Source: Apostichopus japonicus
Taxonomy: Eukaryota; Echinodermata; Holothuroidea; Aspidochirotida; Stichopodidae
Direction of reading: 5' to 3'
DNA: 64,000 bases
NCBI RefSeq assembly: GCF_037975245.1
Contig: NC_092575.1
Location: 5,387,501-5,451,500, forward strand
Part shown: piece after piece, positions 1 through 64,000 of the stretch
How the letters are laid out: the number at the start of each line of letters is the position of its first letter
Position numbering within the stretch: the stretch's first letter is position 1
Notes under the pieces: model-generated
What the model saw: the letters and a program-made list of their open reading frames with translations, nothing else
Databases searched by the model: none
What the model was told of the DNA's origin: nothing
Made by a program: the position numbers and the translations under genes

Positions 1-3000
1 TGGATATTTTCAGACCTGGTCTAGGGCTCTTTCATAGTCACAGGGCCTGATATTTTGATCCTGACGGGAGGATCCTCACAGGGTCTTCTTCAGAGGCCCA
101 GAAGAATATCCTGCCGGGATCCAATGGCCAAGTGTCTAACTTTTATATATTTTACCTTCACAGGCTTCTAGCAGTAGCTAAGCTGTTTCTCTTTCTTCTT
201 TTCACTCTACTTAAGGGCTCATAAACTTAAGGCAGATTTCATCTGTGACTTTATATGGTAAAGTGAAATCAAAGATATTGTCTGTGTTCCTCACTGCCTT
301 TAAGTTCCAGATCTTTATTAATCTTTGCTGTGTATGGAATATCAAAACAGTTTTAATCCGTAGAGCTCTAACAGCATTTTGTTCAAAGTTTCTATATGAC
401 TGCAAAATGGCATAGCGTAACCCTGTGATTTTCGTAAAATTTTATTGGGCGAAACTCGATCCCTCTTTTTTTGGTCAGAAGTATTGGATAAAAAAAATTG
501 TATCTCAGATATTAAATAAGTTAGCTGCCTTTCCAAACTCTTGGAATTGGTATGAAAAGAAATTCTAGTAAAAGGGCAAATTTAAAGATTTCGCATTATT
601 TTAGTATTTATATACTGTAGACCTGTCATTTGTTATTGACCTTGAAGTTTTAGCATGACGAACTTTGCGAAAAGAAAACTGTCAAATTACTATTTTCAAG
701 CAATTTTCAGGTAATTAGTGTTTTTCGGCAATTTTTAATTAAATAAAATACATCAGGTGAGGAAAAATGGATTGTTGGTGACAGTTACATTCTTGTTAAA
801 TTTGAACAGAAGCGACCAATTATTTGACTGGCTAGCAAGTTGGGGAGGGGGACCAACATTTCAGTAACTGATCTTTGAGTTGAGATTACTTTTAAAGGAA
901 AAATACAGAGTCATAATTTCCTACGATACAACTGTATATTATGTGCGAGGAAAGTCTGTGCAATTGTAGAATTTTGGTGGATGGTCACATGTCAATGTAT
1001 TTATGTCACATGGGACACTAGGTCCCACCCTTGATTTTACAGTACTCGATTTTCTCATTATGTCTAAGTTTTCTGTAAACAGACTATTTTTTTTTGGTTT
1101 AAGTATGTTAAAGACAATGAGAATAATCATAGTAAATTTAGCTCGGAGGAAAATAATTTTACTTTTGTAATGACTTAAGTGTGGCGCAAAAATCATTTCA
1201 TTATTTGAAGATTTTGTTAAACATGTTTTATACTAAATAGCAAGTAATATTTTTGTTTTCAAGCTTTTTGGATTGAGGGTAAAAGCAGGAGCTTGAAGAT
1301 GGTCATTTTATTAGTCAATACTATGTGCATTCTATATTGGACGTGTGTAATTGATACTGGAGGTCCGAGATATATATGTCTCTATATTTATACAGAGATA
1401 TATATATAGATATATATATCAAAATATATATCAAAAATTGGAGGATCATAAAAAATTGTTTGTAATGGTAATATTTTACGATTCAAAAGCCAAAACTTCA
1501 ACCTTTGGGCTTACCTTATAATGTTCACAAATTATTTCCATAATGGTTGCCATTGTTTAATCAGTATTAATGCACAGTGATTTGTTTATGTTCATAATTA
1601 TGATCATGTTTGTCATTGTTAATCAATATTAATGCACATTAATGCATTAATGTTCATAATTATGATCATAATGTTTGTCATTGTTAATCAATATTAATGC
1701 ACAATGATGCGGTAATGTTCATGAATTATGTCCAAAAGGATTTTCATTAATGCTCCAAGTCGATTCAAAGTTGAAATATTGAAAGTTACGCTGCTAGATA
1801 GACCTACTGCATATTCATGATCTATTCATAATGATGCAATCATAATTCATTGTGTGTTTATACATTTTTAAATGGTTATTGTACGCTACTTTGTTTACCT
1901 ATTGTTAACATTAAACAATAGCCACGCTCATTATGGAAGATGAGTATTGTCCTATAAACAATAGAATACATCAAAACAAAGCTGGAAGCTGAAGCTCCAT
2001 TCTTTAACTGATGGCATTGAAGGCCTAAAACACAACAAAGGAAAACTGAAAAATATGTCAAATTTGAATTTGAATTTATTGTCCACAATCGGAAATTCGG
2101 CTTACAAAGGTCGTAAACAAAAGGAAAAAAAATAGCAATAGTTTAAGTCAATAAACTGCAATACACTTAAATGTACTTCTGAGCAAAATTCCTCATAGAA
2201 CTGGATAGGTTGAATGGTTTTTGTGTACCTGATTTAGATCGTTGCCAACTGAAGTTTGTGACGTCAATTACGCTCAACCAATAAATGAAATACTGCACCT
2301 TATTTGTTCTGGTTATTTTTGAAGGGAAGAAAAAAAAGATGTTTGAAAAAAGATCGGTAATGTTTGCAGAAAGATCGGTAATTTATGAAGAAGATATAGG
2401 TAATATCTAACATATGGCATGGCCATTTTTACAATGTTTCCAGACTTAACATCAAGAGAGTCTTTTAACATATGTACATTAATAATTATGGTGGTATACT
2501 GTAGTGCATACATATATATATATCACAAACCAGTCACAACCAGCTGTTCCTTCAATATGCCTTCAGTGATTCCATATGTCAGCTACGACTTTGTTATTAT
2601 TGTCATGTTATCACATTCCTCTACGTAAAAGACATTTCCTGAAATATTCAACGGGCTTACTTCCTCATTCTATCATCTTGGTTTAAGTTACACGGATCCT
2701 GGGTTGTACCTGCTCGAATACGTCGGCTCTACAAAGCATGAATGTTCGTTAGGTGACGAAATTGTGGGACGTGTTGCAATGTTCGAACGCCGTTTTGGGG
2801 TGCGAATCGTCTAGATCCGTTACGTTAATAATCTCTTACTCAGAATAGATAAATGCAAGAACTTGATGAAAAATTTATTGGGTTCATAACAGGTTGAAAA
2901 AGTTGATCTGGAAGAGTTCCAACGATGTTCAGTGCTTGTTGATTCAGTGCTTTTAGGTACTAGCCTTTTGAGGTTCATGGTTTGAAATTTACTTAAACCT

Positions 3001-5428
3001 GCAGATTTCATAGTAACTCAAAATAGGATAGAATTGATCAAACTTTTTCTACGACACCCTCTTAAAATGAAAGGAGCTAGGAATATTTCTATTCTATTCT
3101 GTTCTCTGCATCTCGTCATCAGGACACTTTTTTTTCGTAATTAGAAGAAGCAAGCACAAGTATAGAAAGGCTCATTAGGAAATGTTTGCAAAATAAATAG
3201 TTTGATTGCCATTGTTAAAAGTAAAATGTTAACCAGTCAAATCTGATGAAATGACATTGATTTAGATCATGATATTGATTGAAATCAATTCAAAAAGTGG
3301 CTTTAAAAATAATTCACAGGGCTCAAAAAGGGATCCTGGTTGCCGGACCTCTTCAAAATCCTAGCCTGCTTGCCCTGATTTGAGAGAGAGAAGGAAAGAA
3401 TTTCCTAGAAAGTAGCTGTGGCATGATTGTAACGTTGAATTTGATTGGCTACTACCCAACAGTTTGCAATTATTATCCTGTTTGATGTTAAAATCTATTG
3501 TCAATTGGGTAAATTAAATATGGACCCTACCATCACATATCAATGTTTTTAATGATCATAACCTGATAGTAATTTAATGTAAGGTGCTTTAATAGGCAAA
3601 GGTGGATTGGTGGATTTGATTTTTTAAAAAGAAATAGGGACAAAAGTAAATTGTTTACTTTCAAATTATCCGCTTGAGGAAGATGCGGCTTGTTTCTGTG
3701 ACTTCCTTGTTTTTAATAGCCCCTACGAATATGGTCACTATGGTAACGGTAAAGTCTTAAAATAGGTTGTTGTTGTTTTTACTTCTTTTCAAACCTTGTA
3801 CATAGTTAGATATTATCTTATTAAAGTGTAAAGCATAAATATCTTAACCTGTTCTCTCTTTTATGTCATAGATATTGAATTATCCTTTTTGTAATCATCA
3901 GATCAAAAATTTTGGTTTTCTAATTTAATTTTCTATTTTGAGTTGCTTTTTTTTAAATCAATTTCCTGGGATCTGATCCTTACCATAATTCTGTTATTTT
4001 TGTCAGTTTCATCTGAGAGTTACGTAAGCTGTTGCATCACGTGTGTTACAATTCCAAATTGAAATCGAAGTAAGTCCGAAAAAGAAAAGTTACTGTAGTC
4101 AGAATTGGTCCAAAAGAAAAGTTGTTCTCAATATTATTTGTATTGAAGCATGCTAATTAAAACACTGAATATGCATTAGCACCATTTTAATGGGATTTTA
4201 GTACAAAAAGAGCATCTGAGATTTGATCAAAATCACAGAAAATAGCTTCTCCCGAGGTACGTGATGGATATCCTTCAACGTACTTAAAGATGTTTTGAAT
4301 GTTTTGTGTAATATTATGTGGATTTATGGAAAACTTTGCTAAGATCTATTCTTCCTTCCACAACACAGCCTTCCCTACTTTTGTGATTCTTTTGTGATTC
4401 TTTTGTGATGCTTTTGTGATGCTTGGAATAGACAGTTTACTTTCTTAGTCATTGAATCACAGGAAAATGAATTCATAAATTGTGCTGTTTAATTTTTTTT
4501 TTTTTTTTTTTTCTAATATGACTCTATTTTATTTATTTTAAAAATTTTGAATCAGCGATTTATTTGTAGATAACATGGAATTGGTGTAAAAACAAAGATG
4601 AAGTGTCGCAGAACATTGGGTGATATATATTTCCAACGATTTACTTTCATGGTGTGTTTCTCTGTTGAGGATGTTTCATGTTACCATGGTAATGGTACAA
4701 ATCTTTCTGTTTCTACTTTAAATAATATCAAGAGAAATAATTTAAAATAAATGGTTAAATGGAAATATTTTGTAATTTTTCGATGTTCTTATTTCTAGTA
4801 GATTTGTGTAAGCCATTTAACCGACTCTTTGCTTTATTAGCTCCAACTATAGCACGCTATAACTAGGAAAATTTTATTATTACATAATTGAGCTGCCACA
4901 GTTTAAATCCACCTCAGGCTCTAAGGTAAGATCTTCCGGGCACATTTTTGGGCTGGGTGGGCCCAAATTTTATTTCCAACTCAAATTCATTTTGGGACAC
5001 ATTCTGTAGGGCCTGAATTTGTGGGGCTCAATATTTTTGAACCGTTTGGGTCCACATTTTAAGGGGATGAAATTTTTGGGGTAAATATATTTTTTAGTCA
5101 GTTTGTTTGGGCCGAATTATTTTGGATCCATTTAAGTGCACAGTTTTACTATACAATGTCACTAAACAGACTTTCTCAACATGATACCAGATTACTGATA
5201 CCTTTCTCTATATGTTGCTGCATTAATCAATAGATAATCTTCATTTTGATGTGCACAAGTTAATGAATATTAACATGCATGGCTTACCACACTATGAATA
5301 TGTTTAGGCAACAGAACCATTAAAAGTTTCTGTTTTCTAGTTACTGAAATGGTTTGGTTGACACTGGAGAAGGGCCTGTATCATATATTCCCCAAAACCT
5401 ACATCTCATACTGCATGCCCATCATGCA
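1..5428. other. Gene-free AT-rich stretch
   Basis: No convincing coding exon was found on either strand; all open frames are short and AT-driven. It holds a roughly 64-bp tandem repeat (1551-1740), an alternating TA-rich palindromic patch (about 1370-1435), a 12-bp repeat of the type cttttgtgattc (about 4377-4422), a T-run near 4490-4512 and a diffuse patch of 'tttgggcc' repeats (4945-5125). It may be intergenic DNA or the flank of a gene lying to the left. Confidence 0.5.
1551..1740. repeat. Tandem repeat, about 64-bp unit, 3 copies
   Basis: The phrase cattgttaatcaatattaat followed by gcaca recurs at 1551, 1614 and 1679, so the spacing is 63 and 65 bp. Each unit also carries gttcataattatgatcat. 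AT-rich minisatellite with no coding signal. Confidence 0.7.
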
Positions 5429-5538
5429 GGCATGAGACTCTTCCGCGGAAACGCGGATTTCAGATTTTTTTTTTTTTCATTTTCGCGTTTTTTCTCGTAA
5501 TTCGCGTTTTTTATTATTTTTTACTATTTTTTTTATTT

Positions 5539-5581
<43 letters not shown>

Positions 5582-5875
5582 CGAACATGCTGGACTGTGA
5601 AGGGAAGGAACACCGAATTTGACCAGTGGTGGAATCAAGTAGCACAAAGCAAGCAAAAAAGCCTTTTTTTGGTTCAAGAAAGCTAATGGATAAATTATAC
5701 AAGCAGAAATTCCACAATTTTTTGGCGAGTTACGTGATGTGAGAGATTCCATCTAGAGTCCACCATTTTGCATTTAAGCCCTCCTTACCTGACAAAAAAA
5801 TTCTAAATTAAACCCCTCCCCCAGGACGGCGATCAATAAATTTCAGATTTTTTTTCCCCGGCTCAGTCTCATCCC
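5429..5875. mobile_element. MITE-like element with short inverted ends
   Basis: The left end reads ggcatgagactcttccgcgg. The right end, reverse-complemented, reads gggatgagactgagccgggg. The ends therefore share GGSATGAGACT in inverted orientation across about 447 bp. The interior holds a T-run of about 40 bases (5539-5579), which creates spurious poly-lysine frames on the minus strand. No transposase is visible and no clean target duplication was found, so a non-autonomous DNA element is an inference. Confidence 0.4.
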
Positions 5876-6071
5876 TGATCATGAGAGAGATTGAGGGGGT
5901 GAGGCAATTTGGGGGAAGAATGTAAAGCATTAATTTGAAATTGACATACAATATAATAAAGATCTCTACATAATGTGCATATAGTTAAAACTTTTGCCCC
6001 AATTTGCCATCCAGACAGACTTCCACACGCGAAAAAAAACTATCCAATGGTAAATTTTTTCACAATCCATA

Positions 6072-6077
6072 TTTATT
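6072..6077 (-). promoter_or_regulatory. Candidate poly(A) signal of ESS2
   Basis: TTTATT on the plus strand reads AATAAA on the minus strand. It is the first canonical signal downstream of the ESS2 stop at 6901-6903 and implies a 3' UTR of roughly 830-850 nt. Confidence 0.5.
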
Positions 6078-6900
6078 GAACCTCAAGAATGATTACGCTT
6101 ATTGCATTCCCCTGAAAAATTTCACTGCAGATACAGTGTCATCAGGTCTAATACAATAGGTCCACAGATGCAATCACACATCTCCAAACATTTGCCTCTC
6201 GGTACTTAAAACCATTCCATTCCGGGGAAATTCTGCAAGTTATTCCACAGACAAAAGTGAGAACATTCTTTAAGGTCGTCTTGAATCGTTGATCTTGGTC
6301 GTCTAACAATTCGCAAAACTGACATATTACAGAAGGCCCACTGAACGTCCTTACTGTAGATAACATGGCCGTCCTTTCTGAAGTCTTCAACAAGGCACTG
6401 TTAGTCCAGAAAAAGATTTGTAGTCGCCGCTGGCGGTTTACACGTCAACCTTGTCGAACCCATAAACCGATTATTAAAGACGAGAGAAATCGTTCGCCGA
6501 TCTTCACGGGCTGTACTTCCACATGCATAGGAATAATTGTCTAGTACCCATGTTTCATCTCTACACAATCTGTCGAGACACATCAATATATGACAATTCA
6601 TATATGACTAAAAGCAGGTGGTTACATTACCTTGAATGTCATCAGTTTTTTGTCCCACCCATCTCCCTTCCTCCTACTATAAGGTGTAGATAAATGTGGA
6701 TGTTGCATCAAACTTTCTCTATCTGACGAAAGTACTAAAAATCATCCTCAAGAGAAAACGGTTGCCCGCCCGGACAAACCAACGGTGTGATTTTAGTGTG
6801 TGTTCATATCGTTCTTCAGTGATAGCACGTCACATAGCAATACAAGTGCCTGCTTTTAATCGGTTTGATGATTAGATCCACCGTATCGAATCACGACAGG
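6078..6900 (-). other. Probable ESS2 3' UTR
   Basis: This lies between the ESS2 stop and the first AATAAA on the minus strand. Two moderately long minus-strand frames sit inside it (6601-6401, 66 aa; 6393-6148, 81 aa). They are in different frames with no clear splice sites, so they are best read as UTR. Base composition is less AT-rich than the DNA to its left. Confidence 0.45.
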
Positions 6901-7234
6901 TCAGAAGAAATCCGCTGCTTTTGACCTGGCATTCCTCTTTGGCAAGTCTAATAAATTGTCTGTCAGACTGACACTTTCAGTCCTCTTTGGTGTAGTTTTC
7001 GGTGTTCGTGTCGGTGTCTTTGTCGGTGTTTTACCCGGTGTTCGACCGGGCGTAGTTCTCAAGATCGGTGTCTTATCTCCCGGCAATGATCTAGGCGACG
7101 GCGTGTAACTGGCTTGTAAGGATTTATCCGTGCTGGTTCTGGAAACGCTCTTATTGACGAGTCTCTGGGCCGCTGGACTTAACGAATGTAACCTCTCCAT
7201 GGACCTGGCAGATCCAAACCTCTTTGGAGACGGG
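6901..7234 (-). CDS. ESS2: ESS2 coding exon 8 (C-terminus)
   Basis: It begins after acceptor TTGGCAG and encodes SPKRFGSARS, SLSPAAQRLV, YTPSPRSLPG, the RTPGKTPTKTPTRTP repeat and the terminal DNLLDLPKR...AADFF signature. The stop TGA is at 6903-6901. Confidence 0.93.
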
Positions 7235-10200
7235 CTGCCAATATGAGAAGGGATGGAAGAGAATGGGTCAGAATATGTAAAACGATAAATATTATTTATT
7301 GAACAGTCATACTAATCGAGGCTCAACAGAGGTCACTATTATTACAATTATGAATTTTTTTTATGTATATTTATATTTTCATGTTCTTTATTGTGTTTTT
7401 ATCCCTGTCTTATATCATTTTTTTTAACTTTTACTGCTGTTGTTATTACTTTTAGGTTTTCTTAAGTTTGTAATTTTATTTTCCAGGTATTGGTTCTTTT
7501 GAACAGTGCTCTTGAGGAAGTTTTATTTCATGATAACAGTACTTTAATATTTGGATTTTATTATTATTTATTATTATGAAATGATACTGGACTGTAATTC
7601 TGACAAATTTTAGGGCAATCGATAAAACAAAATTCTGCCCAGGCTATGTAAATAGCCAATAATACAAAATGCAGAAAAAACAGGCTGGATAGGACACCAA
7701 CATAATTTAAATTTAAGCAGGTATCAGGGTTGCATAGGTAACATTATCAGTTCTGTATTTCAAATGGCAGGCATTTTACAAAGTAATTTTGTTAACCATC
7801 ATTTTACAAAGGTTTTGATCACAATAAGACTGCAATTGATAAATTAAAACAAGACAATTGGACACAGAATCTTCATTCAACATCTTCTAATATTCGGTTT
7901 AAAAGAAAGATTCATGTTCCTATTAATTAATAAATAAACATAGAAACTTTCATCTGGAAAAAATCTGCACAAATTTTTGTGTGATGATCAAACTTTCTGA
8001 GATCTTATCAAAATAGTCATGATAATAATAATCATAATAATATCAGATTTATATAGCCCTTTATACCAGTGATAGGTTTCAAAGCTGTATGTAGATGTTA
8101 CGACGTGTTGACCCATGGTCAATGATAACCTGTCCCAGAGACAATACCTCCAGGCGGCTGCAGTTACATACTGCGCCCAATAATAAGTTACCTTACAGGT
8201 ACCCATTTAAACCCCTGGGTGCATGGAGAGAGGCAAGTGAGATAAAGCATCTTGCCCAAGGACACAAGGTAATGAACTAGGCAGGAATCAGCGTTCCTTG
8301 GATCAAGAGTCTGACGCCTTAGCCAATTGGCCACCACGCTCTCTTATGAGAAGAGATCTCATCGCCAACACTTTCCTTCTCACTGAAAATATCTGCTGAA
8401 AACATGTGAATAATGTCATGTAATGAACAAAAACTAGAAACCTTGAAAGACTCTGAGCCACTCTCTTCAATGCTGCCTCTTTCTTGGCACGATGTTGCTT
8501 GCTGGCTTTCTCCACTAAAGACAAAACAAGAACATCCCTCCTGGGAACTTTCGGCATCTACGGTAAAAGGGAGGGAAAACAAAAAGTGGAAATTGATAGA
8601 GTCCTAAGCTCTATACACTCAGGGTTTCTTTGCTCTGTGTATAAGTAAAGTAAAATTTTATTGATATCAATCATAAAATGAAGACATAATAAAATGGAAT
8701 CCGCAGCTTAAAAATATGCAAAATATATATATATACAAAAATATGATAAATATTTCATCTAGTATGCGTCGCAGTCAGTAAATCCATAAAAACAAAAAAT
8801 GTTAAGATTGAAATACCAGTGATAATTAGTGTCAGTAACATATATATTTCATTAAGAAAAGATTTACAAAAGTAAACTATTAATCTTAATAGTTTTCTGT
8901 ATTTTTCTTTTTCTTAGGGTGGAAGGAGTGAAACGTGAATGAGCTATTGTATTTCTCATAACTACTGTAGTTTTATTCTCTGTCTCTGAGATTTATCATT
9001 TCCTTTTTCAGTTGTTCTTCTAACAGTAGTTTTACATTTTTCTCACTCAACTGTGTGCTATCTTCACGTCTGTTTTGTTCTTATGAATAGCACATTAATC
9101 AATGGAACGAATGAATTCAAAAAAATAGGAAGAAGGATGGAAAAATGAACTCACATTTGCGTTCAACTCTGACAGACATATTACACAGAAACATTTTATT
9201 ACATCGGTATTAATAACATGAAAGCCCACACAATTCCTGATTCAAGTACCAGCAAATGTCTTAAAATTTCCTTCTATGAAATCTGAAAAAGGTTTACTTT
9301 TAACTTTCATTTTGATTTAGATGACGGAATGGAAAAATCTTTGGATGCAACTGCAAAAATACTGCCGGCAGTATCACAATCAGGGTCAAAGGTCAATGGT
9401 GTTGTCAAGCTCATGACAGCTTGATTGTATCACAGGGATTCACTGTGTGTGACAGATAAGGTAGTGTTCAGGGGCGGACCCTGGATTCTCAAGGCAGGGG
9501 TGTGACCGGAAGGGTCACTGGAGTGGACCACCCATGTAGAAGCTTTATGAGCACACTCCCGCAGAAATTATGAAATAATAATACATCGTCAAATGGTGGA
9601 TTCTGAGGCATAAATAGACTATAAAGTAGGTCATAATAAGGTCTAAAGAGAGGGTTGTGCTAATAATTAGTTTCAATTTTCTTTGTGTGAGGTAGAAAAG
9701 GAGCTGGAGGTGGAGAACACCCCTTCCCCCCCTCCCCCTACCTTCCCAAAGAAAAAAGTGAAGCAAAATCCCTAGTTCTATGCTTGGTCTTACCCTAAAA
9801 TGCGGTCCAGGGGAAGCCGATGGCGTACTGCTACCATCAAGTCTAAAAGGTGTGCTCTCTATTTCACCCCAGGTCATCAACGGAGATTCATTAACACCTG
9901 CGCGGGAAAAAGAATCGTTATAGATTGTGAACATTTATAAACAGGATCTGAGAAGGCGAGGCTGATTTATCTTTACGTGCTAACAGTATCATGAATTTTT
10001 TAATCTCCGTGGAGCATATAGGATAGACCCAAAGAAACCTCTCAAAATTTGCAAAATTATTAATAAAGAATACAGTTGTTCCTACATTTTTCCTATCTTC
10101 AGGTTTAGCAAAAATGCTTAATTTGAGTTTCCTTGTAATAAAGGGATAGATTGTGAGTATTTATAGACGTGATCTGAAGGCCAGAAGGCGAGGCTGATTT

Positions 10201-13200
10201 TTCCTTCAGTGCTTGACATGATGGTAATTGGGTGTGGCCGAAAACTTCAAAATGTGCTCGTTATTTTCTGCAAAGTATATTCCAGTTTTTGTCATGTCTT
10301 GCCATACAACCCAAGCACAAATTTAGTGGTAACCCCCACAATGATAGTGAAGACGAAAATAGGTTACACTATTTTAAAAACCTCTATTCACTTTTTGTTT
10401 CTTAGCTCCTGTATTGAGTATGACTTATTTTTGATAGTTGATTACTTCATGACCACAGAATTCTGCGATGTCATCACGGCACATGTTCTTCCAAAGTTTT
10501 CAGGGAATAATTTTTATAGTATTGCATAGCAAAATGCTAAAACAAACAAAACAAAGTATGAAAGGTGTATAGAAGTTAGTTTTTTTTTTTACACAGTAAC
10601 CAAAAAGTGCAAAATTAAAAAATCTAAACACTAAATTAATGCCTGAGCTTTCCTTTCCACTTATAACATTATTTGTGCCGTGAAAATGTGATACAATTCA
10701 AACATTTGCCTTACTTGTCGGTGTAATCCACATTCAATCCTTCATTAAAAAAAATGACATTTCTGTATGATTATTACTTTTTGCTGTGTAATATATGGCT
10801 TGTACACTTCAACCGAAAGCAAACACATCTTCATATTATTTGACACGACGATTCCACTCACTCTACTTTTGCCAGATACATTCATGAAACTATAACAAAC
10901 GTTAAAACAAATATCTTTGTCATCAAAAATGCTAAATATTTCACTTAACACAGTGCAGAATTTTTGAAGCATATTTTCTAAATTAGTCAACTTCTACCAA
11001 CCAGAATATTCCTTCATACTGCCATATCCAAACAAATTACCCTAGCAACACCACATCAGTAAATTTTTGCAGATCCTAGGCTGGATATTGTAATAGGAGA
11101 AGCAAACAACAAAGCCATAACACTAGGTCTACACACTTTCTTGTGGAGTGATTTTGTTATTTATATACAGGTGGCCTTTTATCACTTGCAAATAAAGAAA
11201 AGCCACTTTACCAGGTGCTGGGGATGGAGTTGCCACAAACCCAAAGCCATTAACAGTAGCGCCTTGACCAGTAACCACCTCCTTGCCGTCGGCACCAATT
11301 TTCCCTTGCTGCTTGGAGGCCTGTTGAGCCACGGCCTGGGCCATGTTAGTTTTATGGGAATCCACAGCGAATGGGCTGCCTTCGAACCTGGTGTTCATAT
11401 GCTTTATTTCTCGGGCTTTCTTCACATCCTCCATTTTCTCTGATGGACTGTATTCCATTCCTTGAAAGAAAAAAACAATGTTATGATACTGGATTATCAT
11501 GAAGTTAATATTTTCTTTGCAATTAAAGATTTCAAAAAAATCTATTCAAAATATTCAGTCTACTTTGTGCAGACAGTTTCCTGTACTCGATAATGTGAAG
11601 ATGGTGAAAAAGGGTTTAATCTTGAACTGTAGCATGCATGGTACAGAAGCAAATTAGGAACAACCTTCTTTAAGTATAATTTTGTTTAAGATAATTGGTT
11701 TCCTTAGCTTTCATATTAAGTTTTTCTCCACACTGACGAATTAAGACTTGAGCAAGTTCAAACGTCACATGACAAAGTCACCAGTGTCCTGATGTTTCAT
11801 CTCCTTGACAGGTTTCTCTCACCTTTCAGTAGAAGCCAAAAATACAGCTTATCAAAAATTTTCTCCAAAGCAAAGTTTGTTTTTTAACTTTATTAACCAA
11901 TTTCTGATGAAAACTTTTTATAAATTTCAAAAGCAACAAAACAACAACAACAAATCACCTGAAAGACCCTTAAAAGAAATTGTACATAGACAAAATAGAT
12001 CTTCAAAAATGGACTCACCTTCTGGGACATACATGAGCATATTTTTCGGTGTGTAAGTCCAAGTCTTGACGTTAGAATCGCTGGGTCCTTCGATCGCCAG
12101 TGTCTCTGGACCCTTCAGTTTTAACTTCTCATCCTGCTCTTCGGCTTGCTTTTTGACCGCCTCGTACAGCCAGGCGTGTTTCTGACGGACTTTCTCTTGC
12201 GCAACCTCCATGATCTCGACAAACGATGCGTTGTCTTCACTTGTGTGTTTGGAGAGATACTTGTCTAACGAAAGATTTGCGTCTCCTTTTCCTGGAAATA
12301 AGGAATATTCACAAAAAAGCAGGATTTCATTGCAAAGGAAAGGAAGTCCTCTCCAATACACAATAACCTTCAAATTGCAAAGTGTTCACAGATATATAAG
12401 GCATAGTGCATGGAATATTAACTGTTGTATTTTGCATTGTAAATTTAGGTTTTCCCTTGATTCAATTAGAAATTAAATTTATTTTCTATATTTAAAAATT
12501 AATACGCAAGCAGTTCAGTTGAAGGTAGTTCAGCACTTCACTTGATGTTGGCGATTGATTGACATCATCAAAAATACTCTGAAAATATGGATAACAGTTC
12601 AGAGACAGAGGACAATTGTATTTTTATATATGCATTATATCATATTGGATTTGTATTGAAAGCCACAGTTTTGGTGAGTAAAATTTACTGACTGTTGCAG
12701 TCAAAGTAGTACTTGAACTGGCATTAGGCTTCAGGTTTGGTTTGAAGAAAAGAAACTTCGAACACTGAGTGAATTTGCTTCAAAATGCAAGAAACATATT
12801 CCACTTTAAAGAAACCTGGAAGCCAGTTGGCTTTGTGCTTCCTTGCCATACACTTTGCTCAATTCCACATAGCTATCTGACTTAAGTAGACCAAGTGAGT
12901 TAAATTTGTCCAAGAATTAAAGTGAGAACCAGAAGAGATCAGAGATTTCCAGCTCTTATATGTAGCACTCCCTTGCGGGCACCAACCATTTAATTCACTG
13001 GAAAAGGATTTTACAGTATAGAATTATTATTCCAAAATGTTTCAATATCCAGAAAGAACAGTCTTCTTATGTGTAATAGCGACACACAAATGTATGAATA
13101 AAAGAACAGTTTTTCTTGTACTAATTTTGAGCTAGCCAATCAGTTCTGCCGCCAACCATCCCTTTAATAATTGGTATTAATGAATGAAAGTTACATGACA

Positions 13201-15245
13201 TTGTTTATACAACTTTTGCTTGTAATCATAAATATCAGCTATATACAACATTTTTGGCTTCTAAATTCCATTATGGGTATATTGCTATGATTAACAAGAT
13301 ACATTATTCTCTTTCAAGCGATACAACAGTCAATACAAACAGACAAGTATAATGTCACTTAGAATATCTGAATATTATCAATAAAATATTGCTCTGTAAC
13401 AGTTTCTCAGTGACTAACTGTCACTCAGCTAATCATGAACATGACACGATACCAAAGTTCATGATAAGATCCGTTATTTTGACTTCCAGTTTAATGATCA
13501 TCTTTTTCTAACTTTGTTCACCTTTTCCTCTACTTTCATCTGGTTCTGGGTTTGATGTAACCTCTCCCACCAATCTGTCCTCCAAACTCTGGGATGATTT
13601 ACTGAGAGGAGTTGCTTTTGATGAATGAGGATCTGGAGTTTCAAATGTTGATGGCGTCGCCGCTTCAGAGCCTATGAAGAACAATTAGCATAATCACATC
13701 AGTTCCCAAATGTAGTGTTTTCTGTTTTATGAAAGTAGACTCACATTTAATCAAGTCACATTGGTTTATGTTGACAACTTGAATTAAAAACTTCAACATT
13801 CAAAAGTTTGTAGGAAAAGAAAATTCAAATACAGTACAAATCATATTTCATCACCATCAGCAGGGAAAGAGTCAGGACCTTTGAGTTTGGCAGACAAAAA
13901 ACAGACATACAGCTCAGTCTTTGGAAATCTAACACTAAATTAAATTAAATATAACATGTAATTTATCAAACTTACGCTGTCCAGGAGTGGCCATGCTTGA
14001 TTGAGGAGTCCCAGCAGCTGCAAACTTGAAGGCCAGCTCTCGCATTTTGACCAAATCATTTCGTTGCTTGGCCTCGAGGTATTCCTTCTGTACTTTCAGT
14101 TTCGGTAAGTCGGGAAAGAAATCTCGCTGGATTATTTTCTCTAAATCCTTCCAAGAGATGAGAAAAGATTTTTCATGTTAGAATTTTTACAAGAGACTAG
14201 GTGCAAGCTTTTAAAGTTGTTCCATACTTAAAACCAAAATTTGTTTCTGCAAAGTAAGTTAAGACTAATCCCTCGTCTACAAACTCCAACAAGCATTTTA
14301 CTACTGACAACAAAGCATTTGCTCTCACAGAGACATGTTATGTTCTCATTTTACAATCAACTTTTTCAAATTTTTAAATACCACTTGAAAGATCAAAATT
14401 TTGACAAAAAGTACTTGTAGGACTTTTAGCATGCTACTATTTTGTGGCATTACACTACTTTGTTTCCCTCCAGAACTTTTAACATTAGGCATGATGTGTG
14501 TGATTTCCTTCACTTGGTTGCTGGCCTTAGTAACTACTGCCAATTGACATCTTTCACCTCAGACATAAATCAGCCAACCATTGAAAACTTGTACTTGAGA
14601 ACCAGCCATTGAAAACTTGAAAACTTGTACTACCATACACTACGTACTGTAAAATAATAGTCAGTTCTAGTGGACTGTGAATTAACTATTATTCTAAAAT
14701 TAAGTAACATAACCCATATAGGTTATGATTATAGGATAAAAATTTGCTTCTGTAAGTCAATTATAAATTTAAAATAAATACTTCTTAAAATATGACGGAC
14801 AAAAGATATATCTCAAAATGCAATAAATATGTGGATACACTTTTTTGCAAAGTATAGTTTGTTATGTGTATCAAAATTAACCTGCCTGAATGGGTCAGTT
14901 TACTCTCCAGGTCAGGGAATAATTTATTCTTCAAATTTTCTTTAGCAGTTCTGAAAGCTCTTAATGTTGTCTCATATAATACATTCAAATTTCCTTGTGC
15001 AAAACTTGGTACACATCTTAGCACTTGAAAAATAATGTGCTCATTGTTGGATAGCACTGAATACAAATTATTCTCTGAAGGTCACATAAATCTTGGTAAT
15101 TTACACATTAACTGGCAAATCATACCTCGACATAAGTTTCTTCATCTAAGACTTTCTTCGAAGGTTTCTTTTTCCTCACAATAGCAAGCTCTTTGTTTTC
15201 TTTGGCAGCAACGAGCGCTTTCTCTCCAACTTTTGGCAATGCCAT
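6901..15245 (-). CDS. ESS2: ESS2 (DGCR14) splicing factor homolog, 8 coding exons
   Basis: Nuclear protein of the ESS2/DGCR14/Bis1 family, associated with the spliceosome and pre-mRNA splicing. Eight exons join with consistent phases: 15126-15245, 13976-14147, 13522-13671, 12019-12291, 11212-11460, 9794-9897, 8442-8557 and 6901-7234. They total 1518 nt, or 505 aa; the human protein is about 476 aa. Family landmarks in order are VLDEETYVE then the IIQRDFFPDLPKL block (residues about 32-55), TPSTFETP, SEDNASFVEIMEVA and HAWLY, then KIGADGKE, GFGFVATPSPAPGVNESPLMTWGE, RAKKEAALKRV, SPAAQRLV, TPSP, a Thr/Pro-rich RTPGKTPTKTPTRTP stretch, and the C-terminal DNLLDLPKR...ADFF signature. The start is the first ATG of exon 1. 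The first 31 residues are basic (many Lys), compatible with nuclear import. It is divergent from DNTTIP1. The exon-7 donor (GTTTCT) is weak. Confidence 0.93.
8018..8345 (-). mobile_element. tRNA-derived SINE in ESS2 intron 7
   Basis: On the minus strand the head reads gtggtggccaattggctaag (A-box-like), followed by a decayed B-box and a body with ccttgggcaagatgctttat and aaatgggtacctg. The 3' tail is TATAAAGGGC...(ATT)n near 8020-8050. The head, body and microsatellite tail are typical of tRNA-derived SINEs of marine invertebrates. The family name is not known to me. Confidence 0.65.
8442..8557 (-). CDS. ESS2: ESS2 coding exon 7
   Basis: It encodes MPKVPRRDVLVLSLVEKASK and then HRAKKEAALKRVAQSLS, matching the basic helical region of DGCR14. 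The donor reads AAG|GTTTCT, weaker than the others, but the phase (2 nt carried) matches exon 8. Confidence 0.85.
9471..9545. mobile_element. Transposon end fragment in ESS2 intron 6
   Basis: The sequence starting caggggcggaccctggatt resembles the CAGGGGCG ends common to hAT-type elements. Only one end is visible and no target duplication was found. Confidence 0.3.
9794..9897 (-). CDS. ESS2: ESS2 coding exon 6
   Basis: It continues the hallmark with VNESPLMTWGEIESTPFRLD, then a Ser/Pro stretch and GPHFR. The acceptor is CGCGCAG and the donor GTAAGA. It ends in phase 0. Confidence 0.92.
9915..10225. repeat. Direct duplication flanking ESS2 exon 6 intron
   Basis: The block atagattgtgaacatttata ... 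agaaggcgaggctgattt (about 9919-9970) recurs as atagattgtgagtatttata ... agaaggcgaggctgattt (about 10147-10201). The copies are about 228 bp apart in the intron just upstream of ESS2 exon 6. Confidence 0.65.
11212..11460 (-). CDS. ESS2: ESS2 coding exon 5
   Basis: It encodes KHMNTRFEGSPFAVD, a Gln/Ala-rich helix, GKIGADGKE and GFGFVATPSPAPG, the hallmark of the family. Phase 1 in and out; donor GTAAAG. Confidence 0.93.
12019..12291 (-). CDS. ESS2: ESS2 coding exon 4
   Basis: It encodes SLDKYLSKHTSEDNASFVEI, then MEVAQ, HAWLYEA and the TWTYTPKNMLMYVPEG segment, all collinear with human DGCR14. Phase 1 in and out; donor GTGAGT. Confidence 0.93.
13522..13671 (-). CDS. ESS2: ESS2 coding exon 3
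   Basis: It contains ATPSTFETP, matching the TP.TFETP motif of DGCR14, then a Ser/Glu-rich linker. Phase 1 in, phase 1 out; donor GTGAAC. Confidence 0.88.
13976..14147 (-). CDS. ESS2: ESS2 coding exon 2
   Basis: It encodes DLEKIIQRDFFPDLPKLKVQ through MATPGQ, the best conserved N-terminal block of the family. Acceptor AG is at 14149-14148 and donor GTAAG at 13975. It ends in phase 1. Confidence 0.92.
15126..15245 (-). CDS. ESS2: ESS2 coding exon 1
   Basis: ATG at 15245-15243. It encodes MALPKVGEKA through DEETYVE (40 codons). The donor GTATG begins at 15125. It ends in phase 0. Confidence 0.9.
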
Positions 15246-15416
15246 GTTGCAACTGGCTCACGACAATCCTAGTATACAGTAATACAAATCTGTAACTGTT
15301 TTTGGAACAAAGAGAAAAATATGAATCATTTCTTTCATTCTACTGTTCTTTCATATAATATGATTCTTCGCCAGGCAAAAACAAATAAACATATTCATAC
15401 ATATCACTGATTATTT

Positions 15417-15930
15417 AGTTTAGTTCAGTAGAAAATAGGGATCAGGAGGGACATCAAGTCCCCATCAAGGACCCTATAGGAGAGATGAAAAACTGAAGAC
15501 ACACACAATCAGAGCCGATTACAATGCTTAAAGTGCTTGTCTAAAGCATTCTTGAACTTTTAGAGACAAAAGTTATGCCGAATATTAATCCTACTTTGTA
15601 ACTTCTGGAGTTTAAGACAATGACCTCTGGTACAACTACTATTAACAAACATGAAAATGTCAGTGAAGGATGTCAAACCATGTACACAATCTTGAAAACC
15701 TGAATCAAGTCACCAGGTAACCTCCTAAGCTCCAGTGTGGTGAGATTCAGCAGCTTAACTACCCATCATAAGGAACACCCTTTAAGGAACTAATCATCCT
15801 AGCAGCCCTCCTCTGGACCTTCTCGAGTACCTCCTTATCCCTATCAAAATATGGGTTCCACGCCAGCACAGCAAACTCCAGATGAGGCCTAAGCCTAACA
15901 ACTACTAACTAGATGTCCTCTTTCAGAAAA
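15417..15930 (-). mobile_element. CR1/Jockey-like LINE 3' fragment (degenerate)
   Basis: The minus strand translates, with stops and shifts, to RPHLEFAVLAWNPYFDRDKE, then VLEKVQRRAARM and LTTLELRRLPGDLIQVFKI. This is the familiar C-terminal tail of CR1/Jockey-type non-LTR reverse transcriptases. It is a broken relic about 170 bp upstream of the ESS2 start codon, probably in a 5' intron. Confidence 0.75.
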
Positions 15931-16339
15931 CTGAAGTTCCTCTTGATCATTGAAAATTCATCAGTTTTCTTTTAAATAACTTTTTCATGCTGTGTTGCTT
16001 TCTTTCCATCATTGTGATGTAAGTAACTGTTAAACCAATCAACCTCATAAGCTTGTAATTATTAAATATAAGTTTGGCAATAACATTAACAGACTTCATA
16101 TAAATGTAATCTGTGTACCTGTTCCACGAAAGTTTAAGAAGCGATTCGATTCAGTAGAAGGTAAAATATAGTAATAAATCCCCTCACGTTACCACGAAGT
16201 AGGTAGTAAACTTTGACGCAAAATGTTGGTTCCACCACATCAGATGGTGTTTGAAAACGTATTTTCTTTAAGTTATGCCTTAGACGATACGTTGTTGAAC
16301 GTACCAGGATGGTATCTTTGCCTGTTGCCACAGTTGTTG

Positions 16340-16560
16340 CACAGTACTGCGTAGTATATACCGCATTGCGTATTTACCATAGAAATTGAACTAGGAAGAA
16401 TGCTGACACAGTGTGTATCTCCGTTTGTTTAAGCTGTGAATCCTTGAAAAAGTGAGGGCGCTTTGCGTTGTACGGCAAGAAGCCAGATCATTTGTTCGTC
16501 TTCATGCATACATTGTGCCTTTGACTTTGAAACTGAATTTGATTTTAACCCGCTATTTCG
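16340..16560. promoter_or_regulatory. Candidate bidirectional promoter, ESS2 / DNTTIP1
   Basis: This is a relatively CpG-containing patch between a putative ESS2 5' UTR donor on the minus strand (GTACGTTC near 16303) and a good plus-strand donor at 16613. No TATA box is evident. The placement is inference from the head-to-head arrangement and splice signals; no transcription start can be seen directly. Confidence 0.35.
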
Positions 16561-16612
16561 AAAGTGTAGGTGTTACTTTGCACAACAGAGACATACTATG
16601 GCGACCAGAGTG
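16561..16612 (+). other. Candidate 5' non-coding exon on plus strand
   Basis: It ends at a consensus donor (GTG|GTAAGTAC). A short ATG frame (MATRV, 16598-16612) precedes the donor. Spliced to the DNTTIP1 exon at 32016 that frame would close after ten codons (an upstream ORF), so this is proposed as a 5' UTR exon of DNTTIP1. It could instead belong to an unrelated transcript. Confidence 0.3.
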
Positions 16613-16940
16613 GTAAGTACTATACTCCTGTTTTAAGAACCAACTTTGACACACACACAAAATTCCCGCCTCTAATGACTCAAGTAAGTGGAGTGTTTTG
16701 TGCAACTTTTAATGCCTGGAAAGTGTCATTTCAGGTATCTTAAAGGCACATGGCAAACATTTTCTTGCTTTTGTTTTCAGAGCTCCACTCAAATCAATCT
16801 AGGTGGACCACATACACCATAGAATTCCAGGAGTGGGAAGGGCGCATTAAAAGGGACCTCCACCCACGTCGAGTTAACATATTACGCATATACACAAGGA
16901 GGTCCATGTGGTTGTCAAATTTCTATACAAAAACAGCATA

Positions 16941-16941
<1 letters not shown>

Positions 16942-17008
<67 letters not shown>
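16942..17008. repeat. (AT)n microsatellite
   Basis: An uninterrupted TA dinucleotide run of about 66 bp, ending in TTTATATT. Confidence 0.95.
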
Positions 17009-17014
<6 letters not shown>

Positions 17015-17025
17015 TAGGAAAAATC

Positions 17026-17095
17026 AGATATGACTCATTATTGACAAATGAGGAGTACTGTTTTAGACCTTATTTGTCGTTAACGAGTCATATCT
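17026..17095 (+). other. Imperfect 28-bp hairpin with 14-nt loop
   Basis: The left arm 17026-17053 and the reverse complement of the right arm 17068-17095 match at 24 of 28 positions, and one of the mismatches would be a G-U wobble. Size and shape resemble a small pre-miRNA or a palindromic transposon relic. There is no independent evidence of expression. Confidence 0.4.
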
Positions 17096-17099
17096 TCTT

Positions 17100-18060
17100 T
17101 GATATTTTCTTTTGGAGTTTACGTGGATATCTTGAAATTGAAAGTTACTTTATTAGTTTGTGATGGGACACTGTCACATGTGGAACATGTGGGTCACAAA
17201 GGCATGAATGTGACTTAACAATAAAATACTGAATAGCCTACAAAGTAACAAAAAGCTGGTAAATTGAATTACCATCTTTAATACTAAAAACGCCGAAAGA
17301 TAAAAAGCCACTTTAGTAAGCTATCTCATATTACAGTAATATTTAATACATAGAACATAATCATGGATTCGGGGTGAAGTGGGCTGGTGTGGTAATATGA
17401 GAAGCCCCATTCCAAAGTTGCTCACCCTGGCCTAACCATGGTTTGGGCTTAGGGAAGCAATGTGTGTTATATATTTGGCACCTCTAGTTGCCCGGATATG
17501 GCACTCTCTGGCCCTAGAAGGCAGATGGACGTTTGGCTTACTAAATTCACGTTTGATATCAATACTAACCGCTTCATCAGCGATTGGTTGGTTAGATTTT
17601 TCGGTATACTGGCTACCCACGGGACTTGTTCCACGGCGACCGCACCGGTCTAGTTTTACATCACTGTATGTATGTGCTGTACTGTAGAGCTGTGCCAAAT
17701 TTCTCAACTGTTAAAGCCAAGATATGTTGCTCTCCATGGGCGGCGATCCTGGGGGGGATGGGGGGGATATATCCCCCCCATGAAAATGGGTGGAGGGGAT
17801 GTAATACACCATATCCCCCCCACCAAATGCCAGGGATAAGAATATTTTCATGCCTACATTTATGCATCATCGTGAATGTACGGCTCTTTTTAGCTTCATT
17901 TTTCGCCTACCATAAACGCAGTGCGATCTTTTCAAATAAAGCGTCTTTATAAAGCAAGAATAGTTGACTGTAGGCTTCATTGGCCCTATAACAACAAAAT
18001 GTATTATTGCGCCCACCGTCCCACGGTATTGATGTAGTACATATATGCACCCTCATATAG
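17100..18060. other. Non-coding interval with GC-rich and G-run transposon debris
   Basis: No supported gene. The stretch 17430-17710 is GC-richer than its surroundings and open on both strands (91 aa minus, 75 aa plus), but neither frame resembles a known protein. The stretch 17739-17830 has G-runs and C-runs in opposite halves (ggcggcgatcctggggggg ... ccccccaccaaatgcc), the look of a short palindromic transposon fragment. Confidence 0.4.
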
Positions 18061-18150
18061 TATTCATATCATCGAGGTAAATGAATCTGTAGGATTCATG
18101 TCAATTGGGCGCGCGTACCATGCATGGAGGGTCATGTGATGTGTTCCAGG
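18061..18150 (+). repeat. Inverted repeat, left arm part A
   Basis: It matches, in reverse complement, about 19531-19630: gcgcgtaccatgcatggagg and gtcatgtgatgtgttccagg are shared nearly base for base. The left arm is split from part B (18630-18720) by about 480 bp of unrelated sequence. Confidence 0.75.
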
Positions 18151-18629
18151 ATGGTACCAAACTGATATTTCTCTGTAGCAGTTCGAAAATAGTGTTAGTG
18201 ACTTCGTGAAAGATTTGCACCAAGACGGATCGAACATGGGAAGTAACGGCGTAAGAAGGTACTGGTACTTCAGGCCTTCGAAATAGTGCTAATATGCTAA
18301 CGTTAGACATGCTGGCACAGAACAAGTACAGATCCTCTCTTTATTTCTATGGTACAGATACATTGGGCTTGCAGCGGGAAATGTCGATGTCTGAATTGTA
18401 TTTCAAGGGTGAGCGTTTGGTGCTGTGGGGAAAAGTTTAGTTCAGTGCAACCACGGAATTCTCCAAGGAACAGAGCCTAATGCTGCTCAGCCGGAATATA
18501 GCTATCACGTTAGGCTACAGGCACGGTTATTGCTAGGTAACGGGTGTCGTCTGCTGCTCTAAGCACGCATACACATTTACGTACTAGTTGGGTGAAATCA
18601 TCATGCGTAATGGGGAGAGTAAAATATTA

Positions 18630-18720
18630 GTACCGCCCGCGTATTTTTTTTCCTAGGAGGGTTAGGGGCAATTATCATATGTAGGCGTATCCAGACCCTC
18701 GCGCATGCGTGTTACTCGTA
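18630..18720 (+). repeat. Inverted repeat, left arm part B
   Basis: It shares, in reverse complement with 19441-19530, the run of Ts before cctagg, ggttaggggcaattatcata and ctcgcgcatgcgtgttactc. It continues part A as one unit when compared with the uninterrupted right arm. Confidence 0.75.
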
Positions 18721-19440
18721 AAAAGTTTATAGCTAGTAGTAGCACATACAGTGTGTGCGACGCGATTCACGTTTTGCACACATGTATACGTATATGCGTT
18801 CGTGCAACATTGGAGATCTGTTCGACTGACAATCCTTGCGCCAATCTTCAGCTGGAATCTTGCCCTAGATTAGAGGTAAAGTTACTCGATACAATTGCAT
18901 ATAAAAAAGGAATCATCTCACCCAGATTTTAGACACAATGTACGGATATCATCTGTCGTCATCAATGTGTGCGACGGACATTAATTTAATGGTTTGGTTA
19001 ATGCAGGGAGTTGTTATGGAACCATTACAACTCCTGGTTTTAATCTGCTAGCCTACATTACATGTATTTCTAGCTTCGCGGTAAACATTAATGTTACGGT
19101 AAACTTTAAAATTCTGTACATGATACTAATATAGTAGGCCTACATACAAACTAAAGCCTGCTTTATGAACTATCAGTCATTCGGTACTTTATCTGCTTTG
19201 CAACATTTTTTAATTTTACAAGTGAAAAATAATTATGTGATGATATTGAGGGTGACGATTTGATCGCTTTTTAATTTGTATTTCTTTAACCCGCATCCCA
19301 TCACTTATTTTCCTCAATTCTCACTTGGTAGTCCTTGGCTGTACAGCGGAGATCTATTGCTTTGTACAGCGTACATACTGCCCACGTACACCCGGGCCCC
19401 CACACGTGTATTACAGCGATCGATGAGTAACGCGTGTCTA

Positions 19441-19630
19441 TGAGTAACACGCATGCGCGAGGGTTTGGATACACCCATATATATGATAATTACCCCTAAC
19501 CCCCCTAGGAAAAAAAATTACGCGTACCGCCCTGGAACACATCACATGACCCTCTATGCATGGTACGCGCGTATTTACTGTGTGATAGTTTCTCCAGATT
19601 CATTTACAGGTACCTCGATGATTCATATAG
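19441..19630 (-). repeat. Inverted repeat, right arm (uninterrupted)
   Basis: This is a 190-bp arm, complementary to 18061-18150 plus 18630-18720. The enclosed 720 bp has no coding frame that I recognise. A foldback-like or MITE origin is likely. Confidence 0.75.
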
Positions 19631-19980
19631 GCCCTATAGTAGGCCTACACACGTACATATTCCTTCGAACAGCTGAGAATCTCATGTTACCAGGGTAATG
19701 CTTAATACACGTTTCACCTGGATGCCCTAGCAATCGGTACCTAGGAATGTAACTATGTGTAATTGTGTATTGCATGTATATAGGCCTATAATAGCCTGCA
19801 TAAAGCCATTTTCTTCATCGAATAATATAAAAGAGATCTCGAACATTCTAACATAGCGCCTGAAACAAGATTGATTTGGGCAATTTTCCCAAAATAACAC
19901 CCGAAATTAAAAAAAAGTATTTTGGATCCTGATTATGAGATATTTCGGATATGATATCATTATTTTAAAGTTGGGTATAT

Positions 19981-20110
19981 GCCGCTTGGAACCCTCGGTA
20001 AGTGCCGTTTCCGGCCATCTAGAGGGTTTGTAAATCCCAAAATTTTCTTGTACGCTTCGCGCCAACTCATGGTGGCGCTACGCTTAGATAGTCAACAAAG
20101 TCATATCCCC
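19981..20110 (-). mobile_element. Dispersed repeat copy (same family as 23395-23510)
   Basis: The reverse complement of this interval aligns closely with 23395-23510. The shared phrases are gcgccaccat, gttggcgcg.agcgtacaag and agatggccggaaacggc. The two copies are inverted and 3.3 kb apart. Confidence 0.7.
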
Positions 20111-20374
20111 CCCACTCGGAAATACGGATCGTCGCCCATGTTGCTCTCATGTTTGGGCAGCCAGCAAACATCACATCATTTCAAATTCGTGTCGTCGTTT
20201 ATCGTCGCTGTTTCTCTTCTCAATGCTGGGATTGTTTCTATGGATACCATCTTCAATAGCGCTCTTTACTTCCAGCATGTGCGATTTCAGTTTATCTGTT
20301 TCTTTCATTTCTTTGTTGTTGAGCGTATCGACAACCACAAGATCGACGGTGAACATGGCACGCGACATCATAAG

Positions 20375-20960
20375 CATTAATCAATCAATCAGAAATATTT
20401 ATATAGCGCCAATATCAACAAATGTGGTTCAAATGCGCTATGAGACATAGTTCTATATATGATATGAACTGGTATACGCTTGTTCAATCAGGTTATTTTT
20501 TTGCAGTCACCTTGAAAACATCGATAGTCTGAGCGTTTTTCATACGGTTTGGACGACTCTTGTTCTAATCTTGTTCTACTCTTTCGGAAGGAAAGCAGAA
20601 AAAGAACGATCAGCAAACGTCACACTGTGAGTTCGGGGTACAATGAAATTTGATGAAGAGGTAGAGAATCTAAGCTGTCTGCGTGAAGGTTGTAGCAGCC
20701 CCAGTAAGTCCGAGATAAAGGTCTGCGACTGCTAATGGTGTAAGCTTTGTACATTATAACAAGTACTTTGAATTTGATACTCTGTGGTACAGGAAGCCAA
20801 TGAAGAGCAATGAGTTATTTTATGACAGTCATACTCCTTGCGTTTGACAATTATGCGAGCGGAGGTGCGTTGAACATTTTGAATTTTGCTGATTACTGAT
20901 TTTTTTATACCAATCAAGACGCGCTGTTGCAATAGTCCAACCTGGGGGTGACTATAGAGT
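20375..20960 (-). mobile_element. L2/CR1-like LINE 3' end, minus strand
   Basis: The minus strand reads (with frameshifts) DYCNSAS-like residues, then LIGIKKSVISKIQNVQRTSA, RIIVKRKEYD and a decayed 'WLPV...IKFKVL' block, and later RTHSVTFADRSFSAFLP. These are hallmarks of the C-terminal region of L2/CR1 reverse-transcriptase proteins. The 3' tail gcgctatataaatatttctg with TGATTGATTGATT lies at about 20375-20412. It is degenerate and not functional. Confidence 0.75.
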
Positions 20961-21067
20961 GTGCACAGCTAGCTTGGCTGCCTCAATCATATGCATTTTG
21001 CGTGCTCGACTGATGTTAGTGAGTGCTGGTTTGCAGATCATCTGATATTCAGGACCTAAGCACTCAT

Positions 21068-21960
21068 TGTCATACCATTTGCTGATGACACAAACGTTTT
21101 TGTCCACGACAAAAACTGTACCAATATCGTGCTTAAAGCACAATCAACGTTAAGCAGTCTCAAAAAATGGTTTGATGCCAACAGACTTACCTTGCATCTT
21201 GGGAAAACTAACTTTACTATTTTTCATGCCAAAGATAATGTTTCTCATTCGTGTCCAGAGCATTTTGTATTGAATAATACTAATATTTGTAAAACAGATT
21301 GCGTCAAATATCTTGGCCTTATGATTGATGATAAATTGTCATTCAAGCAACATATTGATGACCTTTGTAATAGTCTTGTTAAGTTTAATGGCATTTTCTA
21401 TCGCCTCAGGGATTCGCTCACTCCCTCTGTAGCTATTCAGCTTTACTATTCACTGGTTTGTTCTAAGATTTCTTACGGTGCTGAAATTTATGGCATGGCT
21501 AAAGCTACCATACTTAAGCCTTTACAAATCCTCCAAAATAGAATGTTAAAAACCATTACTTTTAAACATCGACGTAGTGCTACCAGTACTTTGCACAAAG
21601 ACCTTGGTATTCTTAAGGTCAGCGACATTCATGTTCTCAAGATGTATATTCTTTTATTTATAAGTATGTCAACAATATTCTCCCCCGTGTCTTTAGTGAT
21701 ATTGTTAATCCCTGTAATTCCGCGTATATTCGTAACAGTACGTGGAATAATACCCATTTTTCTGTTAGCAGACATCACTCGAAACACGGTAAATAACTCT
21801 TAAACAACTACTGCTATAAAACCTGGAAAGTGCTTCCAAAAGATATAAAAACTGTTAAATCGATCTTATGTAACGTTTAAGCGATTTACTTTTAAACTTA
21901 AAGCCCACCTAAAAAACTACGGTGACTGAATATTGATTATCTCATGTTTATTTATCTCTA
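21068..21960 (+). pseudogene. Non-LTR retrotransposon reverse transcriptase fragment
   Basis: It encodes the C-terminal half of a LINE reverse transcriptase. It opens with the catalytic FADD motif (FADDTNVFVHDK, about 21079-21115), then STLSSLKKWFDANRLTLHLG, KTNF, VKYLGLMIDDKLSFKQHID, and the post-RT region with LYYSLVCSKISYG and LQILQNRMLKTI. The frame is open for 224 aa (21129-21803) and then breaks; the upstream RT palm, endonuclease and ORF1 are missing. It lies opposite to, and apparently inserted into, a minus-strand LINE (20375-20960). The family resembles CR1/L2-type or RTE-like clades; the clade cannot be fixed by eye. Confidence 0.85.
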
Positions 21961-22094
21961 CTCTTAATTGTTACCTTCTTTCTTTGTTTTTTGTTATTTT
22001 TGGTCGCTAGCTCGATAAACTACTATTGTTTTTCTAGTGTCCTGTTTATACTATACAACTTTGTTCTATTGTTCTTATGTATCGACTTAATAGA

Positions 22095-22235
22095 AAAAAT
22101 GAAATGAAAACCAGAGTCGAACATAACCCCCAGGTTTCTCACATGGTGTATTTGGACAGGTACATGCACACCGGCAACAGTCACTGAGCGTAGATTGAAG
22201 TTAGCTATAGTTGAGCTCTAAATTAATCGAAACAC
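22095..22235 (-). mobile_element. LINE-related fragment, distal part of nested element
   Basis: The sequence aaccagagtcgaacataacc onward resembles the non-coding strand of LINE reverse-transcriptase copies, similar in texture to 20940-21060. It may be the other side of the element interrupted by 21068-21960. Confidence 0.35.
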
Positions 22236-22979
22236 CATAACCTCAGTTGCAATGAGTTTCAGAAAGCATTTAGACATCCCTTATTTGGGATGTTGGACAC
22301 AATCATATACTCTTCAAGTTTTGAAACCGCCTCCTTTACGCCCTTCTTAGATGTTGGACAAACAGAGACATACATTTGCGAAGGCGGCTGCAGCACATTC
22401 AAAAATAAACTCGCCTGGGGGAAGAAAGAAAGAACAAACAAGCAAACATATTGATCACTATCATAAATTGTTTGAAAATATTTTACACTCCGAAATGTAT
22501 GGAATTGGACAATTTGAATAAGCTTAATACAAAGTCATGCAGAGACGAACCTAGCGCACATGCATCGATCCTTCACGCACGCACACACGCATGCGCACAC
22601 ACATACGCTTTCATTAGTATTTCTACACGTATGTTTTATGTCACCCTATAACCAGACGTCCAGCAAAAGGCGAAACAGTCCGGCAATTTATCGCATTGTC
22701 CTCCATCCGAAAAAGGAAAGAATCTGAAGCAATACTAATGTCCATAGGTTCGATAGTTATGGAGCCTAGTTCGCAGGGCTACATATTTGTACGTGTTTAC
22801 TGTATGTCTACTGGCATGCGTTAATTAATGTGGATTCAGACCTATCACCGTCACATAAGACCAACGGCATTACAGGTGTAATGATCTTTTCCAGCCTCAT
22901 TCAAATTGAGTATATTGAAAATAGGTTGTATATTATTATGTACAAGTATTAACATCGTGAAATATATGTTAGCTGCATG
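22236..22979. other. No gene seen
   Basis: No coding signal. A short CA/CG-rich patch (cacgcacgcacacacgcatgc, about 22574-22610) is the only notable feature. Confidence 0.5.
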
Positions 22980-23639
22980 CAAGGGCGGCGGAAGCACTTT
23001 TAATCTGGGGGGGGGGGGCACCGACATCAAAGGACACTTTGCAGAAATTCGATTGGACTGATGTAGCCTGATATTTAGTACCCTTTATAACTCTTATTGT
23101 ATTATCTTATTTGCGTATACACATCACTCCATCAACGCCCCCCCCCCCCCCCTCAAGGAAAATATGCATACTAGCACTGCAATATCCAATGTGCAAATTG
23201 GGAAACTATTAAGGAACAAGTTTTCTACTGAGACAAATGAGGTGAAATCATGCTAGTTGCTAATGTAGGAATCTTCCGAATTAGAGTTTATTTCTTGTTA
23301 ATATCTTAACAAATTGTTTCCATTCGAAATAGCTTTGAGTTTGACCCACATAAATTCATTAAAAGTCAGGGGCGTAGCCAGGATTTGCAAAGTTGTATGC
23401 ACGACTATCTGAGCGGAGCGCCACCATCGGTTGGCGCGGAGCGTACAAGAAAAATTTTGGTTTTACAAACCCCTCAGATGGCCGGAAACGGCCCTTCCCG
23501 AGTGTTCATTCTGGTTCCCTGGCCTCTTGCTAACTTGAGACACCTCAATTTTTATGTAGAAAAAGGGCACATTTTTAACCCTGAGGAAAAGTGGGGGGGG
23601 CACGTGCCCCCTGTGCCCCCCCCGGTTCCGCCGCCCTTG
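22980..23639. mobile_element. hAT-type MITE, 660 bp, with 8-bp target duplication
   Basis: The left end CAAGGGCGGCGGAAGC (22980-22995) and the reverse complement of the right end (23624-23639, CAAGGGCGGCGGAACC) share 14 perfect terminal bases. The flanks are the direct repeat GCTGCATG at 22972-22979 and 23640-23647. An 8-bp duplication and CA-starting ends fit the hAT superfamily. There is no transposase inside, so it is non-autonomous. It contains the dispersed repeat segment 23395-23510, G- and C-runs, and an internal end-like caggggcgtagccaggattt (about 23369). Confidence 0.85.
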
Positions 23640-25256
23640 GCTGCATGGTTTCTTACTTCCAACGTAGATTTGCGTTCACGCATATTTCCAACACCCTGAT
23701 AATCCTGAGTGGTTTTATTTGTAAATCAATGTGTTTTAAGAGCAATTGCCACGTTTGCGAACACGAGCCTACTATTTGAAAATCAAAAGGAAAACATATT
23801 AGCTAACGTGGGTTTTTGCTTGAGGGTAACGCAATTTAAGTTTTAATGTTTCGCGAGAGAGTCGAAATGAAATGAATACTTTCAATCAAATTAAACCTCA
23901 CACCGACGGCAATCTTTCTGGTTCTTTATTTTCTGAGAATTAGAGAGCACAGCATCGTATGCCAACGGAAAACAATAAACCCATTTTAAATTGCATATTG
24001 ACAATTGCTAGAAGTTTATCTCCTTTATTCTTTGATTCTTTGTAGCCATCTGAAAAGAATCTGTAGTTTGAAGAAGAGCCCCTGGGAGGATGCCTGGGAA
24101 TCTGGGTGAACATTAAAGAACGATGGCGCTGTTAAGGTTTTCTTTCAACATTTACTTGGCGTGTAGGGCGCTTTTACCGAGCTGACCATTTTCACCAATA
24201 TTAAGAAAAGTTTCTGAACCGTAACTATTTAAGACCGCAACTTTATACCATCGGTAGGATTGAATAATTTACCATTGTTTATATCTATAACATAACCTTT
24301 GATTAATATATTTGATATTCGGAAGTTTTCGCAGGACATTCACATAGCAATTTGTGTATTAGCTCATGTCATTCACGGAATCTGGCATATAGAAAGCATA
24401 TCATTATAGTAAGCTTTAAGACTGACCTAGCCCAACAATCACTGCGCAAACCCTGGTAATAATACATGCATGTACAAACGTATGTAACTGAAACCACTCA
24501 ATGTGTGTATCGAAGTTCCTCTATAAGACACCTCGTCTCGTCGAGAACAGGAAGCGGTTAATTTAGCTCAATCTAAGGCAGAAGAACATTTATTAAGTCA
24601 GTCTTCACTATTGCATCCAACACAACGTGAGTGTTTTGTGTTGTCAGTTGTTTCAAGGATGCTTTGTTATGTTTGATGTTCAAATTTGCTGGAAAAGTGT
24701 GCACGCGTTAGTGATACTGGTAGCTCAAGTCTAACTTAGTTGGAAAATGTCTGCCGGTGTTATAGCCTAACATAAGTTTGCATAGTGCTAAGTGGCCTAG
24801 CCAAGTTGCGCAGTTTGTTATTATTATAATTATGATCAATAATATTGTAATCTAAACAGTTAGAAAAGCTAGCGTGAGGGAATGGTCACAAGTTATATTA
24901 GCTATAACACTAGGCCCAAGCGACAGTTACTTTTCTTGCTTGGTGAAAATGTAATTGCTTTTACTTATTAGCCTATACAGGGGCAAGGCATTGACTAACA
25001 ATAACACTGACAGGCCTAGCCTATATGCTAGCAGAGTATTAATTAGTAAAGTTTCATATTGAACTTCATAGACCTAGATGACATGTCATCAACAAGACTG
25101 AGGTAGCTGCCAAAAATTCTAAAGTTTTAAGGCCTAAGTTTATAAGTTAGACTTTCTTTCATACTTTTATAGGCCTTAATAGGTTTAAAAACTTGATTTT
25201 TTTTTTTTTGTATCCCAGTTGCACACAGGGTGTAGCCTAATCATATCTTGACACAG
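23640..25256. other. No gene seen; possible 5' exon near 24545-24626
   Basis: Mostly AT-rich with no recognisable coding exon. A less AT-rich patch near 24530-24630 ends in a donor-like GTGAGTG (24629) and could be an untranslated exon; this is weak. Confidence 0.3.
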
Positions 25257-25394
25257 ATGGGTAATTCTGTGTGTTCCCTGAATTCACGGACTGTATCTGG
25301 GGCGGAGGTGGCAAAATTTGAGTTACTTCGTGCACGAGCAGTTCATGTCATTTTAGGTACTTTTGCAGTGTGTCCCATTCCCAAACACTTGTAA
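25257..25394 (+). other. Small open frame after an acceptor-like site
   Basis: A CACAG acceptor-like site directly precedes an ATG that starts MGNSVCSLNSRTVSGAEVAK and runs 45 codons; a donor-like GTACTT lies at 25357. The N-terminus looks like a myristoylation sequence (MGN..C), which is only suggestive. I do not recognise the protein and cannot connect it to other exons. Confidence 0.15.
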
Positions 25395-25889
25395 CCATGG
25401 TAATGGTACTGTTATGAATGTTTTTTTACCCAAATTGAACAGTTTATTCATTGCATCTACAAAATTGTTTGAAGGGATAGTCCAACTAAAACTATGAACT
25501 TGATGTATATATTGTAGAGAAAGTCACTAGCCTACCTGTAGATATTCAAATCTTAGCTGATAATCCTGTGTGCTCTGTTCCTATACTGTTTACAGTACAT
25601 AAATGTAACTTTCTTGCTTTTTCTACAAAAGCTAATGAATTTCTTTATAATTGGATGATTCACTTCAGCAAAATCAAAATTATAAATTAGGATCAACTTC
25701 AAAATTAAAAAAGGCTATATAGCGATGGGATTTTGTCAATTCAGTTTTCGTCCTTTGCAACTGTTTTGTCAGAAGTTCTCATTGTGGTCTGGACAATTCT
25801 TCAACAATTCAGTTTTAAGCTATCTCATTGTCTTGGCCAACAAGATTCTGTTAATAATTCAGTCCAAACAACTCCAAACACCTGATATT

Positions 25890-26640
25890 GTAACTGCTCA
25901 GACTTCTGGCATCCAGCTTCTCTGATGATCAGAACAGGAAGATCCGTTCTTTGATGCTACCCAGGAGGCAATATTTAGCGGATGACTAAAGGAATTTCCT
26001 CAGTCTTCGAAACATCCTTCGTCTCATCCACCATGAGAGATAATTCTCAATGCCCCTTTCACTTCTGTCTAGGATCTCGGTTCTCACCAATCTCTGCCAG
26101 CATTTTGATTACCTCGTTTTGTTAAAGTGTCCAGAGATGTATTCTTCGCATTGCATGATATCGAAGCGCTCTTAGCAGCCAGCGACGGAATATGTTTACC
26201 TTAGAGCCGCAAAGTTTCAAGAAGGTTTCTTCTCTCGGTTGTATCGTCGGTATTCATCTCTCTGCCTGTGATCTCTCTGAGAGATGTTTCGTTTCGTAGT
26301 GAACAGAAACACATCAGCGAGTACCTTCCTATACTCCGGATTTTTCTCTCACTCACTCTTCGCTAACCATTTGCCGAACCCAAGAATCCTTTTGTTCATC
26401 TTCTTATAATCTGGTCATGCTACCATAGCCTCTTTGTGACCTGTTTGAATTCGAGTGGCCTGCAAAATCCTTCCTTCTTTTCCTTCTCCTTCTTCCATGT
26501 TTTAAATCCAACGGATTTGTTAGCAGCGTCAACAAATGCACCGGGGAAGCGAAAAGTGGCAGCAAACGAAGCAGTTGACGCTTTCGTCAGAAATCGAATA
26601 TTCCAACCAATATTCCAAACAGCAAGTGAATGAATGATCT
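25890..26640 (-). pseudogene. Decayed hAT-like (ZMYM1/DUF4371-type) transposase
   Basis: Pieces of the minus strand match this family in order. At 26590-26450 is a TTF/ZMYM-like zinc-finger region, FPGAFVDAANKSVGFKTWKK followed by a Lys/Glu run. At 26050-25960 is the catalytic-domain signature LMVDETKDVSKTEEIPLVIR (compare the family pattern of VDE..D.S..EQL.LV.RY). Frames shift between the blocks and stops intervene, so it is dead. It is a fragment of a domesticated-like or ordinary hAT element inside the long interval before DNTTIP1. Confidence 0.65.
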
Positions 26641-26894
26641 TGCCTTGCTATATTAAGGATATTCCTTGAGATTTGATGGGTGGGGTACACCTCTAGGGTG
26701 ACATGTTATATCTGTGTCAATTTGTCAAAAGGGTTTGCGAGCAGTTATACAATGCGAATGTGTTCAAAAATTCCTAATTTAATGACTCTCTTCCTTCACC
26801 AAATCCCTTAAAAAACGATAAAGTGTATATTTATACATGGGAGTAATGCCTCGTAGGTTGATTAATGCTGTATGAAGAGGACGAGTGGACATAT

Positions 26895-29750
26895 GGGTCA
26901 GATCCAAAACCTGTCAACCTCAGGGCTAAAATTTAGATGATCATAGTTATCAATTTTGATAGTTTTGTCCAAAAGAAGAACAATTTAAGCTTGCTTGGCT
27001 AAAAAATTAAATTTGTATGTTTCTTTGTTAACGAGTACTGCTTAATTATATCAACAATGCACTTAAACGTTATGGACGGAAACAGCGTTATGGACGGAAA
27101 CAGCAATTTGTGCCACTGAACTGCAAGGAATGATGGAATTCACAGGAATCTGCACCTGAATAATTGTTTATGGTACTGATCTCTCCAAAATAGTTTTTGG
27201 AAAAATTAAGTAGGGCATCCCTAATTAAGATGCTAATCGAGAAGAAAATCATTAATTCCGTCCATAACGCTACCTGATGTCATTAATCTCCTGGCAATTT
27301 TAAAGTTCACTTCAGTGATAAAATTTGCATGTAATCTTCTGAAGGTTATCAATGCCATTAAGGATGAAGTGAAAAATTACCAGATTCTTGCATATTGATA
27401 AGCTGGGGTTCAATGAAACATCAGTGTTATGGATGGAATTAGGAAAACGTTATGGACAGAATGTGAATGTTATGGATGGAAATTACTTTCTTTGGAAAAA
27501 CTATGCAGAATGTTTTTTATTAAGTTAAATCAAAGACATCAAATGTGAATGAATGTTATTTAGGATGGAAAACCTTTTTTTACATGTACATTACAGTATT
27601 TTTCTAGGCTTTCAGGTGATGTTTTCCCTAATTTTAAAAAAAATAGAAAAGAAGAAATTTCTGTAAAAATCCCAAACTTTGAGGATTTTTCATTTCAAAA
27701 TAAGGCAAAACACCCTCCTGAAATTTTTTGAACAAACAGGGTGGTACTATATCTCTTCCAGAAAAAATTATCAGATTTTTTCAACATTATGCATTTTGAG
27801 TTATTGGCCGTCAAAGACGACCTCTTTTGTACATCAGAGCAGCTTTAACAACTTCTTAAATTATTATTGAGAACAGCTAGAACCCTGAAATTTGCTTAGG
27901 GGTAAGAACTTTATACTTATAGTTGAAGTATAAAACCATGACAGCTCTAACATGGTTACTTTGGTAAAAAATTGGCATCAAAACTCCTACCTCATGCTGA
28001 ATCGCAGCATGAAATAGCAACTTTAGAGTTGCACAACTTGCAAACATATCATAGGAAAGCATTGTAATTATTATTTTGTAATGTTTGTACCAGACATAAT
28101 AACCTCTGAAAGAATCAAGTACCCTGAAACAATGGTTTAGGAGCAATTCATCACTAAAAATAGCACATTTTTTAGTGAAAAGTACAAAAATCGTATATTT
28201 TGACACTTTTAAGTGGACCTAACTCCACAAGACAATATTTTTGTAGCCTAATTTTTTATTTTCCTATTCTACGGGATAGACTCTATTAGGCATCTGTAAT
28301 ACAAAGGTAGTAGAATGGTTAATTGCTGAGAAATGAGACCTCAAAAGTCAAGAAAATGCCTGGGTGGCGACAAATTGCGGAATTTCAAAGTGTGATAAAT
28401 CGGCCAATTGGAAAGCAATGCAACTGAAATTTTCAGAAAATGCTTATTTCATGATGGTCCAATCATACAAAAAATTTGGGAATTTTTGGAGAGGGTGCAG
28501 CAACAGCCATTCTTGATTTGACACGGAATGACCCTTATAAATCCAAGTTGTCATCCTTTATGCAACATGGTTTTTGTGTATGAAGGAGACTGGTGGTTGG
28601 AAAAGGTGGACCAAATATCAGTTGACAGTAATGATGTCTATGTCTCCTTCCTACACCCTAAGGGCCCTACCAATACTTTCTTCTGGCCATCACCTGAGAC
28701 AAATATCCCACTAGGAATGATCATGGGGAAACTAGAACAGCCTGTCCTCCTAATTTCAAGTAGCAAAGTGGGAATTGCAACAAAGGTGGTTGAATATATT
28801 AGGGACAAGTTTCAAAGAGATTGTGAGCCGTGATGGTGACGAAAAATTTTGACAAATATGAATCGATGTATTTTGTTGAGATTGAAAAGTCTATTTCAAA
28901 TTTTCATGACTGTTCAACCATACAGGCCTCCCATGTCCACAGTTTTATTTGCATGTGTTGTTTTCTTTCATACAAGCTTTGCAGACTGGTGAAACTTTGA
29001 TTGCATTGGCATTGTTTGAAGGAGGTGTAGCCACAAAAGTGAAAAAACCAAATGGGAAATGTACTGACAGCCTCTGCTTATAGTGCTGAAAGCCACCTGA
29101 TGAGTACCTTCAGCAATAGTGAAACTTTTCATGTGCTGTAGCAATTCATTTCAGGCTAATTCAATACTTTCCGTCCATAACATTCCGTCCATAACAATTC
29201 CTATTTCAGGACTAGCTCTTTCCCTTCTTATAATAGATTCAATTTTATTTGATATTATTACACATATTGGCCATAAGTATTAACTTATAACACACACTTC
29301 ACAATTCAAGAGTTGATCCTAAATCAGGACAAAACCTTCCGTCCATAACGTTGTACATTCCGTCCATAACACAGAATTTTGGTTTGGGGTAGTGGGTTAA
29401 TAGAGGTACATTGAAGATTATGAGTGGGAGTATGATAAAGCTAAGGTACCAGGCCTGTGATGAAAAGTACCTGATACTTTGAAATCCTGAACACTTCACA
29501 GAGTTTTGACCCACTATGAAGGTTGGTGGATATCGATCATTTTTCTGATTCCGTCCATAACGAACACCTAATTTGCATATACAGACTAATATTGCACTAC
29601 CCAATTAATTTTTTTCCGTTATATGGTAGAGGTATCCCAACTTAGATCAATCATGCATACCTTACCAAATACTAACTCACACTATTTTTGATGGGACTTT
29701 ATCTCTGTGAATTCCGTCCATAACATTGGCAGAGGTTTTGGATCTGACCC
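26895..29750. mobile_element. 2.86-kb TIR transposon with 12 subterminal 13-bp repeats
   Basis: A perfect 18-bp inverted repeat, GGGTCAGATCCAAAACCT, bounds the element (26895-26912; reverse complement at 29733-29750). It is flanked by ATAT on both sides (26891-26894 and 29751-29754). Inside, the 13-mer GTTATGGACGGAA or a one- to two-base variant occurs twelve times. The left cluster has six copies, five on the plus strand (27069, 27087, 27426, 27449, 27469) and one inverted (27256). All six copies in the right cluster are inverted (29169, 29183, 29337, 29358, 29549, 29712). One internal ORF (28528-28833) looks coding. TIRs, target duplication and subterminal repeats mark a DNA transposon; the superfamily is not assigned. 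Confidence 0.88.
28528..28833 (+). CDS. Transposon-internal ORF, C-terminal 'EGDWW...HPKGP...WP' domain
   Basis: An open frame of 101 aa inside the transposon at 26895-29750. From the second ATG it reads MVFVYEGDWWLEKVDQISVD, then VYVSFLHPKGP, NTFFWPSPETNIPL and further hydrophobic residues, ending SSSKVGIATKVVEYIRDKFQ...CEP. The pattern (Y-x-G/D-x-W-W ... V-x-F-x-H-P-x-G-P ... F-x-W-P) is one I associate with the C-terminus of poorly characterised transposon-linked proteins in invertebrates, possibly an SH3-like fold. It is likely the last exon of a longer, otherwise eroded or intron-split transposase-associated protein; upstream coding exons could not be found. Function unknown. Confidence 0.5.
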   Translation: MTLINPSCHPLCNMVFVYEGDWWLEKVDQISVDSNDVYVSFLHPKGPTNTFFWPSPETNIPLGMIMGKLEQPVLLISSSKVGIATKVVEYIRDKFQRDCEP

Positions 29751-29754
29751 ATAT

Positions 29755-30484
29755 ATAACATTGCTATAAATGTTTATTTTAAATGCCGCATCGTGCTACT
29801 GCATACTTGTGTTCCCATGCATATTTAGGGCACGGGTGGGATCGCGATTGGTCTCTGCACTATTTTGCTCTATTAACAAATGAATGAATTCAACGTTACT
29901 GTGTTATCTTGGAATGCTTACGTACGTTTACTATGAGGGGAACAAAAAATTAGAATATGCATTCAGTCTTATGCCTAGATTTGTTGTATCTTTGGAATTT
30001 GAAACACTCACTAACCTCCTCCTCCCCCACCCTCCAAGCTCTGACTCTCGTAGCCATTGATTTATTTGGGGAACAACTTAAGTTTCCGAAAATTACTGTG
30101 TAAATATAAGAAGCACTTGCAAAGCGTTAATACCCCTGGAACAGCGCTATAACCCCTTTTCACACAAACACCCCTTCCATTATGAGTGCATTTGCAGTTG
30201 TTCCTGTTCACTTTATTCACTCACAGTTTGGTTTCCATATGTTTATGTGATTTTTACACATTTCAACAGCATATATAATCTATTTATCAAAATGACCCAA
30301 TGTTACGCATGCAATGTGTAGGCATAATTATTTTCTTGAAATCTATACTTATTATATTATAAACAATAGAATAGCCTAATCTCTAATTTACCGTGATACA
30401 TTATTGGGCAGTAATTTTTTTCCATCAATGAAAATATTTGTACACATGTGTAACATGGATATGCCTTGTTGGACCCGTTTCTGC
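29755..30484. other. No gene seen
   Basis: AT-rich sequence between the transposon and the 21-bp minisatellite. No coding or RNA signal recognised. Confidence 0.5.
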
Positions 30485-31140
30485 CACTCTCGGTTCGTCT
30501 CCCCTTCTCTCGGACTCGTCTCCGCCCCTCTCGGACTCGTCTCCGCCCCTCTCGGACTCGTCTCCGCCCCTCTCGGACTCGTCTCCGCCCCTCTCGGACT
30601 CGTCTCCGCCCCTCTCGGACTCGTCTCCGCCCCTCTCGGACTCGTCTCCGCCCCTCTCGGACTCGTCTCCGCCCCTCTCGGACTCGTCTCCGCCCCTCTC
30701 GGACTCGTCTCCGCCCCTCTCGGACTCGTCTCCGCCTCTCTCGGACTCCTCTCCGCCCCTCTCGGACTCGTCTCGGACTCGTCTCCGCCCCTCTCGGACT
30801 CCTCTCCGCCCCTCTCGGACTCGTCTCCGCCCCTCTCGGACTCGTCTCCGCCCCTCTCGGACTCGTCTCCGCCTCTCTCGGACTCGTCTCCGCCTCTCTC
30901 GGACTCGTCTCCGCCTCTCTCGGACTCGTCTCCGCCTCTTTCGGACTCGTCTCCGCCTCTTTAGGACTCGTCTCCGCCTCTCTCGGACTCGTCTCCGCCT
31001 CTCTCGGACTGTTCTATGCCTTTCTCGGACTCGTTTCCGCCTCTCTCGGACTGTTCTATGCCTTTCTCGGACTTGTTTCCGCCTCTCTCGGACTCGTCTC
31101 CGCCTCTCTCGGACTTGATTCCGCCTCTCTCGGTTTCCTT
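30485..31140. repeat. 21-bp GC-rich minisatellite, about 30 copies
   Basis: Tandem units of GACTCGTCTCCGCCCCTCTCG (one base longer than a 20-mer; period 21). They are near-identical from 30500 to 30880 and increasingly variant (CCTCTC, TTCTATGCC) to 31140. Because 21 is a multiple of three, both strands stay open in several frames and yield long SerPro- or ArgArg-rich pseudo-proteins. No evidence that these are genes. Confidence 0.95.
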
Positions 31141-32015
31141 TCCATCTTTCTCTTGAGATGGTTTCAAGACATTCCAGATATCCTCTATTACTGCTTGATG
31201 CCGTCATTTAGGGCACAGGCCTATGTAGGCTTAATAAATACGACAGCATCTGTTAACATTTCCTGTTCCATTAATAGGGCAGTATCCTACATACTGATGT
31301 GCGTATCTGAATAAGTGTAAATAAATTTGTATATGAAGCTCAATTTCATCTACTTAGGCTTCATTTCATTCAGTCACTACAAAACTGTCTGTCAGTGCCT
31401 TTGTCCATCGGTTTCATTACACTTCTTAAGGCCAATTCATATGACTTCAGTCTGTGTGAGTTTTACACATGCAATGTTGAAATTATCTACGTAATATATC
31501 ATACAGCAGTTTCCAAGTAACAATATCGGATTAACTTCTGACAGTCGATATAACAATGGTATAATGTTAAAAACTTACACATTCGTGATATAACAAGTAT
31601 GGTAGCAGTCTAGCAGGCTATCTCATTGGGTAGCGTGTGAGCTGAGGGGAGGGTTGGAGGGGTCTAGTAGCGATGACAGAATGCAAGTAATAAGATATTA
31701 CTTAACCCGAGACATATTTCAGAATTCCGGTCAACTACGGATTAACGTCAACCGCCAACAGGTCTGACTAAACCAGTGTTATTTGGGGGGAAGGGCAAGC
31801 AGGAGGGGGCAAGATATTTGATGGGGGGAATCTTGACCCCGCACCGGTTACGCCACTGGTTATGTAGACTCGTCGCACTGAGAGACTGACTTAATTACGT
31901 TGTTTAAATGTCTAATAAAGAAGCAAAATGATTGAATTTTCTAAGCTTGTGCATTAATGTATTAAATAAAATGGATGGATATTTTTTTTCATTTCTAACA
32001 GCAGCAGTTTTTTAG
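31141..32015. other. No gene seen; transposon-end fragment at 31775-31860
   Basis: This is the segment just before the first DNTTIP1 coding exon. A G-rich fragment ending caccggttacgccactgg (about 31838-31858) resembles a hAT-type terminus. The rest is unremarkable intron. Confidence 0.4.
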
Positions 32016-32016
32016 G

Positions 32017-32097
32017 ATGGCAGATTTAGGTAGTGTTACTCCACCCTGGACCAACGACAGATTCGCAAGAAAGCAGAGTATACTGCAGAACAGTATG
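32017..32097 (+). CDS. DNTTIP1: DNTTIP1 coding exon 1
   Basis: The ATG is one base after acceptor TTTTTTAG|G. It encodes MADLGSVTPPWTNDRFARKQ and SILQNSM (27 codons); donor GTGAGG, phase 0. The N-terminus is poorly conserved in the family. Confidence 0.78.
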
Positions 32098-35000
32098 GTG
32101 AGGATTCACACGACAAATAATTCTATTTGGCCTCCTGCTGTAAGCAGGGAATGTACTGCATGTAATATTCATACAGGAATCCATGTGTGCATGGGGAATA
32201 ATTCATTGAGTATCACATTGCAAAGTTGTTGTGCACAGATATCTTTCCTTCAGATATATCTTATATTCATCATAGTATGAGAAAACAAAAATTCATACTT
32301 TTTCAAAAATTACACAAATTACAAAAAAATTACACAAATTACAAAATTACACAAAAATTCATTCATACACAAGCCGTTATACAAAATGCAAAGACTAAAT
32401 TAATTACTATCTGGTGGATTGTCATAGTAATACTGATGTGTGTATGCTCTCAAGTTTGTTAACATGATGTCTCTAGAATTGCATACAGACAGATGTAATA
32501 TACTTGAAATGTAAAGGCCTCATGCTGACTTTTAGTGTACAGATGTGTTTGGTGGAGTTTAATCGTCAGCGTAGAGCGAAATGGGAAAACAAAAGGGTTA
32601 CTTGGCATGTAAATCCTGTTTCATCACAAGGAGGATATCATTTTTCTGTGGGGTCATCAGAGGTCAAAACGTGTACACCTTAAATCTTATAATACACGTC
32701 TTTATATGTCAACATACAGCAGGCACAAACACAGCCTGAATGAAGCATATCAAGAACAACTTGTCAGCCGATTGATTTCTGCTGGATTTAAGATATCCTA
32801 TGCGGTCAGTAGAGATTGAAATCCAAAACTTTACCAATTAATATTTGAGCATGACTGAGAACATCCTATGAATGTTATATACAGTATATGTAGTTCCCCT
32901 TTTAGAGTACATAGACACATTCACGTAACTTGTATAATTTATTTTGTGTCGTTTTGTACATCTCTTTTCTTGTTTTTTTGCCTCTTCTTTTTTAAATCTT
33001 TTACCTCTATTTTTCAGGGGAATCCATTTTGCATGACTATGAAGACATTCCCACCAACCAAGCACCATAGAATAACAAAACAGCAAGGGCTAAGCTTTAA
33101 GGGAAAGTAAGTATATACTCGTTACCATAGTAACAGCTGGAACTCTAAATCAACTTCCCACCAAAAACCATAAATGTGGAAGTAGCCTTTTTGTGTGATC
33201 AGTACATGTCCAGTGTCAAGTGTTGCCAAAAGTTGGGAACCAATTTCTTTACCATCCGAAAAGGTTGCAATCAGCTAATAATTAGTTCAGAATCATATAG
33301 ATGGTATATTGATGCCCACAAATCTAATATGTAAATTAGGCTAGGTCCATAGGTGAATCTACCAGGAAAAGTATGGTAGGCAAATACAATATCCTTAAGT
33401 ATTTAATATAAATAAACAAAGTGACATTGATGTACATGTCAGATAACCTTATCTGCTATTCTTGAATTCTCATGGGGAGTTACATGTATATATTATTCAT
33501 GAGACTAATACAGCACACTGATAAAAGAGAAGTTTGACGGTTTGGTCTTCATTTCCCATTCCACTGTTTGCAGACACAATATCGCCTATCCTATCTTAGC
33601 CCATCCTAACAAGTTTTTTTTCCGGTGAGGAAAGATGTTTATTTCAATTGCAAAAGTTGCCTTTGAATATGTGTGTCACAATGCAAAATTGATACCCCTA
33701 GATAAACAAAGCATCGTTTCGACATCAAATTTTGAAGCAAAAAAAATGTAAGCGATAGATTGTAATGAGTGAAGAAGATTTAGGATCAAATAAGGTCAAT
33801 CGGTTTGTATTTAGGTCATGCGATAGGATAATTAGTGTTAAAATTGGTCCTTATTTTTCAGAAATGGCAACCCATCATTCAATCCATTACCAGCCTTGGA
33901 GATTCTGAGGTGTACGTTACAAAGACGGATCAACAAAGATATACAGAAAGTATTCCAATATTATGCACAGGTAAACGAACGTTGCACCATTTAGAGTCTT
34001 GCCCTATTCCTAGTGTCGCATCACGGTGATGAATATTCACGTTTGTTTAGCATCGAACACGGTACCCTCTGGTTATTTGATGACTCATCGAGGTTCACTT
34101 ATAGATTGCTCTGTTAGAGTGAGCCACCCCCTCCCCCCCCCCCCGCCCCCATTTCAGTATTATATTTCAGGTTGTCATCCATACCTACCGGTAAAATTAC
34201 TCTCATCTGATCTTTTGGAAGTGCCTAGGGATATTTGGCATTGCACCTTTAGTCCAACATCAAGCACTCGCAGGTCAGAGCTTGCCAATACCCTTTGGCA
34301 ATACAGCGTGTGTCTGAGCCAACATATACTGTAACTTGAGTACACTCTCACATCAAGTGTTGGCATTGCACATTTACATTTAGGTTAAATGTTTATTCCA
34401 ATATTAAGCAGTACTAGGATTAAGTGTTAGACATTGCACTTGTTAAAGCAGCTTTCCAAGGTGCTTTTATTAGTATGGTTAGGATTTGATACTTAACTCA
34501 AACATTGCATCGTACTTCATTCAACTTGACTAGTCAAGGTTCGTTTAAGAAAATGAAGAAAAATTCAAAAGACGTTGAACACTTGTTAGATTTGCTCTCG
34601 TTATGCGCCGAAATTATAGAGAAAACGTCTGGAATCGGAAGTATTCATGAGGTAAATTAAGATTGTGGAGCCTGGGAATCTTATATTTATCAGTTGCAAT
34701 CTTATCTTGAATAATACTCAAGTTGTTTTAGTGATATTGGCTCCCCCTCAGTTATTTGCATACCTCAATATTATTATGATATTATCAGGTAAATGCCTAT
34801 GCATCAGATGGGAAGAGAATCCTTCTATGAAAGCTGAAGTAGAAGACGCACATTGCAGCCGTGTTTCCAATCCGTAATTTTTTCGTAAGAAAAACAAACA
34901 TAGTATGTGATATGGATTGAGTGGGTGGTTAGTTGAACCTGAAATATCCTTAACTTGCCTTTTCTTACATATTGAGATTTATAACATATTATTTTCCACT

Positions 35001-38000
35001 CTTTTGGTTTCCATGGATACATCATGTAATAATGCAATGTTTTCATTGCATTGATCAGTGACAAAGGGCACCTATCTGTCCTCATCTTTTAAATTGTTTT
35101 CGACTGCAAGCATCATCCTCTCGTGTACGTAACAATCAAAACGATGTGACAAGCGATTGTTTTTTTTGTTTCATCCTTCTCGACAGTTTTTTCAAATGGC
35201 CGTTGATAACATGAGAGATTCATTTGGTCCTAATGCCGTAACTGAGGACCATCTGCTTATGGTGTTTCGTAATAGCCTTGAAGCTGTGAGTAAAAAGGAG
35301 CAACTTTATTATAGCGTTGAAAAAAAACTTGTCAAGGAATCGACTAAATAAATGTCAGGATGTAAGAGCAATTAGGCGTATGGATCTTAAAAACTTATTC
35401 TTTAAAATGGATGAACAGAGATAATTTCATTTTGTAGATTAAGTTACAAAGGTGTTCTGGTGTAAGTAGTCGGTTGCACCTTCAACACCTGCCATCAAAT
35501 TTACATATGAGTGTAAAATGTTTTGCTAGTTTATCACCCTAAAAATGTCACAAACGACAGTTTTAAAATCCCAAGAAAAGTATTTTTACTTTGCATCAGC
35601 AATTACCCAAGTTTGGCCCCCATTAAGATGCCTACACACCCCACTTCTGGGTCTAGGTTACTATGTATAAGAATTGGGTAGATTTGGGTATTGCTGAAAA
35701 GCTGAATGAATGAACAGTGCTTTTTACAAACAACTCGATATGTCCTACATGTATGTATGCAGCTCCTCCAAATTGTTTGAATCCACGCAGAACAAGTCAT
35801 GTTCCTTTGTGCCAGTTAGACCAGATCTTTTAACTGACATCGTGGTACACCAGTCTGAAGTCATTATAACGATGCTTCGGACATTGTGTAGATGAGACAG
35901 CATTGTCCGATGGTACGGTAGTATTACAGAGAAATTGCACGTTTTAAAATTTTCTAACGAATATATGCCTACTCAAATTGTGGAATTGAACAATTGAATT
36001 GGGTTGTACAAAATTATTGAAATTGTGTGTGAAGTACAAGTATGTGAAAAAGAAGCGTATTTCCCTTCACTTTGTCATGGAAAATCCTAGACTAAGCTTT
36101 GTATAGCCTATTAATGAAGGGCTAGCAACTATCACCATTGGTCTGGATACAGAATGCTGTTCATGTACAATGTAAACTATGTCTAAAATACATGTAGAGA
36201 AGCACTTAAATAGATGTCAGATGAGTAAGGATGCATTGCTTTGGCAAATATTTTGAAAATATCCAATCCCACCAGTAATGTTTCGTCTTTGATTTTTCTT
36301 GAAGGCCAAAGAAATTTTTACCTCACAACCTCGAAGGACTCGTAATGTCCACCATAAACACAGCCAAGAGAAGTTCCACGCGGAGAAATATCCAGAGAGT
36401 CACCACGCTCCAGAGAAAGGCTGGGAATGGCAGGAAACTAGCGATGGTCCTGCTGGGAAGGTAAGGTTATACCCTAGCTCCCGGTCACATGGTTCAGTAG
36501 AGGTCACAGGCTCACATGTTACCATCACATGGTAGAAACAGATCAAGGGGTGACCTACATTACTGTCACAAAGGTTTCATAGAGACCATTCCAGATTGCC
36601 CTTACATAAATTGTTGGAGAGTGTTCACCCAATTTGCCAACTCTTTGTTTTAAGGATGAGTTTGCCATCATGTAGTTCGAGAGGGAGTTCTCATGTTGCG
36701 CAATCCAATGTGTCAGTGGTTGTTACCCATGTTGCTATCATACATCTAAGGGGAGTTACTCATGTTGTACTCGCAGCGTTTAGGAAGGGTTGCTCATGTT
36801 GCATCACATTGTTGCAATATTGGGGAGTGCTCATGTTGCAGTCAGGGGGTTCCATGGAGGTTAACCATGTTGCCATAATACATAATTCAATAGAGGTGCA
36901 CTCATGTTGTAATCATATATCGATCAGGAGAAGGTACCCGTGTTACTCCTGTCCTGCAATCATACTGTTAACGAGATGGTAACCCTGTTGCTATACCATA
37001 ATGAGGGGGGGGGGTCAGCCAACTTTCTAAAGTTGAAAGTACCGGTGAATATTTAATAAGTGTAAAAAAACGTTTGAAGGCAATTATATTATGAGAACTT
37101 TTATTTTTCTGCTTTCAAATTTTTATAAAACAGAGACAAAAGCTTGAAAATGACAACGAGGCCTCCGTCTTTTCCATGAGACCAACTCCGACCATTCAGA
37201 CCAGAAAGGTAAGCCACACGTGTCTGGAGTTTTCACCTTGAAATATCTAAGAGTAACAACGTAGGTTGTAAGGAGGGTTGGGGGAGGGGATGGGGGAGGG
37301 CTTGCAAAGTCTCACCGTATGTAAGATCACTAGCCCACAGTATGTGTTTTAAACTTTCAGCGTACACTAGACTTAAAGATTCTTGAGATTTTAAAGCAAA
37401 GCTGTTACTTTCAAGAAAGAAATTGGCATAGACCCACAGAACTTTCAGAGCAGCTGTATGGATGACTAGCCTTCTTTTGGCTGTAAGAATAAATCCAGAA
37501 ACCATGATTGTCATTGACTTTTGTGTCAAGTAGATGATCATCAGTGTCTTTAGGTGGGGCGTGGAGTGGGTGGTGGGGGCGGGCTTGTACTATTTTTGGT
37601 AAATAAAACACAGCCAGTCTGTTATTATAAAATTTTATGTTTTATTAAAAAATGTATAAGCTCAGATAATGTAAACTTTGCACTGGTCTAAATAAGTAAT
37701 CTAGTATTATTATTATTATATTATATTATATAAATAAACAAACAAACAAAGAAATTAAAAGCAAGCAGCAACAATTGTCCTGTTTAGAACTTGGCATGAA
37801 TTTTCATTCTCTAGTACAAACGTTGTGTAAAGCTACAATCTTTTACATTCCACCGTAATTCAAGAACCGCAGTATTTTCATTGCAGTCTGAGTTTATTTC
37901 CTTGTATTTCACCGCAAGCTATTGTTCTCTACTTTTGGGTTAAATTATTAATTTTTATCAACATTTTCCCACTTTTTCTGATGGTCAGAGAAAAGGGAAA

Positions 38001-41000
38001 GCCCCATCTCACCACAGTGACTACACCACAGACATTCCAACTACGATAGGTTCCAGTTTTAGGACGAGAGTCAAAATGGAATCGGTGAAGAGGGAAGGAC
38101 CAAAATGGAACCCAGAGAGGATAACAGACGAAGCACATTTTGTTATGGGTGCCAGAGCCAACAAGTGAGTAAAAACAAAAAATAAACTGAATATTTATGA
38201 GCAGGATAGTTATTAATTATTCATGTTAGTATATTCAGTACATATGGTGAGTTAAGAGGTGATCACTTGGGGTAAGGGAAGGAGTGCAGAGAGGACCAAA
38301 GTGAAATCCAGAGAGGATCCAGGAGAATCACATTTTGTTATGGATGCCAGAGCCAACAAGTGAGTAAAAAAAGAAAAATGAATATTTATAAGCAGGATAG
38401 TTATTAAATATTCATGTTAGCTTATTCAGTACATATGATGAGTTAAGAGGTGGATCAGTTGGGATAAGGGAAGGTCTGAAGAGAGGAACAATAGTGGAAC
38501 CCAGAGAGGAAACAGACGAATCACATTTTGTTATGGGTGCGAGAGCCAACAAGTGAGTAAAAAAGGACAAACTGAATATTTATGAGCAGGATAGTTATTA
38601 ATTATTCATGTTAGCTTATTCAGTACATATGATGAGTTAAGAGGTGATCAGTTGGGGTTAAGGGAAGAAGTGAAGGGAGAAACCAAAGTGGAACCTAGAG
38701 AGGATAACAGAAGAATCACATTTTGTTACGGGTGCCAGAGCCAACAAGTGAGTAAAAAAAAAAAAAAATACTGAATATGTATGAGCAGGATAGTTATTAA
38801 TTATTCGTGTTAGCTTATGCAGAATATATGGTGAGTTAAGAGGTGATCAGTTGGGAGTAAGCGAAGGAGTGTAGAGAGGAACAATAGTGGGACGCAGAGA
38901 GATAACAGGAGACTATTTTTCTTTATGTGTGACAGAGATAAAAACTAAATTAACAGATAAGAATGAATATTTATGAGCATGATGGACTATGAATTATTCA
39001 TGTTCGTTATTGCTCTTTGATGAGTTTAGGACAACCAGTTTTGGTACGTGAAGCAGTGAATAGAGGTCCAATGTGGTAGCCAGACAGTAGACAATGTTTC
39101 GTTTATGGGTGCCAGACTCAAAAATGGAAGGAATAAAAAAAAGTAACAAATATTTATGAGCATGATATTATGAATTATTCATGTATGAGTTCAGAAGTGA
39201 TAAATCTGTGGAAGCAATTTAGTAGAACAAGCCTCGCCACCAAGTAGCCATTGTATATTATATTCATTATCAATGATCATGATTAAAATGTTACACAGAT
39301 GTCATGACCATTGCTGCATTTGTACTGCTGCACGTAGGTTCATTTCGTGCTCCTGTTTCCACACAACGGATGAGCTGCAGATTTACGTTCAGGCCGTTGA
39401 GTTTGTTTCAAACATCTGGCTGTTTCTGTCATGCAGCTACACTGAACTTTACATTAGTCTGGCAGTTGGTTTTTTAAACCCTCAAAAATAATGTTACTTT
39501 TCAGATTAATTATTATCATCCCTTCGACGATGCCTACAAAAACACTTCTTAGCAGAGGCCTATCCTGTTTAAGAAAAAGATCGCGCAGAACTCAAAATGA
39601 GGTTGTAATCGATCGAGCCTAGGCGTGTATCCTCTTGCGATCAATGTCTATCATATTTCATGGGTGATACTGGTATTTAATTGCACGTGGAACTGACATT
39701 ATCAGTTTGAGGTGAAAGGAGCATTCTTTATTGGTATATTTTAAATGCTGTACATCTACAAACCAGAGTAGCTGTAGAACATTAACTAGCACTAGAATAT
39801 GACTTAGGCAAAATACTTTGCGGATGTCCGTAAAATGGCTCGTTGAAGATTGCATGCGACCGACCGTCATTTAACTTCCTGGCACAATTGTGGGCATTAC
39901 TGATCACTTCCGATTGTTTTGATTATTATTATTTGTTTACTTTTCAGAGCCCTTGGATTGGGTGCCACAAGAGGAAGGATATACATAAAACATCCTGAAA
40001 TGTTCAAGGTAATGTATTTCAAATCCGTTGTAAAAGTAGAAAAGTAACAATTCAATTGTTCACCTTATAAAGTACATTGAGAAATAAAAAATACAGGAAA
40101 AAAAAAGTTATCTATGTATTCTTGTGCCAATCTTGTTTTCGAGGTAGTATCAGGCATATGTTTTACTGGTACTGAAACCCACTAATTATACCAACATATC
40201 CACATGAAAGAGTTGGACTAAATTAAGTCCTTACTTGAGCAATTTTCATCACATCAGCTAATTTGATTTCCCCAGTCAGGGAAAGTGAATGAGTGGGAGG
40301 CTGCTGTTGTTTACTGTGAAAATAAAGGCTCTGATATTGTAGATGCTGAAATTATATACTATGATAATAGATACTGTGATAGTATATACTCTGATAATAT
40401 ATACTCAGATAGTATATACTCTGAAAATATGTACTCTGATAATATATACTCGGATAATATATACTCGGATACTAAATACTCTGATAGTGTATACTCTGAT
40501 AATATATACTCTGATAGTATATTCTCTGATAGTGTATACTCTGATAGTGTATACTCTGATAGTATATACTCTGATATTATATACTCATATAGTATATACT
40601 CATATAGTATATACTCTGATATTATATACTCATATAGTATATACTCATATAGTATATACTCTGATATATATGTACTTGGATAATATATATTCGGATAATA
40701 TATACTCTGATAGTATATACTCTGATAGTGTATACTCTGATAGTGTATACTCTGATAGTGTATACTCTGATAGTATATACTCTGATAGTGTATACTCTGA
40801 TAGTATATACTCTGATAATATATACTCAGATAGTATATACTCTGAAAATATGTACTTGGATAATATATATTCGGATGATATATACTCTGATAGTATATAC
40901 TCTGATAGTGTATACTCTGATAGTGTATACTCTGATAGTATATACACTGATAATATATAATCATATAGTATATACTCTGATAGTATATACGCTGATATTA

Positions 41001-44000
41001 TATACTCTGATAGTATATACTCTGTATGTATACTATTAGAGTATATACTCTGTTAACCAGTTTAACCTGTTTAACCTGTAACCAGGTTAAACTCTGATAT
41101 GTATATACCCGATAGGGTATACCCTGATAGTGTATACTCTGATAATATATACTCTGATAGTATATACGCTGATATTATATACTCTGATAATATATACTCT
41201 GTATGTATACTATTAGAGTATATACTCTGTTAACCAGTTTAACCTGTAACCAGGTTAAACTCTGATATGTATATACCCGATAGGGTATACCCTGATAGTG
41301 TATACTCTGATAATATATACTCTGATAGTATGTACTCTGATAGTATGTACTCTGAAAGTATATGCTCTGATACACATGATATCCATATTCAATAATTTGA
41401 AACTAACCTGACATTAGCAGATATAGGAAAAGAAGTTTCTAACTGTGTGTGCAGCTTTTGCTCACTATGTGGCGAGATACATTCAATGATTAGTGAATCT
41501 ATCAAACAAATGATTCTATGTAATGAATTATTCATGAAGCCCCATTGAGTTCCTTCATTCAACAATGCATGCATTATTCAACAGTCTCATGAAGCGTGTC
41601 ACGTAGCTAGATGACGTTGTCATAACAGTGAAACAACACGCGACTACTCACTTGTTTTTGTGGAATGATTCGTATGAACGTCTTATTTTAGTGTAGTACT
41701 GACTTAGCATTAACGTTAGACATGGTGTTTGGAATACTGGATATAGAAGGCAGTTTTCCTAGCATTCTTGTCACATGATTAAGCACGCCCATGGTTACGA
41801 GGAATTTCCTGTTGAGAAGTGAAATGTCATTCAAATTGAATATTAAAGCACTGTTTTTGCAGGGACTTGGTTAAAAAATATCGTCTGTAGTGTGGTTTCC
41901 AAATATGTTAGAAAGATACAAAATTGTCATCCATGATTTAATGTTTTTCATCCCAAACTTTTATTGTCTTTCAACTTGCTTAAATTTTGTGACAATAACT
42001 GATAAATTTTACAATATATAATCTTGACCTCATTACAATAGTCCAAGCTGAAGGGTACTGAACCTGTGAATGGGTTCAGTTGGTCAAAGGTTGTGGTCTT
42101 CTCCATGTCTATGTGTGCTGGCTGCTGGGGTATCATTTACTGTACAAGTAACTTTTCCTCAGAAAATGATTTTGTCACATGCTGTTTCTGATGAAGTGCA
42201 CAATATTGAATAGTGTTAGGCAGACAAGCACAATATTCAGTTTTACTTAGTATCGCGCTGACGCATATAGAAATTATTTTACTGCTATGCCAAATAGCGA
42301 GGTCGTCTGCAAACGGACTGCATCGAGTTGAAATAAGTTTATTGTAAGGGAGATTGTTAACGTCAAGTACTATATATAAGAGGGCGGGAAGGGGGGGGGG
42401 GGGTCTGAGAACCAAGCCTTGAGAAAAAGAGCGACAGAGTGGTGTTTGTTTTGGAATCCAAGTTTGAATCCGTAATTCTAAAGATGGTATTTAAAGTTGA
42501 CTTATTAACATACTGAAACCAGCTTGAGAGGCAGACTGAAACGAAGACAGAATAAGGACACTTTTAAGTTAGGCAAACTGGACCAATGGGCAATGAATAG
42601 AGTAAAAGAAGACTTTACAAGGGAGATCTTATACAGAAGGGTGTAGCAGTGTGTGTTAAGTTAGTAAGTAGGTGCATGGAGAGAATAGAAAGGGGAGTTA
42701 GGCAGGAAAGAAAAGTGATTGTTTATAGAAGGACAGGAAATGTGATGTCAAGAGATGGAGAGTGGTCTACAGGTGTTTTTGTTTCAGTTTGAACAAAATC
42801 CTGCTACGATCGAAACATCGGGCCCTCTTACTTATACCTTTACCTTCACGGGCTTTATGCAGCATAGAAAAACTCTTTGATGAAAGTTTTTTTTTTTTAA
42901 GTCAGTCCCTGTGAGTTGGTTTAGTAAAAATAAATGTCCACCAAAATGCAAAATGGATGAAGATAAGACTAAGAATACATGTTTTTAGGTTTCTGTCAGA
43001 GCTCCATCAAACTGATTGAGTATAGACGATGGTAAACGGTATACTTAATGGACATTCTTCTCTCTCCAGTATTCTGGTGATCAGGATGACAAGCAGTGGC
43101 TGTTTGATAACCATCTGATGCCAGCCACGGGTGGAAAGGCGTACATGTTACTATTAGCGGATGTTCTCGACCTTGCAGAAACGGACGAATACAAGTAAGT
43201 AGAGACGACTAAAAAAGAGCGTTTCATCATGGCTTGTAATCTATCAAAGGTTGATACGTTTTGTAGTCATGGAATCTATCCAAGGTTGATACAATTTGCA
43301 TTCGTGGAAATGGAGGGTTTTGTGAATCAAAGGCAGCTGGAATTGGGCGGCCGATCCAGGAATTTAGAAAGGATGGGGATAAGGCTATGGGGTTTTTAAA
43401 ACTGACTCTTATGTAGGGGGCCTTGGGTTCCCCATAAAAATTATTTAGGCATTTAGACAAATTTTAGATATGGAGATTGCACATTCTGTGGCATATTTAG
43501 ACTATAATGAAGTCTATAAAGAGGTCAACATGCAGGGTATGTTAACTACTACTGTTAATTACAGTGTGGGGTTGAAAAGAGGGTCCCAACTCCCCCATCC
43601 CCTCCAAACACCCTGGGACCATGCCTGGGGTCCTCCCCCATAACAAATTTTGGATGTGAAAATTATGCATTCTGACGCAGATTTAGGCTATAAATGAAGT
43701 CTATAATTTGGTCTACATACAAGGTTATGCTGATCACTACTGTTAATTTTATTGTGTGGGGTTGAAAGGAGGGTGTACAACTCCTCTACCCCCCCCCCCT
43801 CCAAACACCCTGGAACCATACCTGGGACTGATAGAAAATTCTTGTTAGAAGTTGTTTAAGAGACAGTAAAGACAGATTCCAGTGCAATTGGTGCCAATTG
43901 TTTTGATATTTGTCTAAAAATTGTTCTAAATACCCTAAGAGAGGGATGGTGCAAATAATTATATTAATGTTAGTAATTGTGCCATTTATAGGGAAGTGCT

Positions 44001-44873
44001 AGTATTCCATACAGCCACTGGAAAAACAACATTTCAATATCAATATATATATCAGTATATATTTTAGGGGACTAATTGTTGCCAGGTAAATGTTTTGTTT
44101 ACCAAAGAGGAAGTTTATCCCCGTATTTGGCACGGACATGTCACCATGACATGTGTTCTTTATATGTGCCTTAATAATATTGTTTTGATCACTCCAAGTG
44201 TTTGCAATATCTGGCAATAAATTGAATACTTGGTGAGGTGATAGTTCACTTGTGGCCTCTTATCCAGTTGTTCCATAGCAAGACTTACCGTGATTTGAAA
44301 ATGTTGAAATAGTCACATCTTAATATAAATAGGACCAATTTATTCTCTCTCTGTTTAGTCCTACAGTCTCCTCTTTCAAGAAAAGAAATAGTGAAATAGA
44401 GACCCCATTTGGTATAGTAATAGTGTCTGTTCCCAAACAAGTTGACTGTTCCCCCTTTAAATGTTAATGATGGTTTTAATCCCTAGCTTCAAATCTTGTC
44501 ATGCTCAAATATAATTTTTACCAAATCTAAGTCCCCCATGTCATTTATGCTAGATACAGAAATCTTGGGACTCTCAGGGACTCATATTTAAGATAAATAT
44601 AACTGAAGTTGATAAAACTTGTATCCTAAGATTATGTTCTCTTGATGTGTTTACCTGCATGCAGATGGCACTCTCGAAATTTGAAATGTATATTTTTCCG
44701 TTCTTTCGCATTTAAGGGGAAGTGGAAATTTACGGCTCAACGACTTGAAGGCTTTTAAGATTCCAGATTTCATGCGGGTGAAGGTTAAAAGATACATGGA
44801 TCTACACAGAACAGATCGGAGCATCCCAAAACAGGAACAGAGCGAACACAGCAGCGACACGGAGGACAACTGA
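32017..44873 (+). CDS. DNTTIP1: DNTTIP1 (TdIF1), MiDAC complex subunit, 10 coding exons
   Basis: Homolog of deoxynucleotidyltransferase terminal-interacting protein 1, the DNA-binding and dimerising subunit of the nuclear MiDAC histone-deacetylase complex (with HDAC1/2 and MIDEAS). Coding exons 32017-32097, 33018-33106, 33862-33970, 35187-35285, 36305-36460, 37134-37208, 37989-38164, 39948-40008, 43070-43194 and 44717-44873 give 1128 nt, 375 aa (human 329). The N-terminal dimerisation region spans about residues 65-130 (FNPLPALEILRCTLQRRINK ... FFQMAVDNMRDSFG ... SLEAAKEIF). A basic, AT-hook-like RKRKGKAPSHH follows near 218-228. The C-terminal SKI/SNO/DAC-like DNA-binding domain (about 255-350) includes REGPKW, GARANKALGLGATRGRIYIK, HPEMFKY, ATGGKAYML and LNDLKAFKIPDFM. 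The acidic tail SEHSSDTEDN is lineage-specific. The ATG choice follows the acceptor at 32014-32015; a further upstream exon cannot be excluded. Confidence 0.93.
33018..33106 (+). CDS. DNTTIP1: DNTTIP1 coding exon 2
   Basis: It encodes GNPFCMTMKTFPPTKHHRIT and KQQGLSFKG, corresponding to the NPWNIM...Q segment of the human protein. The acceptor is ATTTTTCAG and the donor GTAAGT; phase 2 out. Confidence 0.88.
33862..33970 (+). CDS. DNTTIP1: DNTTIP1 coding exon 3
   Basis: It encodes NGNPSFNPLPALEILRCTLQ and RRINKDIQKVFQYYAQ, the start of the dimerisation domain. The incoming phase 2 is completed by the first A; the donor is GTAAAC, phase 0 out. Confidence 0.92.
35187..35285 (+). CDS. DNTTIP1: DNTTIP1 coding exon 4
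   Basis: It encodes FFQMAVDNMRDSFGPNAVTE and DHLLMVFRNSLEA, matching human KFFQKAALNVRDN...CLEQAK. Pyrimidine-rich acceptor TTCTCGACAG; donor GTGAGT; phase 0. Confidence 0.92.
36305..36460 (+). CDS. DNTTIP1: DNTTIP1 coding exon 5
   Basis: It encodes AKEIFTSQPRRTRNVHHKHS and a His/Glu-rich linker ending SDGPAGK. Phase 0 at both ends fits exons 4 and 6. A second open frame (…FLPHNLEG…) exists but would hit a stop in exon 6. Confidence 0.82.
36470..37010 (+). repeat. Degenerate minisatellite in DNTTIP1 intron
   Basis: The motif (c)tcatgttgc with short variable spacers recurs about twelve times (for example near 36691, 36729, 36761, 36793, 36829, 36868, 36902, 36986), ending in a G-run. Spacing is irregular (about 30-50 bp). 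No coding role. Confidence 0.6.
37134..37208 (+). CDS. DNTTIP1: DNTTIP1 coding exon 6
   Basis: It encodes RQKLENDNEASVFSMRPTPT and IQTRK, a linker preceding the basic segment. Acceptor TAAAACAG, donor GTAAGC; phase 0 at both ends. Confidence 0.82.
37989..38164 (+). CDS. DNTTIP1: DNTTIP1 coding exon 7
   Basis: It encodes RKGKAPSHHSDYTTDIPTTI (AT-hook-like start), then VKREGPKWNPERITDEAHFV and MGARAN. The donor GTGAGTAAA is at 38165; phase 2 out. The last ~90 bp plus donor are amplified in tandem downstream. Confidence 0.93.
38165..39190 (+). repeat. 195-bp tandem amplification of exon 7 tail plus donor
   Basis: The last part of DNTTIP1 exon 7, its donor and about 100 bp of intron are repeated five more times in the intron. 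Donor-equivalent GTGAGT sites lie at 38165 (real), 38360, 38553 and 38748, spaced 195, 193 and 195 bp. Two further units (about 38885-38950 and 39060-39135) have lost the donor. Unit 1 has a TGA in the coding frame; unit 3 is still an open 23-codon version (KPKWNLERIT ... GARANK). No acceptor is evident in any unit, so they are exon relics rather than alternative exons. Confidence 0.9.
39948..40008 (+). CDS. DNTTIP1: DNTTIP1 coding exon 8
   Basis: It encodes ALGLGATRGRIYIKHPEMFK, nearly identical to the human SKI/DAC-like domain segment. Acceptor TTTTCAG; donor GTAATG; phase 0 out. Confidence 0.95.
40340..41380. repeat. 15-bp AT-rich minisatellite, about 1 kb
   Basis: Tandem units of TATACTCTGATAGTA with common variants (AATA, ATTA, CATATAGTA) from 40340 to 41380, in the DNTTIP1 intron between exons 8 and 9. 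A 177-bp higher-order duplication (41024 and 41201) includes palindromic gttaaccagtttaacctg and aaccaggttaaac segments. Because 15 is a multiple of three, several long Tyr/Ser-rich or Ile/Tyr-rich false frames open on both strands. Confidence 0.95.
41948..42470 (-). mobile_element. Degenerate LINE reverse transcriptase fragment
   Basis: The minus strand reads LLYIVLDVNNLPYNKLISTR and then SPFADDLAIWHSSKIIS, the palm motif region (…LLF..YINDLP…FADDTA) of a non-LTR reverse transcriptase. SLDYCNEV follows at 42050-42030. A G-run (42390-42401) interrupts it. Fragment only, in the DNTTIP1 intron. Confidence 0.75.
43070..43194 (+). CDS. DNTTIP1: DNTTIP1 coding exon 9
   Basis: It encodes YSGDQDDKQWLFDNHLMPAT, GGKAYMLLLADVLDLAETDE and Y. 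Acceptor TCTCTCCAG; donor GTAAGT; phase 2 out. Confidence 0.94.
43340..43840. repeat. Two tandem ~190-bp repeat units
   Basis: The block running from gatatggagattgcacattc through tagactataatgaagtctat to gtgtggggttgaaaagaggg and caaacaccctgggacc (about 43465-43620) recurs at about 43650-43818. It is preceded by a transposon-end-like ggcggccgatccagg (43347). Repeat units of a mobile element in the intron between exons 9 and 10. Confidence 0.7.
44717..44873 (+). CDS. DNTTIP1: DNTTIP1 coding exon 10 (C-terminus)
   Basis: It encodes GSGNLRLNDLKAFKIPDFMR, VKVKRYMDLHRTDRS and an acidic tail ending TEDN, with stop TGA at 44871-44873. The match to human EELKSFVLPSWM...KMRKYM is clear. Confidence 0.93.
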
Positions 44874-44972
44874 CGCTTGGAGAGATAGGAAACAATTGTT
44901 GGAAAACACTGCAGCACTGATATCATCAGTGATGAGCATTGTCCGTGATGATGATTACAAGCGAGGGAAACA

Positions 44973-45172
44973 GGATCATCAATAGTTGTTAGTACTTGAT
45001 ATAAGGAAAACGGGATCATCAATAGTTGTTAGTTCTTGATACAAGGAAAATGGGATCATCAATAGTTGTTAGTACTTGATACAAGGAAAATGGGATCATC
45101 AATAGTTGTTAGTACTTGATACAAGGAAAACAGGATCATCAATAGTTGTTAGTACTTAGAAGTCGGAAAGTT
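44973..45172 (+). repeat. 40-bp tandem repeat, five copies, in DNTTIP1 3' region
   Basis: The core ggatcatcaatagttgttag recurs at 44973, 45013, 45053, 45093 and 45133, exactly 40 bp apart, starting about 100 bp after the DNTTIP1 stop. It is probably inside the 3' UTR. No canonical AATAAA was noticed downstream of it up to 46.5 kb. Confidence 0.9.
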
Positions 45173-47037
45173 GGGCGAACAAGAAAGAGTGACGTTTTAT
45201 AAATTTCAGCTTTCTTCGAGTGCATGGACTATATAGTATTAGTTGGATTTTATTTCTGGTTGAGATAAAAGTTTTTTTAATCTTCCAGATAGTTTAGAAG
45301 ACAGCTAGCTATCTACGGATGTATGACTTGGGTTTTAAGAGGTCAGATCTATTCATTTTGCGTCAGTTTTGGTCGTTGGGAATCCACATCTGGGGAATAA
45401 GTTCAGCGCTCAAATAGTGTGTAAAAAGTGTTGAAGGTTCTGAACTTCCTGTTTCACGCTTGCAGCAATTTGCTCACTTTGCGTGGCACTTTGTGTAACA
45501 TTTTGCCCATTTTGCGTGGTATTTTGCCCATTTTGCGTAGCATTTCATGACGGTCAAGCCTGCCTATAGAAAACCAGTCCTCAAATTCACTCGAGAATTA
45601 ATAATTTGTCTCTTGACAGCACAAACTACCCCAAGTACTGCCATTAGGATTCATCCTCGAGCGCACCTACTTAATTGACCAGCCACCATATGATTGTAAA
45701 CACAAGTGCTCTAATGGCCAGCACTACTTTCCTTTGTGAAGACAAATTCGGCTTTACCACTGAAATTGTACACTGTGTTTAATCATGAATTTGTGAAAAG
45801 GAGCGTTCAGTATGGCTAGCATCACCAATTCTTTTGGCCCAAAAACAGGGGTAAACTGGTATTTGCTATAGGCAGGAAAGATTGTAATGTTTGCTATGCA
45901 TTTACCGGATTGATTTATTACCTGAATTCTCGCAAGGTTGGTGTATCCTCTGTGAAGTGTATGGGGCTAGCAACCGACACTGACAGATAATTAGCATAGA
46001 CTGCTTGATGTCGACTTGCAGACTACATCTGTGCGATACCCTAGGCCAGATATGAGTATGTTACCAGAGTGAACGACCCACTAACGTGAGGATTTCTCTT
46101 TGAAAAAGGTGATCACGTAGGTGGTAGATTTATCATCTCATTTTCACCTACACGAACAGTCACAAGAGATGGTCTTGTCGTGTCTGACGAAGTTGATGAG
46201 GTATCGATTCGAGGAAGAAGAAAAAGGTCATTTGATGAGAGATTAGAAAGATGGGCGGGTACTGAAATATACTGCCATGCAGCTGGAGTGTGTTGTAATA
46301 GTAACGAAGGGCTGTCAGTAATCAGGGAAGTGAGAGAGTACATCCATGGTGTTGAAGTAAGATACGGATTGTCGATTTATGCGGTGCATGTCGTGGTTCA
46401 TGTATGAAAGTGAGGTGACTCAGGTTATGTAATCTATACCTGTAACTAGGTAAACTGAGGTATCCATGTTTACAATTTATGGGTTAGATAAATATATATA
46501 TATATTTTGATGGCAGGATAGTGTTAATCTTTGAAATTTGAGAATGAGTGACCATTTTATTTGACTTTCTAGCAGATTTAGTGGCAATACTATTAAACAA
46601 CCTTTTAATGAAGTGGTACTAAATGGGGTTTTTTTTAATACCCGATGTACATCGTGTATAATTTATCCCAAATTTTACGTTCGGCACGAATAAGAATCTA
46701 CGTGACATGACACAGACACGTAACGACTATATAAAAGTCCGCCTTAGAGGACTTCAAGACAATTAGCTTAATTTGTTCAGTTTTTTTTTTCTGTAGTGAT
46801 CACTTAACAATTATTAAATATAACAATGTAATTAATTAATGGTTAATGATTGTTAATAGTACTATATCATTACTACTGGAATCCATGTGAAAGTAAGGCA
46901 TACTGTACTGTAGTGTTAAGTTACCATGTAAACTGGCAAACGCAACTTGAGTAGGGAAATGGCGAATAGTTACATCCGAATGTAACCATGGCTGTTAAGA
47001 CCGGCTTGAAACAGTACGGCTAATTTCTTAAATCCAA
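45173..47037. other. Intergenic; no gene supported
   Basis: It contains a small repeat of attttgcccattttgcgtgg (45498-45545) and AT-rich DNA. An open region at 46113-46407 (75-76 aa on both strands; the plus frame has RGRRKRSFDERLERWAG) has no recognised homology and no splice context. Confidence 0.4.
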
Positions 47038-47430
47038 GGGTGACCATATTTTGCTCAGGAAATCCGGGGACATGATATTAAAGTTGCATCCCCCTCCCTC
47101 CCCTCCCTCCCTCCCCCCCTCCCCCCCTCTTGTCAAATTCACTATTTTTTTAATGGAAGTGTGGAATTTAGAAGACATTTCATCACATGGCAATTCTATG
47201 GTTTACAATTGATGGTCAAATGCCCAAGTTTTTGCAATAAATCCTTCATATACAAACATTTGTAGATTTCTCATGGCCTCTACAAATTTGGGGAATAATT
47301 TCTAGAAATTTGCTTAAATGATCCAGGGACAGTAATTGAAATCTGGAGACAATCCTTGGGGACACTTTCAATCCAGAGACTGTAAATGAAAATCCGGGAC
47401 TGTCCCCCAAGTCCGAGAACTGGTCAGCCT
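47038..47430. mobile_element. Possible MITE with imperfect inverted ends
   Basis: The left end agggtgaccatattttgctc and the reverse complement of the right end (aggctgaccagttctcggac) share AGGsTGACCA. The interior has 'ccgggga' phrases and a (CCCTCC)n tract (47090-47130). No target duplication recognised. Confidence 0.35.
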
Positions 47431-47584
47431 CTGTTTATATCATCACAGGTGGAAACAAACCTCCAATTGGGTACGACTTAGTAATCTTTGATGTAGACGT
47501 TAAGTCCGAAGTTACATATGTTTAATCTTTTTGTGATTCTCGACCACAGTTAATGTCTTTAAGTATGTCATGGTAGGTTATTAC

Positions 47585-47780
47585 CAGAGGACATTGGCTG
47601 TGATCAACGCTATAGAGGTAGGACATTGGCTGTGATTGACTGCTATATAGGTAGGACATTGGCTGTGATTGACTGCTATATAGGTAGGACATTAGCTGTG
47701 ATTGACCGATATATAAGTAAGACATTAGCTGTGATTGACCGATGTATAGGTAGGACATTGGCTGGCGCCCAAAAGTGGGT
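47585..47780. repeat. 33-bp minisatellite, six copies
   Basis: The phrase gacattggctgtgattgac recurs with starts at 47590, 47622, 47655, 47688, 47721 and 47754 (period 32-33). It makes an 11-residue periodic false peptide (SYLYIGQSQLM) on the minus strand. Confidence 0.9.
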
Positions 47781-48889
47781 TTTGGCAGCCTAGGGGAGGT
47801 CAAGAGGTGAATGCTATGTGTACAAGTTGAAAGGGTCATGAGTATTACATTTCAAGTTTAGAATGCGAGAAGTCATTTTAATAGTTTTCAAAAGTACTTT
47901 TCTAGCAGTTGTTATCCTCCAGAATTTTTTTCTCCAGACATTTTGGAGAGTAAAAACAAGGGAAGTATTATCAATGTGGCCAAATAACTTCTAAGATGAT
48001 TCTCAAAGTTTTGAGACATGAATGACCATTATCCAGCCCTGTAGGTTTCTAGATAGAAGCATCTAGATAGAAGTCTCCAGATGCACATCTATCTTTCTCA
48101 AAATACAATAAATTAGCTCTTTTGATAATAATTGCGGAGGTAATATCAAAAGCAAACTCGAGTGTGTATTCACAGAACTGATTTAAACTGCTTTAAAAAG
48201 CCTTATTTTTTTCACCGGTGTTTTCATTTGAAAATGAAATATTCATTCATAGATTACGGGAGATAATTATGCAAAATCAAATTCTGTGGGGAATAAGTGT
48301 AAAGATTACGCCATTGAGAATAACAATATATATATATATATGTTTTTTTTTTGCCTTGGGTTATCTCTTTTCCATAGAACTAGAGAACTTCACAAATTTA
48401 TGATTAAGTTCACATTGAACTAAAGATTCTCATTAATATAAATATTCATTTCATTTAAATTGGTTAACATATTCAGTCAGCATTTTTTTTTCAAGACTGG
48501 TTGGGATATCAGTGTGTGTATTGTCTCATATTAATAACAGATTTAACTAAACCTTGTGTCATAGCATAAGAGTTTTTTTCTTTCTTTACTGAGATAAGTG
48601 TCTTGTCATACTTTTTAAGAACTTGAATGTATATTTGGTAAAACAAAGTTTTATACTTCTTAAAAGATCTTTAAGGGGATCCTTATTGCTAGGGCTAATT
48701 AATATATTTTTAGGCTAATATTTTGATATTGTAAATTATTTGTAAATCCTAAAAGGAAAGAAAACTACATCCTTTACTTTCTCTCAAGGTTTTTTAAAAT
48801 TTGATGGCATGAATAAACATAGTAGTCTATTCCATTGTCAAAGGGGGAAGAATAAAAGGTGATGTGGGAGAATGCTCCCATCTCATGTT

Positions 48890-49240
48890 ATCGTGTCATG
48901 GTTTCTTTTGTTTCCTTCCTGTCTGTCTGTTTTTATGTGTTGGTGTTGGATAAGAGATGATCTAGCATCTCATAGCTCCTCCCCTTCCACCAATCACCTG
49001 ATTTTTTTGGGGGGTGGGAGGTCCTTGACCCAGCCATCACTTTTTTCTGAGGGCTGGATTCTTGACCCAGCCATTTCTTTTGTATCTGTCTGTCTGTGAG
49101 TGTTTATATGTGTTTGTGTTGGATAAGGGATAATCTAGCATCTCATTGCTCCTCCCCCTCCACAATCACTTTTTTCTGGGGGGGGGGTCCTTGACCCAGC
49201 CATCCCTTTTTTATGAGAGGCAGATTCTTGACACCCCCCC
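48890..49240. repeat. Two ~190-bp direct repeat units with G/C runs
   Basis: The series tctgtctgtctg, gtgttggataag, gatctagcatctcat, gctcctccccttcca, ccttgacccagccatc occurs at about 48922-49045 and again at about 49085-49205. Low complexity; no coding role. Confidence 0.75.
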
Positions 49241-50229
49241 CCCCCACGCCAACCTTTTTTCCTGGGTGGATCGATTCGTTTGATATAAATTTTGAAGCAG
49301 TCTGAACTGCTCATGCCATCAGTGCTGAAATCACTGTACTACTTCATTCCCCCCCCCCCCCCAAAAAAAAAGCAAGAATGGTATTCAGAAATACAACCTA
49401 TTTCATTTTTGTTTTCATTGTTTAATTTCAGTGTGGTGGGGGGTGGGTGTCAATTAGTGCAGTATGTTACATGGATAAATTGATTACGAATATTTGCAGC
49501 TTTGCTGGAGATGAACGAACAGGCCCTGCTAAAATCGAGTGTTGAGAAGGGAAGATGTTTGTGGGGTGGGGGGGTTGTGTGGGAGGGGAGGGGCAGGATA
49601 CAAAAATAAAATACTTAAAAAATGAAACCGTCTGATTGTCTTTATTTCACATCTTCCTGGCAAAATCTATGCATTTGATTCATCTGTGGCAAAAAAAAAA
49701 TCGAAGATCCTCAACTAAATCGCTCATTAAATTTGCACTGATTGTATAAACCAGGTTTTCATTAACTTTATCCCCCCCCCCCCCCCCCACGAACCCCATG
49801 TGGATGTCAGTTGTCCACGAACCCCCAACCTTTCGAGACACGATATGAGTCATTATTATACTATAATACGCATAATAGCCGTATTTGTTTCATAATTCAG
49901 TTATTTATTAAATGCACGGTACAGTACTACTATGGCAACATATGCGTATGGAACCGAAGTTTGTCGATAGGTACGACTTTTGTACATAACTAAATGATAT
50001 GATATATCAGATTTTAGTTCAACAAAAAGTACTTTCAGACACGTCTCACGAACCCCCTGGGATGGCTCACACACCCTTTGGTGGTTCAAGCACCCAGTTA
50101 GGGAACCCCTGGTATAGACCCTCCCATGCTCTCAAACAAGACACCTTCCCAGTTAACTTGAGTTTTGATTCCTTGAGTTTTAATTCATCTTTAGGATGTG
50201 CTGTAAACCAGGTTAGAAATGACACAAGT
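49241..50229. other. Intergenic; poly-C and poly-G tracts, no gene
   Basis: Contains long C-runs at 49237-49248, 49348-49363 and 49772-49788, and G-rich stretches at 49436-49450 and 49561-49600. The fragment around 50045-50110 (cacgaaccccctgggatggc ... aagcacccagttagggaacccctgg) resembles a transposon terminus. No coding evidence. Confidence 0.4.
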
Positions 50230-51760
50230 GCAAAGTACTGTTATGCAGTGGTTAGTTATCTAGTAAGGAAAAACTTCTAACACTAACCTTCACATTAAAG
50301 GTTTAAATCCCACACAAAAAAAATTATATTCTTTAAAAATTCCTTGCATTCTGAGATGCAAATATTAGAAACAAAACAAACTTCTGCAAAGTGTCATGTG
50401 GTTGATGCTATGTAACTGTAAACTCTTCATGTAGAAATCCAGGTAGAGGTTTTTAATTTTCTGATCTTTTCATCATCCTTGCGTTCTGAGGTTTAAATAT
50501 AAGAAGCAAATAATATATCTCAACAGTTACAGTGGCGTAATTGGTAGTGCTCTGTAATGCTGACAGTCAGATAAATGCCATGTCTGGGGTTCAATTACAG
50601 GTAGAGGCTTCCTTTTTTTTTTAACTTTTCATCCTTTTATTCTGAGGTTCAAATATTAGAAACGAGCAATATTTCTCAACAGTTACAGTGGCGCAGTTGG
50701 TAGTGCTCTGTAACGTGAAGAGTCAGATATTTGCCATGTCTGGGGTTCAATTCCAGGTTGAGGCTTTTACTATTCTGATCTTTTCATCATTGCATGTCCT
50801 TCCATTCTGAGGTTCAAATATTAGAAACAAGCAATATTTCTCAACAGATACAGTGGCGCAGTTGGTAGTGCTCTGTAACGTGAAGAGTCAGATAATTGCC
50901 ATGTCTGGGGTTCAATTCCAGGTTGAGGCTTTTACTTTTCTGATCTTTTCATCATTGCATGTCCTTCCATTCTGAGGTTCAAATATTAGAAACGAGCAAT
51001 ATTTCTCAACAGTTACAGTGGCGCAGTTGGTAGTGCTCTGTCACGTGAAGGGTCAGATAATTGCCATGTCTGGGGTTCAATTCCAGGTTGAGGCTTTTAC
51101 TTTTCTGATCTTTTCATCATTGCATGTCCTTCCATTCTAAGGTTCAAATATTAGAAACGAGCAATATTTCTCAACAGATACAGTGGCGCAGTTGGTAGTG
51201 CTCTGTAACCTGAAGAGTCAGATAAATGCCATGGCTGGGGGTTCAATTCCAGGTTGAGGCTTTTACTTTTCTGTTCCTTGGAGAAGGTGGAAGTATAAAT
51301 ATAAGAAACGAAGTTTATCTATTGGGAACCAAAATGGTGTAATGGGTAGCTCTGCTACCTTTGAATCATTGGATCATCCTGCCAGTGTGGGTTCAAGTCC
51401 TAGGCGAGCAATTGCTGCAAAAGGACTTCGCTGGATGGGGTGGTGTAGATGGTTCCCCTCCCCCTTGACAAGGTTAACTCCGCGGCCTAGGTGAGTTATG
51501 CGGATCCCCTCCCCCTGACAAGGTTCCTGCGCGGCCTAGACGAATTGCGCGGACCTCCTCCCCCCCTGACTAGATTTATGCGCGATCCCCCCCCGGACAG
51601 GGAAAAATCTTTTAGAGAAAAAAGAACGAAGTCCACACAATTGGATCTTTAAATATTTCTTCTGCAAGCAAGAGCAGTTCTCCACCAACTGGTCTAGTGG
51701 TACAAAAAAAAAATTTGGAACACAAGGTCCCTGGTTCAATCCCCACCTAGTAACTTCTTT
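50230..51760 (+). repeat. Tandem array of tRNA-like (Pol III box) units
   Basis: Five well-kept units start (at caacag) at 50521, 50677, 50842, 51007 and 51172, spaced 156, 165, 165 and 165 bp. Each has an A-box-like tggcgcagttgg and a B box ggttcaattcc about 50 bp later, then a T-rich stretch. Divergent relatives lie at about 50236-50320 (ggtttaaatccc) and 50370-50460. Two other tRNA-like sequences follow: 51331-51410 (atggtgtaatgggtagc, gggttcaagtcc) and 51681-51752 (ctggtctagtggta, tggttcaatcccc). These look tRNA-derived; canonical seven-bp acceptor stems are not evident in the repeated units. Confidence 0.75.
51440..51600 (+). repeat. C-rich tandem repeat, about 50-bp unit, three copies
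   Basis: The unit tcccctccccctgacaaggt followed by tcctgcgcggcctag occurs three times (about 51454, 51505, 51556, the last degenerate), embedded between tRNA-like units. Confidence 0.7.
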
Positions 51761-54700
51761 TACAAGGATACATTTAGATCAAACATCTATAATGGAGGAG
51801 TTTGAAAAGATGGTCCAAGAGAAAAATTATTTCTTTGACTGATGAGGAAACTATTTTATGTATCCTGGCAAAATTTGAAAATTCCTACATATTGCATTTA
51901 TGACCTAGATCAAATTTAGACACTTCGTACCATAAGCAAGGGCAAAAAAAAGTGTGATGTCATAGTTGCACACAAAACTGCAAAACATTTTGAATGTAAA
52001 GAACTGAGACCAAATTTTGTTGGTGACATCAGCTTGCTTTAAGAAGTATTTAGCAGAATTTCATCAGTCAGAAATAAATTTTCACTGGGATTATCCTTTT
52101 ACTCACCATTTCTTAGTAAAGATGACTGTAAGATGTAATTACAATAAATATTTCTGCCTTCTAATTAGTTTCTACAGATATTAAGTCAATAAAGCTGCAT
52201 TTTAAATTGCCTTGTTGTGTTATCAAATCTGACCCAATGCCATGTAATAGCCACACATCAATGGAAACTCCTCAATTTGAGGGATACATGAATATACTGT
52301 ATAAACCGTTTTACCAGTCACAATAAGGCAATTATTCACACATCCCATTATAGTTAAGAAATTTACATGTCAGACAAATTTAATGAATGCTTTTTACTGT
52401 TTCATTGTCAAAAATATTTTCAAAAATGTTTGGTCTAATTTTTTCTTCTTTTCATTATTCCTGGAGAAAGTTTGGTTGATTTGTGGAACAGGCAAGGTTT
52501 TCCTGAACTTTCCATCTTTTTTTTAGTTTCTCTGAAGTTTGCAGCCAAGTCAATACAAAATGCAACTTTAAACCAAAAACTAAATAAAAATATCATAATA
52601 ATAACAAAAATAAAAATAATTAATGAAAAAAAATGCAACTTTAAACCACAGTACGTGTCAATGAAGCTAACAAAACTACATTTCTATCGGATATTAAAGG
52701 AAACTTTAAACCAAGCCATCATCTTTAGCTTGTATGAAAGTATTTGTCATGAACAACTTCCCACATATCAACGGGTATTCTCAATCCACCCTGGAGTTGA
52801 AAGTTTTCAAATTTCATGTCAGGGGTTTGTCAATCTGTTGTGACAATCTGTCACAAGGAGGTCAAACCTTTCACCTCCCCATTTGTTTATTTTTTTTTTC
52901 ATATTCCAAGATGAAAAAAGAGTAATGATATAAGAACCGATCACATTATTCGTTCACAATAAGAACTGCAATAATGTAGATTTAACGGCATTTAGCAACC
53001 CACTATTACAGGAACTAAACATTGTCATAAATTCAGGCTTATGTAGCTGGTTTATTATGTCCTTGTTAGACTTGTTCAAGTCTTCCCCGTCGTGTACGGT
53101 GCAAGGGATACCGGCCATTGATGATGGTAAAGTTTTAGTTTCTTCATTAATATCGTAAAGTAGCCAATCACAAACAAGATTTGTGTTTCTTATATAAACA
53201 CATTGACAAGTGCTAGATTGAACTTTACTAGTGACCACAATTATATGCTAATAATCTGCTGCCTAAATTGATGACATCAGACAAAGAATTAATCTTGACA
53301 TGTTACAGTTCAGAGCAGACTACTACATTTTCTGTCCCATCTTTATAAGCTTGTGAGAAATGACTTGTTGAAACATCATTAGAGGGGCTTATCAGTCAAA
53401 CTGGCTGTTATAATTAGTCTAAATGCATAATACTATTAGGTCAGTCCCTCAGAAGTAATGCAGAATTTAGCATTTAAATGTACAACATTTCTTGGTCTCG
53501 GAAATTAACTCTTTCACAATGTATGACAAAGTTATCAAACACAAATGGTTTTTCATTTCAGCCATAAATCCTCTGTTCTTTTAAATTACAGGTCTTATTT
53601 GTTGGATCTCTGGTCCTGTTTCAAACACCCATAAACTATTCATGATCAAATCGACCAAACTGTCAAATAAAACTTCAAGAAAAGGAAAACAAATCTAGTG
53701 AATATCAATTGTGTTCACACATTAATATCGTCTCACTGCTGTTTCAAGTTAAAGAAAACTGAGTAGATTTTTATACTGAAAATTATTAACAATCATCGTT
53801 AATATTAAGATCTACCTTAGTTTTACAAAAAACACCAGCATACAATACTACCAATTTAACAGTGATAGCCAAATATATCACACCCAGTCATCAAAAGTCA
53901 CTTTCCTTAGATATATTAGATTTTTTAAACTGGGAGGAGGCTTCGGCTCTGGCAGAGGGAGGGGGACGGGGTGTAGGTGAGGGGGAGGAGGAGGGGAAGA
54001 GTGGGATCTGGCAGAGGGAGGGGCAGGGGGGCCCTTATGTAGGAACCCAGTGGCTAGAAGGCTTGTGAGTCAAACCCCTGAAGAACAGTTCTCTTCTGGG
54101 GGGACAGCCCAGCCACCGGTAAGGATCTTTTTCCCTTTTTCTTTTTCTCTTAGCTATAATAGTCTCATCCCAGGAGGGTGGGTTTGCCTGGTCTGGAGCA
54201 GCCTCCCAGTATTTATTTAAGTAATGAAGCTACCAATCTGAGTATTTGGCTTGTCTGCCTACCCTAACCAATATGAAATAAAATACATTAAATAGTCTGT
54301 TTTTTGTTTAAAAACTTATTTTGCTGACGGGCAGAAGCCCTGCTTCGCACAACTCGATCAGACTTGTCCCTCACTGGCCATCAGCATTATTTGTTTTTGA
54401 GAGTACTTAAATTCACTGTATTAACTTGGATGTGCATTTTAACACATCCTCTTCGCCTTGTCCTGTACCTGGGAGTAAGAGAAATAGAGGGCGCTGTTCT
54501 TCATTCTTTCATGTGCTTTCGTTTGAACTCCTTTAATTTTCTATGAACTTTCTTTCTAGGAAGTTGATATGACGACAGTATTATTTATCTGGCCTTACGA
54601 CCAGTTAGACTTCTTTGCATGGTTGATATCTACAACCTATCATCAAGGGGACATGTGGTAACCTGAGAGGAGAGATGAAAAAATAACAAAATCTTTAAAT

Positions 54701-54842
54701 CTTACAAAAACAAAATCAAATCATAAAAATAAAATGATACACAGTGAAAAGATGGCTTTATAAAAAATAAAAATGTAATAATTGTATCATCAGTAAGTTT
54801 ATCTAGCATTGCAAACATTCAGACAATCTGCACTTTCCACAT
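51761..54842. other. Intergenic; no gene seen
   Basis: AT-rich, with short open frames only and no recognisable protein. A G-rich purine tract at 53930-54030 (gagggagggggacggggtg ...) could form quadruplex structures. Confidence 0.45.
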
Positions 54843-55153
54843 TATAATAATATTAATAATAATATTAATCGACAGTTATTTTTACCATGTTTAAGCGACC
54901 ACAAATGTGGGAGAAACCAGCAAGGGCTTATGGATGACAACTTACACGTCGGGTGGCTTCCAATTCAACATTTTGGAACTCAAATTTGGAATCTTTTCAA
55001 TTTAGAAAGTCATTTCAGATGTGAAAACTGTAGGTTGCTCTTGGATGAAAAAACCCACCTTACTATGACCCGGCCGGGAATCGAACCTGGAACCTCCCGA
55101 TTGCTAAGCCTCATTGCTTCAAATGCCACCGCCTTTATCCACTCAGCCACAGT
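54843..55153 (-). mobile_element. tRNA-derived SINE, Ser/Leu-like head
   Basis: The minus-strand head 55153-55062 is a 92-nt tRNA-like sequence. The A box tggctgagtgg is at 55149-55139 and the B box ggttcgattcc at 55087-55077. The 5' end ACTGTGG can pair with the 3' end TCATAGT, allowing G-U. Its length suggests a type II tRNA (Ser or Leu) ancestor. A unique body follows, with an (ATT)n-like tail at 54843-54870. A promoter-competent SINE is possible. Confidence 0.8.
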
Positions 55154-55542
55154 AATGGTACACATTATATTGCTATCAAACTGTTCATGTTTGGTGAATC
55201 ATAAGGAAACAGACTGTACAACCCGTACGTACCTTTAATAAACAAACAGCTTGTGACAGTTTATAAAGCAGACCGCCAAAATCTGTCTCCGATTCTTGTG
55301 TCTGTTTTATTTCTGTTTTCATCTCTTAACCAGCAAAGAATGTAGAATAATTCCTGCAAGAAAGAAATGTAAAAATATCTTTTATGTTGGCAGGGTTTTC
55401 AATCAAATGTTTTACACATTTGGTAAAAACATTTCAAGAAATACAAGTGTCATCATTTAAAAAAAAAAATTTATTACAAAAGCAATAATTCCTTTATTAC
55501 TCACTCCTCATTTTATAAATTTATTACAAAAGTATTAGTTTC

Positions 55543-55548
55543 TTTATT
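55543..55548 (-). promoter_or_regulatory. Candidate poly(A) signal of MRM1
   Basis: TTTATT on the plus strand is AATAAA on the minus strand, about 125 nt after the MRM1 stop. A near-duplicate of the surrounding 35 bp (55465-55500 and 55517-55552) supplies further copies. Confidence 0.5.
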
Positions 55549-55670
55549 ACTCTTCAACAATTTAAATGGTTCACAGTGAAGCAATAACCTAATATTTCAC
55601 AACATCTTAAAAGGAATTATCTTTTTCCACACAGAGTAACATCTATACAGTCACCATGTCATGCTTGGTG

Positions 55671-55837
55671 TCACCCTCGGGAGTTTTTGTGAAACTTAAA
55701 TATTAAAATTGAATCTGTCATTTGACCCTCTTTAAAGTCTTGAAGAGTTTTCAACTTTTGACGAATCTCTTCCGGAAGGTTCTGTCCTATGGAAGTATTC
55801 CCAGACATTGACGAGCATTGAATTAGCAATATCATGT
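55671..55837 (-). CDS. MRM1: MRM1 coding exon 8 (C-terminus, tentative acceptor)
   Basis: It encodes MILLIQCSSMSGNTSIGQNL, PEEIRQKLKTLQD and ends FHKNSRG, stop TGA at 55673-55671. Joined through acceptor ATTGAG (55840-55838) it restores the hydrophobic helix after motif 3 without a gap relative to human VAAGILLHSIC. This implies a 60-nt intron (55838-55897). A weaker alternative acceptor at about 55792 would drop that helix. Confidence 0.6.
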
Positions 55838-58800
55838 CTCAATTGTAAATATATTTTGAGAATGGCTTTAAGAATAAATTTAAAAGTGACCTCTTACCTG
55901 TGGCTACAGATACATTCAGGGAGTCAATGTTTGGATGGAGGCGTCTCCCAGCTGGTATCGTAACGAGCTGATGACAATGAGTTCTGAGGGCTTCTCTTAG
56001 ACCAAACCCTTCACTACCTACAAGATATGAAATTGAAATTTTATTCACAAATAATTTTTTGGGAAAATAACAGATATTCATACAAGACAAGCAACATGAA
56101 AGCAGGCAGCTCATGTGGATTCTATTTACTTTTTTTTATAATTTAATACCTTAAGATTTACATGCAAACTGACCATTCACTAATTATAAAGAATATTCAT
56201 AATAAATGAAAAGCTGTCAAAATTTACTAAAAAATGACCACAATCAGTAAAGAAACAGCATATGTTTGTAACAGTTTAGGTTGTCCACAGATATATTTGA
56301 ATTGAAGAAGGATATTTTTTGTGAGAACCTTTGTTTTTACAATGTCACCATGGTAACAAACCAATGTTGAAGCACATCAACAGCACTAATGCAGTATGAA
56401 AATCAGAGCATCTGAAACAATTTTCTGACTGAATTTCTGTGTTTTCAAGAGCGACTCAAAATCTCATCCACATCGATTTAAGAGATTTGGAACCACGTAT
56501 GACCTCACATAGCGACAAATTTGCATAGTCATGGTACAGGAAATTCAAAGAAGGACAGGAAATTGAAAGACAAATGAGCCAGCTGTCTAGTATGGGTAGC
56601 TCATTGTTGGCTAAAATTTCTGCAAGCAAGGTTTTTTTCTAGACGAAATGTCACTTGGCTTGACTGGTGATAATTTAACAGATTAGTTATATACAGTAGG
56701 GCCAGGTATTCAAACTGGTTGGGGGAGGGGGGTTTGAACGCAACCCTCTTTAGGGTGGCCAAATGTTTTGGAGGGACGCCAAAAATTTGGTAGGAAAGAA
56801 ACATCACCAATTGTTTTGCGGAAACAGTGAAGAAATATTTAACACAATTTCTTGAAAACAATTGCAAAATATAACACCACTTTACATATTTTTTTACCTG
56901 TTAACTGTTTAACAATTTCTCAAATGTAATGGGGGATACCTCCCCTCCTTAAGGCCCTCTTTCTCAGACTACCACATTACTACAGGAGGATCCCCAAGAT
57001 GATCAAGGTGAAAATTGGGGTTCACCAAGTTCCCCTCTCCCCCCACTCCCCCTCCAAAATGATTTGTCAATTAATCTCACCAATCACTAATACAGTAGGT
57101 CTCGACAGTCCTAAGTTCCTACAGGGCACAACGGGTACAGTTTGGTCCAGAGATTGTCCGTCTCCCTGGCTGGTCGCTCCCATGATCAGCCATCCTAAAC
57201 TAGCAAGTTCCTGAAATGGCAATGTAATAGAGGATTCAAAGAGAGGCAGAGGCATTGCTTTGACATGAGTATGACAACAGACAAAATAAAACTGAGAAGT
57301 TTCAAACTACTTGGTATGATTGACAGATATCGTGAGAAATGTTGTGTGTGTCTTTGAAGAGGATCCACCTAGACTCGGAAGTTAGAAAGCTCACATCTTT
57401 TACATTTTCGCTCCAAATGTTGGAAATGGTGGAAATTTATGAAAATAGTATGAAACGAAATTATGACCTCAAACTGAAAATATTCACCGAAATATTCAAT
57501 CCTACATTCAGCTAAGCAGTATACAGTTTGATTGGTTAACGACGTTGCTCGTCAGTGTTGTTTCAAGGCGAGACAGATTGACATATTTGGTCATGTGAAG
57601 AAATTAAAACTAAAGAGGGTTCAAAGAGAGACATGACGTAAGTATGACAACAAACAAAATGTTAAGAAACTTTCAGACTATTTGGTATAATTGACAGAAG
57701 TATCGTGAGAGAAGTTGTGTTTGTTTAAAGTTTAAAATTTTGTCTTTGATAAGGGATCCACCTAGACTTGAAAGTAAAAATATATTTTGTTTTATTATAA
57801 ATGTGAATGAAATTTATGAGAATAGAATTAAAGGACACTTAAACTACAAACTAAGAGCATTCACTTTGTTTGGTTTACAACTTTGATGTTCGTATTGGTT
57901 CGAGAAAGAGATTGATTTATTTAGTCGTGTGAGCAAAATATCATGTCCAGATTAGTTAGGGTGTTCATATACAGAGGGAAGGTAGTCATACCGAACAAAC
58001 AGCTAAGCCTGAAAAGAGAGTGGGTCATAGGGCCTACGGGGACCGGAGACTAGCAGTACGTGGTCAGGAAAGAATAGAGAGGGCCTGGGAGAATATGGGA
58101 TAAAGAATTCTGTATTCTTATTTTCATACATATAACCAGGGGAGTTGGAAGGGGGAGGGGGAAGTTGGAGTGGGAGGGGAATGAGAAAGCAAAAATGAGG
58201 AGAGAGGGTAGTGACATCATTGTCTACAGCACTCGACTTTGCTCTTGAGGCCGCTGAGAACAGCAACATTTTCTCAGTGTTTATAGATGACTTAAATTAG
58301 TAGGCATTCGCTGAAAAGACTCAACATGGGGAATGGTAGGACCGTAATACCGTAGTGTTTTTAATTTACAGAGCTGGCTACTGTGTTATATAATGACAGT
58401 GAGTGAAAAGGGTGGACTATAAATATATCGACGGTATTTTTACCAATCGAATGGGTCGCCTCGATGACGAAACGACGACGAGAATATTACCTGTAGGAAG
58501 CTTGCCATATTTGCAGCCGAGTAAACTGGCATAACCTCGGTGATTCCACTGCTGGCCTTACTAACGGTAGAGGTCAAAGGGCAACTGAAAATAATAAATA
58601 ATTAGAAAATTGATGTTAGAAGAAAAAAAAAATGATTTCATTATTCATACACTGGTTGTCACAAATTGATTCATAACGATGCATATTACACGTTCGTGAA
58701 TATTAAAGTTTGCGAGTGGGTGCTACTCTTTTTTGGTTCTTTTTTAAAAGTAGAGACTTTCAATACTTTCAATATTGTGCATTTTATTGAGATAGAAATA

Positions 58801-61800
58801 GTACTAGCCTAAAATGGAAAGCTGGTACAATTTTCCCAGATAAAAGGGTGCCAATTGTGTGCAATATATTAACACACCATTCTGTTACCAATTAAACATC
58901 TTTTTCAAATGTAACATTTGAATTTCATAGTACCAAGAGTTATGTCTTAACTTCATACATAATATGGAACTTTATAAAGCTTTGGTCTTACCCACACCTC
59001 CTGAAGTTTCTGAAGCTAATGTCACCAAAATTGTTCAAATTATTACCATTTGTATTTGCTGGCTACAATCTTGTCCACACCAAGGAAGTATGCTGATCTC
59101 ATTAAGGCACCGAGGTTCATTGGATCCTAAAAGAAGGGAAAACAAGGATACAAATTTCACAAGGATGCTTTGGAAAATGTTCCTTTTTCATCTATTAAAA
59201 CAAGTTTTCTGGTGGATTATCATTTTTTAAACATATACCATAGGAATTTCAAAGTTATATGGACACACGTCAAACACATGCTTGTGTGTTTAACCAGAAA
59301 GCCAGCAGGTTTGATGTTTCCTTGACTTCTATGTTTATACTGTATATGGAATCAACTGATTGATAGAGCAAACTGAGGAAAATGTATCCTGAATTCAAGT
59401 ACCAGAACATCAGAAAAGAGTTCCAGAAAACTTGATCATTGCAAAGGTACTACCCTTCTAAAAGTTGATGACAGACAACAGTTATTACTGCAAGTGGAAA
59501 ACCCTCTCATCCACCTAAAATAGGAAAGATCAAATCCTAACACAGAGAAGCCATTAATCAGGAATGGTTGAGACTTCAATAACAGTCTATCAGCATCATA
59601 TCTGGGCAAATATTTGGACAATATCTGCCACTAAATGCCCTTGTGGAAATACAAGCACTGATAAGGGCAACTGTAACGGCTTAAGGTCAAAGGATTCTGT
59701 GTCAGATAAATCCATGAGGACTTTAATCTTGAAAACTCAGAGCTGTTTAAGATATTGTGTAGTAAATTCTGACTTAGAAAGAAATGACATCTTAAACAGC
59801 ATCTTTAAACCTGTTCGAATTAATTATGGTGAAAGCATGGATGTCTACCAAAATAGTGAGAGCAATGAAATATTACCCTGATATGGTATAAACTCTCAGG
59901 GGATTACTAATTAGGTTCCTAAATATAAAAGTTATTCTTAATTTCATTGCAACAATATCAAATAAGGTCTGACCAATTATGTGCTTTCCTGTACACCATG
60001 TCCTTGCACAAAATGTCGAAAGAAAAACCTCATTACTGACCACATCCCTAACCAAAAAGAAAGGTTTCAGAGATTAAATTCTGCTAGCTTTAAGCAACCA
60101 TTGACTTGAAGCAAATTAGTCTCTCATTGTAAATGTTTGTAAAAAGAGTCTTTTTTTTAAAAAGAATATTCTTACCAAGATTTGATCCAATGCTAATACA
60201 CAGAATGGCTTATCTGCTGGTATCGTCAGAAGTTCACTCGATATTTTGGATAAGTGCTCAAAATGGAGAGGGCTCACTTCCAAGCAGACACCCTTTGAAG
60301 AGAATATCGGGGAAATAAACATGAAAGATATGCAGTAAAACTGGACACCTGGCTCATTGTGACAATTATTATAAACGATAAATTATACTAATCACAAAAT
60401 CATGTTTTATCTAATTTTAACTAATTATCATTGAAAGAGTAGTACAGAGGTACAGTTTTTAATATTTTCATATTTAGGGAGACCAAATAAATTTCCTAAA
60501 TCAACACTTTTATGATAATGCTGGTTAAGAGAAAATTATATTTTAAAAATAACCTCAACACCCTACAACTCACCCTCCCCCCCCCCCCCCGGCACGCTGG
60601 CTCATCTCAAATTTTTAATTGGATGGTTTTGACCTCATGTGAATCACTTTACATCCATATAGCCAACCTACTGTAGTTGGGCCATGTATTCCACAGAATA
60701 AATATGTGGGAACGATGCCTTCTTCAGATGAATATTTTACTCCTGGATGCAGTAGTCAAATAGCTGCCTCTCTTTTAATCCTAAAATTATAACTTGTTAA
60801 TGTCGCCATGGAGTCTGTTTTTACCTCCATGATGTCACTAACTGATACAAGATTAAATTCCAGCTAATGAAAATCTGCGGACATGATACTGACATTGACA
60901 CATACCCCCCCTCACCCCCGTCCCCCTCACTCCATACTGATGTAACTTGGTCTGTACGTACACTGTATGTTTAATGGTAGAGTGACATTTTGAGAATCTC
61001 TTGAGTGTTTTGGTGGTGCCACTATATGTTACAAGGATATATCCAAGTTTAAAACACCTCATCCTATCTCAAGCTGTCTCTACAAACACAAGGCTAAAAG
61101 GATAACCTTGAATTAATTCAGGGCCTATTTTTTCAAATGTGAAGATATTCCCAGGGCGGTACATACAATCCGGGGACAATACCGAGGAAACTTGAGATCC
61201 GGGGGAGGGTACACAAGAGATCCAGTAACTGTCACCAATAATCAAGGACGTCTGGTAAGCTAGTTAGACCTCTCTTGGCAAGAGGAAATACAAATCATTC
61301 CACAAGCTACTTGAATCAGGGGAGATATGGAAGGCCATTATTTAACTTTCATAATTAAACACTACCACAAAGTCAGTGTGAGAGTCACACATGTTTACAG
61401 TTCAACAGGCCCTCTACAAGGGAATAATTTATCCAGTATTGCAACTGCAAATTTTTACGGAAATTGCTAAAGAGATGTACAGTGTAGCATTTGTTGTACA
61501 CAGGAGCCAATAGTATTTTATAAGAGACAAAGTTTCAGAGCCTCAAAAACAGCTACAAAAAAATTTGAACACCAAACAAACACCGAACACCAATCAGACA
61601 CCAAACAATTCTGTGTCTATAATCTGTGACAAACAATTCTCCTAAACTCGAGGACATCTTTGTCTGTTATTTAAGACTCCTCAATGTCAGAAAAAGAAAT
61701 TGGAGGCTCGGGAACAGTGAATCTAAAGAGACCGATTATACATTTCAATTTAGGCATGCTAAAAATCTGGATAATATCACATCTTGGTAAATGCTTATAA

Positions 61801-63684
61801 CATCTTAAATGCATACCTGATGAGGTCTCCCCTGTGACAATTTATTCAGTTCTCCTCTACTGGTTTCATGCAGCACTACCCCTCTCTCCTCGAGCAATCT
61901 GACAATCTCCTGGGCTTCATCACGAGCAGATATTTTGAAGGCTTCCAATACGAATGCTTTATGAAACTGCCTCCTCTTCTCTTGTAAGGCCAGCAGACAA
62001 GGAGACACACCATACAGTACTTCATGATTCTGACCAATTTGGGGTTTTCTGCAAAAAAATGATAAAAGAAATAAATATTTATTCATCATACTCAAATGTA
62101 CTCTAATTTCCTTGATAACTTTGTGAGCAATGAAGTTTGAGAAAAACATTCATCCATGCATGGTGACGTCAACTCTATAGTCGAATACATGAATGCAAAT
62201 GGAATCAGAGTAGGTTTTAGTAAGGAAAGGATATCCAAGTCCTGTTTTGAAGGACTTGCCACTCCCTCCCTAGCTCCCTCCCTCCCTCACCACTTCCAAC
62301 CCTACCTTCCAACACATATTTAACTCCCCACTTTGAAAGCAGAGGCAGGAGCATGTCTTTGTGCCTCCCCGACTTTTCTAGCTAGGGATTACACTCCAGG
62401 GTATTGATGGATCATTCACCTTAGGGATCCTAGGAATTAGCCAAATATAAGTGCCAGGAAATCAAGAATGCATATACAGTACTTCATATTCCTTGAAGTA
62501 TCTCATTGGATAACGAGTAGTCACGTGGCCTGTAATTGAAACACTCTACAGTACAACAACAAAAATTTTCTGGGGAAGGACTTCAATCCCATACCAACTT
62601 CCAGCCACCCCCACCCAAAAAATTCCCATTCTTTTGGAAACATTATATCATGGATCTCCAGTATCAATCTGCATCCTCTACAGAATACTCCCCCCCCCCC
62701 AACCCATCTTGCCTACTTTCTTACGACAACACACCCTGATTAAAAAACAAACTTAAATCCAATCTAACTCCATTTCCTTACGATGTAGACTGACCTCAAT
62801 TTATGACACTTAAAATTATTCTCATGAGTTCTACAGTAGATAAGTGAAATAAATTTGATACAAGTAACAAACCTTTTATGCTGGCTTTGTTTATAGGCAT
62901 TCCCCCAGGAATTCTTCACTGTTCTTTTCTCTTTCAATGAGCTGCTCACTTCATTTGATTCATGGTTTCTTGAATCGTTCTGTCCATCAACCTCATCCAC
63001 CAATTCTCCAGCAGTTTCAAGCTGATCTTCATGCGCCTCATTTAAATTCACTCTATTGGCAAAGGAATCTGTTTTTTCTTGAATTCTTTGCTGAGATTGC
63101 CAAACTGACTTTTCTTCTAAATGTTCTCTGTCAGTCCTCTCAGATTCTTGGACATCCTCTGTACCAAAGCATTCTAATATCTCTGACCCGTCTGGTCCTC
63201 CTGAGGAAGATGTAACTTTTAAGTCTTCCACTACTCTGTCTCCGTGTTTACCATTGATGATAAAAGTCCCACTCAGTCCTAAATCTGACTCGGGAAAATA
63301 CGAAGCGTCGATACTATCATCACTGTTTGGTTGGTCTTGCAATCTTGAATCTGCTACTGGATTATTTTCCCAAATGTTTTGTTTCTCTGCATCATTATTG
63401 TCACATGAATGAGAAAGATGTTTAGCGACTTCAGCTCTTGATAAACCTTTGCTGTGTCCGGGGGATCTAGACTTTTGAGAAACTTTCTTACTCCAATTAT
63501 TCGGCGTGGAAGATTTGGACGTCTTATGGTCAGGATTATTCTTTGGCCATCTTATAATTGTTTTCTTACTTAACCATCTACAGTGAGTATAAGGTTTGGT
63601 AAAGTAAGCAGTTCTCAGAAACTGAGAGAGATGAGAGGTTCGGGTGAAAACACAGTGAAGATGAGGCGCACATGATGTAATCAT
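55671..63684 (-). CDS. MRM1: MRM1, mitochondrial rRNA (guanosine-2'-O)-methyltransferase, 8 coding exons
   Basis: SPOUT-class (TrmH/SpoU) enzyme of the mitochondrial matrix. The family 2'-O-methylates a guanosine of the 16S rRNA (Gm1145 in human) using S-adenosylmethionine. Exons 62873-63684, 61817-62048, 60176-60292, 59047-59126, 58491-58584, 57081-57210, 55898-56017 and 55671-55837 total 1752 nt, 583 aa; human is about 353 aa. An Arg-rich, Glu/Asp-free N-terminus fits a mitochondrial presequence, and residues about 45-270 are a long low-complexity Ser/Asp/Glu-rich extension. The substrate-binding domain has VLYGVSPCLLAL and GVCLEVSPL. SPOUT motif 1 is DPMNLGALMRSAYFLGVDKI (the Arg is retained), motif 2 is VLVIGSEGFGL and motif 3 is SLNVSVAT. 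The start is the first ATG of the exon; an acceptor at 63708-63707 implies a 5' UTR exon further right. It is convergent with DNTTIP1. Confidence 0.9.
55898..56017 (-). CDS. MRM1: MRM1 coding exon 7 (motifs 2 and 3)
   Basis: It encodes SEGFGLREALRTHCHQLVTI and PAGRRLHPNIDSLNVSVAT, carrying the glycine-rich cofactor loop and the N-S-V-A motif. Donor GTAAGA; phase 1 out. Confidence 0.94.
57081..57210 (-). CDS. MRM1: MRM1 coding exon 6
   Basis: It encodes ELASLGWLIMGATSQGDGQS through LSRPTVLVIG, ending at the start of motif 2. Donor GTGAGA; phase 1 out. Confidence 0.93.
57228..57950. repeat. Two direct ~385-bp repeat copies in MRM1 intron 5
   Basis: The phrases attcaaagagag, catgagtatgacaacagaca, actacttggtatgattgaca, atcgtgagaaatgttgtgtg and ggatccacctagact occur at 57231-57375 and, diverged, at about 57618-57760. 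The copies lie in the same orientation in the intron between MRM1 exons 5 and 6. Confidence 0.8.
58491..58584 (-). CDS. MRM1: MRM1 coding exon 5
   Basis: It encodes CPLTSTVSKASSGITEVMPV and YSAANMASFLQ, matching human CPLTPVVSKSSAGAMEVM. Acceptor TTTTCAG; donor GTAATA; phase 0 out. Confidence 0.94.
59047..59126 (-). CDS. MRM1: MRM1 coding exon 4 (SPOUT motif 1)
   Basis: It encodes DPMNLGALMRSAYFLGVDKI and VASKYK, with the N and R of the motif-1 N..G...R pattern intact. Acceptor CTTTTAG; donor GTAATA; phase 2 out. Confidence 0.94.
60176..60292 (-). CDS. MRM1: MRM1 coding exon 3
   Basis: It encodes GVCLEVSPLHFEHLSKISSE and LLTIPADKPFCVLALDQIL, leading into the SPOUT fold. Donor GTAAGA; phase 0 at both ends. 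Confidence 0.92.
61130..61260. mobile_element. Transposon-like fragment in MRM1 intron
   Basis: The sequence ccagggcggtacatacaatc followed by cggggacaatacc and gatccgggggag resembles the 'ccgggga' repeat seen at 47065-47410. No complete element is visible. Confidence 0.25.
61817..62048 (-). CDS. MRM1: MRM1 coding exon 2
   Basis: It encodes KPQIGQNHEVLYGVSPCLLA through GELNKLSQGRPHQ, the N-terminal substrate-binding domain. Acceptor TTTTGCAG; donor GTATGC; phase 0 out. Confidence 0.93.
62150..62872. other. MRM1 intron 1, no other gene
   Basis: Contains a (CTCC)n-like tract at 62268-62290 and a C-run at 62692-62702. No coding or mobile-element signature recognised. Confidence 0.5.
62873..63684 (-). 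CDS. MRM1: MRM1 coding exon 1
   Basis: It starts MITSCAPHLHCVFTRTSHLS and covers the presequence and the long acidic Ser-rich extension, ending GNAYKQSQHK(R). The exon itself starts at 63706 (CTTTCAG|GTTGACC). Donor GTTTGT, phase 2. Confidence 0.8.
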
Positions 63685-64000
63685 CTTGAGAATGTCAAAG
63701 GTCAACCTGAAAGAAAGGTGGAATATGTTTTTTAGTCATGTGGTACTGCTAAGTCTTGTAAGACAAATATTAGTTGTTACTGTTGTTGACATCAAATTCC
63801 CAAGCATATATAGCTTCTTTTGCAGATAAATTAAAATTGTTGCATTTTGTTAATGCTGCCCTACAACACATCAGGCAACCCTGCATATATACAGTATCCT
63901 CTTGAAACAGGTACACTTCAACCAACCTGACATAATGACATCTCGTTTACACATGCGAACCTTAGCCTAGTTTCAACCCTTCATTAACAAGCACAAGCTA

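Follow-up and report, generated by a model that had tools for sequence, protein, structure and literature searches.

What is the element that occupies positions 26895-29750 of the window, a 64-kb stretch of the sea cucumber Apostichopus japonicus genome (C15:5387501-5451500), and what part do the short oriented repeats near its two ends play in its movement? The element is 2,856 bp long, running from GGGTCAG at 26895 to CTGACCC at 29750. Its left terminal inverted repeat (TIR), GGGTCAGATCCAAAACCT, lies on the plus strand at 26895-26912 and is the end common to the copies; the right TIR matches it perfectly over all 18 bp on the minus strand at 29733-29750. ATAT adjoins both tips (26891-26894 and 29751-29754), and in these respects the first-pass annotation, which had described perfect 18-bp TIRs and ATAT duplications, was accurate. 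The left ATAT was assigned from the flanks of the copies and the empty sites of two other copies, the right one by flank comparison; because the target-site duplications (TSDs) vary among copies, ATAT is a true duplication rather than part of the TIR.

The whole genome (671,581,487 bases in 35 contigs) contains 70 occurrences of a 17-bp TIR with at most one mismatch, compared with 3 for a control. These comprise 33 facing pairs, the window element being one, and four lone ends. Full-length matches in a genome search begin and end some 10 bases or less from the TIR tips, so that other copies do end at the 18-bp repeats, as the original proposal needed them to. For 24 copies both ends could be read, and their 4-bp flanks are identical in 20, differ at one base in three (L026, L031 and L051) and at two in one (L025); two further fetched copies with an unreadable left end (L028 and the copy on C14) are outside this count. 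The identical flanks include ACAT, AATT, ATAT, TGTA, AGAT, TGGT, ACTT, GTAT, ACTA, AGTA, AAAT, AACT, ATCT and TTAT. Among 18 clean TSDs, 13 have the form ANNT and 7 the form AWWT, and none is TTAA.

Empty sites were sought for 13 of 23 joined sites, and 40 of 2728 candidate matches, covering three sites, were scored. The empty site for L014 (L056) is identical at 116 of 116 positions and that for L023 (L055) at 85 of 86, both without gaps and with a single copy of the 4-bp target, which bears out the predicted 4-bp duplication; these two empty sites are paralogous. The L017 empty site matches at 104 of 116 positions; one target base differs, and the alignment has a 6-bp gap on the right side of the junction. 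With L028, L031 and L032 excluded, the window copy and 17 other full-length copies share a mean identity of 98.6% (range 97.6-99.4%), and the recent movement first suggested by the intact termini fits this figure. The window element is thus a real, fairly young non-autonomous cut-and-paste DNA transposon. The termini, TSDs and empty sites are most simply explained by a DDD enzyme that cuts and pastes with a 4-bp stagger.

The coding remains of the window copy are slight. An open reading frame on the plus strand (28528-28833) encodes 101 amino acids from the ATG at 28528, or 103 from stop to stop, with the pattern EGDWW..HPKGP..FWP. It aligns with the C-terminal part of transposase fragments found in two family copies, on C7 and C14, downstream of SDGC..QFKS..HGKGPVDG. 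Those fragments in turn match intact relatives carrying a D-(75-86)-D-(36-41)-D signature. The window frame, which contains none of the three D residues, is by these alignments what remains of the C-terminal region of a DDD transposase; the frame picked out earlier has its 101 residues, and starts within a foreign repeat. That repeat fragment occupies 27658-28538, is 93% identical to L054 and is unaligned in L052, L053 and the C7 copy; the start codon of the frame falls inside it. Constraint on the frame is low, with 20 changes of amino acid against 7 silent ones and 2 to stop codons (ratio 0.76), which is what a remnant should show. The window frame and the fragments have no significant match in Pfam or PDB, the outcome of the profile search that had been advised for the frame. 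The C7 homologue of the frame has a Tudor-like Pfam match at E 0.083, under the curated cut-off. A single-sequence AlphaFold2 model of the window frame (mean pLDDT 44.9) was discarded.

The source repeat of the foreign fragment, at L054 (C2:31109900-31112900), consists of inverted arms of about 886 bp around an imperfect palindrome of about 350 bp; among the matches listed, repeats of the same type form opposite-orientation pairs about 1.3 kb apart on several chromosomes. L052 (2,729 bp) and L053 (2,730 bp) are family copies without the foreign fragment, and L031 and L032 represent a form of about 3.0 kb. The copy L051 (C22:25967028-25967742) is 715 bp with flanks TACT and TACC; it keeps all six right sites of the array described below and none of the left ones. 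The C7 copy (C7:4161880-4172100, L001/L002) is 10,010 bp long with the TSD ATAT. Two bases past its right TSD begins GGGCCATTCCACACCAAGTGGTCC, which closely resembles the right end of the related element L010, GGGCTATTCCACACCAAGTGGTCC, and this copy is read as having inserted in, or next to, a related element's target site. The C14 copy (C14:870400-882400, L003/L004) is also without the foreign fragment and is split by an apparent LTR retrotransposon whose 972-bp direct repeats are 99.9% identical. At C12:11475469-11518634, facing TIRs 43 kb apart enclose family pieces, either a heavily invaded copy or a macro-element.

The repeats near the ends are copies of the 13-mer GTTATGGACGGAA. With up to two mismatches it has 14 matches in the window, 12 inside the element and 2 elsewhere (1.15±1.19 expected); each of the 12 has at most one mismatch and each of the outside two has two. 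On the left, a copy at 27069-27081 (+) is followed by L1 at 27087-27099 (+, inward), L2 at 27256-27268 (-, outward) and the inward trio L3a at 27426-27438, L3b at 27449-27461 and L3c at 27469-27481 (all +). L3a and L3c are the one-base variant GTTATGGATGGAA, which is fixed in the family (18 of 18 copies), whereas the one-base variant at L3b is private to the window copy. On the right, all six sites lie on the minus strand and read inward: R4a at 29169-29181, R4b at 29183-29195, R3b at 29337-29349, R3a at 29358-29370, R2 at 29549-29561 and R1 at 29712-29724, the last 26 bp from the element end. The mirrored arrangement reported in the first-pass annotation thus stands, with five of six left sites inward and six of six right sites on the minus strand. 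Its count of twelve holds for this copy; the site at 27069-27081 is an 18-bp tandem duplication absent from 17 of the 18 aligned copies, and the family array is therefore one of 11 sites. The one- to two-base variants that it listed reduce to one-base variants at 27426, 27449 and 27469, no site in the element having more than one mismatch.

Genome-wide, the exact 13-mer occurs 313 times and a reversed-pattern control 15 times. Of 100 places listed from the 313, 92 are in TIR-bounded copies, 1 is beside a lone TIR and 7 are elsewhere, so that the motif is far from equally common outside such elements. Among the 18 copies, the motif columns vary least (mean 0.0012), the remaining columns of the subterminal 600 bp averaging 0.0055 and all columns outside motifs and TIRs 0.0078; the motif-column value was matched or undercut by 31 of 5000 random block sets. 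At every one of the 11 common positions the exact family sequence is present in 16-18 of 18 copies. We infer that the 13-mers are bound by the transposase, which would make them candidate docking sites.

The enzyme itself has to be sought among relatives. Comparison of copies had been proposed as a way to an autonomous member, and no intact transposase of exactly the window family came to light. The copies on C7 and C14 carry the C-terminus and the last two of the three D residues; no exon with the first D was seen in either. Genome searches with the C7 fragment, L011 and L009 recovered many related frames, several of which are uninterrupted along their whole length, with 930 codons in L005, 821 in L006, 818 in L007/L008, 737 in L009, 674 in L010, 862 in L035, 776 in L036 and 866 in L037. 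The pattern D-(75-86)-D-(36-41)-D is present in 10 of 11 loci scanned, the third D lying, by alignment, within HGKGxxDG; the locus missed, L012, has an in-frame stop between the first two D. Identity between transposase lineages is about 28-39%, and reaches 58-60% between L011 and the fragment of the window family. L005-L008 and L035-L037 make up a second lineage with long open DDD frames (776-930 codons), in which no two-sided arrays were detectable and ends were found only for L035; it includes near-identical duplicates, namely L007/L008 and 866-codon frames on C5 and C15.

A search that required a GG-starting TIR together with an exact 4-bp TSD gave the bounds of fourteen relatives (L009, L010, L011, L033, L035, L038, L039, L042, L043, L045, L048, L049, L060 and L061), and the ends of L009 and L011 are identical when searched for without the GG condition. 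Arrays are present in 12 of the 14, which fall into five families, or six with the window family; each of the five has an array of 8-10 copies of a motif of its own. L009 (4,617 bp, TSD AAAT, an open 737-codon frame) carries TGTGACGGACGTACA, L010 (3,820 bp, TSD ATTT, 674 codons) GTCACGTAAGTCACA, the group of L011 (2,920 bp, TSD ATAT), L033, L039 and L049 GCGAGGGACGGAAT, the L042 family GGTTACAGTGTGACA, and the group of L043, L045, L048, L060 and L061 GGTTACTCACGTTACA. The TIRs of the array-bearing relatives are 11-15 bp long and start with GGG, being imperfect in L009 and L010. De novo discovery was applied to 12 elements and returned a single array of 8-12 copies in 11 of them, the exception being L038. 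When the ends of six representatives were shuffled 15 times each with dinucleotide composition preserved, arrays never exceeded 3 copies, against the 8-12 observed; the arrays are thus not a product of chance.

Arrays are not general in the group. L035 and L038 are bounded and showed no array on scanning, and a spacing grid is accordingly not claimed for every relative. An array scan of 15 loci (L005, L006, L008, L012, L034-L038, L040, L041, L044, L046, L047 and L050) found none in 10, and in the other five the repeats were tandem or one-sided. L058, 65% identical to L009, retains the L009 motif, its ends not having been found; L059 gave neither ends nor a usable array. Weak end pairs in L034, L050 and a second L045 pair, as well as long inverted repeats in L012, were dropped.

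When the arrays are measured from the element ends, the six families agree closely. The right-type end has sites at 18.5±6.2 (R1) and 191.0±3.7 bp (R2) and a doublet at about 394±14 bp (R3); the left-type end has a site at 363.8±4.0 bp (L2) and a cluster at about 548±17 bp (L3). Extra sites occur at about 190 bp on the left-type end in two families, and at about 562 bp on the right in the window family alone. The steps are 163-180 bp from R1 to R2, 188-197 bp from R2 to R3 and 158-169 bp from L2 to L3. With R2 taken to define the inward strand of the motif, R1 and the two R3 sites also point inward, and L2 outward, in six of six families, L3 being variable. Scored with one representative per family and with positions entered by hand from array discovery, the cross-family grid reaches 0.874; shuffled gaps gave 0.519±0.061 and uniform placement 0.209±0.035, and none of the 5000 trials of either control did as well. 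The right-type end of L010 is upstream of its gene, and L010 was therefore reversed for scoring. This decision followed inspection of the positions, and without it the score is 0.63, inside the gap-shuffle range (maximum 0.741).

The common grid might reflect descent only, too few insertions and deletions having accumulated to disturb the spacing, with no ruler at work. Some motifs are indeed related: 5 of 15 pairs fall below p 0.03, those of the window family, L011 and L009 being related in the same orientation (p 0.0025-0.03). The L011-group transposase, as noted, is close to the window family's fragment, and the termini are alike in their GGG or GGGC starts. Over all 15 pairs, however, the same-orientation sum is 115 and the opposite one 104, and the opposite orientation fits better for L010-L009, L043-L009, L043-L010 and L043-L011; a single ancestral motif for all families is not claimed, with just five pairs below that p value and some better reversed. 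Two observations make simple descent an unlikely account. At E<=1e-3, blastn finds no similarity between the ends of different families save an 18-bp terminal match between L042 and L043, and outside the window-L011 pair the transposases have diverged to the 28-39% level, yet the best two anchors, R2 and L2, hold to a standard deviation of about 4 bp. Since the ends are unalignable across families and the distances are constant, spacing has been kept where sequence has not. The pattern suggests that the moving enzyme may measure its docking sites by a fixed ruler.

A more specific form of this idea is offered tentatively, at rather less than even likelihood. End recognition may need docking sites at fixed steps of about 160-195 bp, near the nucleosome repeat, with orientations telling left from right; the 8-12 sites and the DNA-binding domain of the transposase could then change their code together while the distances could not. 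On this view the enzyme might read the linker DNA that separates phased nucleosomes, or it might wrap the ends to form an ordered complex. Nucleosome-type WW dinucleotide periodicity was rejected as support, not being end-specific (shuffles were as high in 9 of 200 cases for the ends and 21 of 200 for the element middles), and the nucleosome idea therefore draws on spacing.

Taken as a whole, the window element is very probably a non-autonomous cut-and-paste transposon, most likely of the Sola2 group, moved in trans by the DDD transposase of a fuller relative. This reading is built on the exact termini, the 4-bp duplication, the near-identical copies, the transposase remnant and the site distances conserved over six families. 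The relative's transposase would cut at the TIR tips and dock on the array through a separate DNA-binding domain. Several protomers would assemble at about 18, 191 and 380-400 bp from one end, and at about 190 (in two families only), 364 and 530-570 bp from the other. With distances and orientations fixed (R inward, L2 outward), a right-type end would be brought together with a left-type one, and the left/right asymmetry would prevent the pairing of like ends. The duplication would arise when the ends are joined to ANNT-like targets cut with a 4-bp stagger.

The arrays could instead serve a host or transcriptional role, for example as binding sites for a regulator of the element's gene. In favour of such a role, the protein that reads the En/Spm subterminal repeats is described as also a suppressor and regulator (PMC2613891). 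Nevertheless, the sites are kept in copies unable to make transposase, to the extent given above for the 11 positions, and the 715-bp L051 retains a complete right set. They also stand at fixed distances from the cleavage points on both ends, and the motif differs by family, which is what reading by a protein of the element itself would predict. A regulatory role in place of docking is thus improbable, and transposase docking remains the preferred reading.

Arrays of short sites near both ends are known from other transposons, with which the sea-cucumber families share some features and not others. CACTA (En/Spm-type) elements have many short asymmetric motifs near both ends, bound by TNPA; the motifs have diverged from family to family, perhaps coevolving with the protein. 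These elements differ in having a 3-bp duplication and CACTA termini, and the accessible text of that account does not report fixed site-to-end distances across families (PMC2613891). Hermes, a hAT element, likewise has many short sites near both of its asymmetric ends, read by a separate BED domain, but its target is 8 bp and its 17 and 14 short-motif copies are crowded towards the tips (PMC10368747), whereas here sites of 13-17 bp recur at steps of about 160-195 bp. The P element and Galileo have internal transposase sites, and the spacing in P is unequal between ends; P duplicates 8 bp of target and has a 10-bp site near each TIR, and Galileo has three sites within a long TIR (descriptions in PMC7776569 and PMC3688188). 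The hAT and P groups were rejected, the duplication here being 4 bp and not 8 bp.

The superfamily is probably Sola2. Sola elements are described as having a DDD transposase and a 4-bp TSD (PMC10741241), and Sola2 of two amoebozoa AT-rich 4-bp TSDs (AWWT; ATAT, AAAT, ATTT) and TIRs of 12-21 bp (PMC3627910); Sola-2 is also listed for the sea cucumber Holothuria glaberrima (PMC13228809). The AT-rich 4-bp duplications, short TIRs and DDD transposase found here fit Sola2, the comparison being by description only (PMC10741241, PMC3627910); the AWWT form given for the amoebozoan elements is seen in 7 of the 18 clean TSDs, and the looser ANNT in 13. The array-bearing relatives differ in length, at 674-737 codons against 888 aa for the Dictyostelium protein (PMC3627910). 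The available portions of these Sola descriptions contain no subterminal site arrays, 'subterminal' in PMC3627910 referring to Helitrons. Eight proteins of relatives had nothing above cut-off in Pfam, and neither an alignment of six transposases nor the L005 protein found a relative in PDB, which leaves both the Sola2 name and an RNase H fold unproven.

The lack of a Pfam model also gives some ground to another superfamily with 4-bp duplications (Ginger, piggyBac or an IS481EU relative) or to an unnamed one. The defining target of piggyBac is TTAA. None of the 18 clean TSDs has that sequence, the termini are GGG..CCC and no piggyBac match was seen in Pfam, and piggyBac was rejected; Ginger was also rejected, as the eight proteins had no integrase match. 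Four-base TSDs are indeed given for Ginger1, piggyBac and IS481EU, but the termini described are CC..GG for piggyBac and TGT..ACA for IS481EU (PMC10045372). Assignment outside Sola2 therefore has a low probability, about that of the descent-only account of the grid.

Changing subterminal motifs are already known from CACTA elements; what is new is that distances are constant over six families while both the motif and the intervening sequence change. No report of fixed site distances across families was found in the accessible literature, outside which subscription papers largely fall, and this is short of proof that none exists. For a poorly characterised transposase group the analysis supplies defined termini, open genes in sister elements and candidate sites of binding. 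Were the ruler real, two questions could be tested directly: how recognition that depends on many sites acquires a new code, and whether transposon ends are recognised through nucleosome-scale spacing.
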